From positions 62,001 to 126,000 of the forward strand of contig NZ_JAERRB010000006.1 in the NCBI RefSeq assembly GCF_016735595.1: DNA of 64,000 bases, given 5' to 3'. The notes beneath the pieces were generated by a model that was given only the letters and a program-made list of their open reading frames with translations, was not told the DNA's origin and did not search any database. Source of the stretch: Chryseolinea lacunae. Lineage in GTDB: Bacteria > Bacteroidota > Bacteroidia > Cytophagales > Cyclobacteriaceae. Every line of letters begins with the position of its first letter. Positions within the stretch are counted from its first letter, which is position 1. Positions 1 through 64,000 of the stretch are shown here, in pieces. Made by a program: the position numbers and the translations under genes.

Positions 1-2030
1 TTTATCCACGTCTCATTAAAGTTTCGGCCGTATTCGTCTATGGCCAGGCGCTGCTGTTCGAAGTTGCTGCCCGTCACGGTGAACGTAGAGGTTAGGGGCG
101 ACAACTGTTTTTCCATTTCCTGCAGGTTCTTTCCCCGGACATTTCGCCAATTCACATATTCGGTCCAGTGCAACGGCACAGCCTCCGTTGATTCGTGCAT
201 CTCTTTGAGCAACGCGCCGTATTGCTCGTGTGCCCTGAAGGCCGACGATGCCGATACGCGTAGCGCGCTCTTGGCCTTCAATTCGTGGAGTGGCAACAGC
301 GTGAGCGGTTGATAGTAGGTTTTTTTCGCTATCGAATCCGACGGCAACACCGGCGACGCATTGTTTTCTTCGCGCAGCGAAAGTCCTTCCAGCATATCGG
401 GCAACAGAATGTCGGGTGTGACGCCTTTGCGCTGCGCCGTTTTGCCGCTCACACGGTAAATTTTTTCGAGGGTCACGGCCGAGTAACCATTAAGACTTTT
501 GCGTTTGGCATAGGTGGCCGCCGTGCTTTGAAGGTCGAGGGCAAAGAGTTCCTGCGCGGTGGCTTTGCCATAGGTGCGGCCCCCCACAACGATGGCCCGG
601 CGATAGTCTTGCAACGCCGCCGCCAGAAATTCGGATGCCGAGGCACTGAGCGCGTTCACCATCAACACCAGCGGTCCGTCATAGATCGTTCCGCGGTTCA
701 TGTCTTTTACGGACACTACATTGCCCGTCTTGTCTTTCAACACGCCCATGGGACCGGCGTCGATAAAAATTCCGGCCATGGCCACGGCTTCTTCAAGCGA
801 CCCGCCACCGTTGAAGCGCACGTCCAGCACAAGGCCTTCGATGTTTTCTTTTTTCAGCTTCAGAATTTCTTTTGCCACATCGTTGGCACAGCGCGCGCCA
901 CCGGCATCACCCCAATTGGAGTAGAAACCCGGCAGAAAGATGTAGCCTATTTTTTTCTGTCCCTGCATCACAAAACTTTTCACGATGTTGTCTTCGTCCG
1001 ATATTTTTTCCTTCCGGAGGCGCACGGTTTTTTGCTGACCGCTCACGTTCCGAAGTTCGAAATCGAGGGCAAGCTGATTCGACTCTTCCATGATGTTGCC
1101 AGCTTCTTCAAGGTCCAATCCAAAAAGATCCATCCACTCGCGCCCTTCCCACCGCAGCCGCTGCACCACATCGCCTACATAGACAACACCCGATTTCCAG
1201 GCGGGACCACCGGGGGTGAGTTTGTCGATGACTACTTCACCCAGTTCATTTTCTTTTAGCGTCACACCAAAAAAGAAACCTTCGGTGCTGAGAGCTCCCA
1301 TAAAACTTTCCATCTCCTTGGGCGAAAAATAGTTGGTGTGTGCATCCACGCTGTTGGCCATGGCGTGCAGAAAAGCAAAGCCCACATAGTTGTCGTAGCC
1401 GTTGGGATGAAACAGGATTCGTTTGCCGCGGGCAATGTTATTGGCTTTGGCTTGCTCGCGGGCTTCGGGTTCGTGCTTTTTCAAAAAGGCATCTTCGGCT
1501 TCCGCCGGATACTTTCGTTTCATATCTGCCAAACGTGCCAGCACATCCAACTTCAAATCCAGACGCCAGCGCGTTTGCAGTGCTGCTTCATCGGCGGCCC
1601 AGGTGGTGTCGTCGGGCAACGTTTCTTTTGTCTTTAAATCGAAGGGGCTTTGGGTGTGTTGAAGAATGGACGACGCAGCCCGCGCCAGGCATTTTTTGTA
1701 GGTCTGTGTTATGGTAGGCAGGAAGACCCAGTTGTTACCATTCAACTCGTCGTCGAGCTTGTCGCGAAAAACCAGCAGAGACTTTAGTTCACCTGCCGTG
1801 AAGAGCATGCGGTCGGGATCGAGGTCGTCCAGAAAGTCGTCGAACACACGGGCAGAATAGGCGTCGTTGAGCGGCGGTGGGTTATAGTGTTTTTGTTGTA
1901 TTACTTTTTTGAGCAGCTGGGCTTCGGTCTTGAAATTGATCGGTGTTTGCGCGTTGGCGTCGAAGGCCCATGCAAAGGCCAGGGTCGTTAGCAACGCGTG
2001 GCGCGTTACACATCTGAAATAGCAGGACAT
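1..2030 (-). CDS. prc: Carboxy-terminal (tail-specific) processing protease, S41 family; 3' end outside window
   Basis: Partial gene: the frame is open to base 1 with about 676 codons visible. The product is a Prc/Tsp-type periplasmic serine protease that degrades or trims proteins from their C-terminus. A signal peptide ends near ANA-QT (residue 28). It is followed by the helical N-terminal domain with the typical DPDRMLF segment, a PDZ domain (about residues 230-330, GVTLKENELGEVVIDKL region) and the S41 core. In the core, NALSASASEF and YGKATAQ place the probable catalytic Ser464 and Lys489, 25 residues apart as in E. coli Prc. An in-frame ATG at 2066 would add 12 residues; the ATG at 2030 gives the more normal signal-peptide n-region, so it is preferred. 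The gene is transcribed away from the purine permease. Family assignment is secure; substrates are unknown. Confidence 0.93.
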   Translation of the reverse strand, partial: MSCYFRCVTRHALLTTLAFAWAFDANAQTPINFKTEAQLLKKVIQQKHYNPPPLNDAYSARVFDDFLDDLDPDRMLFTAGELKSLLVFRDKLDDELNGNNWVFLPTITQTYKKCLARAASSILQHTQSPFDLKTKETLPDDTTWAADEAALQTRWRLDLKLDVLARLADMKRKYPAEAEDAFLKKHEPEAREQAKANNIARGKRILFHPNGYDNYVGFAFLHAMANSVDAHTNYFSPKEMESFMGALSTEGFFFGVTLKENELGEVVIDKLTPGGPAWKSGVVYVGDVVQRLRWEGREWMDLFGLDLEEAGNIMEESNQLALDFELRNVSGQQKTVRLRKEKISDEDNIVKSFVMQGQKKIGYIFLPGFYSNWGDAGGARCANDVAKEILKLKKENIEGLVLDVRFNGGGSLEEAVAMAGIFIDAGPMGVLKDKTGNVVSVKDMNRGTIYDGPLVLMVNALSASASEFLAAALQDYRRAIVVGGRTYGKATAQELFALDLQSTAATYAKRKSLNGYSAVTLEKIYRVSGKTAQRKGVTPDILLPDMLEGLSLREENNASPVLPSDSIAKKTYYQPLTLLPLHELKAKSALRVSASSAFRAHEQYGALLKEMHESTEAVPLHWTEYVNWRNVRGKNLQEMEKQLSPLTSTFTVTGSNFEQQRLAIDEYGRNFNETWI

Positions 2031-2278
2031 GAAGGTGGTGTTGAAACTGTAGCTGATCACGGTCATCCTTGATCCCGCGCAGAGAGGTTTGGGGGATGTT
2101 GGAAATTTACACCGGCGTTTTTCAAAAACCTAATGACGCCGCGGGCTTCCGTGTTGATCATTCAAAAAATTTGCACCCGATTGAAATACGTTGGTCACGT
2201 GGCGCGATTCTTTATCTCCGGCCGGCCTATAAAAATTAAATGCAACTCGTTACTTTCAGGCTCCCAACCTTCCAAACG

Positions 2279-3580
2279 ATGTCAACGCACACCCCCAAGC
2301 CCACAACCCAGTCGCACCGTTGGACGGAGATTGTGGCCGGCGCTTCTTCGTTCATGGCCACGGCCTACATCATTGTGGTGAACCCCGCCGTGTTGAGCCA
2401 GGCCGGACTGCCCTTTGCTGCGGTGCTCACGGCCACCGTGCTGGTTTCATTTTTCAGCAGCCTCATGATGGGGCTGTATGCGCGCAACCCCATTCTGGTT
2501 GCACCGGGCATGGGCCTCAATGCCTTCTTCACATTTTCAGTAGTGCTGGGCATGCACGTGCCGTGGGCCGTAGCATTGGGTGCCGTGTTTTGGGCCGGCA
2601 TCATCTTTCTTTTGCTTTCTGTTTTCAACATCCGCACACACATTGTGAAAGCCATTCCGTTGCCGTTGCGCTATGCCATCACCGGCGGCATTGGGTTGTT
2701 CATTGCGTTGATCGGCTTTGTGAATGCGGGCTTCATCGTGCATCATCCGGCCACGGTGATCGGTGCTGGAAAGTTAAATCCATCGCTCATTGTTTTTCTG
2801 TTTGGCCTCTTCGTCACCGGATGGTTCATCACGCGCAACCTGAAAGGCGCCGTGCTGCTCGGCATGCTTGCCACCACGCTGGTGGCCTGCACACTGGGGC
2901 GGGTTTGGGGTGGCGATGTGCCGGTGGTGACGTGGAAAGGTTTTTTTGCCGCACCCGACTTCAGTCTTTTGTTTTCGCTTGACCTCGTGCATTCCTTGTC
3001 GTGGGCTTTGGCACCCGTCATCTTTTCGTTTGTGTTCACGGGCATGTTCGACGGCCTCTCCACCTTTGTAGCCTTGTCGGAAGCCGCACAACTGGTGGAT
3101 GAGCAGGGCGAACCGCGTAACATAAAAAAGTCGCTCATCACCGACGCGGCATCCACCACGCTTGCCGGGCTGTTTGGTTCAAGCCCGGGAACAGCCTACA
3201 TCGAATCGGCCGTTGGCATTGAAGCCGGCGGGCGCACAGGCCTCACGGCCATAACGGGTGGCCTACTGTTTTTGCCGTTTCTTTTTCTGTCGCCGTTGCT
3301 CACGGCCATTCCCGCCGTGGCCACCGCGCCGGCGTTGGTTTTGGTTGGCGCATACATGATCCGGCCCGTAGTAAAAATTCAGTGGCTGAAAATGGAAGAA
3401 GCCATCCCCGCGTTTCTGGCCATGGTGCTCATCCCCTTCAGCTATTCCATCACGCAAGGCATTGTGTGGGGATTTTTATCGTGGACCATCCTGAAACTGG
3501 CCAACGGCAAACATAAAGAAATCAGCATAGCGCTTTGGATCATCGATGTCTTCGCCATCGTGGCCCTCACTTTAGAATAA
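2279..3580 (+). CDS. NCS2-family purine (adenine/hypoxanthine/guanine) permease, AzgA/PbuG type
   Basis: Inner-membrane symporter for purine bases, 433 aa with about 12-13 hydrophobic segments. Family signatures are visible: the N-terminal EIVAGASSFMATAYIIVVNP, GMGLNAFFTF, TGGIGLFIALIG, FDGLSTFVALS and the SSPGTAYIESAVGIEAGGRTG loop region typical of AzgA. An ATG at 2240 lies upstream in frame, but the ATG at 2279 starts directly before the conserved cytoplasmic N-terminus (MSTHTPKP) and is preferred. The exported nucleosidase gene follows after 12 bp, and both end at the terminator at 4506-4536, so they form a two-gene unit. The context suggests import of bases released outside the inner membrane. 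The exact base specificity cannot be read from sequence. Confidence 0.9.
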   Translation: MSTHTPKPTTQSHRWTEIVAGASSFMATAYIIVVNPAVLSQAGLPFAAVLTATVLVSFFSSLMMGLYARNPILVAPGMGLNAFFTFSVVLGMHVPWAVALGAVFWAGIIFLLLSVFNIRTHIVKAIPLPLRYAITGGIGLFIALIGFVNAGFIVHHPATVIGAGKLNPSLIVFLFGLFVTGWFITRNLKGAVLLGMLATTLVACTLGRVWGGDVPVVTWKGFFAAPDFSLLFSLDLVHSLSWALAPVIFSFVFTGMFDGLSTFVALSEAAQLVDEQGEPRNIKKSLITDAASTTLAGLFGSSPGTAYIESAVGIEAGGRTGLTAITGGLLFLPFLFLSPLLTAIPAVATAPALVLVGAYMIRPVVKIQWLKMEEAIPAFLAMVLIPFSYSITQGIVWGFLSWTILKLANGKHKEISIALWIIDVFAIVALTLE

Positions 3581-3592
3581 AATTAACCGAAC

Positions 3593-4471
3593 ATGAACAT
3601 GCATAAGATCATCGCCGTCCTTTGTTATAGCTGCATCCTTTTTTCATCCGCACAGGGTCAGGCCATTGTGGAAGTGAAACCCGATGCGCCTCCTGCAAAC
3701 ACCGAAGTGTCAGACATCACCGGAGTGTTGGGTGCATTTCCGGAAGAAATAAAATTCCTGCTGACCCAGGTGGAGAACAAAACAGAATTCATCATTCAGC
3801 GCATCGCGTTCACCGAAGGAAAACTGCACGGCCAACATGTGGTGGTAGCTCAAACGGGCATCGGCAAAGTGAATGCGGCACTCACCACCATTCTCCTCAT
3901 CGAACATTTTCATCCCAGAGAAATTCTGTTCACGGGCATTGCCGGTGCTATCAACCCAAACCTGAGCCCCGGCGATCTGGTGATTGGTACCACGGTGGCG
4001 CACCACGACTATGGCACGCTGACACCGCAGGGCATCACCCGCCGGCCCACGCGCGACCCCGCAAGCATGCAGGAAAACCCCATCTACTTTGCCTGCGACA
4101 CCAGCCTGGTGAACCTGGCCAAACGCGCCGGCAAGGGACTGGCGCTGGAAAAAATAAACACACCCAAAGGCCAGCGCTCACCCCAACTTATCACAGGCAC
4201 CATCGTGACGGGCGATGTGTTTGTTTCTTCCGAGCCGGCCACACAGGAGTTGCGCAAACAAATGAACGCCGAGGCCACCGAAATGGAGGGCGCGGCTGTG
4301 GCCCAGGTGAGCTTTCAACAAAAGGTTCCCTTTCTGGTGATCCGCAGCATGAGCGACAACGCCGGCAGCAAGGCCTATACCGACATCAAAGATTTTTATC
4401 AGATCGCCGCGCGCAATTCGGCCAACTTGGTGATGGCCATCCTGGAAGCACAAACGAAACGCGCAAAGTAG
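3593..4471 (+). CDS. Exported 5'-methylthioadenosine/S-adenosylhomocysteine nucleosidase-like protein
   Basis: Phosphorylase/nucleosidase superfamily protein (PNP_UDP fold), 292 aa. MTA/SAH nucleosidase signatures are present: GVLGAFPEEIKFL (equivalent to the catalytic Glu12 region), TGIGKVNAA, FTGIAGAIN, EMEGAAVAQV (ribose-binding Glu) and IRSMSDNAG (catalytic Asp). Unlike the usual cytoplasmic enzyme it begins with a signal peptide (KIIAVLCYSCILFSSAQG-QA), which predicts a periplasmic location. It also carries an insertion of about 35 residues after AHHDYG. It sits 12 bp behind a purine permease, suggesting cleavage of purine nucleosides or their thio-derivatives outside the membrane and uptake of the base. 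Start 3593 is used; the ATG at 3599 is an equal alternative. Fold and signal are clear; the true substrate is inferred. Confidence 0.85.
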   Translation: MNMHKIIAVLCYSCILFSSAQGQAIVEVKPDAPPANTEVSDITGVLGAFPEEIKFLLTQVENKTEFIIQRIAFTEGKLHGQHVVVAQTGIGKVNAALTTILLIEHFHPREILFTGIAGAINPNLSPGDLVIGTTVAHHDYGTLTPQGITRRPTRDPASMQENPIYFACDTSLVNLAKRAGKGLALEKINTPKGQRSPQLITGTIVTGDVFVSSEPATQELRKQMNAEATEMEGAAVAQVSFQQKVPFLVIRSMSDNAGSKAYTDIKDFYQIAARNSANLVMAILEAQTKRAK

Positions 4472-4505
4472 AAACGCATAAAAAAAATTTCTATCTTTAG
4501 AATAG

Positions 4506-4536
4506 TGAGCCGTGTTTGACCGCGGCTCATTTTTTT
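4506..4536 (+). terminator. Rho-independent terminator after permease/nucleosidase unit
   Basis: A 9-bp stem (TGAGCCGTG at 4506-4514, CGCGGCTCA at 4521-4529, one T.G wobble) with a 6-nt loop is followed by seven T. It lies 34 bp after the nucleosidase stop and before the DUF3179 gene, so the latter needs its own promoter or read-through. Confidence 0.85.
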
Positions 4537-4567
4537 GCGTACCCCATCCCAAATCTTGTTTCACCCT

Positions 4568-5716
4568 ATGAAAAAAATATTCTACGCCGGCCTCATCCTG
4601 CTTGCCGTTTTCGAAATCCTGAAAGTGTATTTCATCATGCCCATGCCGGGAAGCCAGGACATTCAAAGTCTAGACATTGCCTACTTCCTCCATTCGTATC
4701 GCTGGTGGTTCCGGGTTGTCGCCATCATCCTGATTGCCGCCGGTGCCTCGGCTGCATTCCAAACACGACGCAAATGGATTCCCGTTGTGGCCTGCCTGCC
4801 CGTGCTGGTCGTGGCCTACTATTTCAATTTCAAGATGACCGCCGACAGCATCTTCGCCCAACCCGAAGTGCTCACGTTTAAGCCACAAGGCGAAAGCATG
4901 TTGAACGACAGCAGCATTGTGGTGGCCGTGGAACACAACGGTGTGACCAAAGCCTATCCCATCCGTTTTCTCACCTACCATCACCAGGTACAGGACAGCA
5001 TCGGTGGAAAAAATATTATCGTGACCTATTGCAGCGTGTGCCGCACCGGCCGCGTGTTCGAACCCGTGGTGAATGGAAAACACGAAACGTTTCGCCTCGT
5101 GGGCATGGACCACTTCAACGCCATGTTTGAAGACGCCACCACAAAAAGCTGGTGGCGACAAGCAACCGGCGAGGCTGTGACCGGAGAACTGAAAGGCCAG
5201 GTGTTGCCGGAAGTGGAATCGTTTCAACTAAACCTCGACAAACTGTTTGAGCTGTATCCCAACGCGCTGGTGATGCAACTCGACAACGCCTCGCGCACAC
5301 GCATCGATTCCGTGGGAAGATTTGAAAAAGGAAAAAGCAAAGGCAATCTCACACGCACAGACAGTCTTTCGTGGAAAGACAAATCGTGGGTGGTGGGCAT
5401 TCAATCGGGCAACGCCAGCAAGGCCTACGATTGGATACAGCTCACCTCACAACACGTGGTGAACGACAAAGTGGGCAACACACCGGTGGTGTTGGCGATG
5501 ACTAAAGATGCCCAGACCTTTTCCGTGTTCGAGCGTCCATCCGAATCCGAAACATTCACGCTGCGCAACGACACCCTGTTCGCCGCCGGCAAGCCCTACG
5601 ATTTTTCGGGCCGCGACCTCACCACCCCAGGCCAACGCCTGAAGCGTGTGAAGGCCTACCAGGAATTCTGGCACAGCTGGAGAACGTTTCACCCCGCCAC
5701 CGAAAAATTTGAGTAG
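4568..5716 (+). CDS. DUF3179 domain-containing membrane protein
   Basis: 382-aa protein with three N-terminal membrane segments (about residues 4-25, 45-65 and 72-92) followed by a DUF3179 domain facing the periplasm. The hallmark is the Cys pair in VTYCSVCRTGRVFEP, with VAVEHNGVTKAYPIRFLTYHHQV before it and GMDHFNAMFEDATTKSWW after it. The function of DUF3179 is not established; the CxxC resembles a metal or redox site. The ATG at 4568 starts MKKIFYAG, a good first membrane segment; an upstream in-frame start at 4535 falls at the end of the terminator and is unlikely. The gene ends 3 bp before the convergent D-aminoacylase fusion, with no room for a separate terminator. Confidence 0.85.
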   Translation: MKKIFYAGLILLAVFEILKVYFIMPMPGSQDIQSLDIAYFLHSYRWWFRVVAIILIAAGASAAFQTRRKWIPVVACLPVLVVAYYFNFKMTADSIFAQPEVLTFKPQGESMLNDSSIVVAVEHNGVTKAYPIRFLTYHHQVQDSIGGKNIIVTYCSVCRTGRVFEPVVNGKHETFRLVGMDHFNAMFEDATTKSWWRQATGEAVTGELKGQVLPEVESFQLNLDKLFELYPNALVMQLDNASRTRIDSVGRFEKGKSKGNLTRTDSLSWKDKSWVVGIQSGNASKAYDWIQLTSQHVVNDKVGNTPVVLAMTKDAQTFSVFERPSESETFTLRNDTLFAAGKPYDFSGRDLTTPGQRLKRVKAYQEFWHSWRTFHPATEKFE

Positions 5717-5719
5717 GCA

Positions 5720-8206
5720 CTATCGTGTAATGAACCGTCCCGGAAAATTTCCGGTGGACTTCTGATTCTCGTAAACGGAGCGGCCGTTCACCCACACTTT
5801 CAAAATGCCCGTCGACAAGGCCATCGGATCTTTCATGGTGGCGTTGTCTTTCACCGTGGCCGGATCAAAAAGCACAAGGTCGGCAAAATAGCCGGGCGCA
5901 ATGATGCCACGATTTTTGAAGCCCAAATGTTCGGCGGTGAGTCCGGTCATTTTATAGATCGCTGTTTCGAGCGGCATGATTTTCTGATCGCGCACATAGG
6001 TTCCCAACACCCGTGTGAATGCCCCATGACCGCGTGGGTGGCCATCGGGTGCGCCATCGGAACAGACATTGGCGTGGGGCCATTGCAGGAAGTTGACGAT
6101 GTCTGTCTCCGACATTGAATAACCCGCAATGCCGGCCGATCCCTTTTTCTCGTCAGCCTCTTTTATCAGGCGCATCAGCGCGCGGGGTGGCGACTCATGA
6201 TGGAGCGCGGCAATTTCTGAAACGGTCTTTCCTTCATAGGAACGGTCTGCCGAAAAATATAACATCACCGATTTGGACGGATCGAACAATTCCTCCGTAG
6301 CAAACACCGCGCTTTTCTCGTTGTTGAAGTCCTTATTGGGGAACAACACGCGCGGCGTCGACATCCACATGGCATAGGGATACACATCGGCCGTGATGTT
6401 GATGCCTTCCATGCGGGCCTTTTGAAGCCGGTTCAGGATGGACGGCGATGTGCCCCAGGCACTGCGCAAGGCTATTTTGATGTGCGAGATTTGCACGGGC
6501 AATTTTGCCTGTCGGCCGATGTCGACAATTTCTTTGACGGCTTCTTCGATGTGAATGTCTTCGCTCCGGATGTGGCTGATGTAGCGCCCCCCTTTGGATG
6601 CCACCACTTTGGCGAGTTCAATCACTTCTTCGCGGTTTGAGAAAAAGGCCGCCTCATACTCCAACCCTGTGGCCAGACCCAACGAGCCTTTGTCCATCTC
6701 GCGCAACAACAGTGTCTTCATGGAATCAACTTCACTCTGGCGTGCAGCGCGGAAAAGGCGTTGACGCATCACGTGTTGTCGCAGGGTAGCGTGACCCGTG
6801 TAGGTGGCGAGGTTAAGACTGATGGGAGTGCGTTTGAGGCTGCGCTGCAGCGAATCGATTGGATCGGAATCTCCATCCTGGCCAACCACCACCGTAGTGA
6901 TGCCCTGGCTGATCGCGGCGAGAAATGTTGGTTCATCGCTCAGCCCGCGATCGTGATGGCTGTGGCTGTCGATAAAACCTGGTGAAAGCACGGCGCCATT
7001 TCCATTCGTTACGCGTTCGTTTTCATAGGGAGCAAGCGCACCAATGTCGCGGATGCGGTCGCCAACAATTCTTACGCTTGCACTATAGGCTGGCAACCCA
7101 ACGCCGGTAATTAGTTTCACGTTGGTGATGAGCTCTGTTTCCAAAAGTGTCGCCTTCTTTCCTTCCCACACGTCGACGATGAACGGCCGGCCTTGCACGC
7201 GTGAGCCGTTGTCAAGGACGATCAGCGTTTCGTGGGTGTCTACCTTGCGAATAATCTGTGTGTTGAACCCGACCCACGAACCGGTGTGTGAAATACGGCG
7301 GCCGCCATCGTCAATGAACCAGCCGAAACCATATCGCGTCGATTCACCGTTCAGGAGTTTTGCGGGTGTGAATGCTTCTTTCAACGTCTCGCGTTTCACA
7401 AGTTTTTCAGTATACAAGGCCTGATCCCATTTCAACAAATCTTCTGCGGAAGCATAGACGTTGCCATCGCCCACAATGCCATCAAATTGTGTAAGATCGT
7501 TCAGCACCGGTTTGCCACCGTCATAGCCAAAGCCAAACACGCGCGATGCCGGATATGATTTCATTTTCAGATGGTAGATATACGTGTTCGTCATCTTTAA
7601 CGGCATCGTAATGTTCTTCCGGAAAAATTCATCGCACTTCACGCCCGAAACTTTCTCGATGACAGAGGCAAGGGTAGTGTAATTAGTGTTGCAATATTCC
7701 CATTTCGTTCCAGGCAAAAATGTTAACGGCACTTTTTTGTAGGCCAACAAGTCTAACATGGAAGTGTTCGTAAGCGTGTCGAGCAAGCTCATGTTGGCCT
7801 GTGCCAAGTCAAAATACTCCGGCAGTCCCGATGTTTGGTTCAGCAAATGGCGGATGGTGACATTGGGGTAGGGAAAGATGGGAAGATACTTTTGCACGGC
7901 ATCGTCATACTCAAGCTTGCCGCGCTCTTTCAACATCATCACCATCATGGCAAAAAATTGCTTCGAGACCGACGCCAGGTTGAACGATGATGCCGGGGTG
8001 AGCGAAGTCTTCGTCGTTGGGTTTGACATGCCGAATGCTTTTTTGTAAAGCACCTTGCCGTGATTGGCGACCAGCACGGTGCCATTAAACATCTGGCGGC
8101 TGTGCAGCCAGGTGACAACGGAATCGATACGCGTCACCGTGCTTTGATCCTGACTGCTCGCGCTCAGTGCGACGGTGAGCAGGCCGATAGCGAATACATA
8201 TTTCAT
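5720..8206 (-). CDS. Fusion: serine beta-lactamase-fold hydrolase + N-acyl-D-amino-acid deacylase
   Basis: 828-aa exported protein with two enzymatic modules. After a signal peptide (cleaved about residue 18-20), residues about 25-345 are a class C beta-lactamase/PBP-like domain with the SxxK motif S79-VS-K82, the YxN-type motif in WEYCNTN and the HTG box in ISHTGSW. Residues about 355-828 are an amidohydrolase of the D-aminoacylase type, with metal-site DSHSHHD, GSLGLATGLEYEA, ISHIRSE, VQISHIK, SDGAPDGHPRGHGAF and the C-terminal PGYFADLVLFDP return strand. Together this suggests hydrolysis of D-amino-acid-containing peptides or N-acyl-D-amino acids, possibly from peptidoglycan, in the periplasm. 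Each domain alone is common; the single chain is the odd feature. No frameshift is visible at the junction. Confidence 0.88.
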   Translation of the reverse strand: MKYVFAIGLLTVALSASSQDQSTVTRIDSVVTWLHSRQMFNGTVLVANHGKVLYKKAFGMSNPTTKTSLTPASSFNLASVSKQFFAMMVMMLKERGKLEYDDAVQKYLPIFPYPNVTIRHLLNQTSGLPEYFDLAQANMSLLDTLTNTSMLDLLAYKKVPLTFLPGTKWEYCNTNYTTLASVIEKVSGVKCDEFFRKNITMPLKMTNTYIYHLKMKSYPASRVFGFGYDGGKPVLNDLTQFDGIVGDGNVYASAEDLLKWDQALYTEKLVKRETLKEAFTPAKLLNGESTRYGFGWFIDDGGRRISHTGSWVGFNTQIIRKVDTHETLIVLDNGSRVQGRPFIVDVWEGKKATLLETELITNVKLITGVGLPAYSASVRIVGDRIRDIGALAPYENERVTNGNGAVLSPGFIDSHSHHDRGLSDEPTFLAAISQGITTVVVGQDGDSDPIDSLQRSLKRTPISLNLATYTGHATLRQHVMRQRLFRAARQSEVDSMKTLLLREMDKGSLGLATGLEYEAAFFSNREEVIELAKVVASKGGRYISHIRSEDIHIEEAVKEIVDIGRQAKLPVQISHIKIALRSAWGTSPSILNRLQKARMEGINITADVYPYAMWMSTPRVLFPNKDFNNEKSAVFATEELFDPSKSVMLYFSADRSYEGKTVSEIAALHHESPPRALMRLIKEADEKKGSAGIAGYSMSETDIVNFLQWPHANVCSDGAPDGHPRGHGAFTRVLGTYVRDQKIMPLETAIYKMTGLTAEHLGFKNRGIIAPGYFADLVLFDPATVKDNATMKDPMALSTGILKVWVNGRSVYENQKSTGNFPGRFITR

Positions 8207-8279
8207 GGAGAGGTTTTTTACGGACGCGGCATATGCGGCGCGTCAGGCAAGATAGTCGAAAATTGTAGAAATTTTTAGA

Positions 8280-8972
8280 TCAGGGTTTCAGAATGTAGCC
8301 AACGCCGCGCACATTTTCGATGCGAAGGGCATCATCGCTGCGCAGGTATTTACGCAGGCGCGACACAAACACGTCCATGCTGCGGGCCACAAAAAAACCA
8401 TCGTCTTCCCAAACCGTTTTCAGAAACACCTCGCGACCGATCACTTTGCCACAGTGTCTGAAAAAAATCTGCAGCATCTTGCATTCTTTATAAGTGAGCC
8501 GTGTCACCACGCCGTTGGCGTTGAGCGACAGGTTGTGAATGTCGAGCGTGGATTGGCCCGCTTTCAAAATCGAGACACGATCGGTGAGGCTGGTGGTGCC
8601 GTGCGACCGCTTCAAGATGGCGCCGATGCGGTATTTAAATTCTTCGATGCTAAACGGTTTGCACACATAGTCGTCGGCACCCACTTCAAAGCCGCGTATC
8701 CGGTCTTCGGTCTGGCTCTTGGCCGTGAGAAAGATGATGGGAACCTGTTGATTATACTTCCTGATTTCCGTGGCCAGGTCGAACCCGTCCTTGTGCGGCA
8801 GCATGATGTCGAGAATGCACAGATCGAACGCGTGACTGTGAAAAGCTGAAAGCCCTTTCTCACCGTTGGGATACAGATTCACACTCCATCCGCATCCTTC
8901 CAGGGTGTCTTTCAACAGGAAGCCGAGGCTTTCATCGTCTTCTACCAGCAAAATGTTTGGACCTTTGCTCAT
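8280..8972 (-). CDS. OmpR/PhoB-family response regulator
   Basis: 230 aa: receiver domain (residues 5-118) with acidic pocket VEDDE, phosphoacceptor D55 in CILDIMLP and the CKPF lysine, followed by a winged-helix DNA-binding domain ending VRGVGYILKP. The start overlaps the end of the kinase gene by 4 bp (ATGA), so the two are translationally coupled and form a two-component pair. The domain pattern and order resemble the Bacteroides RprX/RprY system. Target genes are unknown. The D-aminoacylase fusion follows on the same strand after 73 bp and could be co-transcribed. Confidence 0.93.
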   Translation of the reverse strand: MSKGPNILLVEDDESLGFLLKDTLEGCGWSVNLYPNGEKGLSAFHSHAFDLCILDIMLPHKDGFDLATEIRKYNQQVPIIFLTAKSQTEDRIRGFEVGADDYVCKPFSIEEFKYRIGAILKRSHGTTSLTDRVSILKAGQSTLDIHNLSLNANGVVTRLTYKECKMLQIFFRHCGKVIGREVFLKTVWEDDGFFVARSMDVFVSRLRKYLRSDDALRIENVRGVGYILKP

Positions 8973-10195
8973 GCGATGGGTAACACTATTTTCACATCCG
9001 TTCCTTTATTCAATTCGCTGAACAGCTTCACTTCGCCGCGGTGCGAGCGGATCACATTTTGCACAAAGCTCAACCCAAGGCCAAAACCCTTCACGTGCAC
9101 ATCGCCTTGCCGCACCCGGAAGAATTTTTCAAACACCTTGCGTTTCATCGAAGGATCGATGCCGATGCCGTGATCGATGATGTCGATTTCGATGCCTTTG
9201 TGATTGTCGCGGGTCTGCACAACAATGTGTGGTGCGTGGAGCGAATATTTTTCGGCATTGTCAATCACATTGTTGATGGCCTGCGTCAGCAGTTCGCGGT
9301 CGCCGAGAATGAAGGCGGTAGCGGCTTCGAATTGAAGTTGTATGTGGCCGCTGCGTTCCTGCACTTTCAGCTGAAAGGCTTCGGCGCATTCCACAATGAT
9401 CTGGTGCACATCCACACGCTCCAGCGCAGGACGCTTCAGGTGATCGACCGATGACCCCAGCAACACCTGATCTATTTTTTGACGGAGTTTTTCGTTTTCT
9501 TTTAATAGAATATCCACATACACCTGCGTGCCCAACCCTTCCGGCATTTTGTTCTTCAGCATTTCACCGGCGATGCGAATGTTGGTTACTGGCGTTTTAA
9601 ATTCGTGTGTCATGTTGTTGATGAAGTCGTTCTTCAGTTCGGCAAACTTGCGTTCACGCAACAACGACACAATAGCATAGGCGAAGAAGCCCATCATGAG
9701 TACGAGGATGAATGTTGAAAAAATCCAGATGTCGAGCTGTGCGGCCACGTAGCTTTCCTTCTTTGGAAAATAGACGGCAAAGTTTTTTCCGGCCTCGCCC
9801 GTTTGCCACGATTCATCTGTGGCCATCACGTGGGGTTGTGTGGCTTTCACATAGTTGCCATACACCAGCGTGTCGTCGTCGGCATTGTACACGCCCAGTT
9901 CATAGTCGATGTCGAGGCTTCGCGACAGGAATTCTTCTTTCAGCAAACGGTCAAGGGCCTGGTCGTTCAGGTTGGTTTCGGTGGCCACAAAAAAGAAATT
10001 GGACGAAAGTTTTTTCACCTGCGTGTCGTGGGCTACAGAGTCGGCTACGCGCTTCAGCGCAAGTTGAACACGGTGGTCAAATTGTTGTTCGGCGGCATCG
10101 AAGGCGCGTTTGAACCAATAGACCTGCACCACCAGCAGGCACGTGAGCACCACCGTGCCCCACATGATGATTCGTCCCAGATGTTTTCTGTTCAT
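8969..10195 (-). CDS. Membrane sensor histidine kinase
   Basis: 408 aa: membrane segment at about 9-28, a periplasmic sensor loop (30-155), a second membrane segment (about 158-180), then HisKA with the phosphorylated His in NNMTHEFKTPVTN and an HATPase domain with N box NVIDNAEKYS, G1 DHGIGI, F box FEKFFRV and G2 GFGLGLS. There is no HAMP or PAS domain, as usual for RprX-like Bacteroidota kinases. It is first in an operon with the OmpR-type regulator and is transcribed divergently from the DUF2723 gene across a 133-bp AT-richer spacer that must carry both promoters. The signal sensed is unknown. Confidence 0.93.
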   Translation of the reverse strand: MNRKHLGRIIMWGTVVLTCLLVVQVYWFKRAFDAAEQQFDHRVQLALKRVADSVAHDTQVKKLSSNFFFVATETNLNDQALDRLLKEEFLSRSLDIDYELGVYNADDDTLVYGNYVKATQPHVMATDESWQTGEAGKNFAVYFPKKESYVAAQLDIWIFSTFILVLMMGFFAYAIVSLLRERKFAELKNDFINNMTHEFKTPVTNIRIAGEMLKNKMPEGLGTQVYVDILLKENEKLRQKIDQVLLGSSVDHLKRPALERVDVHQIIVECAEAFQLKVQERSGHIQLQFEAATAFILGDRELLTQAINNVIDNAEKYSLHAPHIVVQTRDNHKGIEIDIIDHGIGIDPSMKRKVFEKFFRVRQGDVHVKGFGLGLSFVQNVIRSHRGEVKLFSELNKGTDVKIVLPIA

Positions 10196-10328
10196 AGATT
10201 AAAAATAAGATTTAAAATGCCAACCTGTTGCAACACGCCGCACTTTAACACTCCATTAACACTTCTTTACATACTTTAACCCGCCCCGCCTGCGATGGGC
10301 CGTAGCATTGCATAAACATCCCCATCGT

Positions 10329-13300
10329 ATGCAAAACGGCTCACTAAACTTTTCGCGGCGCGATCTATCTTTTTTCATCGGCGCCATTCTTTTTCTTTCG
10401 GCAGGCTTCATCGCCATGGCCATCGACCCGGCCGACAACGGCTTCGGCGTGTTGACACTCTGGATCGCCCCACCATTGTTGCTGATCGGGTTTGCATTAC
10501 CCATCGTGGGCATTCTTGGTCTTGACCACTTCGCATCCCTTCACCTGTTGAAACGGTGGAAAGCCTCGCCCCTGAAACACGCGGTCGGCGCGCTGGCTTT
10601 TGTTGTGGCGTTCGCAATCTATCTGCTCACCCTCGAACCAACGGCCAGCCTTTGGGATTGTTCCGAATTTATTGCGTCGGCATTCAAGTTGCAGGTGCCG
10701 CACACGCCGGGCACACCACTGGCGTTGCTGGTGGCCCGCATGTTTACCATGCTTTCGTTCGGCGATGTGAAGCAGGTGGCCTGGACCATCAATATGATGA
10801 GCGGTCTTTTTTCGGCCCTCACGGTGTGGGTAGTTTACTACATCATCCACTACCTCATCCTAAGCCTGACGCCTGCGCACGCAAGTGGCCGGGCCATCAT
10901 CCTGGCCGCGTTGGGTGGCAGCTTGTGTCTTGCGTTTTCAGATTCGTTTTGGTATTCGGCCGTGGAAGCAGAAACCTATGCCGCCGCCTGTTTTTGTCTG
11001 GCTCTGCTGGTGTGGCTCATCCTGAAAGGCAAAGACCAACCCGAACCGGCACGCGGGCGATGGCTGGTGCTTGTGGCTTATGTTGCCGGCCTCGCCTACT
11101 GCATCCACCCCATGTGTTTGCTGGCGTTGCCCGTGCTGCCCTTCGCCTGGTACACAAAAGACCGCGCACCTTCCTATAAGAATATCATTGTCGCATCCGG
11201 CGCCGGGTTTCTCATCGTGTTTCTCATCAACCGCCTGGTTGCCGTCGGCCTTTTTGAACTGGCATTCTCGTTCGATTTCTTTTTTGTGAACACGTTGCAC
11301 TTTGCATTCTATTCCGGCGTCGCGGTGTTGCTGGTGCTGATGACGGCCATTGTCTATTTCCTGCTGCGCCGATTTTCGCAGCGCGCACACTATACATGGT
11401 CTGTTGTTTTTCTGGTGGCCGGCTTTCTTCCCTACCTCATGCTCTTCATCCGTTCAGGACACAACCCTCCGATTGACGAAACCAACCCGGAAAATTTATA
11501 CATGGTGAAAGCGTATATGAATCGTGAATCGTATCCCACCAGTCCGTTGGCGTTTGGACCTTACTTCGACGCCAACATCGAAGAGTTCGCCGTGAAAAGT
11601 AAAGCCTATGTGAAGGGGAAAAACGAATATGAACTCTCGGGGCCACTTGTCGAATACAAGTATGAGCCGTCGCGCCAAACCATTCTGCCACGGCTATACA
11701 GTAACGATCCTGATCACACCGAAGCCTATCGCAACTGGCTCGGGCTGCGGGCCGATGAAAAGCCGCGGTTCTCAGACAACGTGAAGTTTATGTTCACCGC
11801 GCAACTAGGACACATGTACTTCCGCTACTTCCTCTTCAACTTTGCCGGACGCGAAAGCGATGTGCAAGGTTCGGGCACGCTCATGCCGTGGGATAGCCTG
11901 AAGCTGGGTGGATCTCATCCCAACCCTGCACGAAATCAATACTGGATGCTGCCGCTGCTGGCAGGAGTGTTGGGATTGCTCTATCAATACAAAAAAGATC
12001 CTAAAGGATTTTTCTCGGTCGTCATTTTCTTTCTTATCACGGGCGTGATCCTCGCGTTGTATCTGAACTCGCCGCCTGTGGAGCCACGCGAACGCGACTA
12101 TATCTATGTAGGTTCCTATATGGCATTTTGCCTGTGGGTGGGAATTGGTTTTTTTGTTGTCGGAAATTTTTTCACGAAGCCGGGAGTGGCGTGGATCGTT
12201 ACGGCCGGCTTCAGCGTGCTGCTGCCGGCCTGGCTTTGCTATCAGAACTACAACGATCACAACCGTTCCGGGCGAACCTTTCAGGTCGACTATGCCCGCA
12301 ACACGCTGATGCAATGCGCACCCAACGCGATCTTGTTCACGGGCGGCGACAACGACACGTTTCCGTTGTGGTATGTGCAGGAGGTGGAAGGATTTCGCAC
12401 CGATGTTCGCGTGATGGTGCTGAGCTATTTCAATACAGATTGGTATATCGGGCAACTAACCAAACGCTACTACGATTCAACGCCATTCAAACTCACGCTC
12501 AGCGACAAGGCCTATCGTCAATATGGACCCAACGATGTTCTGTATATCCAGGAAAGCATCAAGGGAGGTATTGACGCAAAAAAATACCTGGAGCTGCTCA
12601 ATGCCGAACACGCCGGCTTGCGCGTGATGACCGGGCACGGCGACTCCTACAACATCGTGCCGTCGCGCATCCTCACCGTGAAGACAGAACACAACGACTC
12701 TGCCGTGCAAAATATGCTGACGGCTTCATCGCATCAAACGGCTGTTGTCGCTCCTGGAATACAGCTGAAGCTCACTGAAAACTATATGCAAAAAAATGTG
12801 CTCGCGTTGCTTGACCTGATTGTCAGCAACGGCTGGGAGCGGCCGTTGTATTTCAACTTCACGTCGCTCAACACGCTTGGCCTTGACGTGAAACCCTATG
12901 TGGTGCAGGAAGGCTCGCTATTCCGGCTCCAACCCAAACCTGCATCCGGCAAAGCCATTGCCGTTGATAAAGACCTGTGCTATAAAAACCTGATAGAAGA
13001 CGCCGACTACAGCAACCTGGCCAACCCGGATGTCTACTTCAACTACGAAGATTTTCAAGCCCGCATGGTGGTGCCGATCCGCCAAACTTTTAACACCCTG
13101 GCCGAAGCCTATTTCATGGAAGGCGACACCACACGGGCCGGCAAGGTTCTTCAACTGGCCGTCGGCAAATTGTATCCCGACCATCTTCTTCCCTCCTACA
13201 CCAACCTGCAAGCCGCCGAAATGCTCACCGCCCTGGGCAGAGACGCACAAGCGCAGCGCCTGGCCGCTTCCCTGTTTCAATACGCCTACGACGAGGTGCA

Positions 13301-13424
13301 GGAAGACCGGCGCACCGGCAAACGCAACGAGCTCAACCTATTCCTGCTCAGCAAATCGTCTGACATGATGAAGGACATGGGCAAAGCCGACTACGCGGAA
13401 AAACTTCGGGCGTTGGGTATGTAA
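10329..13424 (+). CDS. DUF2723 (PMT-like) membrane protein with N-terminal DUF3098-like module
   Basis: 1031-aa polytopic membrane protein. The main part (from about residue 80) is DUF2723, related to protein O-mannosyltransferases and other GT-C enzymes, with the acidic signature SLWDCSEFIASAFKLQVPH, then about ten more membrane segments, EPRERDYIYVGSYMAF, GGDNDTFPLWYVQE and a soluble TPR-like tail. Residues 1-70 form two extra membrane helices (RRDLSFFIGAILFL, LWIAPPLLLIGFALPIVGIL) resembling DUF3098, a small protein normally encoded alone. The first ATG in frame is 10329; a TTG at 10308 would add 7 residues. Likely role, inferred from family: sugar transfer from a lipid donor at the outer face of the inner membrane, perhaps onto secreted proteins or surface glycans. 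No partner gene is adjacent. Confidence 0.85.
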   Translation: MQNGSLNFSRRDLSFFIGAILFLSAGFIAMAIDPADNGFGVLTLWIAPPLLLIGFALPIVGILGLDHFASLHLLKRWKASPLKHAVGALAFVVAFAIYLLTLEPTASLWDCSEFIASAFKLQVPHTPGTPLALLVARMFTMLSFGDVKQVAWTINMMSGLFSALTVWVVYYIIHYLILSLTPAHASGRAIILAALGGSLCLAFSDSFWYSAVEAETYAAACFCLALLVWLILKGKDQPEPARGRWLVLVAYVAGLAYCIHPMCLLALPVLPFAWYTKDRAPSYKNIIVASGAGFLIVFLINRLVAVGLFELAFSFDFFFVNTLHFAFYSGVAVLLVLMTAIVYFLLRRFSQRAHYTWSVVFLVAGFLPYLMLFIRSGHNPPIDETNPENLYMVKAYMNRESYPTSPLAFGPYFDANIEEFAVKSKAYVKGKNEYELSGPLVEYKYEPSRQTILPRLYSNDPDHTEAYRNWLGLRADEKPRFSDNVKFMFTAQLGHMYFRYFLFNFAGRESDVQGSGTLMPWDSLKLGGSHPNPARNQYWMLPLLAGVLGLLYQYKKDPKGFFSVVIFFLITGVILALYLNSPPVEPRERDYIYVGSYMAFCLWVGIGFFVVGNFFTKPGVAWIVTAGFSVLLPAWLCYQNYNDHNRSGRTFQVDYARNTLMQCAPNAILFTGGDNDTFPLWYVQEVEGFRTDVRVMVLSYFNTDWYIGQLTKRYYDSTPFKLTLSDKAYRQYGPNDVLYIQESIKGGIDAKKYLELLNAEHAGLRVMTGHGDSYNIVPSRILTVKTEHNDSAVQNMLTASSHQTAVVAPGIQLKLTENYMQKNVLALLDLIVSNGWERPLYFNFTSLNTLGLDVKPYVVQEGSLFRLQPKPASGKAIAVDKDLCYKNLIEDADYSNLANPDVYFNYEDFQARMVVPIRQTFNTLAEAYFMEGDTTRAGKVLQLAVGKLYPDHLLPSYTNLQAAEMLTALGRDAQAQRLAASLFQYAYDEVQEDRRTGKRNELNLFLLSKSSDMMKDMGKADYAEKLRALGM

Positions 13425-13537
13425 ATTTTCTTATGTCGCCGATACTTTGGGATAAAAACGCCCTTTGCTGAAAATCCATTGTTTGAATTTCGCAAGGATT
13501 GATTTGAAAACTGCAATCCAACCCCACGCCGTATCCA

Positions 13538-13545
13538 TACCTTTG
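13538..13545 (+). promoter_or_regulatory. Bacteroidota -7 box (TACCTTTG)
   Basis: Perfect match to TAnnTTTG, 18 bp before the ATG at 13564. The nearest TTG upstream is at 13504-13506, too far for the usual 17-23 bp spacing, so only the -7 element is supported. Confidence 0.45.
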
Positions 13546-13563
13546 ACTTACAAACAAACGACT

Positions 13564-13815
13564 ATGGACCAGCAGCACAACTATGTGGGCATGTGGGTGA
13601 CGGGCGATGGCTTTATCCGGCAGGAACTCTTGCCGGAGGGCCGCTATGACGAAGCCCGTGGCACAAAGAAAAGTGCCTATACCGGACGATACGAAGTGAC
13701 GGGTGACTACATTTACTATTGGGACGACACCGGCTTCACCGCCGACGGCAATTTTGCCGATGAAAATACATTGCACCACGGCGGCTATATCTTCTATCGT
13801 GAAAAGAAAAACTAA
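13564..13815 (+). CDS. Small Atu4866-family protein
   Basis: 83 aa without signal peptide. The sequence YVGMWVTGDGFIRQELLP, GRYDEARG, SAYTGRYEVTGDYIYYWDD and LHHGGYIFYRE matches the Atu4866 family of small beta-rich proteins of unknown function. The ATG at 13564 starts the conserved region; a longer frame from 13465 has no family similarity before it. Its 3' end overlaps the AraC-type regulator start by 17 bp, so the two are co-transcribed. Family known, function not. Confidence 0.85.
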   Translation: MDQQHNYVGMWVTGDGFIRQELLPEGRYDEARGTKKSAYTGRYEVTGDYIYYWDDTGFTADGNFADENTLHHGGYIFYREKKN

Positions 13816-14749
13816 ACAGACAGAGAAGTCTTCCGAAACCAATTCCGCTCTGGAAAAGACGGAAACCCTGGAAGACTTTTATAAGAACAAGTTCAACTGG
13901 ATGCCCGAAAACCTGCGGAAGGACATCGGCCATTTCAACGTGTTCCGGTTGGAGGATTGCATGGGTCCCGACAAGGCACCTGTGCAGTACAGTCGGCGCG
14001 ACTTTTATAAAGTGTCGGTGATGCGGGGCAAACACGTGTATCACTATGCCGACAAAAGTCTGGAAGTGTCGGGCACATCGCTCATTTTCTTCAACCCGAA
14101 AGTGCCCTACACATTCGAGCAACTTTCGGGCGACCCCACGGGATATTTTTGCATCTTCAAAGAAGCCTTCTTCACACAAACCCTGCGCCAGGGCATTGGC
14201 GATTTGCCCATGTTCCAACCGGGCAACAAACCAAGCTATGTACTCACCAAGAGTCAGGATAAATATGTGGCCAATGTGTTTGAGAAAATGCTGGAAGAGA
14301 TAGGCTCGGACTATGTGTATAAGTATGATTTGCTTCGAAACTACCTGATGGAAATCATCCACTATGCACTGAAGATGCAGCCGACCGAAACGCTCTATCA
14401 ACACGCCGACGCCAACGCGAGAATCACGGCGGTGTTCACCGAATTGCTCGAACGACAATTTCCCATTGAATCGCCGTCACAACGTTTTACCCTTCGCTCG
14501 GCCCGCGATTTTGCCGAACAACTTGCCGTTCACGTCAACCATCTTAACCGGGCCATCCGCACGACCACGGGCAAGACCACCAGCGAACATATTTTCGACC
14601 GCCTGGCCAGTGAAGCCAAAGTGTTGCTGAAACATACGCACTGGAATGTGGCCGAGATCAGCTATTGCCTGGGCTTTGAAGACCCGGCTCATTTTAATCA
14701 CTTCTTCAAGAAACACACCAACACCACGCCTTCGGCGTATCGCGCATAG
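13799..14749 (+). CDS. AraC-family transcriptional regulator
   Basis: About 316 aa if started at the GTG at 13799. An N-terminal cupin-like sensing domain (residues about 40-170, with PVQYSRRDFYKVSVMRG and LIFFNPKVPYTFEQL) is followed by an AraC double helix-turn-helix ending in the signature VAEISYCLGFEDPAHFNHFFK. The frame also contains ATG codons at 13760 (deep inside the previous gene) and 13901 (which would remove EDFYKNKF-type conserved residues), so the GTG giving a 17-bp overlap is preferred but not certain. Probably regulates nearby genes; AraC proteins of this type often sit beside SDR oxidoreductases, as here. Confidence 0.88.
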   Translation: MKRKTKQTEKSSETNSALEKTETLEDFYKNKFNWMPENLRKDIGHFNVFRLEDCMGPDKAPVQYSRRDFYKVSVMRGKHVYHYADKSLEVSGTSLIFFNPKVPYTFEQLSGDPTGYFCIFKEAFFTQTLRQGIGDLPMFQPGNKPSYVLTKSQDKYVANVFEKMLEEIGSDYVYKYDLLRNYLMEIIHYALKMQPTETLYQHADANARITAVFTELLERQFPIESPSQRFTLRSARDFAEQLAVHVNHLNRAIRTTTGKTTSEHIFDRLASEAKVLLKHTHWNVAEISYCLGFEDPAHFNHFFKKHTNTTPSAYRA

Positions 14750-14774
14750 TCATGCCCATGCAATCTCCTGCGGT

Positions 14775-15107
14775 ATGGCACTAGTGCTGAAAAAAATCAA
14801 AGAGGCCTACGTCATCCACTACACGTCACAACGGGTAACCGGCAAACTAACGCTTTCCCTACACACCAAAGACATGCCCGAAAAAACGGCGCATCAAATC
14901 GACGCGTTGTGTTCGATGTCGGCAACACAGCCCTGCACCTATGCGCTGGACCACAAACAAGAAAAAGCGCTGATGGGCATTGTTTCCAAAATACAGAGCG
15001 AAAAAACATCGGACTATCTTTTCACCGACGCCCTTCAAAAAACCTATCGCGTCGAACTGGTGCACTTCATCACCAAAATTCATCACGCCCACTATCCCGT
15101 TCGCTGA
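14775..15107 (+). CDS. Hypothetical 110-aa protein
   Basis: Soluble protein with no signal peptide or membrane segment and no family I recognise. Coding character (GC-rich third positions, balanced composition) looks genuine. It starts 25 bp after the AraC gene on the same strand and probably shares its transcript. Longer in-frame extension to 14646 overlaps the AraC C-terminus and is discounted. Confidence 0.6.
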   Translation: MALVLKKIKEAYVIHYTSQRVTGKLTLSLHTKDMPEKTAHQIDALCSMSATQPCTYALDHKQEKALMGIVSKIQSEKTSDYLFTDALQKTYRVELVHFITKIHHAHYPVR

Positions 15108-15290
15108 TCCCTCTGCGCACACGCGTTTGTTTTGTCAAGCATGGCGATCATCTTTTAGATGAGTTTGATTTGGTATTTGAAACACTTTCCTGACGGTGTT
15201 TGAATTCTACAAGTATCCGTTTCAAAAGCGCAAGAAGGCAGACATGATTACACACGACCTTTGATCCATCAAAACAAAACACAACTAAGT

Positions 15291-16127
15291 ATGAAAAAGA
15301 AAGTATGGTTCGTTACCGGTGCCTCTCAAGGATTGGGATTAACGCTTGTTAAGAAATTACTCCGCGAAGGTTATCGCGTGGCGGCCACGTCGCGAAATCG
15401 CGATGAGCTTGCAAAAGCCGTTGCCTCAGACGGTGAGGATTTTCTCCCGCTTCAAACCGATCTGAAAAACGAATCGAGTGTAGCGAAAAGCATCGCCGAC
15501 ACGCTGGCACATTTTGGCGCCATCGACGTGGTGGTGAACAACGCCGGCTATGGACTGGCCGGCAGCATCGAAGAGCTGAGCGACGAAGAAGCGCGCGGCA
15601 ATTTTGATGTGAACGTGTTTGGTCTCCTCAACGTGACACGCCAGGTGCTTCCTCACCTTCGCGCGCAACGTTCGGGACATATCTTCAACATTTCGTCTAT
15701 CGGTGGATTCACCGGCGCGTTTCCGGGCTTTGGCATTTATTGCGCCACCAAGTTTGCCGTGCAAGGTCTTTCCGAATCGCTGGCGGCCGAAGTGGCTCCG
15801 TTTGGCATTCAGGTAACGGCCGTGTCGCCGGGCTATTTCCGCACAAACTTCCTCATGGAAAGTTCGCTTCGTGTTCCCCGTCACGAAATTGCCGACTATC
15901 GCAACGTGAGAGAAATGCAGGACGCACACCAGCACAGCTACAACGGCAACCAAAGCGGCGATCCCGAAAAAGCAGCAAGCGTGATTCTTGGCGTCGTGGA
16001 GAGCAACGAAAATGTGTTGAACCTGTTCCTGGGTCCTGATGCTTATGCACTCGCGGAACAAAAAATCAGCGCCGTTCAAAAAGACATGCTCCAGGTTAAA
16101 GCAGTGGCTACCGCTACTAACTTTTAA
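15291..16127 (+). CDS. SDR-family NAD(P)-dependent oxidoreductase
   Basis: 278-aa classical short-chain dehydrogenase: Rossmann glycine motif TGASQGLG at residues 9-16, NNAGYG, catalytic Ser in NISSIGG and YxxxK in YCATK. The C-terminal part (PGYFRTNFL, VILGVVESNENVLNLFLGPDA) matches the common oxidoreductase type found beside AraC regulators in Bacteroidota. Start 15291 (MKKKVWFVTG) directly precedes the first beta strand. It ends at a strong bidirectional terminator. Substrate unknown. Confidence 0.92.
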   Translation: MKKKVWFVTGASQGLGLTLVKKLLREGYRVAATSRNRDELAKAVASDGEDFLPLQTDLKNESSVAKSIADTLAHFGAIDVVVNNAGYGLAGSIEELSDEEARGNFDVNVFGLLNVTRQVLPHLRAQRSGHIFNISSIGGFTGAFPGFGIYCATKFAVQGLSESLAAEVAPFGIQVTAVSPGYFRTNFLMESSLRVPRHEIADYRNVREMQDAHQHSYNGNQSGDPEKAASVILGVVESNENVLNLFLGPDAYALAEQKISAVQKDMLQVKAVATATNF

Positions 16128-16164
16128 CATCGCCTGTCAACTTGCAGGATAGCGCATTGCTATT

Positions 16165-16203
16165 AAAAAGACCGCAGTGCTTTCTCACTGCGGTCTTTTT
16201 TTT
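16165..16203. terminator. Bidirectional rho-independent terminator
   Basis: Perfect 15-bp stem, arms 16165-16179 and 16186-16200, with loop CTTTCT, flanked by A and T runs on both sides. It lies between the convergent SDR gene (ends 16127) and the outer-membrane factor gene of the RND operon (ends 16227) and can serve both. Confidence 0.92.
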
Positions 16204-16226
16204 ATACTTCATACAAACACTCTCGT

Positions 16227-17669
16227 CTACTCCCAGCCACCACCCAGTGCTTTATACAACGCAATGAGCGAATGAAACTGTGCCTTGCGCGTATCGGCCA
16301 ATGCCAACTCAGCTTCCAACACTCCGCGCTGCGCCGACACCACTTCAAGATAGTTTGCATAGCCGGTGTTGAACAAATCGCGCGACGTAGCTACAGCATT
16401 CTGAAGCACTTCCACCTCCTGTTCTTTCAGGTCGGATGCAGCTTTCAGATTTTCGATGCGGTTCATGCTGGTCACCACCTCGCGATAGCCGTTGAGCACA
16501 GCACTGCGATAGTGATGAAACTCTTCTGCCTGAAACGCCGTGGCTGCCTTGTAGTCGGCGCGAATGGTGTTGCGCTCAAACAACGGCGTCGTCAATCCAC
16601 CCAACACACTGTAGGCTAGCGACCCCGGAAGATTAAAGAAGTAGGATGAACTGAACGACTGCAAGCCCACGGACGATGTGATGGTGAGCGACGGAAAAAA
16701 TGCCGCGTGCGCCGACTTCAAATCGGCATGCGACGCCAGCAGGTTCAACTCGGCTGCCTGCACATCGGGCCGACGGCGCAGCATGTGCGCAGGAATGCCG
16801 ACGGAGATTTCCATGGGCAGCGTTTGTTCCAGAATGGGTTGGCCTCTTTCTACAGGCTTGCCCATGCGACCCAGTAACGTATTCAACGCATTCTCGCCTT
16901 CCACAATTTCTTGTCGTATGCGATACTCCAATCCTTGTGTGTTGAGCAATTGCGCCGTGAATTGTTTCACTGCCAGTTCGTTTGCGCGACCTGCTTGTTT
17001 TTGAACGAGAATAACTTCTACAGCTTTTTGTTGCAGGCGGATATTCTCATGGATGATGTTCAACTCGTTGTCGAGGGCCAGCAGTTCGTAATACAACACG
17101 GCCACTTCAGACACCAGCGTGGTGGTGACCCAGTGTTTTCCTTTCTCGCTCGACAGCAATCGCAGGAAGGCAGCGCGCTTGCGGCTTCGGAGTTTTTTCC
17201 AAAGATCAATTTCCCAGGAACTTTGCAGGCCAGCATAAAATTCCGGAAGATGTTCGGGCATGCGTTTGTCGTCGGTGATGTTGTTGGAAAAGTTGGTATC
17301 AAAATTTCCCACGCCATCCATGGTGTGGGCGCCGAACTTTTGCTGACCACCCGCCACAAAGAGACTTGCCGAGGGCAACAGCGCTCCCTTGCGAACCAGA
17401 ACCGACGCGCGCGTCATCTCGATGCGTTGCAAGGCAATCTGCACATCCGGATTGTTTTCTACAGCTTCGCCAATGAGGCGCGTCAGGTGTTCGTCTTTAA
17501 AAAAAATTGTGCGCGGTGTGTAGCCCAGGCTTTTTGTGGTGTCAGGCATTCCACCGAATGCCTCGGGCACCTTCACGGCCTCGGGCAACAGGGGCTGTGC
17601 CACTTTGCAACTGCACAAGAAAGAAGCAACGAGAACAGAAAGAATATAGGGGGATTTCAGAAATGTCAT
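16227..17669 (-). CDS. RND efflux outer-membrane factor (TolC/OprM/NodT family lipoprotein)
   Basis: 480 aa, last gene of a tripartite efflux operon. The signal peptide ends in the lipobox FLCSC, so the mature protein is anchored by a lipidated Cys21. Two OEP repeats follow, with helical barrel segments including NNPDVQIALQRIEMTRASV and MLRRRPDVQAAELNLLASHADLKSAHAAFFPSL, the usual MexAB-OprM-type signature. It begins 22 bp after the pump gene. It forms the outer-membrane channel for the adaptor and pump encoded upstream. Substrates unknown. Confidence 0.93.
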   Translation of the reverse strand: MTFLKSPYILSVLVASFLCSCKVAQPLLPEAVKVPEAFGGMPDTTKSLGYTPRTIFFKDEHLTRLIGEAVENNPDVQIALQRIEMTRASVLVRKGALLPSASLFVAGGQQKFGAHTMDGVGNFDTNFSNNITDDKRMPEHLPEFYAGLQSSWEIDLWKKLRSRKRAAFLRLLSSEKGKHWVTTTLVSEVAVLYYELLALDNELNIIHENIRLQQKAVEVILVQKQAGRANELAVKQFTAQLLNTQGLEYRIRQEIVEGENALNTLLGRMGKPVERGQPILEQTLPMEISVGIPAHMLRRRPDVQAAELNLLASHADLKSAHAAFFPSLTITSSVGLQSFSSSYFFNLPGSLAYSVLGGLTTPLFERNTIRADYKAATAFQAEEFHHYRSAVLNGYREVVTSMNRIENLKAASDLKEQEVEVLQNAVATSRDLFNTGYANYLEVVSAQRGVLEAELALADTRKAQFHSLIALYKALGGGWE

Positions 17670-17691
17670 AAGGTTCTTAGCAGTCAGTTTG

Positions 17692-20600
17692 TTAATTCAC
17701 AGCGTGCACGGGTTTTGTCATGGCGGGTGCTTCGCGACGGCGCGATGCCAACCCGGCAAAGATCACATAGAGGCCCGGCACCAGGATCACACCGAAGAGT
17801 GTGCCCACGATCATGCCTCCCGCGGCGGCCGTGCCGATGGAGCGGTTGCCCAATGCCCCCGCACCCGACGCGATGCAAAGCGGAATGAGCCCGGCCACAA
17901 AAGCAAACGACGTCATGAGGATGGGACGCAACCTTGACGCTGCGCCATCGATGGCCGCCTGCAACACGGTGCGTCCTTCCTTCTGTCGCACAATGGCAAA
18001 CTCCACAATGAGAATGGCGTTCTTTCCTAGCAAGCCAATGAGCATCACAAGGGCTACCTGCGCGTAGATATTATTTTGCAACCCCAACACCGCCAAAAAC
18101 AGGAACGCTCCAAAAATGCCGGTAGGCAAGGAAAGAATCACGGGCATGGGGAGCAGAAAGCTTTCATACTGCGCAGACAACAACAGGTACACAAACAACA
18201 GGCAGATCATGAAAATGAAAATCGCCTGATTGCCCGACAAAATTTCTTCGCGCGTCATGCCCGACCATTCATAGGTGAAACCGCGTGGCAATTTTTCGGC
18301 GGCAACTTCTTTAATCGCTGTGATGGCATCGCCGCTGCTATAGCCCGGCTTCGCTTCGCCGTTCACCATGGCGGCCGTGAACATGTTGTAGCGCGTGAGC
18401 TGTTCGGGGCCATACACTCTTTCAAGTCTCACAAAGGCAGAGTATGGCACCATGTCGCCTTGATCATTTTTCACATGCAGGGCCAGCAGGTCTTCCGGGT
18501 TGGCGCGGTAGTGCGCGTCGGCCTGCACCATCACTTTATACATTTGTCCGAAGCGAATAAAGTTGGTGGCATAGAGGCTTCCGATCAGCGTTTGCAAATT
18601 GCTCATGGCCTTGTCGATGGTTACGCCTTTTTGCGCGGCGGTTTCCTGATCGATGTGTATGAGGTATTGTGGAAAGCTGGGGTCGAAGCTTGTAAACGCG
18701 TTGGCAATCTCGGGCCGTTCCTTCAACGCTTTGATAAAATCCTGTGTCACTGTTGCCGTTTGCTTCAGATCGCCGGTGCCGGTTTTGTCAAGCACACGCA
18801 ACTCGAAGCCGCTGGAGTTTCCAAAACCAGGCACGGTGGGTGGTGGAAAAAACTGGATGCTGGCGTCGGAGATATTCTTGGTGCGTTCTTCCAGCTCCTT
18901 CACAATTTCTTCCAGCGATTCGCTGCGCTCATCCCAGGCCTTCAGGTTTATCATGCCCATGCCATACGAAGAACCGGCGCCGTCGGTCATGAGGCTGAAC
19001 CCTGCCAAGGTCGAAACAGATTCCACCGACTTCATGCCCAGCGTGGCCTCCTGCACATCGTCCATCACACGCTCGGTCCGTTCAACCGTTGCGCCCGACG
19101 GCGTGGTCACGTTCACATAGATCATACCCTGATCTTCCGTAGGAATAAACCCCGAAGGCAACACGGTGGTCAATCCCCATGATCCTACACAAAAGAAAAC
19201 AAGCAAGCCCATGGTGACAACGCGACGGTTGGCCAGTACACCCACCAATTTCTGATAGCGGTCCGACAACGAATCGTAGCCTGCGTTGAATTTCCGGAAG
19301 AACCGCTGCAGCATATTTTCCTTCACGGCATGCCCATGCGTGCTCTTCAGCATGAGCGAACACAGCGCAGGTGTCAGTGTCAACGCGTTGATACCTGAAA
19401 TCACAATGGCGATGGCCAACGTCAGCGAAAACTGGCGATAGAAAATTCCCACGGGTCCCGACATAAATGCCACCGGCACAAACACCGCCGACATCACCAG
19501 CGTGATCGCCACCAGGGCACCGCTGATTTCATTCATGGCCGCGATGGATGCTTCCTTCGGCGACAACCCTTCGGCCATTTTCACGTGCACGGCCTCCACC
19601 ACCACAATGGCGTTGTCCACCACAATGCCGATGGCCAGCACCAAGGCAAACAACGTGAGCAGGTTGATGGAAAAACCCAGCAGCTGCATAAAGAAAAACG
19701 TGCCGATGAGCGACACTGGAACAGCCAGCGCGGGAATGAGCGTAGACCGAAAATCCTGCAGAAAAAGAAACACCACCAACGACACCAACAAAAATGCCTC
19801 GACCAGCGTGCGCACAACCTCATGGATAGACGCATCGAGGAAACGGGACACATCGTAGCTGATGGTGTATTTCATGCCTGGAGGAAAAGAGAGGGTCTTT
19901 AATTCCTCCATGCGGTTTTTCACATTCGCGATCACCTGCTGTGCATTGGAACCCGGACGTTGTTTCAGCAGGATGGCCGCCGATGGTTTGCCGTCGAGCT
20001 TCGACAGAATGCCATAGTCCATCGAGCCAAATTCTATCTCGGCAATGTCTTTCAGCTTCAGCATCGCGCCTTCTTCGGTAGCGCGGATCACGATGTTGGC
20101 ATATTGCTCGGGCTCGTTGAACTTGCCTGTGTAGCGCAACACGTATTGCAACATTTGTTTGTAGCGGTCAGAGCTTTCGCCCGCCTTGCCCGGTGCGGCC
20201 TCTACGTTTTGATCGCGCAGTGCCTGAATCACCTCGTCGGCCGACACTTCATAGATGGCCATGCGGTCGGGCTTCAGCCACACGCGCATCGAATATTCGC
20301 GGGCGCCCATGATGTCGGCAAAGCCCACGCCTTCGATGCGCTTCAACTCGGCCAGCACGTTGATGTCGGCAAAGTTGTAGATGAAGTTTTCATCGGCACT
20401 GGGGTCGTCGCTGGTGAGGTTGAGGTAGAGCAGCATGCTGTTCACTTCCTTCTCCACCTGCACACCGGCTTTGATAACTTCTTCCGGCATTTCGTCCATC
20501 ACGGTCGACACGCGGTTTTGCACGTTCACGGCCGCGAGGTCGGGGTCGGTGCCCACGTTGAAGTATACCTGGATGATGCTCGTGCCGTCGTTGCCCGACA

Positions 20601-20841
20601 CCGAGGTCATATAGGTCATGCCGGGCACACCGTTCACGGCGCGTTCAATGGGTGTGACCACGGCTTTTGCACACACCTCCGCGTTGGCTCCCACATAGCT
20701 GGTGGTGACCGTAACGGCCGGAGGAACGATATCGGGAAACTGGGTGACGGGCAGCTCAACCCAAGCCAGCACACCCAATAACGTAATCAATAGAGAGATG
20801 ACCAGTGAGAGCACAGGCCTTTCTATAAAAGTGCTGAACAT
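17692..20841 (-). CDS. RND multidrug efflux pump subunit, HAE1 (AcrB/MexB) family
   Basis: 1049 aa, full length for an AcrB-type trimeric inner-membrane drug/proton antiporter. Visible: N-terminal FIERPVLSLVISLLI, LAIGIVVDNAIVVVEAVH with the two proton-relay Asp residues in transmembrane helix 4, the porter-domain QKGVTIDKAMSNLQTLIGSLYATNFIRFGQ segment and the repeated membrane half with MLIGLLGKNAILIVEFA. Second gene of the adaptor-pump-channel operon. Drug range cannot be read from sequence. Confidence 0.95.
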   Translation of the reverse strand: MFSTFIERPVLSLVISLLITLLGVLAWVELPVTQFPDIVPPAVTVTTSYVGANAEVCAKAVVTPIERAVNGVPGMTYMTSVSGNDGTSIIQVYFNVGTDPDLAAVNVQNRVSTVMDEMPEEVIKAGVQVEKEVNSMLLYLNLTSDDPSADENFIYNFADINVLAELKRIEGVGFADIMGAREYSMRVWLKPDRMAIYEVSADEVIQALRDQNVEAAPGKAGESSDRYKQMLQYVLRYTGKFNEPEQYANIVIRATEEGAMLKLKDIAEIEFGSMDYGILSKLDGKPSAAILLKQRPGSNAQQVIANVKNRMEELKTLSFPPGMKYTISYDVSRFLDASIHEVVRTLVEAFLLVSLVVFLFLQDFRSTLIPALAVPVSLIGTFFFMQLLGFSINLLTLFALVLAIGIVVDNAIVVVEAVHVKMAEGLSPKEASIAAMNEISGALVAITLVMSAVFVPVAFMSGPVGIFYRQFSLTLAIAIVISGINALTLTPALCSLMLKSTHGHAVKENMLQRFFRKFNAGYDSLSDRYQKLVGVLANRRVVTMGLLVFFCVGSWGLTTVLPSGFIPTEDQGMIYVNVTTPSGATVERTERVMDDVQEATLGMKSVESVSTLAGFSLMTDGAGSSYGMGMINLKAWDERSESLEEIVKELEERTKNISDASIQFFPPPTVPGFGNSSGFELRVLDKTGTGDLKQTATVTQDFIKALKERPEIANAFTSFDPSFPQYLIHIDQETAAQKGVTIDKAMSNLQTLIGSLYATNFIRFGQMYKVMVQADAHYRANPEDLLALHVKNDQGDMVPYSAFVRLERVYGPEQLTRYNMFTAAMVNGEAKPGYSSGDAITAIKEVAAEKLPRGFTYEWSGMTREEILSGNQAIFIFMICLLFVYLLLSAQYESFLLPMPVILSLPTGIFGAFLFLAVLGLQNNIYAQVALVMLIGLLGKNAILIVEFAIVRQKEGRTVLQAAIDGAASRLRPILMTSFAFVAGLIPLCIASGAGALGNRSIGTAAAGGMIVGTLFGVILVPGLYVIFAGLASRRREAPAMTKPVHAVN

Positions 20842-20883
20842 CTTTTAGCGTCTGTTTAATACGAATGTTGAATCACTGGTTTC

Positions 20884-22023
20884 TCAGATCTTGGCCACGG
20901 CCACAGGTTTTTGTTCGGCCATGAGAATGAGACTGTCGAGCGGAAGATAGGCCGGCGTAATGCTCATGCCGTTGCGTATGTTTTGAATGCCTTCATACAC
21001 CACCTTGTCGCCCGGCTTCAATCCCGTTTCCACAATGTAGAAATGTGAGAAGCGAACCTTTGGCGTGAAGCTTTGCATGCGCACCTGGTTCTTGTCGTCC
21101 ACCACATAGACATAGGTTTTGTCTTGTATTTCGAGCGTGGCTTTCTGTGGAACAAAGAGTGCGTTTTCCATTTCACTGGTGAGCCGCACGCGACCGCTGG
21201 CGCCATGCTTGATGAGCTTCTTCGGATTGGGGAACCGCGCGCGGAAAGCGATGTTGCCGGTGCTGGCCTCAAACTCGCCCTCCATGGTTTCAATCTGGCC
21301 TTTCTGTTCGTAGAGACTTCCGTCGGCGAGAATCAGCTCCACTTCGTCGTTGGCTTGTGTGTTGTCTGATTTTTGTTTGATGTATTCCAGGTATTCTTTC
21401 TCCGACACGTTGAAGTAGGTATAGAACGATTCAAGATCCGACACCGTGGTGAGCAGCGAACCTTCGTCGATGAGGCTGCCCATTTTGAAGGGAAGCCGGT
21501 CAATAACACCATCGAACGGCGCTTTGATGTGCGTATGCGAAAGACGTATCTCGGCGTTGGATAAGGCTGAGCGCGCTTCCTCAATTTTGGCGCGTATGGC
21601 CGACAGTTTGGCTTGTGCCATGTCGAGCTCTGTTTTGGAGATGATTTCCTTTTCCACCAACAGTTTCACCTGCCGCATTTGGAGCTCCGTTGCTTTTGCA
21701 TCGGCTTCAATGCTACTGAGGTTGGCTTTGGCTTGCGTGTAGGCTGCGCGGTATTCTTCGTCGTTGATGCGGAAAAGAGGCTGGCCTTTTTTCACTTCCT
21801 GGCCTTCGTCAACATAAATGTAGTCGAGGTATCCTTGCACGCGGGCGCGGATCTCTACGTTTCGGAAGGCGTTGATGTCGCCCACGTATTCGCGCTGCAC
21901 GATGGTGTCTTTTACTATGAGTTCCGTTACCGGCAGTTTCTGGCTGGCGTCGTCTTTGCGTTCATGACCACAAGCCATTGCCAGTGCACTGACAAGTACA
22001 ATAAAAATTGATGCGTTTTTCAT
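20884..22023 (-). CDS. RND efflux periplasmic adaptor (membrane fusion protein, AcrA/MexA type)
   Basis: 379-aa lipoprotein with lipobox LAMAC (mature Cys about residue 18). It has a biotinyl-lipoyl-like domain (VRARVQGYLDYIYVDEGQEVKKGQPLFRI in two halves), an alpha hairpin (about 85-155) and beta-barrel and membrane-proximal domains ending GLKPGDKVVYEGIQNIRNG. The ATG at 22023 (MKNASIF) gives a normal signal peptide; the upstream in-frame ATG at 22038 adds five residues and is less likely. First gene of the operon, with 42 bp to the pump gene. No local regulator gene of TetR or MarR type is adjacent. Confidence 0.93.
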   Translation of the reverse strand: MKNASIFIVLVSALAMACGHERKDDASQKLPVTELIVKDTIVQREYVGDINAFRNVEIRARVQGYLDYIYVDEGQEVKKGQPLFRINDEEYRAAYTQAKANLSSIEADAKATELQMRQVKLLVEKEIISKTELDMAQAKLSAIRAKIEEARSALSNAEIRLSHTHIKAPFDGVIDRLPFKMGSLIDEGSLLTTVSDLESFYTYFNVSEKEYLEYIKQKSDNTQANDEVELILADGSLYEQKGQIETMEGEFEASTGNIAFRARFPNPKKLIKHGASGRVRLTSEMENALFVPQKATLEIQDKTYVYVVDDKNQVRMQSFTPKVRFSHFYIVETGLKPGDKVVYEGIQNIRNGMSITPAYLPLDSLILMAEQKPVAVAKI

Positions 22024-22202
22024 ATTGGTTAAGCCCATTAGTATACATAGAGAAAATTTGCACGTCCGCGATCGCGAATGTGAATTTTGTGTAATAGAGG
22101 CATCATTCTGCCGTGGGGCAAAAATGAAAGGATCGTCATTGTTGCCCGGTGGCGCGAGGCGTGCGCGTCAGCCTGGAAACAAACGAAAATCAAAAGCCGC
22201 TA

Positions 22203-22592
22203 CTACGAATACTTGGGCGGTGGTGTAGTCTTTTCTAAAGTGGGAGTGCTGAGTGAGTAAGAAATGCGCGGGGCCCTTTTTCGTTCAGCAAAGGCCGCCA
22301 CTCTAGAAACAAGTGAAGGGGTGGGAATGATATATTGTTCTTTTTCTAAAAGATCATCTTCATCGTCCTGATGTTCGGTACCATCGTCCGACACATCAAA
22401 GAATGTTTCCAGGATCACTTCCATCAACGACGAATCGGTTTTGGCGTGTATCGATACTTCAGATGACAATGATTCCTGAATGGTGGGAAAAAAAATTGTG
22501 TTGATGAGCCCGAACATACACAGATACAACACGCCAAGCGACAACATGCCGGGGCGTTGTGAATGGCGCATAGTGTTGAAATCGTGCATCAT
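22203..22592 (-). CDS. Hypothetical single-pass membrane protein
   Basis: 129 aa, no recognised family. One hydrophobic segment at about residues 16-36 (LSLGVLYLCMFGLINTIFF) is followed by a soluble acidic stretch with an Asp/Glu-rich patch (around residue 75) and a Pro-rich basic tail. It starts with tandem ATG codons (22592 and 22589). It lies upstream of, and in the same direction as, the RND operon, with 179 bp between, so it may be separate. Coding status is likely but unsupported by homology. Confidence 0.5.
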   Translation of the reverse strand: MMHDFNTMRHSQRPGMLSLGVLYLCMFGLINTIFFPTIQESLSSEVSIHAKTDSSLMEVILETFFDVSDDGTEHQDDEDDLLEKEQYIIPTPSLVSRVAAFAERKRAPRISYSLSTPTLEKTTPPPKYS

Positions 22593-22835
22593 TTCAGTCA
22601 GGGTCTATTGTAAATATATCCTAAATGAAACGTTAACGAAAGTTATTGCGATACTTTTTGGACCGACGGTATGTTAAAAACGACGCTAACGATTGCAATG
22701 TTCGTGTTCGGGGAAATATTTTCACGCTAATAATTCAAGCAACGCCCGATGCACCGGAACACGTCATCCCAAACCTGCACAACGCGAATGGTCAAGCATG
22801 CATCACGGCATGAAATCATTCTCATCCGAAAAACT

Positions 22836-23099
22836 TCATTCATCGCGTATGGGCGTTGCGGCCTCAACATCAATAGAAGATTCATCCTGTGAGGGCATCT
22901 GATAAAGTTCCAGAATGCGTTGTCGTTGATTGGCCAGCATCGTCTTCATGCGGTTGAGCCGACTTCTCAAGCCACTCACGGTGGTGCGGGCGCGCTGAAG
23001 CTGTTCGGTGCGGCGGTGCAGATTCGATTGCAGGTATTCGATCATGCGGAGCAACTCCGCGTGGTCAAAGTCGTTGATGTTGTTTTTTAATGAAGACAT
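22836..23099 (-). CDS. Hypothetical small coiled-coil protein
   Basis: 87 aa, strongly helical and charged, with heptad-like spacing through about residues 15-70 (LLRMIEYLQSNLHRRTEQL, ARTTVSGLRSRLNRMKTML), giving a probable coiled coil. No family recognised. The ATG at 23099 is 13 bp after the retropepsin-like lipoprotein stop, so the two probably form an operon. A longer frame to 23159 overlaps the neighbour and has no start context. Confidence 0.6.
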   Translation of the reverse strand: MSSLKNNINDFDHAELLRMIEYLQSNLHRRTEQLQRARTTVSGLRSRLNRMKTMLANQRQRILELYQMPSQDESSIDVEAATPIRDE

Positions 23100-23112
23100 C
23101 GCGGGAGCTTTT

Positions 23113-23676
23113 TTATTTTGAGATCGGTGTGGCTTTGAACACAAGGGTCTTTGTGCCAAAGTCTATGGTCATGTTGTATTGCGTCAGCATGTCGGCGCCC
23201 AATATGCCCGCGATGCGAATCCGTTCCTGGTCAAAGAACACGGAAGAAAAATCGGACATGTCGCGGCTCTTGAAGCGCAGCGAGCGTATTTGCAGATCGC
23301 CTATTTCGAGTATACAACGGCCGGCATGGTGCATGGTAGACGTTCCGTTGAAGCCCGTAACTTCCACGGCTTCATACATACCTTCGGTTGCGATGCGAAA
23401 GCCAAAATGCCGCGCGGCCTGTTCGTTCAGTATAGACACCGAGGCACCCGTGTCGACTATAAAAAACGCGGGCTTGCCATTCAACTTCGCCTCAATCACC
23501 GGAATTCTCCCGTAGGGTTGGAAGCGTACACGCTGTGGCATATCGTCATGACCGGGTTGTTGCAGCGCGGCACACCCCGCCAACATCCATCCCAAGCCTG
23601 CATAGCATAGCCAACATACCAACCGCTTCCAGGAAAAGCGTTGCGTGGTTGGGGATATGACGGAGGTTGCGTTCAT
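23113..23676 (-). CDS. Retropepsin-like aspartic protease lipoprotein
   Basis: 187 aa. The signal peptide ends in lipobox MLAGC (Cys35). The single-lobe retropepsin fold is shown by the catalytic FFIVDTGAS (Asp75) and the later hydrophobic-G-hydrophobic element IAGILGADML; such enzymes act as homodimers. Length and layout match bacterial clan AA exported proteases of unknown substrate. The next gene downstream (coiled-coil protein) follows after 13 bp. Fold assignment is good; activity is inferred. Confidence 0.82.
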   Translation of the reverse strand: MNATSVISPTTQRFSWKRLVCWLCYAGLGWMLAGCAALQQPGHDDMPQRVRFQPYGRIPVIEAKLNGKPAFFIVDTGASVSILNEQAARHFGFRIATEGMYEAVEVTGFNGTSTMHHAGRCILEIGDLQIRSLRFKSRDMSDFSSVFFDQERIRIAGILGADMLTQYNMTIDFGTKTLVFKATPISK

Positions 23677-23864
23677 GCCGGAACAAAGGAGATTACTTTC
23701 TCCATGTCATGCTTGAAATTTAGACCACCCCCACGCTTCGGGGTTCATATGCCCGATGTCGCCACGCAAAAGGCATTGCGCAGGACCGGTCGGCATCTGT
23801 GAGGTATTATCGTCGTTTGTCTAAAAAGAGCAGCCGTGATCCGAAAATTTGTGAACTTCGTAGC

Positions 23865-25022
23865 ATGTCTCCGTCCCAAAAATTGAAAGCTCCGGAAACC
23901 CTGTTCGATGTGGCCGTGACCCGGTTGCTGTTGCGCAGTCGTGTGGCCTTGCACCTGCTGTTCTGGGTGTGCTTCCTGCTGTATGAAGGCGTTATCTGGG
24001 GCATGATCGACGGAAATTTTGCACAACGCTTTTCCATTTCGCTGCTGGAGCTGCCGCTGAAAATCGCCGCCACCTATTTCACCCTGTATGTGCTCATCGA
24101 CAAACTTCTCATCAACAAACGCTACGGTCAGTTTCTTTTCGCACTCGTCGCTTCAATGATTGCGTTCGGTGTTCTGTTTCGCGTGTTGTCCTATTTTGTC
24201 GTGTATCCGCTTTATTATCCCGACGGATTAAAACTCCCGTTGTTCTTTGTTCCAAAAATTTTGATCTACATGGTCACCCTCTATGCATTAGTGGCGATCG
24301 TGGCCTCTTTCCATTTGCTCAAACATTGGTACAATCACCAGCAAGCGGCGCAGGTGTTGGAACAAACCACACAACAACTGGAAAAAGAAAAACTGGAGGC
24401 GGAGCTAAAACTGCTCAAGTCGCAAGTGAATCCGCACTTCCTTTTCAACACCCTCAACAATTTGTATGCGCTCACGTTGCACAATCCGGAGAAGGCCCAC
24501 GAAATGGTGCACAAATTGTCGGAGTTGATGAGCTACATGCTCCACGACTGCAATCAACCCGAAGTGTCGCTGGAAAAAGAATTGCATCACCTCCGGAATT
24601 ACATCGCGCTCGAAGCCATGCGCTATACCGAACGCCTCGACGTGGCCGTGAATGTGTATGACGACGTGACCGATATCGCTATCGCGCCTCTGCTGATTCT
24701 GCCGTTTGTGGAAAACAGTTTCAAACACGGCGTGCACAACCAGATTGACCAGGCCTGGGTTCGGGTGGACATTCAATTGCAGGAAAATCAATTGTTACTG
24801 AAAGTAGAAAACAGCGTCGCCTCCACACCATCGGCCCCACAACCCTTTTCGGGCATTGGCCTGCAGAACGTGAAGAAACGGCTGGCCCTTATTTATCCGG
24901 AACGTCACACGTTGCAGATTCTTTCGGAAGACGAAACGTTCCTGGTTGTGCTGAAGATAGAACTTTCCGGGGCCCGCATTCGTAAACCCGTTGAAGTCAA
25001 ACCTTATCCCGCATACTCATGA
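23865..25022 (+). CDS. LytS/YpdA-family sensor histidine kinase
   Basis: 385 aa with four N-terminal membrane segments (about residues 25-150), a coiled linker (QQLEKEKLEAELKLLKSQ) and a His_kinase domain with the phosphorylated His in QVNPHFLFNTLNNLYAL, followed by an HATPase domain (ILPFVENSFKHG, GIGLQNVKKRL). The ATG at 23865 (MSPSQKLK) is preferred; a GTG at 23799 would add 22 residues without conserved content. It overlaps the LytTR regulator gene by 4 bp, the standard Bacteroidota arrangement. Signal unknown. Confidence 0.93.
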   Translation: MSPSQKLKAPETLFDVAVTRLLLRSRVALHLLFWVCFLLYEGVIWGMIDGNFAQRFSISLLELPLKIAATYFTLYVLIDKLLINKRYGQFLFALVASMIAFGVLFRVLSYFVVYPLYYPDGLKLPLFFVPKILIYMVTLYALVAIVASFHLLKHWYNHQQAAQVLEQTTQQLEKEKLEAELKLLKSQVNPHFLFNTLNNLYALTLHNPEKAHEMVHKLSELMSYMLHDCNQPEVSLEKELHHLRNYIALEAMRYTERLDVAVNVYDDVTDIAIAPLLILPFVENSFKHGVHNQIDQAWVRVDIQLQENQLLLKVENSVASTPSAPQPFSGIGLQNVKKRLALIYPERHTLQILSEDETFLVVLKIELSGARIRKPVEVKPYPAYS

Positions 25023-25759
25023 TCAGATGCCTTGTGGTGGACGATGAGCCTTTGGCGCGACAACTGCTGGAGTCGTATGTTAAGCAAGTGAACGGACTCA
25101 GTCTTGTGCAGAGTTGTGAAAATGCCATCGAAGCGTTCACACTGCTACAGAAAACTACCGTCGACCTGATCCTGCTCGACATTCAATTGCCGCAAGTTAC
25201 GGGAATCGATTTGCTCAAGTCTTTGAAAGACCGCCCCCGCGTGATCCTCACCACCGCCTACCGCCAATACGCCTTCGACGCCTATGACCTCGACGTGGTG
25301 GATTATTTATTGAAACCCATTTCGTTCGACCGCTTTCTGCGCGGCATCAGCAAAATATTTGAATTAAAAAACACGGCCGCTGAACCCACACCGACAGAAG
25401 CACCCGCGCCAAAACCTTTTGAGGAAGCCTATTTGTATCTGAAAGAAGATCGCGAAATGGTGAAGGTCTATCTCAACGACATTCTCTACATCGAAAGCCT
25501 TCGCGACTATGTGCGTGTAAAAACCACGCAGCGACAGGTAGTCACGTATCAAAAAATAAGTTACCTGGAAAAAACTTTGCCAGAAGGAAAGTTTGTGCGC
25601 ATCCACCGTTCGTTCATTGTGCCCGTCGACAAAATTCTTTCGTTCACACCATCGTCAGTAAAAGTGGGCACGCACGAAATTCCCATTGGGCGCAACTATA
25701 AAAACGAAGCGCTTCGCACCTTGAATAAAAATAATCTATTAAGTCCAGCCAGAGTCTAA
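25019..25759 (+). CDS. LytTR-family response regulator
   Basis: 246 aa: receiver domain with VVDDEP and phosphoacceptor D54 in LILLDIQLP, KPISFDRF, then a short Pro/Ala/Glu linker and a LytTR DNA-binding domain (VKVYLNDILYIESLRDYVRV, FVRIHRSFIVPVDKI, IPIGRNYK). Coupled to the upstream LytS-type kinase by an ATGA overlap. The operon ends 21 bp from a convergent lipoprotein gene. Confidence 0.94.
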   Translation: MIRCLVVDDEPLARQLLESYVKQVNGLSLVQSCENAIEAFTLLQKTTVDLILLDIQLPQVTGIDLLKSLKDRPRVILTTAYRQYAFDAYDLDVVDYLLKPISFDRFLRGISKIFELKNTAAEPTPTEAPAPKPFEEAYLYLKEDREMVKVYLNDILYIESLRDYVRVKTTQRQVVTYQKISYLEKTLPEGKFVRIHRSFIVPVDKILSFTPSSVKVGTHEIPIGRNYKNEALRTLNKNNLLSPARV

Positions 25760-25780
25760 CGGCCCCTAGCCCGGTGTTGG

Positions 25781-26125
25781 TCAACGCGAAGAAACAGAAT
25801 CGGCTGGAACGGTGTTCTGCGAATCTGAATTGATCTTCTTGAGGTTGCGTTTGATATTTTCCTTTACGGATTTGGGTTTGTATTTTTTTGCGCCGGGATG
25901 CGGGCAATCCCAATCTTCTACCGACACATCCTGAACGTATCGCGCCGACGGGCTTCGTTGATGTTGAAGTTCGTCGTTTTCTTCGCGCTCGGCCTTTGCC
26001 GAAAGGGCAGCCGCCGAAGGGCGATAGTGTTTGTGAAGCTTTGCCGTTTTAATTCGCGGGCATGGAATTTTACCTCCCTGGCAGGACATCAGGGCAATTG
26101 CCAGAAAGAGAACAATACTGCGCAT
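25781..26125 (-). CDS. Hypothetical small lipoprotein
   Basis: 114 aa. Signal peptide with lipobox ALMSC, then a Cys/Pro start (GGKIPCPRIKT) and a highly charged Lys/Glu/Arg-rich region. Small lipoproteins with a CPxxKTAKLH-like start are common in Cytophagales but uncharacterised. An ATG pair at 26131/26125 gives two possible starts; 26125 fits the signal peptide best. Function unknown. Confidence 0.7.
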   Translation of the reverse strand: MRSIVLFLAIALMSCQGGKIPCPRIKTAKLHKHYRPSAAALSAKAEREENDELQHQRSPSARYVQDVSVEDWDCPHPGAKKYKPKSVKENIKRNLKKINSDSQNTVPADSVSSR

Positions 26126-26421
26126 GTACATGGCCGTTTCATTTAGGTTGTAGTGAAGAAATTTAAGCCGCTATATACACCAAACTCAGAGACGGTCTTT
26201 CCCGGGACCCTCGGCGAAAACAAACCTTATTTCTTTAAAGGCGTCGGCCCGGGATTATTGTGATGAGTAATTTATTATTTTTTTTTGAATTTCCATACCG
26301 ATCCCCGACGCGCATGGCGAGGTCGGCTAAAATGAGGCTTTCCATTCGATAAACACAACTTTTAACCAGGCTCCACTAGCGAGGATGCCACGTCGCGCCA
26401 CGGATGCGCGCGGTTTCCGAC
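26126..26421. other. Non-coding spacer
   Basis: 296 bp between the lipoprotein gene start and the GH9 stop. It holds a run of nine T (near 26278) and two CCCGGG sites 64 bp apart, but no clear hairpin-T terminator and no open frame of interest. It must contain the lipoprotein promoter. Confidence 0.5.
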
Positions 26422-28698
26422 TCAAATCTTCACAAGTTTTTTCACCGCCCACGTCCCAATCCGCACCACATACACACCCGGCGGTTGCTGTTGCATGTCT
26501 ACCGTGGCATTACCCATGTGGGTCTCTTTTAACACCTCGTTGCCCAGCGCATTGACGATTCGCAGATCGTATTTACCCGCCCGCATCGTGTAGAGTGTGA
26601 ACACGCCTGTGGTGGGATTAGGCGCCACCTCAACCGAAGCCAGCCGTTCATCGTCTTCCAGCGCCGTCACGGCGTTGCACTGCGATTCGTCTGTTGAAGG
26701 TTCAATGCCGGTGGTGCCGCCGGCACACTGCTGGCAGGCATCGGGCGACGCCGCGCCATTGGGTGTGCCGCTGCAGTCGTTGTTGGCCGGCACAAAACGC
26801 GACAGCAGGCGAATGTAGTTGATCTGATAGCCGCCGCTGTTTTCGGTTACCGACCACGAGTTCAACGGCCACGATGTGTTGAAGTCTTTATATGATTTTT
26901 GTGAAGGCTGTCCTTTCGGGGGCACCAGCGATTCGCTGTTGCACACCGCGTTGGCGTCGCCACACGAGTTGGTGGCGCAGCAGTTGTCGCGGTCGTAGGA
27001 AGGATTGGGGCCGCCGGTGAGAAATCCTGGCGCGGGGCCGTAGGTAGATGTGCCCACGCGATCCCATTTCGCACTGCCGTTGGCAAACCACGAGTGGTAA
27101 AATTCATTCACACTGTTGTCGCCGCCATAGGCATTCATGTTCGACAGATACAGCATGCTCAACGGGTTTGTTCCGTGCAGGTAGTGAATAAATCCTTCTG
27201 CCGCTTTGCGCGCGTCGTCATTTTTTGAAGCATCGATGCCGTACGTAATCATGTCGGCATACATCAACCCCATGCTGGCTTTGGTTGAGTTGCTTCCCCA
27301 GGTGTAGTCTTTGATGTGCGCACCGTATGGATCTTTTGCGCCGTAGAAGGCTGTAAAATTTTCGTCGCCGTTCATGGCGGCTTTGTAGGTGTCTTTTATT
27401 TTGTTCACTACCGATGCCGTTGCACCGGGCAGTTTTGTGTAATACAAAAGCACTTCCTGACTGGCGGTTTCAAACGGGTAGGCAAACGACCAGGCCACGA
27501 GGTGAATTTCGGCGTAGTGTGCATCCACATAGTCGCGATACTTTGTCTCGCCCGTGATTTCAAAAAGATAACATGCCGCTCTCACACGGAACACCAACCG
27601 GCCATAGTCGTCGGTTTCCTGCTGGCCTGCACCAAGATCCGACGTGCCTGAAGCTTCGTCGTTGTTTTTGAAGACTACTTTTGGATTTGCCGTGGCCCAA
27701 TCCCAGGCTTTCACGGCTTTCTCTTTCAACTTGTTGGCATATTCTTTCATGCCGCGTCCGCCATACACTTTCGATGCCAACGCCAACGCCGCGGCGGTAT
27801 TCAGCGTGGCCGACGTGCTCGGCGTTCCGTAAACACTGGGCCCCGTTGCGCTCGACGGCGGACTGGCGTGCGATTCGCCCACGATGCTCAACACACTGCC
27901 ATTACTTTTTTGCAGGCGCACCAAATGATCAACACCCCACTTTGCTTCATCAAGCAGGTCTGGAATTTTGTTGCCCGACTCCGGCAGGCTGTAGTCGTCG
28001 CTCCAGGCGCCGGGAACATCCTGATAGGCATGCATGAAGTCGATCACATAGTTGGCCGTCCAGTTTGTGTACTTGTTATAGTCACCGGCATCATACCATC
28101 CACCACTCACATCCACTTCAGTAGAGGCGTCGCTTGCCTTGTTATACTGCCGTGCATTTTTGTCCTGCAACGGTTTCATGTGGCTTGCGCCATCGGCCCA
28201 TGCCGCGCCGGCGTGTTCGGCTTTCTTCTCGAACCCGCAGCGTTGATAATAGAACGCGCGCACAGCATGCTTCAACGCTTCTTTGTAAACATTGTCGTTG
28301 ATCACAAACTCGTAGGAGCGAACGTCGTTGCTCACGTCCAACACATAGTAGGTTCCGGGTGCCGTGACCGACGAAAAATCGAACCACCACACCTTGTCAC
28401 CCGACGAGGCATCTTCGGCTCCACCGTTCCAGGCGGTGGCGTTGGCCGTGAACACCGGCGTGTTGGTGGTCTTGTCTACCAAAGCATAGCTCGCCCCGGG
28501 TGCGAACGACTCGCCCGCGTCGAAGCCGGTTTGCGGATCGCGGATGACCGCAATTTTCTGCGACGCAGGCAGGTATCCGAATTGGTCGGTGACGATGTAT
28601 TTCGAAATCGCCTGGCCCTGAACGGGGCTAACGCTCGTGACAAAAAGCAGCGCGACGAATGCGACGGCTTTGCAGGTTTGGGATGGCGTGAAGGGCAT
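26422..28698 (-). CDS. Secreted GH9 cellulase/endoglucanase with T9SS sorting domain
   Basis: 758-aa secreted glycoside hydrolase. Order: signal peptide (cleaved about VQG-QA), CelD-type Ig-like domain (about residues 30-140), GH9 catalytic (alpha/alpha)6 barrel with the catalytic base region GWYDAGDYNKYTNW (about residue 200), and the C-terminal acid in WSVTENSGGYQINYI. Then come a Cys-rich linker and a type A sorting domain (VEVAPNPTTGVFTLY to GVYVVRIGTWAVKKLVKI) for export by the type IX system. It hydrolyses beta-1,4-glucan or a related polymer outside the cell. The ATG at 28698 is chosen for its signal peptide and because a -7 box lies 24 bp upstream; a longer frame to 28776 passes through that box. 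A Cys-rich insertion (CCATNSCGDANAVC) sits late in the catalytic domain. Confidence 0.93.
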   Translation of the reverse strand: MPFTPSQTCKAVAFVALLFVTSVSPVQGQAISKYIVTDQFGYLPASQKIAVIRDPQTGFDAGESFAPGASYALVDKTTNTPVFTANATAWNGGAEDASSGDKVWWFDFSSVTAPGTYYVLDVSNDVRSYEFVINDNVYKEALKHAVRAFYYQRCGFEKKAEHAGAAWADGASHMKPLQDKNARQYNKASDASTEVDVSGGWYDAGDYNKYTNWTANYVIDFMHAYQDVPGAWSDDYSLPESGNKIPDLLDEAKWGVDHLVRLQKSNGSVLSIVGESHASPPSSATGPSVYGTPSTSATLNTAAALALASKVYGGRGMKEYANKLKEKAVKAWDWATANPKVVFKNNDEASGTSDLGAGQQETDDYGRLVFRVRAACYLFEITGETKYRDYVDAHYAEIHLVAWSFAYPFETASQEVLLYYTKLPGATASVVNKIKDTYKAAMNGDENFTAFYGAKDPYGAHIKDYTWGSNSTKASMGLMYADMITYGIDASKNDDARKAAEGFIHYLHGTNPLSMLYLSNMNAYGGDNSVNEFYHSWFANGSAKWDRVGTSTYGPAPGFLTGGPNPSYDRDNCCATNSCGDANAVCNSESLVPPKGQPSQKSYKDFNTSWPLNSWSVTENSGGYQINYIRLLSRFVPANNDCSGTPNGAASPDACQQCAGGTTGIEPSTDESQCNAVTALEDDERLASVEVAPNPTTGVFTLYTMRAGKYDLRIVNALGNEVLKETHMGNATVDMQQQPPGVYVVRIGTWAVKKLVKI

Positions 28699-28722
28699 GA
28701 GATCGCGGTGTTGGTAGTCAAC

Positions 28723-28730
28723 CAAAATTA
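28723..28730 (-). promoter_or_regulatory. -7 box (TAATTTTG) of the GH9 gene
   Basis: Perfect TAnnTTTG on the minus strand, 24 bp before the GH9 ATG at 28698, giving a leader of about 20 nt. No TTG at the usual -33 distance. It supports independent transcription of the cellulase from the rhamnose operon. Confidence 0.45.
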
Positions 28731-28882
28731 CAGTCAAATCCTCCGCGAACGTTAGCGCCCGGCATGGCTTTAACAAACCACTACCAAGGTTGAAACAATT
28801 TGAACCGTGACGAGAAGAGTTGTGAACAAACCGGCTATGCGCTCAGTCGACCAAAATCACGCGCAAGCAAGCACGGGGTATG

Positions 28883-30274
28883 TCATTGCATGAATTTCTC
28901 CGCACCGCACGAGTAGTATTTGAGCCCGATGAGATCGACCGGAAGCGAAGTTTTGTTCCAGTATTCGTGCATCACCAGGGCTGCTCCGAGCGCAGACGCC
29001 TGGGGCACCGAAGCGGCAAAGGTCTCGATGGCGGGAAAGCTGGCGGCCAGCAGAAACATGTAGATGTCGTTTTTGCTAAACCCTCCGTCAACAAAGATGC
29101 GCTTTACGTCCGTGTCTTCCAGCACCCACGCCGACGACATGCGCTGGCGCACCACGATGTTCATGATCAGCGCATGATACGCTTCCGAAGGGCTGGCGAA
29201 CGATGTCAGGTCAGTGTCGGCAAACGACGAATGTTGCAAGGTGTCGCGCTGGCTTCGGGCTTCCCATCCTGTGCGGCGAAGTTTGTCGAGCAGTGCAGCA
29301 TCGTGTTCCAGCGTTGTGAAGGCCGATGTGGAGAGGCCAAAGTGTTCTGCCATGCGCGCCACTTGTTGCTCGTGTTCGTAGCCGGCAAAGAGGCGCGAGG
29401 CTTTCACCGGCAACCCTTCGTACGTCAGGTAACAAAGTCCATCCTGCGCCAACGCTTCGCGCGTCAGCGGCTTGTGATTGAATGGATTGAGGCTGATGCA
29501 CCACGTGCCGGTAGACAACAGCATGAACGGTTCGCGAAAGTTGGCGAGGTAGGGAATGAGGGCAGCCGAACTGTCGTGCAGACCGATGCCGATGGGCAGC
29601 GTTTGTCCGTTGCTCGTAGTCATAACAACTTCGGTGCTTTTGTGAATCGGTGGAAATTTTTCCGCAAGACCTTCACGTTCCACCCACACATGATAGTTGC
29701 GACTGGTGAAGTCCCACAAATTTGTGTGACAACCAATGCTTGTGATTTCCGAAACCGGTTTTCGCGTCAGTATGCAGCTGAGGTATTGCGGCAGGTGCAG
29801 CGCATGTTTTATGGTCGCGAACTTCGCCGGGTTTTCGGCCTTGATGCGATAGAGCTGCATGCCCGAGTTGAGACTGCCCAACACCGGCGATGCCGTGGCG
29901 GTTGAAAAATCTGCTTCGCCGCCGTAGGTGTCGTAAAACTTTTTTTGAAGCGCTTCGGGGTACGGCTTCAGATAGTTGTAGAGCGGCAACACCGGTTCAC
30001 CTCGTGCATCGAGATACACAAAGCTTGCGCCGTAGCCGGAGAAGTTCACGGCTTTGATGGCAAAGCGTGTGTCTTTCAACAGACGCTCAAACGAATTTCG
30101 GAGCCATTGTGTGAGCAACGTCACATCTTCGCAGGCCATGCCGTCTTCGTCGGTGGTTTCGGGAAGATGTGTTGAGTCTTCAAAGACGAGGCGATAGTGT
30201 TCGTCGAACAAGAGTATTTTTTTGTTCGTCTTGCCTACGTCGAAGATGAGAATGACCGGCTGGGCTTCCATCAC
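28883..30274 (-). CDS. FGGY-family carbohydrate kinase, probable L-rhamnulokinase
   Basis: 463 aa. FGGY kinase features: phosphate-1 loop ILIFDVGKTNKKILLFD, IGLHDSSAALIPYL, adenosine/phosphate-2 region LLSTGTWCISLNP and VDGGFSKNDIYMFLLAA. It is the third gene of the rhamnose operon and overlaps the isomerase gene by 4 bp, so the predicted reaction is ATP-dependent phosphorylation of L-rhamnulose to L-rhamnulose 1-phosphate. Sequence alone fits a sugar kinase; substrate is assigned from context. Confidence 0.88.
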   Translation of the reverse strand: MMEAQPVILIFDVGKTNKKILLFDEHYRLVFEDSTHLPETTDEDGMACEDVTLLTQWLRNSFERLLKDTRFAIKAVNFSGYGASFVYLDARGEPVLPLYNYLKPYPEALQKKFYDTYGGEADFSTATASPVLGSLNSGMQLYRIKAENPAKFATIKHALHLPQYLSCILTRKPVSEITSIGCHTNLWDFTSRNYHVWVEREGLAEKFPPIHKSTEVVMTTSNGQTLPIGIGLHDSSAALIPYLANFREPFMLLSTGTWCISLNPFNHKPLTREALAQDGLCYLTYEGLPVKASRLFAGYEHEQQVARMAEHFGLSTSAFTTLEHDAALLDKLRRTGWEARSQRDTLQHSSFADTDLTSFASPSEAYHALIMNIVVRQRMSSAWVLEDTDVKRIFVDGGFSKNDIYMFLLAASFPAIETFAASVPQASALGAALVMHEYWNKTSLPVDLIGLKYYSCGAEKFMQ

Positions 30275-31545
30275 AATCCGGTGGCGATGGTTTTCAGACC
30301 GCGTTGTTTCACGAGATGCTCGCGCACGTTTTCCTTGCGGAAAATCTGAAGCGGATCAAGTGCACCCCCCGCGCGCAAGCGAGCTTCTGCCACCAGCGGG
30401 CGAACGTCGGTGCGAAACGCATTTTGCAACGCTTCCTGTGCACGCACCACGTCGTTGTTTTGTTGGGCCGCTTGCAATGCCGCGCGGTCCACCAGCAAGG
30501 CTTGTGCGTAGGTGATCATGATGGCTTCTACAGATTGCAATAGATCTTCCAGCGGATCTTTCACGTTGTGTGAGGCGTCTATCATCCAACCCAGGTCGGT
30601 GGTGTGGTTCATGCCACGGGCGTCCATGCCTTCTACGAGTTCATTAAAAATGAGAAACAGTTGATAGGGCTTGATGCTGCCCACCGTGAGATCGTCGTCG
30701 CCGTATTTTGAATCGTTGAAATGAAAGCCGCCCAACTTTCCTTCCATCAGCAACAGCGCCACAATCTGTTCGATGTTGGCGTTGGGCAAATGGTGGCCGA
30801 GATCTACCAGCGTATACGCTTTCGGTCCCAGCTTCGTTGCATAGAGCAACGACTGCCCCCAATCGCCCACGGTGGTGGAATAAAAATTCGGTTCGAAGGC
30901 TTTATACTCCACAAACATTTTCCACGCGTCCGGCAAAGCGCTGTAGACTTCCTGTAAACTCTCTAGTGTATTTTCAAAAGCCTTTCTGAAATTCAATTGT
31001 CCCGGAAAACACGATCCGTCCGACAGCCACACCGTTAGCGACTCCGAGCCGAGGGCCATGCCATGTTCAATCACTTCGATGTTGTGTTCCACGGCCTGGC
31101 GCCGCACGGCTTTGTCAACATGTTGCATCGAACCAAACTTGTAGCTCAGCGGTTGACCGGGTTGGTCCTGAAACGTGTTGGAGTTCATGGCATCGAAGCG
31201 GATGCCGTGTTGCGCTGCCAGCACTTTGATGGCGGCCCCGTTTTTCGGGATGTCCCACGGAATGTGAAGCGAGATGGCGCCGCTGGAGCGATTCAGTTTG
31301 TGAAGCAACGCGATGTCTTCAATTTTTTCTTCGAGGCTTCGCGGTTCGCCGCCGCCGGCAAAACGTGCAAAGCGTGTTCCGCCCGTGCCCAATGCCCAGC
31401 TGGGAATGGCTACCTGGAAGGCAACCAGTCTTTCCAGAATCGCTTCCGCATTCGCGATGTCGGAGGTGAGGGCCGATAACTTTCTTTTGTGCGACGCGCT
31501 CAACCCTTCGTTGTGCTGATCGATCGTATATTTTTCAAGCTGCAT
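30271..31545 (-). CDS. rhaI: L-rhamnose isomerase (RhaI type)
   Basis: 424-aa TIM-barrel sugar isomerase of the Pseudomonas/Rhizobium L-rhamnose isomerase type. Metal-binding positions are visible in FVEYKAFEPNFYS (Glu), LVDLGHHLPNANIEQ (Asp, His) and GFHFNDSKYGDDDLTVG (Asp/His). It converts L-rhamnose to L-rhamnulose in the cytoplasm. The ATG at 31545 (MQLEKYTI) is chosen; a frame extending to 31614 would run into the end of the upstream aldolase gene and lacks family sequence. It is flanked by the aldolase/dehydrogenase (43 bp upstream) and the kinase (4-bp overlap). Confidence 0.92.
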   Translation of the reverse strand: MQLEKYTIDQHNEGLSASHKRKLSALTSDIANAEAILERLVAFQVAIPSWALGTGGTRFARFAGGGEPRSLEEKIEDIALLHKLNRSSGAISLHIPWDIPKNGAAIKVLAAQHGIRFDAMNSNTFQDQPGQPLSYKFGSMQHVDKAVRRQAVEHNIEVIEHGMALGSESLTVWLSDGSCFPGQLNFRKAFENTLESLQEVYSALPDAWKMFVEYKAFEPNFYSTTVGDWGQSLLYATKLGPKAYTLVDLGHHLPNANIEQIVALLLMEGKLGGFHFNDSKYGDDDLTVGSIKPYQLFLIFNELVEGMDARGMNHTTDLGWMIDASHNVKDPLEDLLQSVEAIMITYAQALLVDRAALQAAQQNNDVVRAQEALQNAFRTDVRPLVAEARLRAGGALDPLQIFRKENVREHLVKQRGLKTIATGL

Positions 31546-31588
31546 TTTCAGTCCGTTTGTCGTCAGGTATGTAAAAGTTACGGAATTT

Positions 31589-33730
31589 TTAGCGCATGAA
31601 ACCTGCCGCCACACCGCCGTCTACGTTCAACGCGTTGCCGGTAGATTTATTGAGGAGTCCTCCCACAAACGCGAAGCAGGCGTTGGCAATGTCTTCGGGT
31701 AAAATAATTTCGTTCAGCAAGGTGCGCTTGGCATAGAATGCGGGAAGCTCTTCCACCTTCACGCCATAAGCTTTCGCTCTGCCTTCGGCCCACGCGCCTG
31801 CCCAGATCTTGCTATCAGCAATGACGGCATCGGGGTTGATCACGTTCACGCGAATTTTATCGGGCCCCAGTTCGGCCGCATTCAAACGGCTCAGGTGAAG
31901 TTGTGCGGCTTTCGCCGAACCATAGCCCGCGTTGTTCGGTCCCGACACGGTTGCATTTTTGCTCACGATGTTCAGCACGTCGCCACCCAGCGCTTGCTTG
32001 CGCATCACATTCACGCCGGCTTGCGTCATCAGGAACTGTCCTTTCACCAGCACGTCATACAAAATGTCCCAATCTTTTTCGGTATGATCTTCCAGCGGCT
32101 TGGAAATGGAAAGCCCCGCGTTGTTCACGATGATGTCTACACCCCCAAACGCAAGGGCGGCCACATCCATCGATCCTTGAATATCTTCATGGCGTGTCAC
32201 GTCCAGCAGGGCGTTGGCAAAAGCGTCTTTGCCATATTGTTTGGTAAATTCTTCTTCGGCCGATTTCAGTCGCGCGGCGTCGTTGTCGCTGATGATGACG
32301 CAGGCGCCTTCGTCGGCAAATTTTTTCGCGATGGCTTTGCCGATGCCGCCTGCGCTTCCTGTCACCAGGGCCACGCGGCCCGACAACGCTTTGGGTTTGG
32401 GCATGCGTTGCAGCTTGGCTTCTTCCAGCAACCAGTACTCTATATTAAAGGCTTCCTGCCGCGGCAACGAGGTGTATTCCGAAACCGCTTCGGCACCTTT
32501 CATCACATTGATGGCGTTGATGTAGAACTCTGCTGCCACACGGGCAGTCTGTTTGTCTTTGGCAAACGTGAACATGCCCACGCCGGGATAGAGAATCACC
32601 ACGGGGTTTGGATCGCGCATAGCCGGACTGTTGGGATGCTTGCACGTTTCATAATATTCTTTGTAGAGCGCGCGATAACCTTCGAATGCAGGTGTCAATT
32701 TTTCCTTCAGCGCTTTCACATCGGTCAGCGCTTCGGTGGGCGCGAGGGTCAGCACCAGCGGGCTGATTTTGGTGCGCAGAAAGTGATCGGGGCAGCTGGT
32801 GCCCAGGGGCGCAAGACGCGAAAGGTCGTTGCTGTTGATGAATTCCAGCACGCGGTCGTCGTCGGTGAAATGGCCGATCATGCGGGTGTGGCTTGAGCAG
32901 AAACCGCGCAGCACCGGGGCCAGGGCGGCCGCTTGTTGCAGGCGTTGGGCGGCGGGCAGGCTCTTCAGCTTTTCGCCGCCAAACACCGCGCGTTTTTTTC
33001 CATAGTTTTCTTCCAGGTATTCGGCACAGCGTTCCACCACTTCCAGGGTGTTCACATAACTTTCGTAGGCCGTGTCACCCCATGTGAACAGTCCATGCGA
33101 GCCCAGCATGATGCCGCGAATGCCGGGGTTTTCGTCGAGACATTGTTTCAGTTTCAGGCCCAGGTCGAAGCCCGGGCGCTGCCATTCCACCCAGCCGATG
33201 GTGCCGCTAAACAATTCCTGTGTGATGCGTTTTCCATCTTTCGCCGCCGCGATGGCGATGGCCGCATCGGGATGCAGGTGGTCGATGTGTTTGAAGGGCA
33301 AAAAGCCGTGGAGTGGTGTGTCGATGGAAGGCGCTTTCGAGGCAAGGTCGTAGATGCAGTGGTTGAAGAGTTCCACCATCTCGTCTTCGTAGCGCACGCC
33401 GCGATAAACATTCGTTAGGCTTCGCAAGCGGTCCACGTAGAGGGCAGCCAGGCCACTGCGTTTCAGGGTGCCGATGTCGCCACCCGAGCCTTTCACCCAC
33501 ATCACTTCCGTTTCCTTTCCGGTGAGCGGATCTTTGGCCAGCGCCTTGCACGAGGTGTTGCCGCCGCCATAGTTGGTGAGCCGCAAATCGGCGCCCAGCA
33601 AATTAGAACGGTAAATCAGCAAGCCCACTTCATCGCCTGCCAGCGACAAAGCCTTTTCCTCATCCCACAAATAACTGACGTGCTTGAAAGTCTTCGACGT
33701 TAAAGCATTTTTTCCCTTTTCACTAGCCAT
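31589..33730 (-). CDS. Bifunctional rhamnulose-1-phosphate aldolase / L-lactaldehyde dehydrogenase
   Basis: 713-aa two-domain enzyme of the RhaEW type. Residues about 20-430 are a class II aldolase/adducin domain with TNYGGGNTS, the metal-site HIDHLHPDA and GSHGLFTWG. Residues about 450-713 are an SDR domain with VTGSAGGIGKA, NNAGLS and the catalytic YGSAK. It cleaves L-rhamnulose 1-phosphate to dihydroxyacetone phosphate and L-lactaldehyde and oxidises the aldehyde to L-lactate. First gene of the rhamnose operon, divergent from the GntR-type regulator. No rhamnose permease gene accompanies it in the window. Confidence 0.93.
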   Translation of the reverse strand: MASEKGKNALTSKTFKHVSYLWDEEKALSLAGDEVGLLIYRSNLLGADLRLTNYGGGNTSCKALAKDPLTGKETEVMWVKGSGGDIGTLKRSGLAALYVDRLRSLTNVYRGVRYEDEMVELFNHCIYDLASKAPSIDTPLHGFLPFKHIDHLHPDAAIAIAAAKDGKRITQELFSGTIGWVEWQRPGFDLGLKLKQCLDENPGIRGIMLGSHGLFTWGDTAYESYVNTLEVVERCAEYLEENYGKKRAVFGGEKLKSLPAAQRLQQAAALAPVLRGFCSSHTRMIGHFTDDDRVLEFINSNDLSRLAPLGTSCPDHFLRTKISPLVLTLAPTEALTDVKALKEKLTPAFEGYRALYKEYYETCKHPNSPAMRDPNPVVILYPGVGMFTFAKDKQTARVAAEFYINAINVMKGAEAVSEYTSLPRQEAFNIEYWLLEEAKLQRMPKPKALSGRVALVTGSAGGIGKAIAKKFADEGACVIISDNDAARLKSAEEEFTKQYGKDAFANALLDVTRHEDIQGSMDVAALAFGGVDIIVNNAGLSISKPLEDHTEKDWDILYDVLVKGQFLMTQAGVNVMRKQALGGDVLNIVSKNATVSGPNNAGYGSAKAAQLHLSRLNAAELGPDKIRVNVINPDAVIADSKIWAGAWAEGRAKAYGVKVEELPAFYAKRTLLNEIILPEDIANACFAFVGGLLNKSTGNALNVDGGVAAGFMR

Positions 33731-34034
33731 GATGTATGATTGTTTGAAATTCCCTTTGTGCGTTTTTTTGTTCCCAACGATTTCAGGCCCTGTTCTTATT
33801 CCCGCCTCGCCGGCCGCCGGGTTCCAGCAACGGCCTTCGCCGCGTGATTTCCTGAACGTTGCCTACCGGGGATGGAATAGAGCCTGAGCATAACTAAAAT
33901 CTAGTCCAAGATACCGGCCCGCGGCAGGTTCACTATCCTGCACCATCATGACAAAAATGTTCCTGTCATTTGTTTACCTTGTATTTAATTTACCCTTTCA
34001 ATTACATCCTTTTAACACGCTTTGCTCCGATCTT
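33731..34034. other. Divergent intergenic region, rhamnose operon / regulator
   Basis: 304 bp containing the promoters for both directions. No perfect TAnnTTTG with proper -33 spacing was found. Two short inverted repeats stand out: GCAGG-N8-CCTGC (about 33924-33941) and ATGACA-N10-TGTCAT (33948-33969). Either could be the regulator operator. No open frame of interest. Confidence 0.5.
33948..33969. promoter_or_regulatory. Candidate operator (ATGACA-N10-TGTCAT)
   Basis: Perfect 6-bp inverted repeat with a 10-bp spacer, 66 bp before the regulator ATG and 217 bp from the rhamnose operon start. Position suits autoregulation and operon control by the adjacent GntR-type protein. The match is short enough to arise by chance. 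Confidence 0.3.
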
Positions 34035-35066
34035 ATGAAGGCGCCTTCGTTCTATAGTCACGTGGTCATCGACGAATATTCATCCACACCCAAGTATATC
34101 CAACTGGCCAATTCCATCCTCAAGGCCATCCAGCATGAGCACATCAAAAAAAACGACATCGTGCCGTCCATCAACGACTTGAGTTTTGAGTTGGAAATTT
34201 CGCGCGACACGGCCGAGAAAAGTTACCGCTACCTGAAAAGCATCGGGGTGTTGGGGTCCGTTCCCGGAAAAGGCTACTTCATCAAGAGCGTGGATGTGGG
34301 CAACACCAAAAAAGTATTCCTGCTGTTCAACAAACTGAGCGAACACAAAAAAATTATCTACGATGCCTTCGCCGCCACGCTGGGCGACCTGGCCACCATC
34401 GACTTCTATATCTATAACAATGACTTCTCGCTGTTCAAGAAATTGCTCCTGCAAAAGAAAGACGACTATGCCTACTATGTCATCATCGCGCACTTTATAG
34501 AAGGCAACGAAAATGCATACGAGATCATTAACACCATTCCCAAAGAAAAACTGATTCTGCTCGACAAACTGGTACCGGGTGTGAAAGATGAATTTGGCGC
34601 GGTCTATGAAAATTTTGAAAAAGATATTTATAGCGCGTTGGAAGATGCTCTCGAACGCCTGAGCAAATACCACACGTTGAAAATTATTTTCCCCGAGGGC
34701 ACCTATCACCCCGAAGAAATTTTGAAAGGCTTCCGGCGGTTTTGTCATCAATATGCGTTTGCCAGCAAGGTGGTGCACAACATTGCAGACGAACCCGTGA
34801 GCAAAGGTGAGGTCTACATCAACCTCATGGAAAAGGACCTGGTGATTTTGATCGACAAAATTCTGGCCATGCAACTGGTGGTGGGCCAGGATGTGGGCGT
34901 GATCTCATACAACGAAATTCCCCTGAAAAAATTTATCCTCAACGGCATCACAACCATCTCCACCGACTTTCATCAGATGGGCGAGCGCGCCGCGCAGCTC
35001 ATCCTGGAAAACTCCACGGCACACGTGGAAATTCCGTTTCGCATCACGCTGCGCGACTCGCTCTGA
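34035..35066 (+). CDS. GntR-HTH/LacI-type sugar-responsive regulator, probable rhamnose regulator
   Basis: 343 aa. N-terminal GntR winged helix (STPKYIQLANSILKAIQ, VPSINDLSFELEISRDTAEKSY, GKGYFI) joined to a periplasmic-binding-protein-like effector domain of LacI type (residues about 90-340, with VISYNEIPLKKFILNGITTI and GERAAQLILEN). This architecture is that of AraR of Bacillus and FucR-like regulators of Bacteroides. Divergent from the rhamnose operon, so the likely ligand is rhamnose or an intermediate. The ATG at 34035 is preferred; a frame to 33948 adds a hydrophobic stretch unlikely in a DNA-binding protein. The terminator at 35083-35108 follows. Confidence 0.88.
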   Translation: MKAPSFYSHVVIDEYSSTPKYIQLANSILKAIQHEHIKKNDIVPSINDLSFELEISRDTAEKSYRYLKSIGVLGSVPGKGYFIKSVDVGNTKKVFLLFNKLSEHKKIIYDAFAATLGDLATIDFYIYNNDFSLFKKLLLQKKDDYAYYVIIAHFIEGNENAYEIINTIPKEKLILLDKLVPGVKDEFGAVYENFEKDIYSALEDALERLSKYHTLKIIFPEGTYHPEEILKGFRRFCHQYAFASKVVHNIADEPVSKGEVYINLMEKDLVILIDKILAMQLVVGQDVGVISYNEIPLKKFILNGITTISTDFHQMGERAAQLILENSTAHVEIPFRITLRDSL

Positions 35067-35082
35067 AAAATTATGAATGCGG

Positions 35083-35108
35083 GTGTGGCGCCAACGCTAC
35101 ACTTTTTT
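35083..35108 (+). terminator. Terminator of the GntR-type regulator gene
   Basis: 8-bp stem (GTGTGGCG / CGCTACAC, one G.T wobble) with a CCAA tetraloop followed by six T, 17 bp after the regulator stop. It overlaps the last four codons of the convergent CDGSH gene. Confidence 0.82.
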
Positions 35109-35321
35109 AGGAGGCAGTTCGAACGCTACGGCGTCGTGCTCGAAGTGACCTTTGTGCGAGCCGTCGCAAAAGGGTTTGTTGGCCGAACGGCCACAGCGGC
35201 AAAGCGACACAATGGTTCTTCCCTGAAGCCCGTAGGCATTTCCCTGGGCGTCCACAATTTCGAAATCGCCTTCTACTTTCACCGAACCGTTGTTGTTGAT
35301 GACGAGCTTTGTTTTTGTCAT
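35097..35321 (-). CDS. CDGSH iron-sulfur domain protein
   Basis: 74 aa, the full length of a stand-alone single-CDGSH protein. The ligand set C41-x-C43 and C52-x3-H56 in CRCGRSANKPFCDGSH predicts a 2Fe-2S cluster with three Cys and one His. No signal or membrane segment, so cytoplasmic. Role probably redox or Fe-S related, as for other bacterial CDGSH proteins, but not defined. A -7 box at 35354-35361 gives it a leader of about 27 nt. It follows the J-domain gene on the same strand. Confidence 0.92.
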   Translation of the reverse strand: MTKTKLVINNNGSVKVEGDFEIVDAQGNAYGLQGRTIVSLCRCGRSANKPFCDGSHKGHFEHDAVAFELPPKKV

Positions 35322-35353
35322 GATGGTTTTTGTTCTGATTTAGGTTGAACGCG

Positions 35354-35361
35354 CAAAGATA
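35354..35361 (-). promoter_or_regulatory. -7 box (TATCTTTG) of the CDGSH gene
   Basis: Perfect TAnnTTTG on the minus strand, 32 bp before the ATG at 35321. A TTG lies only 10 bp upstream, shorter than the normal spacing. The same octamer precedes the J-domain gene. Confidence 0.5.
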
Positions 35362-35389
35362 GGCATCCCCCCAACACGCCGAAATTTCT

Positions 35390-36115
35390 TTAGGCCTTCC
35401 GCGTTCTTTTTGTGAACACCTGGATGCGTTCGTCAAACTGCACGCGAAGTTCGCCGATGAATTGCATCGGGTCTGCATACGACTCCAGCACCTCGAAAAG
35501 CTGCATGGTCCGGATGTCGTGAAGCGCCTGCTTCAGCTCGTCGCGTTTGTGTTGCAGGTAGCTCACCATGGCCACAGGGTCCATAAGCGTCTGTGGTTGA
35601 TAGGGAACGTGCGCCATGGCATTGCCGCTCAGGATGTGCCGGTGCAGCGCGCTCAATTCCATTAGATCGCCGGCATCGTAGAGTGCATTGAGGTGGGCCG
35701 TCATGGCGGTGGCGCGATCGGAAAGCGACGCATCGTTTTGCGCAAATTTATCGGGATGCACGTGCACGATGGCCTCCTTATAGAGACGCTTCAGTTGTTC
35801 GGGGTCGGCATTTGCCGGAAAATTTTGTTGGCCCGATCGTGCGCTTCTCACCAGGGCTGTTGGTTCCTGATAGTTTTTTCCCTTCTTTTTTTGGGCGCGT
35901 CGTTTTTCTTTTTTTTCTGCCTTAAGCTTTTTGTACAGCGTTGTCAATTCCTGCAAGCGCACAATCTGGGTGTGCAGGGCTGTGCGGATGTGGCGCTCAA
36001 ACGTGTTGACACGCACCTCGGCCTCACCCAAAGCCTGCTCCAAAGCAGCAATTTCCGTTTCGAGTGCGGCAGCCGCTTCGCGGTCGGGATTGGGATGGTG
36101 TATGGGATGCTGCAT
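35390..36115 (-). CDS. J-domain (DnaJ-like) protein with N-terminal coiled coil
   Basis: 241 aa. Residues about 12-75 are a charged coiled coil rich in Lys/Glu; residues about 105-150 form a J-domain-like helix pair with the HPD motif at 120-122 (EAIVHVHPDKFAQ), the signature for stimulating DnaK-type Hsp70. The C-terminal 90 residues are helical and unrecognised. There is no Gly/Phe or zinc region, so this is a class C type co-chaperone or a J-like protein of other use. A -7 box lies 11 bp before the ATG. Confidence 0.8.
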   Translation of the reverse strand: MQHPIHHPNPDREAAAALETEIAALEQALGEAEVRVNTFERHIRTALHTQIVRLQELTTLYKKLKAEKKEKRRAQKKKGKNYQEPTALVRSARSGQQNFPANADPEQLKRLYKEAIVHVHPDKFAQNDASLSDRATAMTAHLNALYDAGDLMELSALHRHILSGNAMAHVPYQPQTLMDPVAMVSYLQHKRDELKQALHDIRTMQLFEVLESYADPMQFIGELRVQFDERIQVFTKRTRKA

Positions 36116-36125
36116 GGCTTCGCCG

Positions 36126-36133
36126 CAAAGATA
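36126..36133 (-). promoter_or_regulatory. -7 box (TATCTTTG) of the J-domain gene
   Basis: Perfect TAnnTTTG on the minus strand, 10 bp before the ATG at 36115, implying a very short leader of about 5 nt. A TTG is 11 bp upstream. Nearly leaderless transcription would be expected if used. Confidence 0.45.
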
Positions 36134-36159
36134 AGATCTTCGCTCAAATGCCCTTCTCT

Positions 36160-36198
36160 AAAAAGCGGAAGGCCGGTGAGTGCTTCACCCACCGGCCT
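36160..36198 (-). terminator. Terminator of the ABC permease gene
   Basis: On the minus strand, a 13-bp stem (arms 36186-36198 and 36170-36182, one G.U wobble) with a 3-nt loop, followed after 5 nt by five T. On the plus strand the wobble becomes an A.C mismatch and no T run follows, so it acts for the permease gene ending at 36238. Confidence 0.72.
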
Positions 36199-36237
36199 GG
36201 TACGAGCTAACCCTAGCGCCGTATCTCTTATCTTTAT

Positions 36238-38637
36238 TTATTCGTATCGCAACGCCTTGACCGGATTGGCACGTGCCGACCGAATCGTGTGATAACTAAT
36301 GGTAGCCAACGCCACCCCCAGCGCCAACACACCGCCCAGCAAAAAAACCAGCGGGTTGATGCTGATGCGATAGGCAAAATTCTGCAGCCACGCGTGAAGC
36401 AATCCATACGTCAACGGACTGGCCAGAACGAATGCCACCATCACAAGCACTGTGAAATTTTTTGACAATAGCACTGTGATCTGTCCTTCGGTTGCGCCCA
36501 GCGCCTTGCGGATGCCGATCTCCTTTGTTTTCTTTTCTGTAGTGATGGCCGCCAAGCCAAACAACCCCATACACGATATGAGAATGGCCAGCGACGCCAT
36601 GATGGCTACTACCGAACTCATCTGCTGATCGGACCGGTAGAGTTCAGCAAAGTGATCGTCGAGGAAGGAATAGGTGAACGGATAGGAAGGCACTTGCGTG
36701 TCCCACAGATTTTTCACCAAAGCCACCGCTTCCTCGGTGTGCGCCGCGTTGAACTTCACCGACATTTCGCTATAGCCCCAACCGGGGTGCACCACCATGG
36801 ACAGCGTGTTGATTTTGTGATGCAACGAGTTGAAGTTAAAGTCCTCCACCACACCAATGATGGTGCCCAGCGAATCGTTGGGATACCAGCTGTGCCCCGC
36901 GGGTGTGCCCACCACTTCTTTCAAACCCAGCTCTTTGGCAAACGACTCGTTGATGATGAAGGCCAGGCCGTTGTCGGTAGCGCGGTCTTTTGAAAACGCG
37001 CGGCCGTCTTTCAGTTTGATGCCATACACTTTCAGGTAATCATAGTCCACGTTAACATTCGAAGGGGTGATATCTACGATGCCTGTGTCGGCTTTCACTT
37101 TAAATCCCCATTGGTGAAAATTGTTGCCCAGGCGCTGGCCCGACGCGGTCACACCGACGATGGCTGAATTTTTTAGCAGCTCTGTTTTTAGCGTCTCAAA
37201 TTTTTCGTTGGCTTCGCGGTTCATGTTCACTAACAAAATCTGGTCTTTGTCAAAACCGATGTCTTTGTTCTTCATGAAATACAATTGTTGCAACACCACC
37301 AGCGTGCTCACAATCATGGCCAGCGCCAATCCAAATTGCACCACAACAAGGCCGCTTCTAAAAATCGATCTGCCCTCCGTCTTGCCGCCACCTTTCAACA
37401 CGCGCGACAGGTTGAACGAAGTCATGTAGAACGCCGGATAGATGCCAGTGAGCACACCCAGGCCAAGCGTGACGGCCATCACCGCTAAGATTTCCCAGGG
37501 GTGTTCAACCAGCGACCACAACACCAGTTGCCGGCCAATCGCGTTGTTCAACAGCGGCACAAACAGCAGGTTGAGCAACACCGCCAGCAGCAAGGCCACG
37601 GTGGCCAGAAATATCGATTCGAAAATGAATTGTCCGAACAACTGCACCTTTTTCGCACCAACCGTTTTGCGCACACCAATTTCCTTCCACCGATGCGACG
37701 CTCGGGCGGTGGTTAGGTTCATAAAGTTGACGCCGGCAATGAGCAGGATGAACACGCCAATCACAAAAAATACATCGAGGTATTTGCCGTTGAACTTGCG
37801 GTAGTTGTTGTAGTCGTGCTCAATGTCGGTCGATGCCAGGTGAACATCTTCGAGCCTTTGCAAAAACATGATGATGTATTTGCCGATGTCTTTGTCGCCC
37901 ATGCGGCGCACCAGAAACTCCGGCATCTTTTTCTCCAGCGCCTTCACGTTCACACCCGGCTCAAGCACGAGGTAGGTGTTCACAAAATTAGAGCCCCATT
38001 GGTTGTTGAAGTCCGGATTCTTCCGGGTGAAGGTGGTCATCGACACCAGCGCCCCGAACTGGAGGTGCGAATTTTCAGGAATGTCTTTCAACACACCGGT
38101 CACTTTAAATTCTTCGTCGAAGATGGTGAGCAGGCTTCCTACGGCACGTTCGGCCGAAGGAAAAAATTTCAGTGCGCTTTCTTCCGTTAGCACCAGCGTT
38201 TGTGGCTCATCCAAAGCCGAAGCACGATCGCCGGCCAGCATCTCAAAATCAAAAATATCGAGAAACGTACTGTCTACGGCTTTCACTTCGGGCACGAGCA
38301 ACTGCACCGTTTCTTTTTTCACCACCACGTTGCCCTGGTCATAGAAGCGTGTATAGTTTTTCACTTCCGGAAAGTCTTGCAACAAGGCCGGTCCCATACC
38401 GGGCATCGACAACGCCACGCGCTGCTGGTTCGTACCACTGAAGTTTTGAATTTCGTCGACGCGATAGATCACGTCATGTTTTGCATGAAACGCGTCGAAG
38501 CTGCGTTCGTCTTTAATGAACAAGTAAATAATCATGCAGGCCGCCAGCCCCACAGCCAGGCTGAAGACGTTGATGAACGCATAGAGCGGGCTGTGCCGGA
38601 TGTTGCGCAAGGCAACTGCGAGATAGTTCTTGAACAT
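36238..38637 (-). CDS. ABC transporter permease, MacB/FtsX family
   Basis: 799 aa, the usual length for Bacteroidota two-domain FtsX permeases. First membrane helix after NYLAVALRNIRHSPLYAFIN, a MacB-type periplasmic domain, FtsX block 1 (about 285-430) with RWKEIGVRKTVGAKK, a second periplasmic domain and FtsX block 2 (about 675-799) with KEIGIRKALGATEGQ and the terminal RSARANPVKALRYE. It works with a separate ATPase not present nearby, in mechanotransmission or export rather than bulk transport. Own terminator at 36160-36198. Confidence 0.92.
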   Translation of the reverse strand: MFKNYLAVALRNIRHSPLYAFINVFSLAVGLAACMIIYLFIKDERSFDAFHAKHDVIYRVDEIQNFSGTNQQRVALSMPGMGPALLQDFPEVKNYTRFYDQGNVVVKKETVQLLVPEVKAVDSTFLDIFDFEMLAGDRASALDEPQTLVLTEESALKFFPSAERAVGSLLTIFDEEFKVTGVLKDIPENSHLQFGALVSMTTFTRKNPDFNNQWGSNFVNTYLVLEPGVNVKALEKKMPEFLVRRMGDKDIGKYIIMFLQRLEDVHLASTDIEHDYNNYRKFNGKYLDVFFVIGVFILLIAGVNFMNLTTARASHRWKEIGVRKTVGAKKVQLFGQFIFESIFLATVALLLAVLLNLLFVPLLNNAIGRQLVLWSLVEHPWEILAVMAVTLGLGVLTGIYPAFYMTSFNLSRVLKGGGKTEGRSIFRSGLVVVQFGLALAMIVSTLVVLQQLYFMKNKDIGFDKDQILLVNMNREANEKFETLKTELLKNSAIVGVTASGQRLGNNFHQWGFKVKADTGIVDITPSNVNVDYDYLKVYGIKLKDGRAFSKDRATDNGLAFIINESFAKELGLKEVVGTPAGHSWYPNDSLGTIIGVVEDFNFNSLHHKINTLSMVVHPGWGYSEMSVKFNAAHTEEAVALVKNLWDTQVPSYPFTYSFLDDHFAELYRSDQQMSSVVAIMASLAILISCMGLFGLAAITTEKKTKEIGIRKALGATEGQITVLLSKNFTVLVMVAFVLASPLTYGLLHAWLQNFAYRISINPLVFLLGGVLALGVALATISYHTIRSARANPVKALRYE

Positions 38638-38793
38638 GTGCGCCAGGGTTTATGTTGGGAATACCCGCCCCACAAGGGTTGGTTACTGGAATTTAAGAAT
38701 TTATCTTTAGCCATTCCCCACGGCGATGTCGCATTTATCCAATTTTGCGGGCACCGCCCTACCGAACTTCGGGTATTAAACCGATCTTCACAT

Positions 38794-39141
38794 ATGGTGA
38801 CCATACAAGAAGTTGAAGCCTGGGCACTCGCATTGCCCGAAGCCGTGCAACAGCCACATTTCGAAAAGACGTCGTTTCGCATACGAAAGAAAATATTTGC
38901 TACGCTGGACGTGCCGGGGCAGAAAGCGGTGGTGAAACTGTCGGCCATCGATCAGTCGGTGTTTTCCAAATACGACGATGCTATTATCTACCCCGTGCCG
39001 GGGGCTTGGGGAAAACAAGGTTGGACAATGATTGAGTTGAAAACCGTTCGGAAGTCCATATTCAAAGACGCACTGCACACGGCTTACGCAACCGTGGCGC
39101 CAAAAACACTGGCCGAACAGGTGGATAAAAAACGACTCTGA
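38794..39141 (+). CDS. MmcQ/YjbR-family protein
   Basis: 115 aa. CyaY-like YjbR fold features: the N-terminal LALPEAVQQPHFEKTSFRI, KIFATLD, AVVKLSA and the closing WTMIEL...LHTAYATVAPK. Often annotated as DNA-binding, but function is unproven. The ATG at 38794 (MVTIQEVE) starts the family region; the frame continues far upstream antisense to the ABC permease and that part is not real. A TATCTTTA element at 38702-38709 is a one-mismatch -7 candidate. Confidence 0.85.
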   Translation: MVTIQEVEAWALALPEAVQQPHFEKTSFRIRKKIFATLDVPGQKAVVKLSAIDQSVFSKYDDAIIYPVPGAWGKQGWTMIELKTVRKSIFKDALHTAYATVAPKTLAEQVDKKRL

Positions 39142-39199
39142 TTTTTCAGCGTTTACAGTCCATTCCAACGATTCGGCGGGAGGTTGTGTCTATTAAGGC

Positions 39200-39973
39200 A
39201 TGAAAAAAATCCCCTCGCTCTACTTTATTGCACTGGCCATGGTGTCGGTGAAATGTTCCGACCCCGATGCCGGTCCAAAGCCCATCGGCCTAAAGACCCT
39301 CCGGGCGGAAAAAATGTCGTACGGCAAACATTCTTATCGCGTGCTCACCTACGACAATGACAATCGCATCAGCCAAATCACCTCCGGGCTACTGGACGAA
39401 GGCGATTCGCTGGAAACGGTCTACACCGTGCACTATGCCGACGGACGCATTCAAAAAATCACAACGACCGGCGCTGCCGAATCGATCGAGTTTCACTATG
39501 AAGGCGGCCGGCTCACCGAGTCGCTGGAGTATGTCAACAACGCGGTGGAGCGCATGAACTTTTTCGCCTACGACGACCACGATCGCGTGAAGGCCTGGGT
39601 GATTCTGCAAGCCACGGCCGACGATGACTTCATACCGGTCTCCAAAAAAACATTTACCTACGACGCACAGAACAACGCTGTTCAAATGCAATACTCCGAC
39701 TATCACGCCGACGTGCTGGACTTCGTGATCGTCTCCACCACACACTACAAAGACTTCGACAACCGGAAATACTCCGGCGCATTCTTTCTGAATTTCTATC
39801 ACCCTTATCACACCCTGTTCCAGAACAACCCGCGCACGTGGCGCGTGGAAAATTCAAACGGATCGGTAGGCGAAACACATTTCACCTACGAATACAACGA
39901 CCAGGGCTATGTGACGCGACAACTTGCCTCTGCCGGTGAGTTTGATATCGTGTATGAGTTTTCGATGCAATGA
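39200..39973 (+). CDS. Hypothetical lipoprotein with YD/RHS-like beta repeats
   Basis: 257 aa. Signal peptide with Cys at residue 19 (VSVKCSD), then alternating short strands with Asp-Asn/Asp-Arg turns (RVLTYDNDNRISQIT, EFHYEGGRLTESLEY, KTFTYDAQNNAVQMQY, HFTYEYNDQGYVTRQ). This pattern is seen in Bacteroidota DUF4595-like surface lipoproteins and in YD repeats. Stands alone between the YjbR gene and a convergent gene. Function unknown. Confidence 0.72.
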   Translation: MKKIPSLYFIALAMVSVKCSDPDAGPKPIGLKTLRAEKMSYGKHSYRVLTYDNDNRISQITSGLLDEGDSLETVYTVHYADGRIQKITTTGAAESIEFHYEGGRLTESLEYVNNAVERMNFFAYDDHDRVKAWVILQATADDDFIPVSKKTFTYDAQNNAVQMQYSDYHADVLDFVIVSTTHYKDFDNRKYSGAFFLNFYHPYHTLFQNNPRTWRVENSNGSVGETHFTYEYNDQGYVTRQLASAGEFDIVYEFSMQ

Positions 39974-39986
39974 TTTTTTTTAACCG

Positions 39987-40027
39987 GATGTTCGCTCGAA
40001 CGGTCATTGGCCGGCGTAGCGAACATC
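39987..40027. repeat. Inverted repeat, 10-bp perfect arms, 21-bp loop
   Basis: GATGTTCGCT at 39987-39996 and AGCGAACATC at 40018-40027; with one mismatch the arms extend to 13 bp. It lies between two convergent genes but has no T run after it on either strand, so it is not a standard terminator. Confidence 0.7.
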
Positions 40028-40165
40028 TGGCCTTTAGTTTGCAGACGCTATCTTCAACGCCTTCACACGTGCATCGTGACATCAAAAAAATATAGCGTGA
40101 TGAAGTAAGCAGAATGTTAGCCCGATCGTGATGGCGTACGTGTTCAACAGTGCACTGAATAGTGT

Positions 40166-41452
40166 CTAATCAAACTCATCTGCGTAAACTACTTTGCCTT
40201 CTCCGTTTCGCAACCGAATAAAATCCACCGCACCGGGCACGTTAAAGGTGTAGATGAAGCCCACCATTTTTCCAAAGTTGTTCCGATACGAAAGCTGGTG
40301 CATGGGCTGGCCGTTCAGGAGAATAGTGACTTCATGATTTTCATTCCGGATGCGCAGGGTTTGCCACTCATGCAGCGGCACACCCAAAGCCGAAAGGTTG
40401 GTGTCGCGTCCGTTCTGATACACCTCCCCTAGTTGTAGAGCCAGGTTGCTTACGCAACCCTTTGTGGTGAGCGGCACAAAAAATATTCCTTCCTCACACA
40501 CCATCATCAATTCGATGAGCGGACACACCTGGGTCATCAGGCTGTCGCCACGCACACGCGTTTCCAGATCGAAGGCATCGCTGGTCACGCCTTCAAAATC
40601 GCGGCTGTTGTAGTAGCGCAGAAAAAATTCCTTTTGGGTGTCTACGTTAGCTGCTTTCAGTTGTGCTTCGGTCGCTGCCATGGCGCCGGCGGTAATCATC
40701 GTTTTGCGATCGAGATAGACGGCCCGGTTGTCGGTGAGGTCGTATTTGAGCATGGGGAACCAGCCGTCGGTTTTGATGTGCACGCGGGCGAAGGCCACCA
40801 CCGAATCGTTCACCATGAGCCGCGCATGGTGAAACCCCGGGGTGTAGTAGATTGACGACAAGTAGTTTCTCTTCGGATCGATGCGTACCCGGTTTCGGGG
40901 ATTCCACGACTGTTGAATAAAAAAACTGTCAGCGTCGATGTTGCTCACGTCGTAGTTAAACATCACGGTGTTGGGCACGCCGTGTGTCACGGTTTTGTCG
41001 GCACGGAATGGAATGTTGCCGGGCAACGTCAGTGTTTTTTTGCCGGACCGGAAACCCAGCATGGCCACGGTGCCGCCCGCGATCACCACCAACACCACCA
41101 CTACCCACGGCATGGCCGACCTTGCCTGCTCTTTTTTTGCCGGAGGCGCCACCGGTGGAAAGGCGTGGATCATGTTTTGAGCGTTCGCCTTTTTAAAGCT
41201 CTGCCAGTCGGCAAAGTCAAGCGCCGAAGCCAGGGCATCGAGGGTGGATGGGTGCGGGTCCTGGGCATACTCATCTTTCCACAGGCGCTTCAGGGTGGAG
41301 ATGCTCAGCTTCACGTTGCATTTCGATTCAATGTGCGTGGCGAGATACTCCAGGTCGCGTTGTTTCACTTTGCCATCGCTGCTGCCCAGCATCAGGCGTT
41401 GCTCCACTTGCGTCCGGTATAGAACAATATAGTCTCTTTCGGTGGCGGACAT
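40166..41452 (-). CDS. Membrane-anchored HTH-like protein with periplasmic lectin-like domain
   Basis: 428 aa in three parts. Residues 1-95 are a cytoplasmic helical domain with HTH-like spacing (DLEYLATHIESKCNVKLSIS, STLKRLWKDEY, STLDALASALDFADWQSF). Residues about 114-136 are one membrane helix (MPWVVVVLVVIAGGTVAML). The rest is extracytoplasmic: a PKD-like strand set (PNTVMFNYDVSNIDADSFF) and a concanavalin-like module near the end (EWQTLRIRNENHEVTILLNGQ, GAVDFIRLRNGEGKVVY). The layout is that of a one-component, ToxR-like signal-transducing regulator, but DNA binding is inferred from pattern only. Divergent from the hydrolase/lectin-like pair. Confidence 0.7.
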   Translation of the reverse strand: MSATERDYIVLYRTQVEQRLMLGSSDGKVKQRDLEYLATHIESKCNVKLSISTLKRLWKDEYAQDPHPSTLDALASALDFADWQSFKKANAQNMIHAFPPVAPPAKKEQARSAMPWVVVVLVVIAGGTVAMLGFRSGKKTLTLPGNIPFRADKTVTHGVPNTVMFNYDVSNIDADSFFIQQSWNPRNRVRIDPKRNYLSSIYYTPGFHHARLMVNDSVVAFARVHIKTDGWFPMLKYDLTDNRAVYLDRKTMITAGAMAATEAQLKAANVDTQKEFFLRYYNSRDFEGVTSDAFDLETRVRGDSLMTQVCPLIELMMVCEEGIFFVPLTTKGCVSNLALQLGEVYQNGRDTNLSALGVPLHEWQTLRIRNENHEVTILLNGQPMHQLSYRNNFGKMVGFIYTFNVPGAVDFIRLRNGEGKVVYADEFD

Positions 41453-41565
41453 CTTACGTGTTTAGAAAATGAACGGCATTTGACTTCCAAAAGATCGCAA
41501 ATTGATTTCGATTGACATCTCCCAACTTCCGATAATTGCGTAACTTCTTTTTAAAAAATTCCCCT

Positions 41566-42408
41566 ATGAAAATCACAGCCTGTTTGTTTATTCTGCTGTT
41601 GTCCGCAGCGTTCGTTCGCGGGCAGGACATTCCCTATGGCAACAACCCCAAGACCGGAAAATATGTGACGTCGGGCGATGCCAAAATCTACTATGAGATC
41701 TATGGCGAAGGGCCGCCGTTGTTGTTGCTCCACGGAGGTTATTATGGATACATTAGCGAATATTCACAATATTATCCCGATCTGTCGAAACATTTCAAGG
41801 TGATTGCCGTGGCCACCCGCGGGCACGGCAAATCTGAAATCGGGCACCAGCGCATGACCTATGCGTTGTTTGCGCAGGACGCGCTGGCGGTGCTGAAGAA
41901 AGAAGGAATTGAAAAAACAGCCGTGATGGGGTTTAGCGACGGCGCCATCACCGGCAACATCCTGGCCGCCGAATTTCCCGCGATTGTAACAAAACTGGTT
42001 AGCATGGGAGGGCCATTGAATGCAACCATGTACCGCCCCGAGGCCTACGAACAAACCTGGCGCACTCAGGGAAAAACCGAAGAGCAAAACCTCCCGGACT
42101 TTCTGAAGGAGCGCAAAAAAATTATGCCCGAGCCCCAACGTTTCTCCGAATGGGTAGACATGCTGCGGGAGGCGTGGATGGAACCGGTGTGGGTGTCAAA
42201 CGAAAAAGCTTCGCGCATTGCCTGCCCCGTGCTCATCGTAGCCGGCGACCGCGACGACTACACGCGCACCGATGCGTTTGTGAGCATGCTTCAGATCATC
42301 CCCACCGCGCGCCTGCTCGTCTTGCCCAACAGCGGCCACGTGTCGCTCATCCTAAACCCGGAAATGCTCCGAGACTTCATTATCCCTTTCCTAGAAGAAA
42401 AAAAATAA
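41566..42408 (+). CDS. Exported alpha/beta hydrolase
   Basis: 280 aa. Signal peptide cleaved near VRG-QD, then an alpha/beta hydrolase fold: LLLLHGGYYGY (oxyanion), ATRGHGKSE, nucleophile elbow GFSDGA with Asp in place of the usual Ser pattern (G-F-S-D-G: Ser is the nucleophile), VLIVAGDRDDYTR (acid) and SGHVSLI (His). Similar to the hydrolase group often annotated as prolyl-aminopeptidase or haloperoxidase-like. Start 41566 follows TTCCCCT and gives a clean signal peptide. The secreted lectin-like gene follows after 38 bp. Confidence 0.88.
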   Translation: MKITACLFILLLSAAFVRGQDIPYGNNPKTGKYVTSGDAKIYYEIYGEGPPLLLLHGGYYGYISEYSQYYPDLSKHFKVIAVATRGHGKSEIGHQRMTYALFAQDALAVLKKEGIEKTAVMGFSDGAITGNILAAEFPAIVTKLVSMGGPLNATMYRPEAYEQTWRTQGKTEEQNLPDFLKERKKIMPEPQRFSEWVDMLREAWMEPVWVSNEKASRIACPVLIVAGDRDDYTRTDAFVSMLQIIPTARLLVLPNSGHVSLILNPEMLRDFIIPFLEEKK

Positions 42409-42446
42409 TCTAAACCATCCATCAACTCCCAGCCCCTGGTTCCCCT

Positions 42447-43082
42447 ATGAAAATTCACATCACCCGCATCGTCATTGTCGTGCTACTGGCCTTGTCCGGG
42501 GCGGCACACGGCCAATCAAAAAATACAAAACCCCAGACCTACACGCTGGTGAAGGCGTCGCTCACACCCTATGAAAGCGACGGCCGCCAGGGTGTGGAGT
42601 TGGTTGCTGCCGACCAACGGGGCGGCGTTGCCTGGCTCGATGGCAAAACGTTTTCGAACGGCGCCATCGAGTTCGATGTGATGGGCGCCAACAAACCCGG
42701 TAGCAGTTTTGTGGGCATCGCCTTTCACGCACAAAACGATTCCACCTACGACGGCATCTACTTCCGGCCGTTCAATTTCGTAGCCGAAAAACAATTGAAC
42801 CGCGATCACATGGTGCAGTACATAAGCATGCCTCAATACGATTGGAGCCGTTTGCGCGAAGAACGCACCGGCCAGTTCGAAAAAGAAATTAAGCCGGCAC
42901 CCGATCCCGACAAATGGTTTCACGCCCGTGTGGAGGTGACCGACGACGAAGTGAGAGTTTTTGTGAACCGCGCCACCACACCGGCGTTGACGGTGAAAAA
43001 ACTAAACTCCAACCACTCTGGCAAAATCGGACTTTGGGTCGGTTCGAATTCGTTTGGCCGGTTTGCCAACGTTTCGTTCTGA
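42447..43082 (+). CDS. Secreted concanavalin/LamG-like domain protein
   Basis: 211 aa. Signal peptide (cleaved about AHG-QS), then a single jelly-roll domain like DUF1080/LamG proteins: GVAWLDGKTFSNGAIEFDV, FVGIAFHAQNDSTYDGIYFRPFN, WFHARVEVTDDEVRVFVN and SGKIGLWVGSNSFGRFANV. Probably binds a glycan or other surface ligand. Its initiation context (TTCCCCTATGAAAAT) is identical to that of the hydrolase gene before it, with which it likely forms an operon. The C-terminal pattern resembles the exterior of the membrane HTH protein encoded divergently. Confidence 0.75.
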   Translation: MKIHITRIVIVVLLALSGAAHGQSKNTKPQTYTLVKASLTPYESDGRQGVELVAADQRGGVAWLDGKTFSNGAIEFDVMGANKPGSSFVGIAFHAQNDSTYDGIYFRPFNFVAEKQLNRDHMVQYISMPQYDWSRLREERTGQFEKEIKPAPDPDKWFHARVEVTDDEVRVFVNRATTPALTVKKLNSNHSGKIGLWVGSNSFGRFANVSF

Positions 43083-43314
43083 AAAAATACCGCGCAACGA
43101 TAGCATTACACGCAAGCCACGAAAGCCCACGTAGGGATACTTGAAATCCGAAAACATCCGCGAATTTCACACATTCACGGTGTTTTTCGGGTCTAACGCT
43201 TTGCGCGACACAGCGATACCGTTATGCGTGTGAACGTGGCCGATTGCATTTTTTTAAAATTTTGCTTTGACCACACCGCAAAAAAACGAAACTTGAGTAA
43301 CGTAATTATTCGGT

Positions 43315-43854
43315 GTGGAGTTATCCGTTGCCATTCAGCTTATCAAAAAGGGAATCCCTGTTTCGTCTGCCGGTCAGGTTTGGATGGACCTTGGTGCAGG
43401 GAAAGGTTTGTTTTCGCATGCTTTGGCTACGCTTCTTCCGGAAGGCAGCACCGTTCACGCGATCGATAAAGACGGCGCGGCCTTGCGCTCCATCACGTTT
43501 TCGGTTCCCGGCGTCACGGTCAGCACAACACAAAAGGACTTTGTGCAGTACGATCACGGCTCCGCTTCGGCCCATGGCATTCTGATGGCCAACTCAATCC
43601 ACTTTGTGTCGAACAAAATCGCGTTCCTGCGCCAACTTAAAAAACAATTTCTTCCCGGTGGCCGTCTGATCATCGTGGAATACGACACTGACGCAGCCAA
43701 CGCGTGGGTGCCCTACCCCATCCGTTATGCGTCGCTTCAGAAATTGCTGGGCGAACTTGGCTTTGCCGACATTTCAAAGCTCGACGAAACCCCATCACGC
43801 TTTAGCCGAATCCAAATCTATTCCGCCGCCGCCACATGGGACGGCGCCGCGTGA
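43315..43854 (+). CDS. Class I SAM-dependent methyltransferase
   Basis: 179 aa. SAM-binding motif I VWMDLGAGKGLFSHALA, acidic motif HAIDKDG, QKDFVQYD, and the post-motif FLPGGRLIIVEYD followed by the LGELGFADISKLDETP strand. No ATG exists before the motif in frame: a stop at 43303-43305 leaves GTG at 43315 as the start. Short for the family but complete. Substrate unknown; no partner gene nearby. Confidence 0.85.
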   Translation: MELSVAIQLIKKGIPVSSAGQVWMDLGAGKGLFSHALATLLPEGSTVHAIDKDGAALRSITFSVPGVTVSTTQKDFVQYDHGSASAHGILMANSIHFVSNKIAFLRQLKKQFLPGGRLIIVEYDTDAANAWVPYPIRYASLQKLLGELGFADISKLDETPSRFSRIQIYSAAATWDGAA

Positions 43855-43893
43855 TACATGTCCATATCAAATAACATCGCTCCGGCATTTTCA

Positions 43894-43959
43894 TTATAAG
43901 AATCCTTCGACAATAAGGACCAGTGCAAGCAATGCCAGCACGCGGACGAAAGTGATCAT
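43894..43959 (-). CDS. Possible 21-aa hydrophobic microprotein
   Basis: Minus-strand ATG at 43959 to TAA at 43894-43896 encodes 21 residues starting MITFVRVLALLA and continuing as one membrane-length hydrophobic helix with a single Arg at position 6 and a Glu near the end. It lies in the 246-bp space between two convergent genes. An in-frame stop five codons upstream fixes the start. No homologue recognised; it may be chance. Confidence 0.2.
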   Translation of the reverse strand: MITFVRVLALLALVLIVEGFL

Positions 43960-44100
43960 GTTGTGACGGTTTAATTACGCGCCACGACACTCAAGAACAA
44001 TGCCGCTCCGGAAAGCTGGGAAATTCGCTATGGAAAAAGTGTTACGCTGAAACGTGCTGATCAATTCTGAACAGTGCTGTGTTCAAAGGTGAACCATGAA

Positions 44101-47100
44101 TCAAACCTGCAAAATCGACTGCGGCGCCATAAGAAGTATCATGTGGAAGACAGCACCTTTGTTGAGCTGGCTGTCGGCATAAATGAAGCCGCCGTGATTT
44201 TCGACAATCTTGCGCGCAATGGCCAGCCCGATGCCCGTGCCTTCATAGCTACGACCATGCAAACGCTGAAAGATCCCGAAGATTTTTTCGCGGTATTCCG
44301 TCTCGAACCCGATGCCGTTGTCGCTCACCACAATGTGCGTGTAGTGTTGGGGATCAACGCCAAACGCGTTGGCCGTCGATTCGTCCAAAGGCTGTTCCTC
44401 AATGGTGATGACGGGCGACGTGGCATCTCCGAACTTCAGGGCATTGCTGATCAGGTTTTGAAACACTTGCCGCATCTGTCCCGGCACAGCGTCGATCACC
44501 GGCAGCTTACCGATCTTCAGAACGGCGTTTTTGTCACGTATGGAAATCTCGAGGTCTTCACAAATTTGTTCGATCACTTCCTTCAAATCGGTCGACTCCT
44601 TTGCCTGACCGTTGTTGGAAAGTTTGGAAAGGGTGAGCACATCATCGATAAGAATCTGCATCCGGTTGGAAGCGTTGATCATCTTGTGAAAATAGTTCAG
44701 CTCGCTGTCCGACAGTTTGTCTTTAATCTTGGATTGCAAAAGGTTTCCAAACGCCTGAATTTTCCGAAGGGGCTCCTTCAAATCGTGCGAAGCCACAGAC
44801 GCAAATTGCATGAGGTCGAAGTTTGATCGCTCAAGCTGGTTGTTGCTGTCGGAAAGTTTTTTTGACGTGATTTCAAGGTCTTCAAAATTCTGCGCAATAA
44901 TGTCAGCGTCCTTTCGCTTGGCGGTGATGTCGGTATGCGTGGTCACAATGCCATCCATCATTTTCACGATGCTGGTGTCGTACCATTTGTCGTTGGCTTC
45001 GTTGTAGAATTCAAGTTGTGCCGATTCGCCGGTTTCTATCACATTCACATAGGTATTGAAGAACTCACGACTCTCGTCTTTAAAAACATCGAGCAAACGC
45101 TTGCCTGTAAGAGAACGCGGCGCCACGCCAAACATGCGCTCGGCGGCCTCGTTCACGGCAATGTATTCGAAGTCGACAATGCGATTTTGATTGTCGCGCA
45201 CCGCGCGCTTGGCGGCAATGCCGCTGGTGGAGCTCTCGAATATACCCTGAATGATTCCCGAAAGTTTTTTGGTGTGCGAGATGTCGACGAAATTAACCAC
45301 CACACCGTCGATGGATTTGTCGCGACGGATGTAGGGCGTGAGGCGCATCAGGAAATAAAAACCGTCCTTGGTGTGCACTTCCGTTTCGGAATTCTGCCCT
45401 GTAGAAATCACCTTTTTTATCTCGCGGATCACATCCACCCCCGGGAGGTTTGTAGTGATGTCCACAATAGAACGACCAATGTCGGCCTCGATAAAATTCA
45501 CCATGCGGCGTACCGAAGGGCTAAACTTCCGGATGATGAGTTTCTGATCTACCAGCACCTGACCGATTTCGGAGTTGTTGAAATAATTGTTGAGGTCGTC
45601 GTTCACTTCGAACAACTCTTTGATCTTAGCCTGGTGTTCGGCACTAACCGTGTGCAGCTCTTCGTTAAGAGACTGTAATTCCTCGTTGGTGCTCTGCAAC
45701 TCTTCGTTGGTAGAGATCATCTCTTCATTGCTCGACTGCATTTCTTCGTTTGCCGTTTCCAGTTCTTCAATAACGGCTTGCAGGTTTTCGCGGGTGTCGC
45801 GCAGCTCGCGCTCCAGTTCCTCCATGCGGTCGGCACTTTCTACCGAGGTAATGTTCACGGTGCGCACCGCCTTTGGCTCTGCGGTCTCTTCTTCGAGCAC
45901 GATGGCGATGAAGGACTGCTGGAATTCATTCTGCTGCAGGTAGGGTCGGATAATGATGTTGATGAAACGCTCGGAGTCGTTCTCGTGCACCATCACACGC
46001 TTCAACACGGTTTTTTCGTTTTGGGCCAGGGTTTTGCGAACCCCCACGCCCAATGCCACGGCGAGGTCGGCGCCAACAAGTTTCAGCAGGTTGAAGTTGA
46101 AATTGTCTTCCGGGAAATACAGGAAGTTTTTATAGCTGCCCGCCGCCTGCTTCACGGTCAGGTCTTTGTCAATAAGGATCACCGCGATCTTGCGGTCTTC
46201 CATGAGCGTGTCTTTCAAAATGTCAGACACGCTCATCGAGGCGTTGCGCAGCGGGGTGGATGTGAGGCTGGTGGCAAATGCTTTTCTGTCGAGAGGCACC
46301 AGCATGGTGTCGCCATCCATCACGGCCGACTTGCTGAAGCAGCGATATACTTTCCATTTGCGGCTCACTTCCTTCATCACATCTTTGAGTGGCCCAATGT
46401 TTTCGCTGGGTCCCAGCATCAGGTAGCCATCCAAATCCAATGCAAAATGAAATTTCTTTAACGCCTTGCGCTGAAGCGCCGCGTTCACGTAGATGAACAT
46501 GTTGCGGCAGGAGATCAGATCAAGATGACTGAACGGTGCATCCTTCAGCAAATCGTGATTGGCAAACACCACGTGCTTGCGCAACTCGGGGGTGACGCGA
46601 TAGGATTTACCTTCACGTGTAAAATATTTGGATAGCAAGTGCGAAGGAATATCCTTCACAATCGCTTCGCCATACACGCCGCGCGATGCCGTCTCCAACG
46701 CTTCCACATCGATATCAGTGGCAAAGATCTTCAGGGTCATGGCGGGCTTCTCTAATTTTTCCATGGCTTCGCGAAACAGCATGGCCACCGAATAGGCTTC
46801 TTCGCCGCTGCTGCACGCCGCCACCCAAACTTTCACGGAGCCGTCCGTAGCTTTGTTGGCCAGTATGGCGGGTATCACTTCCTTACGCAGACAATCAAAC
46901 GCTTCCTCGTCGCGGAAGAATTTTGTTACGTTGATCAAAAACTCACGAGCCAGCAATTTTGCTTCGGCCTCGTCGCCCGAAAGACGCACTTTATATTCGG
47001 CGAGCGTGGTGAGTCCCAGCTCGGTCATACGTTTGGCCAAGCGCCTCAATAATGTAGGGCGTTTGTAGTGATGAAAATCGTTTCGTGTTAATTTAAAAAG

Positions 47101-47769
47101 CACCTCCAGAATTTCACGCATCATGTTTTCGTCCTGGCGGCTCATGTTGTGAAGCGCCTGAAGTGTTGGGGAGTCTTTGTAATATTCCATCAACTCTTCG
47201 CCAATCATTTCAGGCGGCAAAATGAGGTCGGGATAGCCCGTGGCTACGGCACTGTTAGGCATACCGTCGAAGGCCGCCGTGAGCGGGTCCTGTGCGATCA
47301 CTAAACCACCTTTGCGTTTGATCGCTTCAATGCCCTTGGTTCCGTCGGTGCCGGTGCCCGACAGAATGATGCCGACCGCATTGTCACCCTGATCATCGGC
47401 CAACGATTCGAAGAATACATCGATGGCGTTGTTGGGGCCGTTGTAGCGAAGCTTATCTACGAGGTGCAGTCGCCCGGCATTGATTGTCATTAGCTTTTTG
47501 CTGGGGATCACATAAATACAATCCGGTTCGATGGCCGTGTCTTCTGTGGCTTCATGCACCTGCATGTCGGTGTGCTTGGAAAGCAGTTCGCCCATGAGGC
47601 TTTTATGGTCCGGCGAAAGATGTTGAATTACGATAAAAGAAAATCCGGTATTCGAAGGCAGATAATCAAAGAGATCGTGAATAGCCTCCAAACCGCCCGC
47701 CGAAGCGCCGATGCCCACAACCCTGTGTTTTGCGGCAGGGGCTACGCTGTCAGATGTGTTTTTTGCCAT
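44101..47769 (-). CDS. CheB-CheR-PAS-histidine kinase hybrid
   Basis: 1222 aa. Order: CheB methylesterase domain with complete triad S23 (GASAGG), H50 (QHLSP) and D142 (GTGTDG); CheR N-terminal helices and SAM domain (about 215-480; [25 protein letters not shown]); a further region to 640; a long coiled coil of NEEL/NEEM heptads (about 640-715); two PAS domains (about 720-970); HisKA with His in [13 protein letters not shown]; and HATPase ([28 protein letters not shown]). No signal peptide or membrane helix: a soluble multi-output sensor. The ATG at 47769 (MAKNTSDS) is chosen over 47790. A single-domain receiver is transcribed divergently 83 bp away and is the natural phosphate acceptor. No chemoreceptor or flagellar genes are near. 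Confidence 0.93.
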
Positions 47770-47799
47770 ACGGGGGTAAGTAAAACTCAAAATAAAATT

Positions 47800-47807
47800 T
47801 AGATTTG
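47800..47807 (+). promoter_or_regulatory. -7 box (TAGATTTG) of the receiver gene
   Basis: Perfect TAnnTTTG, 45 bp before the ATG at 47853. No TTG in the -33 window. It lies in the 83-bp divergent spacer. Confidence 0.45.
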
Positions 47808-47852
47808 TAGGATAAAATCTGTGCCTGTTTTTATCCCCGCAACCGCAGCACT

Positions 47853-48251
47853 ATGGAATCCCTGAGCATACTGTTAGTAGAAGACGATCCGGACGACGTA
47901 GAATTGATGCGCGACGCGCTCCTGGAAAAGGACATTGCGTTTAACCTCGACGTGGTGAAACAGGGCGACGCGGTGATTCCATTCCTCAAATCGTGTAAAA
48001 AATTCCCCAACGTTATTCTGCTCGACCTGAACCTGCCCAAGCTTCACGGCCGCGAAGTGCTTGTTAAGCTTAAGGAAGACGCCGACCTGAAACACATCCC
48101 GGTGGTGATCCTCACCACCTCCTCGGCGCAGTCGGAAAAAGAATATTGCCTCGAAGCGGGCGCCACCGAGTTTCTTACCAAGCCCACCACGGTAGAAGGT
48201 TTTGCATCGTGCATTGCCAGCATCCTGGAAATCGCCGGCGTCAAAATCTGA
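47853..48251 (+). CDS. Single-domain response regulator, Rcp1 type
   Basis: 132-aa stand-alone receiver with LLVEDDPDD acidic pocket, phosphoacceptor D58 (VILLDLNLPKLHG), Thr in ILTTSS and Lys in FLTKPT. The sequence type is that of Rcp1-like receivers serving phytochrome or PAS kinases, often encoded next to their kinase. Divergent from the CheB-CheR-PAS kinase. No output domain, so it acts by protein contact or as phosphate sink. Confidence 0.92.
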   Translation: MESLSILLVEDDPDDVELMRDALLEKDIAFNLDVVKQGDAVIPFLKSCKKFPNVILLDLNLPKLHGREVLVKLKEDADLKHIPVVILTTSSAQSEKEYCLEAGATEFLTKPTTVEGFASCIASILEIAGVKI

Positions 48252-48265
48252 CGTATCCCATAAAA

Positions 48266-48295
48266 CAAAAAAGGTTGTCCCGTTTGAGACAACCT
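48266..48295 (-). terminator. Terminator of the SemiSWEET gene
   Basis: On the minus strand an 8-bp perfect stem (AGGTTGTC / GACAACCT, 48272-48295) with an 8-nt loop followed by six T. It lies 77 bp after the transporter stop and 20 bp after the convergent receiver gene; on the plus strand there is no T run. Confidence 0.78.
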
Positions 48296-48372
48296 CCTGA
48301 CTATTCTATTACTCTATATATTATTTATAGACCGTTGCCTACGTCTCATTGAAACGAATGGACGTGGTGTTC

Positions 48373-48630
48373 TTATTCTTTGAAGCGAAGTTTGAAGAAT
48401 AACAAGGTCGACGCCAGCATAAGCGTGAGCAGGTTGGCAGCGATGACGGGGATGTCGCGCACCAGAATGCCATAGGCCAACCACAGGGCTACACCGAGAC
48501 AGAACATCGAGAACATTCCCAGCGACAAATCTTTTGCCGACCGGCTTTTCCAGGTTTTAAGAACTTGGGGCAGGAAGGCAATGGTTGTCAACATCCCTGC
48601 GGCAAGACCAATAAGTTGTATTGTATTCAT
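48373..48630 (-). CDS. SemiSWEET sugar transporter
   Basis: 85 aa with three membrane helices, exactly one triple-helix bundle as in bacterial SemiSWEETs, which dimerise to make a sugar pore. The PQ motif is in TTIAFLPQVLKTWKSRSAKDLSL, followed by the Asn-containing helix 3 (IAANLLTLMLASTLLFF). The ATG at 48630 is preferred: the -7/-33 promoter at 48684-48717 would put a longer start (48720) outside the transcript. A hairpin occupies the leader. Sugar unknown. Confidence 0.9.
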   Translation of the reverse strand: MNTIQLIGLAAGMLTTIAFLPQVLKTWKSRSAKDLSLGMFSMFCLGVALWLAYGILVRDIPVIAANLLTLMLASTLLFFKLRFKE

Positions 48631-48645
48631 ATCGTTTGTTTTGCA

Positions 48646-48673
48646 ATCATCAACCGACTTCGGTTTTGATGAT
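48646..48673 (-). promoter_or_regulatory. Leader hairpin of the SemiSWEET gene
   Basis: In the RNA sense the element reads ATCATCAA, bulged AA, CCG, loop AAGT, CGG, TTGATGAT: an 8+3 bp stem. It begins a few nucleotides after the predicted transcription start and ends 15 nt before the ATG. It could affect mRNA stability or translation. Confidence 0.5.
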
Positions 48674-48683
48674 ATTAACGAGA

Positions 48684-48717
48684 CAAAGCTATTAAAACGT
48701 TGCGGTGATTTGCGCAA
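48684..48717 (-). promoter_or_regulatory. Bacteroidota promoter TTG-N23-TAGCTTTG for SemiSWEET gene
   Basis: Minus-strand TTG at 48717-48715, a 23-bp spacer and a perfect TAnnTTTG at 48691-48684. This is the only site in the window found with both elements at accepted spacing. Predicted start near 48678 gives a leader of about 48 nt. Confidence 0.6.
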
Positions 48718-49089
48718 CATGTAATTTTATTCCACTTATTGATAACTACAACGATTGCATAAAAAAGTTTGAATCACACGATGCAGATGCGCAAAGTCAG
48801 TTGCTGCCAACGGTTGGCATAGTGTTCTTCATCCTGTTTTTCCGAATGATCTTTGGCTACGGATGCGGCAGGCAAAGGAATAATGTCGTCCAACCCAAAC
48901 CTGCAAACATTGTTTTCTTCAGCACGCATTTACCGGCATATATGCCTGGTTATCCATTCACCAATACGGTAGCAAACACACGACGTAAAGTCAACGTCAT
49001 TCCACGTCATCAAATCGTGGTTTCTGTCTGCTTTTTATACAGGATGACACACCGCGCTATTGTTCGCGCATTTTTTCTAACTTCATAAC
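48718..49089. other. Non-coding spacer before GNAT gene
   Basis: The rest of a 459-bp gap. A plus-strand open frame runs 48705-49088 but has poor composition (many Cys, Phe, rare codons), no homologue I recognise and begins inside the divergent promoter, so it is not called. Two ACGTCAT direct repeats 10 bp apart (48994-49000, 49004-49010) lie 80 bp before the GNAT start. Confidence 0.4.
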
Positions 49090-49530
49090 ATGATCATTCG
49101 CCAGGCTATCGCATCGGACGCTGCTGCCATTGGCACGCTGCTCGCTCAACTAGGTTATCCGCCACCGGAAAGCAACCCTGAGTTTGTGAAAGAAAAAATT
49201 GAATACTACAGCCGGCCCTTCTTTCAATTGCTGGTGGCCGAAGAAAACCAGGGTGTGTCGGGTTTCATTTCGCTCCATTGGTTCGAAGTGTTTCACTCTC
49301 CCGGCATGCTGGCGCGCATCACCGCGTTTTGTGTGAATGAGCAGTTGCGCTCCACGGGCATTGGTCACCACTTGTTGGAAACTTCCTACAAATTTCTTTC
49401 AGAGCAGGGATGCCACGCCGTGGAAGTTACCAGCAACATGAGACGGAGCCGTACGCACGAGTTTTATTTGAAGAAAGGATTTTTAGAAACATCGCGGCGG
49501 TTTATAAAATCACTCACACCGCCAGCGTAA
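49090..49530 (+). CDS. GNAT-family N-acetyltransferase
   Basis: 146 aa, full GNAT domain: N-terminal IIRQAIASDAAAIGTLLAQLG, the acetyl-CoA loop region ITAFCVNEQLRSTGIGHHLLE (R/Q-x-x-G-x-G/A with RSTGIG) and VTSNMRRSRTHEFYLKKGF. Acceptor substrate unknown. It ends 10 bp from the convergent MocR gene. Confidence 0.9.
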   Translation: MIIRQAIASDAAAIGTLLAQLGYPPPESNPEFVKEKIEYYSRPFFQLLVAEENQGVSGFISLHWFEVFHSPGMLARITAFCVNEQLRSTGIGHHLLETSYKFLSEQGCHAVEVTSNMRRSRTHEFYLKKGFLETSRRFIKSLTPPA

Positions 49531-49540
49531 AATAAGAATC

Positions 49541-50977
49541 TCACCGCCACTCTCTCACCAGTTTGCCCAGGGTCTTCAGGCCCTCTTCAATTTTCGGACT
49601 CCACGGCTCGCCATAGCTGATGCGAAAACAGTTTTCAAATCTTCCCTGCGACGAAAATATTGGCCCCGGCGCAATGCCGATGTTGTGTTTGAGGGCACGC
49701 TTGTGAAGCTTGTAGGCATTGATTTTTTTATTCATCTCGATCCACAACGTGAAGCCGCCTTGTGGACGCGAGATGCAGGTGTCTTCCGGGAAATATTCGC
49801 ACACCGCCTGAAGGTAGCGAAGGGCTTGTGTGTGCAATGCCTTGCGCAAATGCCGCAGGTGCAGTTCAAATCTTCCGTTGCTGAGGAAGTCGGCCACGGC
49901 AGCCTGCGCCAATGTGTTGGTCGACACCGTGTGCATGCGTTTGAGGCGGATCACTTTGTCTTTGAACTTACCCGGAATGGTCCACCCGATCCGATAGCCA
50001 GGCGCAAGCGACTTTGAGAATGATGCGCAGTGCAGCACCAGTCCTTTCTTATCAAAACTCTTGCACGTTTTCGGGCGTGTTTTTCCGAAGTAGAGTTCGC
50101 CGTAAATATCGTCTTCGATGAGCGGTATGTCTTTCTTTGCCAGCATTTCCACGAGATGCTTTTTGCGTGCGTCGGGCATGCAGCTTCCCAAGGGATTGTT
50201 GAAGTTGCTCACCACCAGGCACGCCTTGATGTTGAAGCGTGGTATGGCTTGCGCCAGATAGTCGATGTCGAGCCCCAGCACGGGGTCGGTTGGGATCTCC
50301 ACCACTTTCAATCCATGACTTTGCATCACCTGAAAAATGGCGAAGTAGGTTGGGCTTTCAATGGCAATGGCATCGCCCGGCGAGGTGATGGCCTTGATGC
50401 AAAGCGACAACGCTTCCACACAACCCGCGGTGACCACGATGTCTTCCTCGCTGGGTGTGCCACCCCAGTTAAACGCCTGTCGCGCAATTTGCCGGCGCAG
50501 CGCCACGTTGCCCTGAATGTGTTCGTAGTGCAGGCAACTGGTTTTCGATTCGCGCAGCACGTGCGTCACGGCTTTGTTGAGTTTGGCTGTGGGCAGCAAC
50601 TCGATGGCCGGTGCCGCCATCGAAAAATTCAGAATGTTTTTCGCATTGAGGTCCACATACACGCTGTTGATCATGTCGTCGATGGTGACGGGCAGCGCGT
50701 CGTCGAGTGGTTCGCTGGTGCGGGGAAGATCGAGAATGTGTTCGGGAGAATATTTCACGTAATAGCCCGACTGGGGGCGCGCCTCAATGAGGCCTTTGCT
50801 CTCCAATAAATAATAGGCCTGAAAAGCGGTGCTGAGACTGATGCCCTGCTCCTTGCTGAGGGCCCGCACCGAAAGCAACTTGTCGCCCACCTTAAAAACA
50901 TTTTTGGTGATCAGCGTTTCGATGCGCTCGGCAACGGCGTTGTATTTATGATCGGGTTTGGGAAGAACGTCATTCAT
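49541..50977 (-). CDS. MocR-type GntR regulator / PLP-dependent aminotransferase fold
   Basis: 478 aa. GntR winged helix at residues about 8-80 (VGDKLLSVRALSKEQGISLS, YLLESKGLIEARPQSGYYVK) joined to a fold-type I aminotransferase-like domain (about 115-478) with the PLP-Lys in SFSKSLAPGYRIGW and the phosphate-binding VTAGCVEALSLC. MocR proteins such as PdxR or GabR regulate B6 or amino-acid genes. The ATG at 50977 (MNDVLPKP) is chosen; the open frame to 51094 runs through the -7 box at 51040-51047. The adjacent leader carries a strong inverted repeat. No obvious target gene next to it. Confidence 0.92.
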   Translation of the reverse strand: MNDVLPKPDHKYNAVAERIETLITKNVFKVGDKLLSVRALSKEQGISLSTAFQAYYLLESKGLIEARPQSGYYVKYSPEHILDLPRTSEPLDDALPVTIDDMINSVYVDLNAKNILNFSMAAPAIELLPTAKLNKAVTHVLRESKTSCLHYEHIQGNVALRRQIARQAFNWGGTPSEEDIVVTAGCVEALSLCIKAITSPGDAIAIESPTYFAIFQVMQSHGLKVVEIPTDPVLGLDIDYLAQAIPRFNIKACLVVSNFNNPLGSCMPDARKKHLVEMLAKKDIPLIEDDIYGELYFGKTRPKTCKSFDKKGLVLHCASFSKSLAPGYRIGWTIPGKFKDKVIRLKRMHTVSTNTLAQAAVADFLSNGRFELHLRHLRKALHTQALRYLQAVCEYFPEDTCISRPQGGFTLWIEMNKKINAYKLHKRALKHNIGIAPGPIFSSQGRFENCFRISYGEPWSPKIEEGLKTLGKLVREWR

Positions 50978-50996
50978 AGCGTTGGAATTTTGTGAT

Positions 50997-51022
50997 GCCG
51001 GTTGGTCTGTCCACCAGCCGGC
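50997..51022. promoter_or_regulatory. Inverted repeat in the mocR-like gene leader
   Basis: GCCGGTTGG (50997-51005), 8-bp spacer, CCAGCCGGC (51014-51022): a 9-bp dyad with one wobble, about 20 bp before the ATG at 50977 and inside the predicted leader. Candidate autoregulatory operator or RNA hairpin. Confidence 0.45.
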
Positions 51023-51039
51023 GAACAAACTGATCTGAT

Positions 51040-51047
51040 CAAAAATA
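51040..51047 (-). promoter_or_regulatory. -7 box (TATTTTTG) of the mocR-like gene
   Basis: Perfect TAnnTTTG on the minus strand, 62 bp before the chosen ATG. No TTG at 17-23 bp upstream. Confidence 0.45.
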
Positions 51048-51171
51048 ACAAAATTCAAACTGTTATGAAACGGTGGAAAGGGGGTAAAATGCAAACAGGA
51101 ATCATCTGCCGTTGCCGACCAGAGATCCCTGTGCTTGCACTACCTAAAACTAATATTGAGATCGCGATGCC

Positions 51172-51495
51172 TTAGCGTCCAATTTGCTGAACGCCCTTGG
51201 AGATGGCCCACGCAGGATATCCTTTTGAAGCCACATTGCCCTTGGCCATGGCTGTTCCGCTTCCGCGATGAACACCTTTGGAAACCACCCAGCCGGCGTC
51301 AGTAGACTTTGCGCGAATGTGCGACTTGCCCAGGTTGGGGTCGTTCAGTGCCTTTTTGTTGGCCACCCGTTGCACATCTTTTGAAATAGGCCATGCCGGA
51401 TCGTTGCCGGTTTGTGCGTTTGCAAAGGAAACGCTCATCATTACTAAACCCATCATGGCTATGGTTTTCATCCACACATTCATACACTTTTTCAT
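51172..51495 (-). CDS. Small secreted protein with three W-x-(I/V)-SK-x-V repeats
   Basis: 107 aa. Signal peptide (to about ANA-QT, residue 28), then a mature protein of about 80 residues containing a degenerate motif three times: AWPISKDVQRV, GWVVSKGVHRG and AWAISKGVQQI. Met-rich signal with alternative ATGs at residues 5 and 9. Probably periplasmic or secreted. No family recognised and no enzymatic motif seen. It lies alone between the mocR-like gene and the NarL-type regulator. Confidence 0.72.
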   Translation of the reverse strand: MKKCMNVWMKTIAMMGLVMMSVSFANAQTGNDPAWPISKDVQRVANKKALNDPNLGKSHIRAKSTDAGWVVSKGVHRGSGTAMAKGNVASKGYPAWAISKGVQQIGR

Positions 51496-51612
51496 AACAT
51501 TGCTTATTTGGTTCTATACAAATAAACGGCGTCAGAGGAGGGCGTGCGTTCCGGAATTGTACGCGATGGGGATGGCGATTTATCGCAGGGTGCGTCTCCG
51601 TATTTTCCCGGA

Positions 51613-52248
51613 TCAGGTCAGAATTTTCATGTCTATGGCCTTGCGGATCAGCTCGGCGGTGTTGTTTACCTTCATTTTCTTCAGCATGTTGATGCGGTGC
51701 GATTCCACGGTGCGGATGCTGATGCCCAGCATGTCGGCAATTTGTTTGGTGCTGTTGCCCTGGGCTACGCGCTCAAGCACTTCTTTCTCGCGGGGTGTGA
51801 TCTCGCCCACATCGTAGGTCTCGGGACGGGCCACGGAGTCGGCCAGGATGTTGGCCACCACAGGACTGAAATATTTGCCGCCATTAAACACGGTGACGAT
51901 CGCTTTTTCCAGGTCGGGCCATTCAATATTTTTCAACAGGTAGCCTTCTGCGCCGGCCTTTAGCGCATTCATGATATATTCGCGTTCCTCGTGCATGGTG
52001 AGGATGATGCAGCGGATGTCGGGAAAAGATTTCTTCAGCTTCTGCAAAGCTTCCAGACCACTCATGCCCGGCATGCTGATGTCGGTGAGGATGATGTTGG
52101 GCGATGTTTCGGCTACCAGCGTCATCAGCTCGTTGCCGTTTTCGGCTTCGCCCACAATCTCGAAACGTTCGTTTTTTGCCAGCAACGATTTGAAGCCCGC
52201 ACGGATGAGCGGGTGATCGTCGGCCAGAAGTAGTTTTATTTTTGTCAT
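51613..52248 (-). CDS. NarL/FixJ-family response regulator
   Basis: 211 aa: receiver domain (LLLADDHP, phosphoacceptor D56 in IILTDISMPG, LLKN lysine) and LuxR-type HTH (EITPREKEVLERVAQGNSTKQIADMLGISIRTVESH). It starts 28 bp after the kinase stop on the same strand, so the two form an operon and a cognate pair. Confidence 0.95.
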   Translation of the reverse strand: MTKIKLLLADDHPLIRAGFKSLLAKNERFEIVGEAENGNELMTLVAETSPNIILTDISMPGMSGLEALQKLKKSFPDIRCIILTMHEEREYIMNALKAGAEGYLLKNIEWPDLEKAIVTVFNGGKYFSPVVANILADSVARPETYDVGEITPREKEVLERVAQGNSTKQIADMLGISIRTVESHRINMLKKMKVNNTAELIRKAIDMKILT

Positions 52249-52276
52249 GGGTCTTGAAATTGCTTTGGGTTGGACA

Positions 52277-54124
52277 CTACACTACGGGAATGTGCACTTC
52301 CACCACCGTGCCTTCGCCCGGCAGGGAATGAATTTCTGCGCTGCCGTCCAGCAACTTTGCACGTTCCTGGATGTTGCGCAGGCCCTGCCCGGCATTGTGT
52401 TGCACCGCGGCAGTGTCAAAGCCACGGCCGTTATCTTCCAGCAACAAATATAGTTCATCTTCCTTGTCCAGCAGGTGAAGATTCACATGGGTGGCCGCCG
52501 CATGCTTCACGATGTTGTTAAGGCCCTCCTGCGCAATGCGAAACACGGCCGTGCTCACTTCGAAATTCAAGGTATGATCATACTCCTTAATATACCGAAA
52601 ATCGATGGTGAAGGCGGCATACTTTTTAACCGTATCGCACAAACCCTTCAGGGCGGCTTCCAGACCAAAGTCCACGAGGGCCTGCGGCATCACGTTGTAG
52701 GAGATGCGTTTCACTTCGGCAATGGTGGCGTTGATGTGTCCTTTCACTTCATCTTTCCATTCGGCGTTGCCTTCCAGCGCTTCCACGCGCATGCGGATGG
52801 CGGTGAGCAGCTGCCCCACACCGTCGTGAAGGTCTTTGATGATGCGGCGGCGTTCGTTCTCCTGTCCTTCCATGAGTGCTGCGGCCCGCTCGCGCGCCAC
52901 GCGCAGTTCGCGTTCGTTAAAGCTGTGCAGTTCGTCGCGCATGCGCAGCAAGGCCATGCCCAAGGTGTCGTGTTCGCTCAGCGTGGTGAACGTGGTGTTG
53001 AAATTGCCGCCCCCGATTTCCTTGGCAAAGGCAGTGGTGCGCTCCAGCCCTTCCGTTAGCTGGTCGATGGCATGCGCCATTTGGCCCACCTCGTCTGACG
53101 ATGTGATCTGATGATGACGCGGCGGCATCATGCCTTTCGACAAGGTTACGATGATTTCGCGTAATTGAAGAATGGGGCGCGCAATGGCATTGGACACAAA
53201 GTAGGTAACCACCACAATGAACAGCAGAATGAACAGCGTGATGCCAATGAGGTAGTTTCGCAGGCTGTTGATCGGGGCCATGGCTTCGCTCAGGTCAATT
53301 TCCGAAATGATGGCCCAGTGCAGATCGGCAATGTCTACCAGCCTGTAGACGCTCAACGCGCGCTCGCCGCGATAGTCGGTCACGATGCCACGGCCGGGCT
53401 CTTGTTGAAAAGAATTCAGGGCCGCGTCTGTTCTCACCACGATGGCGCCGGGAGGTTTGTCGGGCAAAAAGCGCGATAGCGATCGCATCTTATAGTCGTC
53501 GCCCACAATATAAGACTCTCCGGTGCTGCCCATGCCGGTGGTTTCGCGCAGAATGTTCTGGACCTTCTCAAAATTTTCCTGCACCAGCACCATGCCCACA
53601 CGTTGTCCTTCTTTGACAATAGGCACATAATAGAAGAGCAGCGTCTGTTTGTCATCGGAAGCGGCCGACGCATCAACAATCCACAAGCGGTCGGCCTCTG
53701 CCGTCACGGCTGCGTCGATGCGTTGCATGAGGCCTTCGGGATACTGCGCACTGTCGGTGCTGAAAAGCTGGTGATGGTGCGCGTCGAACAGGTGCATGTT
53801 CTTGAAGTTGTAGAGCTTGCAGATCTTGTAGAGGTCCGACAGGTCGTGATCGTTGGTGGCCGCCTGGTGCTGGGTTAGTTTGGTGTGTATGTGCAGGAAT
53901 TTGTCTTCCACCGACAGCGCTTGCAAATTTTGTTGTGAACGAAAGAAATACGTTTCCACCAGTTCCTTCTTCAGCATGTTGATGGACGACAGCTGGTCGA
54001 GCGACCGCTGAAACAACACTTCGCCCACCAGCACATAGACGATGAACGAAAATGTGACGATGGCCACCAAGCCAATGGTGGTGTGCGAAAAGAAAAGCTT
54101 CTTGAAGATGTTCAGGTTTCTCAT
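52277..54124 (-). CDS. NarX-like sensor histidine kinase with Cache domain
   Basis: 615 aa: membrane helix at about 15-37, large periplasmic double-Cache sensor (about 40-280), second membrane helix (about 285-307), HAMP (about 308-360), a coiled segment, then HisKA_3 with His in RIIKDLHDGVGQLL (about residue 425) and an HATPase domain (FRIAQEGLNNIVKHA, LLLEDNGRGFD, GLRNIQERAKLL). Cache domains usually bind small organic ligands directly. Pairs with the NarL-type regulator downstream. Confidence 0.93.
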   Translation of the reverse strand: MRNLNIFKKLFFSHTTIGLVAIVTFSFIVYVLVGEVLFQRSLDQLSSINMLKKELVETYFFRSQQNLQALSVEDKFLHIHTKLTQHQAATNDHDLSDLYKICKLYNFKNMHLFDAHHHQLFSTDSAQYPEGLMQRIDAAVTAEADRLWIVDASAASDDKQTLLFYYVPIVKEGQRVGMVLVQENFEKVQNILRETTGMGSTGESYIVGDDYKMRSLSRFLPDKPPGAIVVRTDAALNSFQQEPGRGIVTDYRGERALSVYRLVDIADLHWAIISEIDLSEAMAPINSLRNYLIGITLFILLFIVVVTYFVSNAIARPILQLREIIVTLSKGMMPPRHHQITSSDEVGQMAHAIDQLTEGLERTTAFAKEIGGGNFNTTFTTLSEHDTLGMALLRMRDELHSFNERELRVARERAAALMEGQENERRRIIKDLHDGVGQLLTAIRMRVEALEGNAEWKDEVKGHINATIAEVKRISYNVMPQALVDFGLEAALKGLCDTVKKYAAFTIDFRYIKEYDHTLNFEVSTAVFRIAQEGLNNIVKHAAATHVNLHLLDKEDELYLLLEDNGRGFDTAAVQHNAGQGLRNIQERAKLLDGSAEIHSLPGEGTVVEVHIPVV

Positions 54125-54204
54125 CGGTGCGATGGGCTGTGATCAGAAGCAAGGTAGAATGTTTCTTCGACATGACCGTTGAAAAATGGTACCGGCGGCA
54201 GGGC

Positions 54205-54241
54205 AAAAAAAAATGTAGCGATGAATTTCACCGCTACATTT
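54205..54241 (-). terminator. Terminator of the WG-repeat gene
   Basis: On the minus strand a perfect 10-bp stem (AAATGTAGCG / CGCTACATTT, arms 54232-54241 and 54211-54220) with an 11-nt loop followed by six more T. It is 24 bp after the WG-repeat stop and separates it from the kinase operon. Confidence 0.9.
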
Positions 54242-54264
54242 CGTTGACCGGGGTCGGCACGTTG

Positions 54265-55314
54265 TTACTTCACCAACTCCATGTCTTTGATGCCGTCGAA
54301 GGTGGGTTGAATGACCCACTTGCCGTGTGTGTCGATGAGGCCCCATTTTTCGCCTTGCTTGGCGGCGGCATAGCCGTTCACAAAATCGCGCGAACCATCG
54401 AACTGTGGTGTGATGGCCCATTCACCTTTGGTGTTGAAGAATCCTACCTTGCCATCTTTGCGGCCTTGTGCCAGTCCATTCGAAAAGTCGCCATAGAGGT
54501 CGGTGTCTTTCACGTTCAGCACTTCGCCAGTCTTGCTCACATACGACCACACACCGGCGGTTTTCACACGCGCCAATCCGGTTTCGGGATCGATGTTATG
54601 ACCGGCGTCGAATTGTGGTTTCACTACCCACTCGCCTTTGGTGTTGATGTAGCCCACTTTTTTGTCTGCGGTTTTTGCCCAGGCCAGACCACCTTTGAAG
54701 TAGCCCACACTTTCGAACTGGGCGGGGATGGCGATCTTGCCTTGTGTGTTGATGTAGCCAAATTTTTTATCGGCCGCTCTGAAGGGTGCCAGCTTTTCAG
54801 AAAAATCACGCACATCCACCACACCGCTTTCCACGGCCGTCTCGGTGCCTTTCTCATCGATGATCACAAATTTTTCGCCGATCTGCACCGGTGCATGACC
54901 GCCGTTGAAGCTGGTCACGTGATCGTATTTTGCCGGGATGGCCACCTTGCCGCTCTTGTTCAGATAGCCCCACTTCTCGCCATCTTTCACGGGCACCATG
55001 CCATCGTCGAAGCCTTTGAGGTCGATGCCGAGGCCATCGATGAGCTTGAATTTCTTAAGTTCAGTGTCCAGCTTTTCGCCTTTGAGGTTGATGAAATAAT
55101 ATTGACGGTTTTCCTTGTCGTAGATCACCGCGAGGCCATCGTCCGAAAACTCATAACATTTTTCGAACTGGGCGGGAATGATGAGGTCGCCTTTGAGGTT
55201 GGCATATCCCCATTTCTTTTCACCGGCAGGTTTCACTTGTGTGACCAGGGTTTGCGAAAACGCCATGGACGACGCAGCAACCAGCACAACACTAAAGATG
55301 ATTTTGATTTTCAT
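54265..55314 (-). CDS. Exported WG-repeat protein
   Basis: 349 aa. Signal peptide (cleaved about MAFS-QT), then about seven WG-type beta repeats of some 40-50 residues with consensus K-W/F/V-G-Y-x-N-x-x-G-K/E-x-x-I-P-A-Q-F, for example KWGYANLKGDLIIPAQFE, KFGYINTQGKIAIPAQFE and KWGLIDTHGKWVIQPTFD. One central copy (VWSYVSKTGEVL) has lost the Gly. Probably a periplasmic or surface binding protein. The ATG at 55314 is preferred over 55323. Confidence 0.9.
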   Translation of the reverse strand: MKIKIIFSVVLVAASSMAFSQTLVTQVKPAGEKKWGYANLKGDLIIPAQFEKCYEFSDDGLAVIYDKENRQYYFINLKGEKLDTELKKFKLIDGLGIDLKGFDDGMVPVKDGEKWGYLNKSGKVAIPAKYDHVTSFNGGHAPVQIGEKFVIIDEKGTETAVESGVVDVRDFSEKLAPFRAADKKFGYINTQGKIAIPAQFESVGYFKGGLAWAKTADKKVGYINTKGEWVVKPQFDAGHNIDPETGLARVKTAGVWSYVSKTGEVLNVKDTDLYGDFSNGLAQGRKDGKVGFFNTKGEWAITPQFDGSRDFVNGYAAAKQGEKWGLIDTHGKWVIQPTFDGIKDMELVK

Positions 55315-55625
55315 AGAGGTCATTTTTTTGAATACAGTTACGATTTTATGTGAATAAGGTTATCGCGAGGTTTACGAAAATCCAGAAGATCCGGATGAAG
55401 AACCGTCAAAAAAACTTTGCAGTCTCAACACACCGCCATCCCTGACAAAATGGAAGACGCGCGTGTGAAAGAAGAACGTTCGAATATACAAAATAGGCTG
55501 ACTACGATAGGTGTTGCGCCTTCGAAAATGATTCACAAACATTCCATCTCTCGATAAAATTACCATCACGTTTCCGATAAATCAAAACCAACACCTATCT
55601 TGGGGCCAGTCTCAACCTCCGCGAT
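55315..55625. other. Divergent spacer
   Basis: 311 bp between the WG-repeat gene and a divergent lipoprotein gene. No perfect TAnnTTTG was found; TATCTTGG at 55596-55603 is a one-mismatch candidate for the plus-strand gene. No open frame of interest. Confidence 0.4.
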
Positions 55626-56444
55626 ATGCCCCATTGTTTCAACGCCAAGCCCTCTCTGGCCATCACGTTCCTCCTGCTCATCCTTATCCAGGCCTGTTCT
55701 TCCAAAAAGAACGAAGTCAAAGAAGAACAACTCCGTCTTCCCCAAACCAGCGCCGATTCCATCGCGGCCGATACCATTCAGGGAAATACACTGCGGGGCA
55801 ACCTGGCCCTCAGCCAAATTGCCACAATCCCTACCAGCGTCATTCTCACGGGGCTTGACCAACACCGGCTTGTCACTATATATAAGGACAGACTCCCGGC
55901 TAATGCTTCGAAACGGTCGGACTATGATTATATGTATGGTTCCAAAACATACTACGACGACGACGGCAACAGCGAGCGCGAAGAACACTACATGCCGGGG
56001 CTTGATCTGCTTTATGGCTACAACCTGGTAAATGTTGCGCACTATGACCTGAAGACCGAACAACTCAACTATTTGTTCTCGCAGCCCGTGCTGGTGAAGT
56101 CGCTCTATTATCCTTCCTTCATCCAGGACTCGCTCTATGAAAAACCCATCACGCGAAACTACTACCTGGTTTCGGTCTACGACACCGACACCAACCTCGA
56201 CACCCTCATTAACCGGAAAGATCTTCGCCGCTTCTTCTACTTCAATGCGGCAGCCACCGAAAAGGTTGCACTGCTGCCCGCCGACTACTCGGCCGTGCGG
56301 TCGCAATACGATCCTAAAAACGATGTGATGTATATTTTTGCAAAACACGATGCCGACCACGACGGCACCACAAAACGAACGGAACCACTTCACATATTCT
56401 GGGTTGACTTAAAAAGGCCACAGGTTGCCAAACGCCTGTATTGA
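55626..56444 (+). CDS. Hypothetical lipoprotein
   Basis: 272 aa. Signal peptide with lipobox LIQAC (Cys24), then a soluble domain with many Tyr/Asp (RSDYDYMYGSKTYYDDDGN), an Asp-rich patch near the end (AKHDADHDGTTKR) that could bind Ca2+ like a short EF-type loop, and no recognised family. A long open frame on the opposite strand is a shadow; the lipobox and composition favour this strand. Function unknown. Confidence 0.75.
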   Translation: MPHCFNAKPSLAITFLLLILIQACSSKKNEVKEEQLRLPQTSADSIAADTIQGNTLRGNLALSQIATIPTSVILTGLDQHRLVTIYKDRLPANASKRSDYDYMYGSKTYYDDDGNSEREEHYMPGLDLLYGYNLVNVAHYDLKTEQLNYLFSQPVLVKSLYYPSFIQDSLYEKPITRNYYLVSVYDTDTNLDTLINRKDLRRFFYFNAAATEKVALLPADYSAVRSQYDPKNDVMYIFAKHDADHDGTTKRTEPLHIFWVDLKRPQVAKRLY

Positions 56445-56586
56445 GGTTCGCTCAACATAAGTTTATTTCGGGTTTGCCCGGTATCAAAAACTAATTTTCT
56501 CCAATACAACATTGCCGAGAACGTCTCGCCGTGGCCTGATCGCTTCGGCCATTCAACACCGCTAATAAAAATTCAGAAAAAATCAG

Positions 56587-56605
56587 ACTGCAATTCAGTT
56601 GCAGT
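56587..56605. promoter_or_regulatory. Inverted repeat ACTGCAA-N5-TTGCAGT upstream of LytTR gene
   Basis: Perfect 7-bp dyad with a 5-bp spacer, 40 bp before the ATG at 56646. Candidate operator, possibly autoregulatory; not a known LytTR direct-repeat site. Confidence 0.35.
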
Positions 56606-56645
56606 GTGGTGAATTAGTATTGCTAACATTCCAAACGCAAAAGTT

Positions 56646-57377
56646 ATGTTAACAGCACTTCGCATTCTGGTCATTCATTCTTGGCCAGAAATCCATTGGG
56701 ACATTGAAAACATTTTTAGAAGATATCCGGAGCTGACGTTTGTCGGCACCTGCAACACGTTGGCCGAAAGCAAAGTGGTGATCCATGCCACTCAGCCCGA
56801 CGTGATTGTGTTGGCCCTCGACACCGAGGAGGACAATCGGGCGTTTGCGTATGTGCTGGAGTCACCCCGTCTGCAATTTGTCTTTCTTTCCGAAATCGAA
56901 AACGAGGGCGAGGGCGAAGAAGAGCCTTCACAAAACGAAGAGCAACCACCCCAAACCAAAGACGATTTTTTAAACGCGCTGGCGTTCACCATGGAAGATA
57001 ATTTTCTTGACGACAACCTCGAAGAGGCCAGGGTATTCAAAAAAAATGTGATCATGAATCAGAACCGCATCGCCTTGCGCACAGCGGGTTTTGTGCAACT
57101 GATTGCCTTCGACGAAGTGCTCTACTTAGCCAGCGACAGCGGCTACACTACCTTCCATCTTACCGACGGCAAAAAACTGGTGAGCTCAAAGCCGTTGAAG
57201 GATTTTGACGATACGTTGCCCTTGTCTCACTTCGTGCGCACTCATCAATCGTATGTGGTGAACCATCACTATATCGATAAAATATTTAAGGAAAATTATA
57301 TCCTCTTGAAAAACGGCATGGAAATTCCTGTGGCGGTTCGAAAAAAAACCGAGATCACCCGGCTTCTCGCCAAGTGA
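56646..57377 (+). CDS. LytTR transcription factor with degenerate receiver domain
   Basis: 243 aa. Residues 5-85 fold like a receiver (RILVIHSWPEIHWDIENIF, QPDVIVLALDTEED, FVFLSE) but the acidic pocket (normally DDEP) is HSWPE and the phosphoacceptor position is Ala, so phosphorylation is not expected. An acidic, Glu/Gln-rich linker (about 85-105) leads to a LytTR DNA-binding domain (LRTAGFVQLIAFDEVLYLAS, FVRTHQSYVVNHHYIDKIF, IPVAVRKK). No kinase gene is adjacent. It probably regulates transcription by another input. Confidence 0.85.
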   Translation: MLTALRILVIHSWPEIHWDIENIFRRYPELTFVGTCNTLAESKVVIHATQPDVIVLALDTEEDNRAFAYVLESPRLQFVFLSEIENEGEGEEEPSQNEEQPPQTKDDFLNALAFTMEDNFLDDNLEEARVFKKNVIMNQNRIALRTAGFVQLIAFDEVLYLASDSGYTTFHLTDGKKLVSSKPLKDFDDTLPLSHFVRTHQSYVVNHHYIDKIFKENYILLKNGMEIPVAVRKKTEITRLLAK

Positions 57378-57594
57378 GCGTTTCCGAAACATGGCCCGCG
57401 GCAACTCCCGCCCTAAGCCATACATTTTGAAAAGTTTTTTTCACTTCTGACCCAAGCCTTTTTATTTTCCATCAAATCAATCTATCCATTCCAGTTCTCT
57501 TTTTCGCTGGAAAATTTATTTCCTACCTTTCCAGAAGCGACTCAACCCCGGTTGTGTGGCGAACTGGTCTTTCATTTTTTTACCGTTTCAAAAC

Positions 57595-60500
57595 ATGCGC
57601 ATTCATTCAGGCACGCTATACCTCGCCGCTACCGACCTTTCAAACTACCTGGGCTGCATGCACCTTTCGCAGCTTGACCTGGCTGTGGCCAAAAAGGAAA
57701 TGGAAAAGCCCGACTGGTTTGACCCCGCCCTGGCCATTTTGGCACAACGCGGCGAACAACACGAGCTGGCCTATGTGGAACATCTGAAGCAAAAAGGATT
57801 GCAGGTGGTGAACCTCAAAAACAAACCCGTGGCTGACACACTCGATGCTATGGCGCGCGGCGAAGACGTGATCGTGCAAGCTACACTCAGCGATGGCCAG
57901 TGGACCGGCAACGCCGACATTCTGATGAAAGTGCCCGGCACCAGCCGCTTTGGAAACTGGCGCTATGAGGTGCAGGACACCAAGCTTTCGCAACACACGC
58001 GCGCCGGAACCATCCTCCAACTGTGCCTCTACACCGACTTGCTGGGCCGACTGCAGGAGAGCACACCGTGGCAAATGTATGTTGTGAAACCGGGCAACAA
58101 TTTTGAGCCGGAAAAATTTCTCTACACCGACTTTCGCGCCTACTATACGTTGATCCGCAAAAGCTTTGAACACTTCATGAGCAATCCGGCGCGGACCATC
58201 TATCCCAACCCTGTTGAACATTGCCAGGTGTGTCGCTGGTGGAAACACTGCGATGCGCGACGACATGCCGACGACCATTTGTCGCTGGTGGCCGGCATAC
58301 GCACGGCGCATCGCGAAGAGCTGGAACGCCAACACATTGGCACGCTGGCCCAGTATGCCACCGAACCCGATGCCCTTCGCGAGAAACCCCAGCGCGGCAA
58401 CCGCGACTCGTATGCATCGTTGCACGAGCAGGCCAAGATTCAGTTTGAAAGTCGTATAAAAAACAAACTGGTCTATAAACTCCTTGCACCCGAACCGGGT
58501 CGCGGCTTCTTCCGCCTGCCTGCACCAGACAACGGCGATATTTATTTTGACATTGAAGGCGATCCGTTCTTTGACACCACAGGTCTTGAATATCTGTTGG
58601 GCTTTTCCTATCGCGATGAAAACGGTGCCCTTGTCTATCGTGCGCTGCATGGACACGATGCTGCCGCCGAGAAAAAGATCTTCGAACAATTTATCGACTT
58701 TGTGATGGCGCGCTGGCAACGACACCCCAACGCCTATATCTATCACTATGGTCTTTACGAACCCGGTGCCGTGAAGCGTCTTGCCGGACGGCACAGCACA
58801 CGCACCGATGAAGTGGACAGTCTCTTGCGTGCCGAACGTTTCATAGACCTGCACCTGGTGATCCGCGAAAGCCTGAAAGCCGGAGTGGAACACTATTCTC
58901 TAAAAGATCTGGAACAATTCACGCCCTATGAACGCCAGATACCGCTACCCGAAGCAGGCACAGCACGAAGGGCACTGGAACGTTTTCTGGAACTGCGCGA
59001 AGTGGACACGTTGCCACCGGAAATTTTGCAACGCGTAGAAACCTATAACGAAGACGACTGCCGCGCCACCGCCGCCCTGCACACCTGGGTGGAAGAACGC
59101 CGCACAGAATTGATAAACACCGGCGCCATGCTAACGCGTCCGGAAAACAAAACCGGCGAAGCCAGCGACAACGTGAAAGATCAACAGACGCGCGCGCTGG
59201 CCTTGTTTAAAGGCTTAACGGCAAAGCTACCCGCCGATCGTGAAACATGGACACCGGTGGACAAAGGCAAGTGGCTGCTGGCTCATCTTGTGGACTACTT
59301 CCGCCGCGAAGACAAAAGCGCGTGGTGGGAATATTTTCGCGTGCACGAACTGGGACACGATGCGTTGCTGGAAGAACGAAAAGCCATTACCGGTCTGGAC
59401 TACATCGGGCCGGTGCTGCTCATGAGCGGCAAAGCAAAAATCCCCGTGCATCGCTACAGCTATCCTCCACAGGAAGTGGCCTTCGATGTGGACGATGAGT
59501 TGCACGAAGTGAAAGGTGCAAAAGTCGGCAGTGTTCACGCGATTGACCTCACGGACTACACCATCGACATCAAGAAAACCGGCAAGACCATCGACATCCA
59601 TCCTTACGCCGTGCACGTGCTGGAACGCATCGACCCCAGCACACTCGCGAATTCGCTGATGGACCTTGCCAACGACATCATCGAAGATGGTCTCGACAAC
59701 GAATGGCCTCATCGCGCTGCCAAACATTTGCTGCTCAAGAAAAAGCCACGCTTCCTCACGTCCACAGAAGGTTCGTTGCTGCAACCCGGCGAAGATGCGG
59801 GCGAAGGCGCTTTGCGTTTGGCACGGGCGCTCGACAAAAGTGTGCTGGCCATTCAGGGCCCGCCAGGCACGGGCAAAACACACACCGGCGCGTCCATGAT
59901 TGTGGCGTTGCTGGGCGCTGGAAAAAAAGTCGGCGTCACGGCTGTGGGCCACAAGGTTATCCGAAACCTGTTGGAGAAAGTGATTGCTATGGCCGCCGAA
60001 CAAAACATCGTGTTGCGCTGTGTGCACAAGGTGACGGAGAAAAGTGAAACGCCACTTCCCGGTATCAAAGAAGTGACCAAACCCGAAGAAGCATTGGCCG
60101 CCCTAAACCAAGGCACGCTGGTGGGCGGAACAGCATGGCTGTGGGCCGACAAAAAAGCCATCGGCACGCTAGACTATTTATTTGTTGACGAAGCCGGACA
60201 AATGTCGCTCTCGCAGGTATTAGCCGCCACGCGGGCCACAAACAACCTCATTCTGCTGGGCGACCCACAACAGCTCGAGCAACCACAGCGCGGCGCGCAT
60301 CCCGAAGGCAGCGATGTGGCAGCCCTCACCTATTTACTTGATGGCCACAAGACGATGCCCGACGACCGTGGCATTTTTCTTGGCGTTACCCGAAGGCTTC
60401 ATCCCAACCTTTGCGCGTTCACGTCGGAGCTTTTTTATGAAAGTCGTCTGCAGCCGTTTGCCGGATTGGAGCATCAGCAAATAAAAAGCTCAACACCCTT

Positions 60501-60993
60501 TCACGGTGGAGGATTATTCTTTATGCCCGTGTTGCACAGCGGATGCCAGAACCATTCGCACGAAGAAGTGGAAGCCGTAGCAAACATCGTGCACCAACTC
60601 ACCCAAACAAACGCAACGTGGGTCGACGCAGACGGCGAAGAACATCCGCTCACTGCCGAAGACATTCTCATTGTCGCTCCCTATAACGCACAAGTCGGCG
60701 CCCTGCGCGAAAAACTCAGTGGGCTAAAAATTGGAACGGTCGATAAATTTCAGGGACAACAAGCGCCTGTGGTGATTTATTCCATGACAAGTTCGTCGCC
60801 GGAAGATGCGCCACGAGGCATGAGCTTCTTGTATAATCCAAATCGTTTGAACGTGGCAACGAGTCGGGCGAAGTGCATTTGTATTCTGGTGGCGTCGCCA
60901 AAGTTGATGGAGCCCGATTGTCGCACCGTGGATCAGATGAAATGGGCGAATGCGTTGTGCCGGTATGGGGAGATGGCGACGTGGGTGCGGTGA
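57595..60993 (+). CDS. TM0106-type RecB-like nuclease fused to RNase H-like exonuclease and SF1 helicase
   Basis: 1132-aa nucleic-acid enzyme. Residues about 5-230: PD-(D/E)XK RecB-like domain (GNADILMKV near 104, YEVQDTK, Q in LQLCLYTDLL) with a Cys cluster C-x2-C-x5-C (HCQVCRWWKHC, near 207) that may hold Fe-S or zinc. About 310-500: DEDD/RNase H-like fold (YFDIEGDPFFD near 318, YHYGLYEPGAV, YNEDDCRAT). About 730-1125: DNA2/NAM7-like SF1 helicase with Walker A GPPGTGKTH (near 754), Walker B FVDEAGQMSL, GDPQQLEQP, TRRLHPNLC, TVDKFQGQQAPVV and NVATSRAK. The ATG at 57595 is used; a GTG at 57556 is possible. It stands alone, with no defence genes adjacent. Role in repair or foreign-DNA processing is inferred. 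Confidence 0.92.
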   Translation: MRIHSGTLYLAATDLSNYLGCMHLSQLDLAVAKKEMEKPDWFDPALAILAQRGEQHELAYVEHLKQKGLQVVNLKNKPVADTLDAMARGEDVIVQATLSDGQWTGNADILMKVPGTSRFGNWRYEVQDTKLSQHTRAGTILQLCLYTDLLGRLQESTPWQMYVVKPGNNFEPEKFLYTDFRAYYTLIRKSFEHFMSNPARTIYPNPVEHCQVCRWWKHCDARRHADDHLSLVAGIRTAHREELERQHIGTLAQYATEPDALREKPQRGNRDSYASLHEQAKIQFESRIKNKLVYKLLAPEPGRGFFRLPAPDNGDIYFDIEGDPFFDTTGLEYLLGFSYRDENGALVYRALHGHDAAAEKKIFEQFIDFVMARWQRHPNAYIYHYGLYEPGAVKRLAGRHSTRTDEVDSLLRAERFIDLHLVIRESLKAGVEHYSLKDLEQFTPYERQIPLPEAGTARRALERFLELREVDTLPPEILQRVETYNEDDCRATAALHTWVEERRTELINTGAMLTRPENKTGEASDNVKDQQTRALALFKGLTAKLPADRETWTPVDKGKWLLAHLVDYFRREDKSAWWEYFRVHELGHDALLEERKAITGLDYIGPVLLMSGKAKIPVHRYSYPPQEVAFDVDDELHEVKGAKVGSVHAIDLTDYTIDIKKTGKTIDIHPYAVHVLERIDPSTLANSLMDLANDIIEDGLDNEWPHRAAKHLLLKKKPRFLTSTEGSLLQPGEDAGEGALRLARALDKSVLAIQGPPGTGKTHTGASMIVALLGAGKKVGVTAVGHKVIRNLLEKVIAMAAEQNIVLRCVHKVTEKSETPLPGIKEVTKPEEALAALNQGTLVGGTAWLWADKKAIGTLDYLFVDEAGQMSLSQVLAATRATNNLILLGDPQQLEQPQRGAHPEGSDVAALTYLLDGHKTMPDDRGIFLGVTRRLHPNLCAFTSELFYESRLQPFAGLEHQQIKSSTPFHGGGLFFMPVLHSGCQNHSHEEVEAVANIVHQLTQTNATWVDADGEEHPLTAEDILIVAPYNAQVGALREKLSGLKIGTVDKFQGQQAPVVIYSMTSSSPEDAPRGMSFLYNPNRLNVATSRAKCICILVASPKLMEPDCRTVDQMKWANALCRYGEMATWVR

Positions 60994-61016
60994 GGAAATT
61001 TTTGTTCACCAGCTCC

Positions 61017-63557
61017 CTAAAGCTGAACCGTTATCGAAGTGTAATACAAACCTCCAATAGACGGGCCGCCGAGAAATGAATTGTAGTAGCGGTTGAAAAG
61101 ATTTGAGCCCCCAATTTTCAACAGCACCTTGCTCCACTGATAGCTCACTTGCGCGTCCACCGTTTGATAGGCCGGCACATCGCCGTTCACGAGGAACGAT
61201 TGCCAGTAGTATGAACTTTGCCACCGGTAGGTGACCATGAAGCCGACATGTCCAAAAAACTTGTCGTTGCCTAAGGAAACGTTGGTAATCCATTGAGGTG
61301 TGTTGAAGCCGTCTTCAAGACCGTCGTTGCTGGTTTTGCGTTGCAGCCTGGAGTAGGTGGCGTTGCCGATAATTTTGAAATTGGCGGGCATGCGATAGAC
61401 TAGGCCCAGCGAAGAGCCATAGTTGTAGGTGACGGTGTGCGAGTTGGTCCACATGCGATAACGGTCTTGCTTTTGTTTGTCTACCAGGTAGAAGGCGATG
61501 GAGTCGGGGTTTGTTGTTTGGGGAATGTTCATTTCCACCTGGGCTATAAACTGATCGTAGCGGTTATAATAAAAATCAATGTCCCACGACAACACGCCGC
61601 GCAACAATTGACCACGATATCCAAACTCGAGCGACCGGATATGTTCGGGCTCCATATAAGTATAGTCGTTCTTCGCCAACAGGTTTTGGTTTTTCACGAT
61701 GGCTTCATTCCTGGTGAGGCTGTTGGTGTTTACGCCAGTGTTCACGGCCGCCTGGAATGCGTCGATGGACGCGCGCTTATAGGCCGTTTCAAAAATTCCG
61801 CTCGACATCACGGGCAATCCTCCCACGCGTGTCACACCGCCGCTGTTCACGTTCGAGAAAGCTTCGAACACACTGGGGAAACGGTAGCCGTTCTGATACG
61901 AAAAACGAAAGGCATGTTCCTCCACCGGCGCGAACACGGCAGTGAAACGCGGGTTCCACTTCAGTGCATAATATTCGTTCTTGTCGGCGCGCAACGTGGC
62001 GCCCAGCTTTAGTTTGCCTGAAAAGAAATTGCGCGTGAGCTGCACAAATGCTCCCGACCTACCGTAGGTGATGTTCTTGTCCGTCTCTTTTGGATTGACA
62101 AAATAATTTCCATCGGGCACAATAATGTAGGTTCGATGATCGAAGCCCACCAGCATGTCGATTCCGGAAGCGGTGCGAAAGGATTGAAGCAGTTGTTTGG
62201 TGAGATTAACCTGGCCTTCGGCGTGCACCATGCGCGACTGCACGCGAAGGGCCGCGCCATAATCCCAATTGTTGATGTCGCCAAGTTGTGCAATCAGGTT
62301 TTGAAAGTCGGGTGTGCCGGGTTGAGGTCTTCCGGCATCGGCAGCATCGCGCGCCGTGTGGTGCGCCGTGGCCACGGTTTCGCCATTGGTGACGGCGGCT
62401 TTGTAGGCGTTGGTGTAGTCGCTATACCACACATCGTCTTTCTTGAAACTCTTGTCTATGTTTTCCGACATCGAGCGTGCGTTATACGACTTGCCCGTGT
62501 TTTCAAGATTCACGTATGCGCGAATCACCACCGACGGACTCTGAAAGGTGAGGCCATGTTGTTGCAAGCGATAGTCGTCCAGCCGAAACCGGTTGGCGCG
62601 TTGATACACATTGTCGAGGTTGGCGATGCGACAGGTGTAGCTGATGCGCATGTCGGGCGTGATGGCATAGGCAATAGACGCGTCGGCCTTTGCGTTCCGG
62701 ATGCCATAGTCCACCACATCCCTTTCGTCGTAGCCGGTTCGTGCCACCACATAGTTTTTTCCATTCAGCGAAAGCGTGCGCCGGTTCGATGATTCGTTGC
62801 CATAGGCATTCACCGGATCGCGCGCAGGGTTGTCGGCGCCGGTCAGGCCCGTGCTGCTGTTGGCGTTGGGATTCAGGTCGGTGTGATCGTTGGCTACCCA
62901 GTCGGTGCCGCGCAAAAATGTGGCGTTCACTTTAAACGCAAATCGCGAATGAAACACGTGGGCCCAACGCAAGCTTGTTTCGGTGAAAGGTTTTGTTCCG
63001 AAGTCACTTGCCACGCGGTTGAATCCTATCTTCTGTTGCACACTGAACCCCTTGTTCTTGAAAGGATCTTTTGTGATGAAGTTTGCCAGTCCATTGATGG
63101 CGTTCATGCCATACAAAGCCGACGCTGCACCCGGTATGATCTCCACGCTCTCGATGTCGAGGTCGTTGGGGCCAAGCGCGTTTGCGATGGGCGCGCCCAG
63201 GTGTGGCGCCTGGTTGTCCATGCCGTCTACCAGCTGCACAAAGCGCACGTTGGTGGTGTTGGCAAAGCCGCGGGTGTTGATCACCTTAAACCCCATGCTG
63301 GGTGTTATCATTTGCACGCCCTTTGTGTTTTCGAGCGCATCGAAAAATGAAATTGCCGGCGATCGTTTAAAGTCTGCTGCCGTCACCTTCTCGATAGTGA
63401 CAGGTGATGCGGCGATACGCTCTTCGAGGCGCGAAGCGGTCACCACCACATCCTGCAAGCGCGTAACCTTTGTGGTATCTTCAACTTGCTGCGCCACGGC
63501 GGGCACTGTGAGGCCGAGCATGCTGTACAAACAAAAAAAGTGTACACGTCTTATCAT
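61017..63557 (-). CDS. TonB-dependent outer-membrane receptor, candidate molybdate/tungstate transporter
   Basis: 846 aa. Signal peptide (cleaved about AVA-QQ), a TonB-box-like DVVVTASR right after the N-terminus, plug domain (about 40-165; GVQMITPSMGFKVINTRGF, SVEIIPGAASALYGMNAING) and a 22-strand barrel ending with aromatic-rich strands and a terminal hydrophobic-x-hydrophobic tail (YYTSITVQL). It lacks the carboxypeptidase-regulatory N-terminal domain common in Bacteroidota and has no SusD partner, so it is a small-ligand receptor. The ATG at 63557 (MIRRVHFF) is fixed by the signal peptide and lies next to a ModE-like operator; the upstream gene encodes a ModE-type HTH protein. Ligand assignment to an oxyanion is inferred from that context. 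Confidence 0.9.
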   Translation of the reverse strand: MIRRVHFFCLYSMLGLTVPAVAQQVEDTTKVTRLQDVVVTASRLEERIAASPVTIEKVTAADFKRSPAISFFDALENTKGVQMITPSMGFKVINTRGFANTTNVRFVQLVDGMDNQAPHLGAPIANALGPNDLDIESVEIIPGAASALYGMNAINGLANFITKDPFKNKGFSVQQKIGFNRVASDFGTKPFTETSLRWAHVFHSRFAFKVNATFLRGTDWVANDHTDLNPNANSSTGLTGADNPARDPVNAYGNESSNRRTLSLNGKNYVVARTGYDERDVVDYGIRNAKADASIAYAITPDMRISYTCRIANLDNVYQRANRFRLDDYRLQQHGLTFQSPSVVIRAYVNLENTGKSYNARSMSENIDKSFKKDDVWYSDYTNAYKAAVTNGETVATAHHTARDAADAGRPQPGTPDFQNLIAQLGDINNWDYGAALRVQSRMVHAEGQVNLTKQLLQSFRTASGIDMLVGFDHRTYIIVPDGNYFVNPKETDKNITYGRSGAFVQLTRNFFSGKLKLGATLRADKNEYYALKWNPRFTAVFAPVEEHAFRFSYQNGYRFPSVFEAFSNVNSGGVTRVGGLPVMSSGIFETAYKRASIDAFQAAVNTGVNTNSLTRNEAIVKNQNLLAKNDYTYMEPEHIRSLEFGYRGQLLRGVLSWDIDFYYNRYDQFIAQVEMNIPQTTNPDSIAFYLVDKQKQDRYRMWTNSHTVTYNYGSSLGLVYRMPANFKIIGNATYSRLQRKTSNDGLEDGFNTPQWITNVSLGNDKFFGHVGFMVTYRWQSSYYWQSFLVNGDVPAYQTVDAQVSYQWSKVLLKIGGSNLFNRYYNSFLGGPSIGGLYYTSITVQL

Positions 63558-63558
63558 G

Positions 63559-63588
63559 TTTCGATATATACGAGTGAATATATCGAAA
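63559..63588. promoter_or_regulatory. ModE-like operator before the TonB receptor
   Basis: Perfect 11-bp inverted repeat TTTCGATATAT (63559-63569) / ATATATCGAAA (63578-63588). Its core reads CGATATATA-N6-AATATATCG, close to the enterobacterial ModE box (CGnTATATA-N6-TATATnnCG as I recall it). It ends 1 bp before the receptor ATG and overlaps the presumed -7 box, a repressor position. Confidence 0.65.
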
Positions 63589-63592
63589 GATA
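63585..63592 (-). promoter_or_regulatory. Presumed -7 box (TATCTTTC) of the TonB receptor gene
   Basis: One mismatch to TAnnTTTG, 27 bp before the receptor ATG, overlapping the outer end of the ModE-like inverted repeat. Confidence 0.35.
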
Positions 63593-63684
63593 CAAAAGGG
63601 ATACGGGTCCATAAAATGCTTTTAACAAACGAGACAGAAAATCGTCGGCACCCCACAAACAACACGTGGGCACGGCCCAAAAGA

Positions 63685-64000
63685 TCAGATCAGTTTCAAC
63701 AACGCTTCATTCCTGGCCACGAGGGCCTGTAGTTTATCATCAAGCTTCCGGTAGGCAGCCACCACAGCTTTGGCCGTGGCTGTTACTTCGGCACCACCGC
63801 CCTTTTCGCCGCCCTTGCGCGCTACTACGTAGGGCTTCTGTCCGAGGGCATTCATTTCTTCCACCATATCCCAGGCTTTTTTATAGGACATGCCCATGGC
63901 TTTGGCCGCTTTGGCAATGGAACCGGTGGTTTCAATGTGGCTCAACAGTTCGGCGCGGCCCGGGCCAAAAAATTTCTCGCCGTCAATGTCTATCCAGCAA
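63685..64000 (-). CDS. ModE-type winged-helix regulator, 5' end outside window
   Basis: Partial: the frame is open to the right edge, 105 codons visible including DIDGEKFFGPGRAELLSHI, the typical start of the ModE/LysR-like winged helix. The HTH follows (TTGSIAKAAKAMGMSYKKAW, DMVEEMNALGQKPYV, GGEKGGGAEVT). It stops soon after the dimerising helix, so it has no molybdate-binding (TOBE/MopI) domain: a single-domain ModE-like protein. An internal TTG at 63945 is not the start, since conserved sequence continues upstream. It is transcribed in the same direction as the TonB receptor, 127 bp upstream, and is the natural candidate to bind the operator at 63559-63588. Confidence 0.9.
   Translation of the reverse strand, partial: CWIDIDGEKFFGPGRAELLSHIETTGSIAKAAKAMGMSYKKAWDMVEEMNALGQKPYVVARKGGEKGGGAEVTATAKAVVAAYRKLDDKLQALVARNEALLKLI

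Follow-up and report, generated by a model that had tools for sequence, protein, structure and literature searches.

What is a TonB-dependent receptor likely to import when its gene begins beside a palindrome resembling a ModE operator? The question is raised by three adjacent features at one end of a 64,000-nucleotide stretch of Chryseolinea lacunae DNA, here called the window: an 846-aa TonB-dependent receptor with a Plug and a beta-barrel domain (61017..63557, minus strand), a candidate importer of molybdenum species; a candidate ModE-type operator (63559..63588, assigned to neither strand) with a box score of 17/22; and, as the next gene upstream of the receptor, a single-domain ModE-type winged-helix regulator of 113 aa (63685..64000, minus strand), its stop codon lying from 63685 and its start codon at 64026, 26 bases beyond the window edge. 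Our reading, which we put at roughly three chances in four, is that the locus constitutes a ModE-repressed, molybdenum-responsive outer-membrane uptake unit with a TonB-dependent importer of molybdenum species. This reading is supported, by sequence comparison, at the levels of regulator family, operator, conservation, co-occurrence and gene neighborhoods.

The first-pass annotation had described a perfect 11-bp inverted repeat adjoining the receptor start codon, with the core and spacing of a ModE box, and both descriptions hold. The arms, TTTCGATATAT (63559-63569) and ATATATCGAAA (63578-63588), pair perfectly over 11 bp around an 8-nt spacer, the core CGATATATA-N6-AATATATCG spans 63562-63585, and only 1 nt separates the palindrome from the start codon (CAT on the plus strand, 63555-63557). 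The E. coli-type ModE consensus is printed as ATCGNTATATA-N6-TATATANCGAT in PMC545781, with a variant print, ATCGCTATATA-N6-TATATAACGAT, in PMC2700814. Scanning all 7,916,274 bases of the genome for ATCGNTATATA-N6-TATATANCGAT with at most 3 mismatches returned the window palindrome, itself 3 mismatches away, as the sole site, while the reversed control pattern returned none in the same scan. The core proposed in the earlier annotation matches 5 other places in the genome within 3 mismatches, each with 2-3; the best of these, the only one inspected, was dropped as lying inside a 1046-aa receptor-type ORF (CarbopepD_reg_2 plus Plug). The suggested overlap of the box with a -7 element was not confirmed: the sequence TAtcTTTc abuts the palindrome, and no -33 partner was seen by eye at the expected spacing. 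A Bacteroidota -7 element inside the box was likewise rejected as a general feature, as TAnnTTTG overlaps 9/55 homologous boxes, which is above expectation (about 1) but too few, and only 2 of the 9 have a TTG 12-25 bp upstream.

By profile and predicted fold, the upstream gene encodes a ModE-type DNA-binding domain, in agreement with its initial description as a single-domain ModE-type HTH protein. TIGR00637 matches the regulator alone at 1.5e-25 (89.1 bits, below the cut-off of 98.5), and a profile of 26 homologues has three PDB hits at E <= 0.01, each of them a ModE (2IJL at 1.5e-31, 1B9M at 3.2e-23, and 1O7L). The structure model has a pLDDT of 93 and its Foldseek ranks 1-10 are all ModE; LysR-type matches are weaker and fall below their cut-offs. 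Mop/TOBE molybdate-binding domains were not found in this protein, and the TOBE domain PF03459 has no match across the whole genome, the same search being positive in 12 of 14 control genomes. Shut-off of the receptor gene by the loaded regulator, as first proposed, therefore stays a hypothesis.

Conservation of the repeat upstream of receptor orthologues, on which the first-pass annotation had staked its reading, proved extensive and tracked the presence of the regulator. A box of at least 16/22 was found at 55 of 77 scored orthologue starts, against 4/486 other ORF starts and 9/1540 first-order Markov sequences. The scored loci are the 80 named receptor-orthologue loci less L138, L156 and L167, which lack upstream DNA or the receptor start. 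The scoring consensus, with Y/R at position 5 of its halves, stands between both printed forms and was not fitted to the scored loci; note that the boxes of an overlapping 40-locus set had already been seen before consensus scoring, and that, as the sets of about 40 and 80 loci overlap (e.g., L050/L099, L051/L103, L054/L107), they are not independent replicates. Because a score of 14 is attained by 84/486 control starts, only scores of at least 16 count as strong at a single site; 15/22 is attained by 17/486. Over the 55 boxes, the median box end lies 17 bp before the start codon, the latter extrapolated from the alignment. A few boxes lie far upstream, at about -260 in L064 and L065 and at -172 in L159, and for these repression is less obvious. 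No box at 15/22 was detected in 14 of the 77 orthologues, two of which (L125, L152) nevertheless have the regulator nearby. Eight of these 14 sit in cofactor or Xdh clusters and L152 adjoins an Oxidored_molyb gene; L091, L110, L111, L125 and L153 have no listed molybdenum gene nearby.

Box and regulator also co-occur across genomes. Focusing on 38 single-genome loci (42 loci less L069, L087, L088 and L089, which are paralogue or second copies), we observed a box of at least 16 in 27/30 genomes with the regulator and in 0/8 without it (Fisher 3.4e-6), and a box of at least 14 in 30/30 and 0/8, respectively (Fisher 2.0e-8), both values being uncorrected for phylogeny. No clear box (5-6 mismatches) is seen in the second copies L087, L088 and L089, nor in L069, the paralogue within the window genome. 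At 41 of the 77 named loci, the regulator gene lies no more than 2.2 kb upstream, on the receptor's strand; among the 42 loci of the other set, the regulator is the most frequent neighbor family by ORF clustering (10 loci, the next two families reaching 5 and 4) and is detected near the receptor by tblastn at 16. This comparative support leads us to predict that the window regulator recognizes a ATCGNTATATA-N6-TATATANCGAT-type operator in the manner of the ModE family.

A role of the receptor in molybdenum metabolism, as originally suggested, gains support from cofactor and molybdoenzyme neighborhoods among its relatives. With the ModC, NifS and HTH queries left out, 26/80 loci have a gene for the cofactor, a molybdoenzyme or molybdate transport in the neighborhood of the receptor; over 122 loci from overlapping sets, the neighbor counts, obtained with checked query families, were MoaA 19, XdhMo 18, XdhC 15, XdhFeS 14, TSUP 11 and MoeA 6. 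The window receptor's own neighborhood gave no match to the Moco, Xdh, Mod, TSUP or Oxidored_molyb queries; the genome as a whole does have moaA and two MoCoBD_2 proteins, which speaks for a demand for molybdenum. In two genomes of the same genus (G001, G002), one strand carries regulator, box, a TonB-dependent receptor (657 aa), CCP_MauG, Oxidored_molyb, modA, modB and modC, the boxed receptor belonging to a second family only distantly related to that of the window; in G035, the row reads regulator, box, modABC. Palindromes also occur in same-genus moaA-moaE intervals, scoring 18/22 in G003 (L202:7853) and 16/22 in G005 (L204:6205), with further 15-16 matches outside this interval (two in G003, three in G005); the moaA regions of same-genus G001, G002 and G004 have none of at least 15. 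The palindrome upstream of the window genome's own moaA (L047:9255) scores 15/22, the level of 17/486 control starts, and is thus only suggestive. An Rfam search of L007 and L047 yielded no match at gathering scores, and so no Moco riboswitch was found there. G018, a regulator-bearing relative, has no moaA match. A recurring element of the regulon is a group of small Oxidored_molyb-domain proteins lacking a conserved cysteine; the window genome encodes a small Oxidored_molyb-like protein that separate queries relate to this group.

How molybdate would reach the cytoplasm is a separate matter. The modABC genes expected to the right of the window were not seen among the ORFs there, read by eye, and ModB (TIGR02141) has no match at E <= 1e-3 in the window genome, with 22/59 genomes over the cut-off. 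The likely inner-membrane partner is instead a TauE/SafE (TSUP) permease encoded beside or behind moaA, which may provide the inner-membrane step for molybdate. MOT1 was rejected as the inner-membrane transporter, as the window genome has only weak SulP-type matches (7.9e-8 and 5.9e-6); strong double MOT1 matches among the 59 genomes are confined to G035, G039, G048 and G058.

As for the cargo, tungsten or molybdopterin/Moco itself might be imported in place of molybdate or a molybdate chelate, an alternative that would overlap with our main reading if the cofactor bears molybdenum. TonB-dependent receptors usually import bulky ligands, and the recurrence of the small cysteine-less Oxidored_molyb-domain proteins in the regulon would fit. 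However, the window genome encodes MoaA and MoaE, so that at least part of the cofactor can be made, and xanthine dehydrogenase-type enzymes use molybdenum; we regard this alternative as unlikely, if worth keeping in view.

Since Xdh enzymes are frequent in the molybdenum context, the cargo could also be an organic substrate of a molybdoenzyme (a purine, nicotinate or another N-heterocycle), with ModE coupling expression to molybdenum supply. Xdh-type subunits are indeed encoded within about 8 kb at a number of loci (XdhMo 18/122, XdhFeS 14/122; e.g., L109, L127, L070, L071), and the few boxes well upstream of the start are what an activator would allow. Yet many Xdh loci also hold moaA, moeA, xdhC or TSUP, L148 and L128 have cofactor genes without any Xdh match, and the two MoCoBD_2 proteins of the window genome are encoded on other contigs (C24 and C29). 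In addition, substrate import would rather predict activation by ModE, whereas most boxes lie near the start codon, fitting repression, and the distantly related second receptor stands in a box-headed row with modABC. Together, these points make an organic substrate a rather poor prospect.

The receptor itself is a candidate TonB-energized importer, judging from family and fold. PF07715 (4.3e-15) and PF00593 (2.6e-24) both exceed their cut-offs, establishing plug and beta-barrel membership, and an alignment of 20 orthologues has a mean column identity of 63%. Its AlphaFold model (mean pLDDT 76) retrieves Cir, PfeA, PirA and BtuB first in Foldseek, and no ligand was identified by the model and its fold matches. 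Plasmid-borne copies at E <= 1e-50 amount to 4 records, all below 40% identity. These nearest folds, and the heme, B12 and siderophore receptors among the nearest NCBIfam models, could suggest an ordinary iron-siderophore or heme receptor with an incidental ModE box and neighborhood, but this is very improbable in view of box conservation, co-occurrence with the regulator, the cofactor neighborhoods, and the fact that 0/14 listed NCBIfam models of substrate-named families (heme, B12, siderophore) exceed their cut-off (best 93.6 versus 316.85 bits).

Under the molybdenum-uptake reading, the single-domain ModE-type protein would bind the palindrome adjoining the receptor's start codon and repress that gene once molybdenum is sufficient, repression being suggested by operator position. 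When molybdenum is short, the receptor would be made and would bring a molybdenum species (a chelate, a cofactor-like complex or the oxyanion) into the periplasm. The TSUP permease behind moaA would probably take molybdate across the inner membrane in this ModB-less genome, feeding Moco synthesis for at least two putative xanthine dehydrogenase-type molybdoenzymes. The steps we infer are thus binding, repression, molybdenum cargo, the TSUP role and sensing. Taken as a whole, the first-pass annotation is partly supported, namely for the ModE-type regulator, the ModE-type operator and the molybdenum role.

Molybdate is usually thought to cross the outer membrane via porins. That molybdenum-dedicated TonB-dependent receptors across the Bacteroidota, a TSUP permease replacing ModABC and a Mop-less single-domain ModE sensor together form a full import route, differing from porin-plus-ModABC at every step, is in our view an even bet. 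If ModE-operator receptors are spread over many Bacteroidota genera, molybdenum would join the metals of TonB-dependent transport, and a large receptor family without a known substrate would be assigned a function. It would also make testable which molybdenum ligand is recovered, by what means a ModE lacking molybdate-binding domains senses metal status, and how Moco-making genomes without ModABC are supplied with molybdate. Our literature search, with "ModE" and "mode" readily confused, few subscription journals covered and regulon databases outside its scope, found no report in which, for Bacteroidota, a ModE operator or molybdate uptake is linked to a TonB-dependent receptor, although a prediction may exist in those databases.

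Several known systems share parts of this arrangement. Cir, PfeA and BtuB have their fold in common with the window receptor but differ in regulator, show 11-14% identity in the listed alignments, and mostly belong to shorter chains (544-707 aa for most such chains listed, versus 846). With E. coli ModE, the window system shares the DNA-binding domain, in sequence and fold, the operator consensus and the 6-bp inner spacing; in contrast, the window protein lacks the molybdate-binding domains, its genome lacks a TOBE match or ModB, and its target is an outer-membrane receptor. Closer in architecture are the single-domain ModE proteins of Agrobacterium (2IJL, a 135-residue chain) and Desulfovibrio, which, like the window regulator, consist of the DNA-binding domain alone; according to PMC545781, the molybdenum-sensing mechanism of the latter is not clear and its sites differ, being CGGTCACG-N14-CGTGACCG repeats ahead of mod operons. 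A dedicated outer-membrane step for molybdate, as proposed here, is also found in the T6SS ModA-IcmP route of P. aeruginosa, which, in PMC8602904, uses secreted ModA and a metalloproteinase outer-membrane protein and no TonB-dependent receptor. Finally, PMC9542535 describes TonB-dependent siderophore receptors of Azotobacter vinelandii that are expressed without Mo and V, that is, outer-membrane proteins whose expression needs molybdenum lack, as proposed for the window receptor; in that nitrogen fixer they are controlled by the activator VnfA1 and described as siderophore receptors, whereas the window receptor gene itself bears a ModE-type box.

The window encodes a TonB-dependent receptor of 846 aa with plug and barrel domains (61017-63557, minus strand), whose closest named matches come from a Chitinophaga-labelled MAG (67%), Parachryseolinea silvisoli (67%), a Cyclobacteriaceae MAG (63%) and Chryseolinea serpens (62%). 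The inverted repeat singled out in the first-pass annotation is indeed present, its perfect 11-bp arms spanning 63559-63588, one base ahead of the receptor start codon, as a candidate ModE box. The ModE consensus has been given as ATCGNTATATA-N6-TATATANCGAT (PMC545781) and as ATCGCTATATA-N6-TATATAACGAT (PMC2700814). With the former at up to three mismatches, the window box was the only occurrence in the whole source genome of Chryseolinea lacunae (7,916,274 bases, 29 contigs, the window being C26:62001-126000), while the reversed control pattern, at the same tolerance, had none in that genome.

Next upstream lies the gene of a 113-aa regulator, with its stop codon at 63685 and its start at 64026, beyond the window. 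Its proposed identity as a ModE-type HTH protein was borne out by several approaches. The ModE repressor domain TIGR00637 matches at 1.5e-25 (89.1 bits, below the cut-off of 98.5), LysR-type models giving weak matches below their own cut-offs; a profile of 26 regulator homologues (A1) retrieved from the PDB, at E ≤ 0.01, 2IJL, 1B9M and 1O7L, all three ModE; and the ten best folds for its AlphaFold model (pLDDT 93) are ModE chains. The regulator lacks a molybdate-binding domain, and PF03459 (TOBE) has no match in the source genome, the same search matching 12 of 14 control genomes. In having the DNA-binding domain alone, it resembles the single-domain ModE proteins of Desulfovibrio, whose molybdenum sensing PMC545781 describes as unexplained. 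At locus L007, an AT-rich imperfect palindrome, ctatataattatagag (5033-5048), sits immediately 5′ of the regulator start codon, a possible candidate site of autoregulation.

The first-pass annotation had staked its molybdenum reading partly on conservation of the repeat upstream of orthologous receptors. Using an alignment of 20 orthologues (A2), we collected named loci, the best 80 of 345, from Chitinophaga, Hymenobacter, Mucilaginibacter, Pedobacter, Spirosoma, Dyadobacter, Flavobacterium, Chryseobacterium and others, including one MAG labelled Williamsia. We placed each start codon by extrapolation from the alignment with the window receptor and scored the region from -200 to +60 against 22 consensus positions, with Y/R at the fifth base; 77 of the 80 loci could be scored. 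Controls were 486 other ORF starts (at least 150 aa, same loci) and 1540 first-order Markov sequences. A score of at least 16 was reached at 55/77 orthologue starts versus 4/486 ORF starts and 9/1540 Markov sequences, one of at least 15 at 63/77 versus 17/486 and 64/1540, and one of at least 14 at 67/77 versus 84/486 and 255/1540. Since kin loci descend from common ancestors, the Mann-Whitney value for this comparison is not calibrated as a probability. The reading thus came through a computational test that could have overturned it. Within the same best 80 of 345, the regulator lies no more than 2.2 kb upstream of the receptor, in the same orientation, at 41 of 77 loci, and boxes of at least 15 accompany 41/43 loci with a regulator and 22/34 without. 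Among the 14 loci lacking a box at this threshold, eight lie in clusters of cofactor or xanthine-dehydrogenase (Xdh) genes; L152 has Oxidored_molyb as a neighbour, and the other five show none of the listed molybdenum genes.

Box and regulator also co-occur across genomes. The regulator (E ≤ 1e-10) is encoded by 32 of the 40 genomes with a receptor orthologue. Scoring 38 loci, one per genome, from -320 to +90, we found boxes of at least 16 in 27/30 genomes with the regulator versus 0/8 without (Fisher 3.4e-6), and of at least 14 in 30/30 versus 0/8 (Fisher 2.0e-8). The eight regulator-less genomes are spread over four family labels (f1, f9, f11, f13), and both states occur within one genus (G363 versus G280 and G318), the box of G363 scoring only 14. 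No clear box was found at the paralogue L069 of the source genome or at L087, L088 and L089, three second copies from elsewhere (at best 5-6 mismatches in 18 positions); L055, which adjoins a regulator, likewise has 5 mismatches of 18 and scores 15/22 in the co-occurrence scoring. Regulator, operator and receptor very probably form a genuine unit.

In a 42-locus set, no neighbour family was more frequent than the regulator: ORF clustering put it at 10 loci, against 5 and 4 for the next two families, and tblastn placed it near the receptor in 16/42. Neighbourhoods were queried, using proteins of verified family, for MoaA, MoaE, MoeA, MoaC, ThiF-type MoeB, XdhC, Xdh FeS and Mo subunits, TauE and Oxidored_molyb. 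Across 122 loci from overlapping sets, this gave MoaA 19, XdhMo 18, XdhC 15, XdhFeS 14, TauE/SafE permease (TSUP) 11 and MoeA 6; ModC matches near the receptor, at 24-35% identity, resemble ABC ATPases of a generic kind and do not enter the counts. At least one molybdenum-related gene occurs at 26 of the 80 named loci (best 80 of 345), a third that we infer to be far above chance, because such clusters fill a small share of a genome. Seven loci share the order XdhMo-XdhC-MoaA-regulator-receptor, of which six carry the label Chitinophaga and the seventh Flavihumibacter; L148 reads MoaA-regulator-receptor-MoeA-TSUP-Oxidored_molyb-MoaE-MoaC. In genome G018, regulator and box lie between XdhC/class-V aminotransferase genes and a xanthine-dehydrogenase-type pair (L031:4223-10646); molybdoenzyme genes are present, yet the genome search found no moaA match there.

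The box heads modABC rows in three relatives, as the first-pass annotation had suggested looking for. In G035 it lies between regulator and modABC; in the same-genus G001 and G002, the regulator and a near-identical palindrome precede a one-strand series of a 657-aa TonB-dependent receptor, CCP_MauG, Oxidored_molyb, modA, modB and modC. This receptor represents a second family, only distant kin of the window receptor: blastp between the two gives E 0.69, and tblastn reaches about 1e-6 at best, with some orthologues of the latter. G022 has a box ahead of receptor, MauG and Oxidored_molyb. The di-haem CCP_MauG sits between second receptor and Oxidored_molyb in G022 and G001 (L024:6315-7421, L030:7793-8887), with a homologue at the same place in G002. 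Small Oxidored_molyb-type proteins recur beside regulator, ModE boxes, receptors, TSUP or modA (with Pfam matches, L025:5539-6036, L030:8887-9405, L032:10218-10730, L073:5687-6184 and L196:918-1445). Six of them, aligned, share no conserved cysteine; they are possibly periplasmic binders of molybdenum cofactor or molybdate.

The source genome encodes moaA and two MoCoBD_2 molybdoenzymes, with no match to ModB. Behind its moaA (contig C25) stand a small protein that BLAST relates to the Oxidored_molyb group (L047:10432-10935; 29% identity, no Pfam match) and a TauE/SafE permease (L047:10944-11681; 5.6e-36), whose group also adjoins the regulator in L035, L036, L073, L075, L076, L181 and L194. 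ModB occurs in only 11 of the 40 receptor genomes. Of 59 genomes, 45 have moaA: 23 with strong ModB, 16 with the TSUP group and none with both (Fisher 1.2e-7, kinship of genomes ignored); three of the remaining six have strong MOT1. Strong ModB comprises 22 genomes above cut-off plus G007 and G037 (2e-43), one of these 24, G011, having no moaA match. The source genome and 15 of 58 relatives carry the TSUP group, and in 13 of these 16 it is found no more than 5 kb from moaA. It is a candidate non-orthologous replacement of ModABC and would import molybdate at the inner membrane; TSUP proteins are described as poorly characterised, predicted movers of sulfur-based molecules (PMC5840216). On contig C6 (L069:5613-9568), the paralogous 970-aa receptor is followed by another TauE/SafE permease, a homologue of which (52%) lies behind the receptor in L066; such pairing of receptor and permease may be more widespread.

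Across the 55 orthologue boxes, the 28-mer ends a median 17 bp ahead of the extrapolated start codon, within 40 bp in 37, a minority lying farther upstream, to about -260. As activator sites normally sit upstream of the promoter, repression of the receptor is more likely than activation; evidence for a -7 element at the box is weak. Many columns of the 20-orthologue alignment are invariant, which argues that the whole family shares a single ligand. TonB-dependent receptors usually take bulky ligands, so a chelate or cofactor-like complex would be favoured over the bare oxyanion. Import of a molybdenum species by the receptor is the best explanation, to which we give odds of about three in four. 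Among the papers listed by our literature search, none treats this arrangement of ModE regulator, operator and TonB-dependent receptor. Among known systems, P. aeruginosa has an outer-membrane molybdate route through T6SS ModA-IcmP (PMC8602904), and in A. vinelandii VnfA1 activates three TonB-dependent siderophore receptors solely when Mo and V are lacking (PMC9542535). Acidithiobacillus ferrooxidans offers a further precedent, a cluster predicted to transport Fe/Mo that includes a TonB system (PMC2631029).
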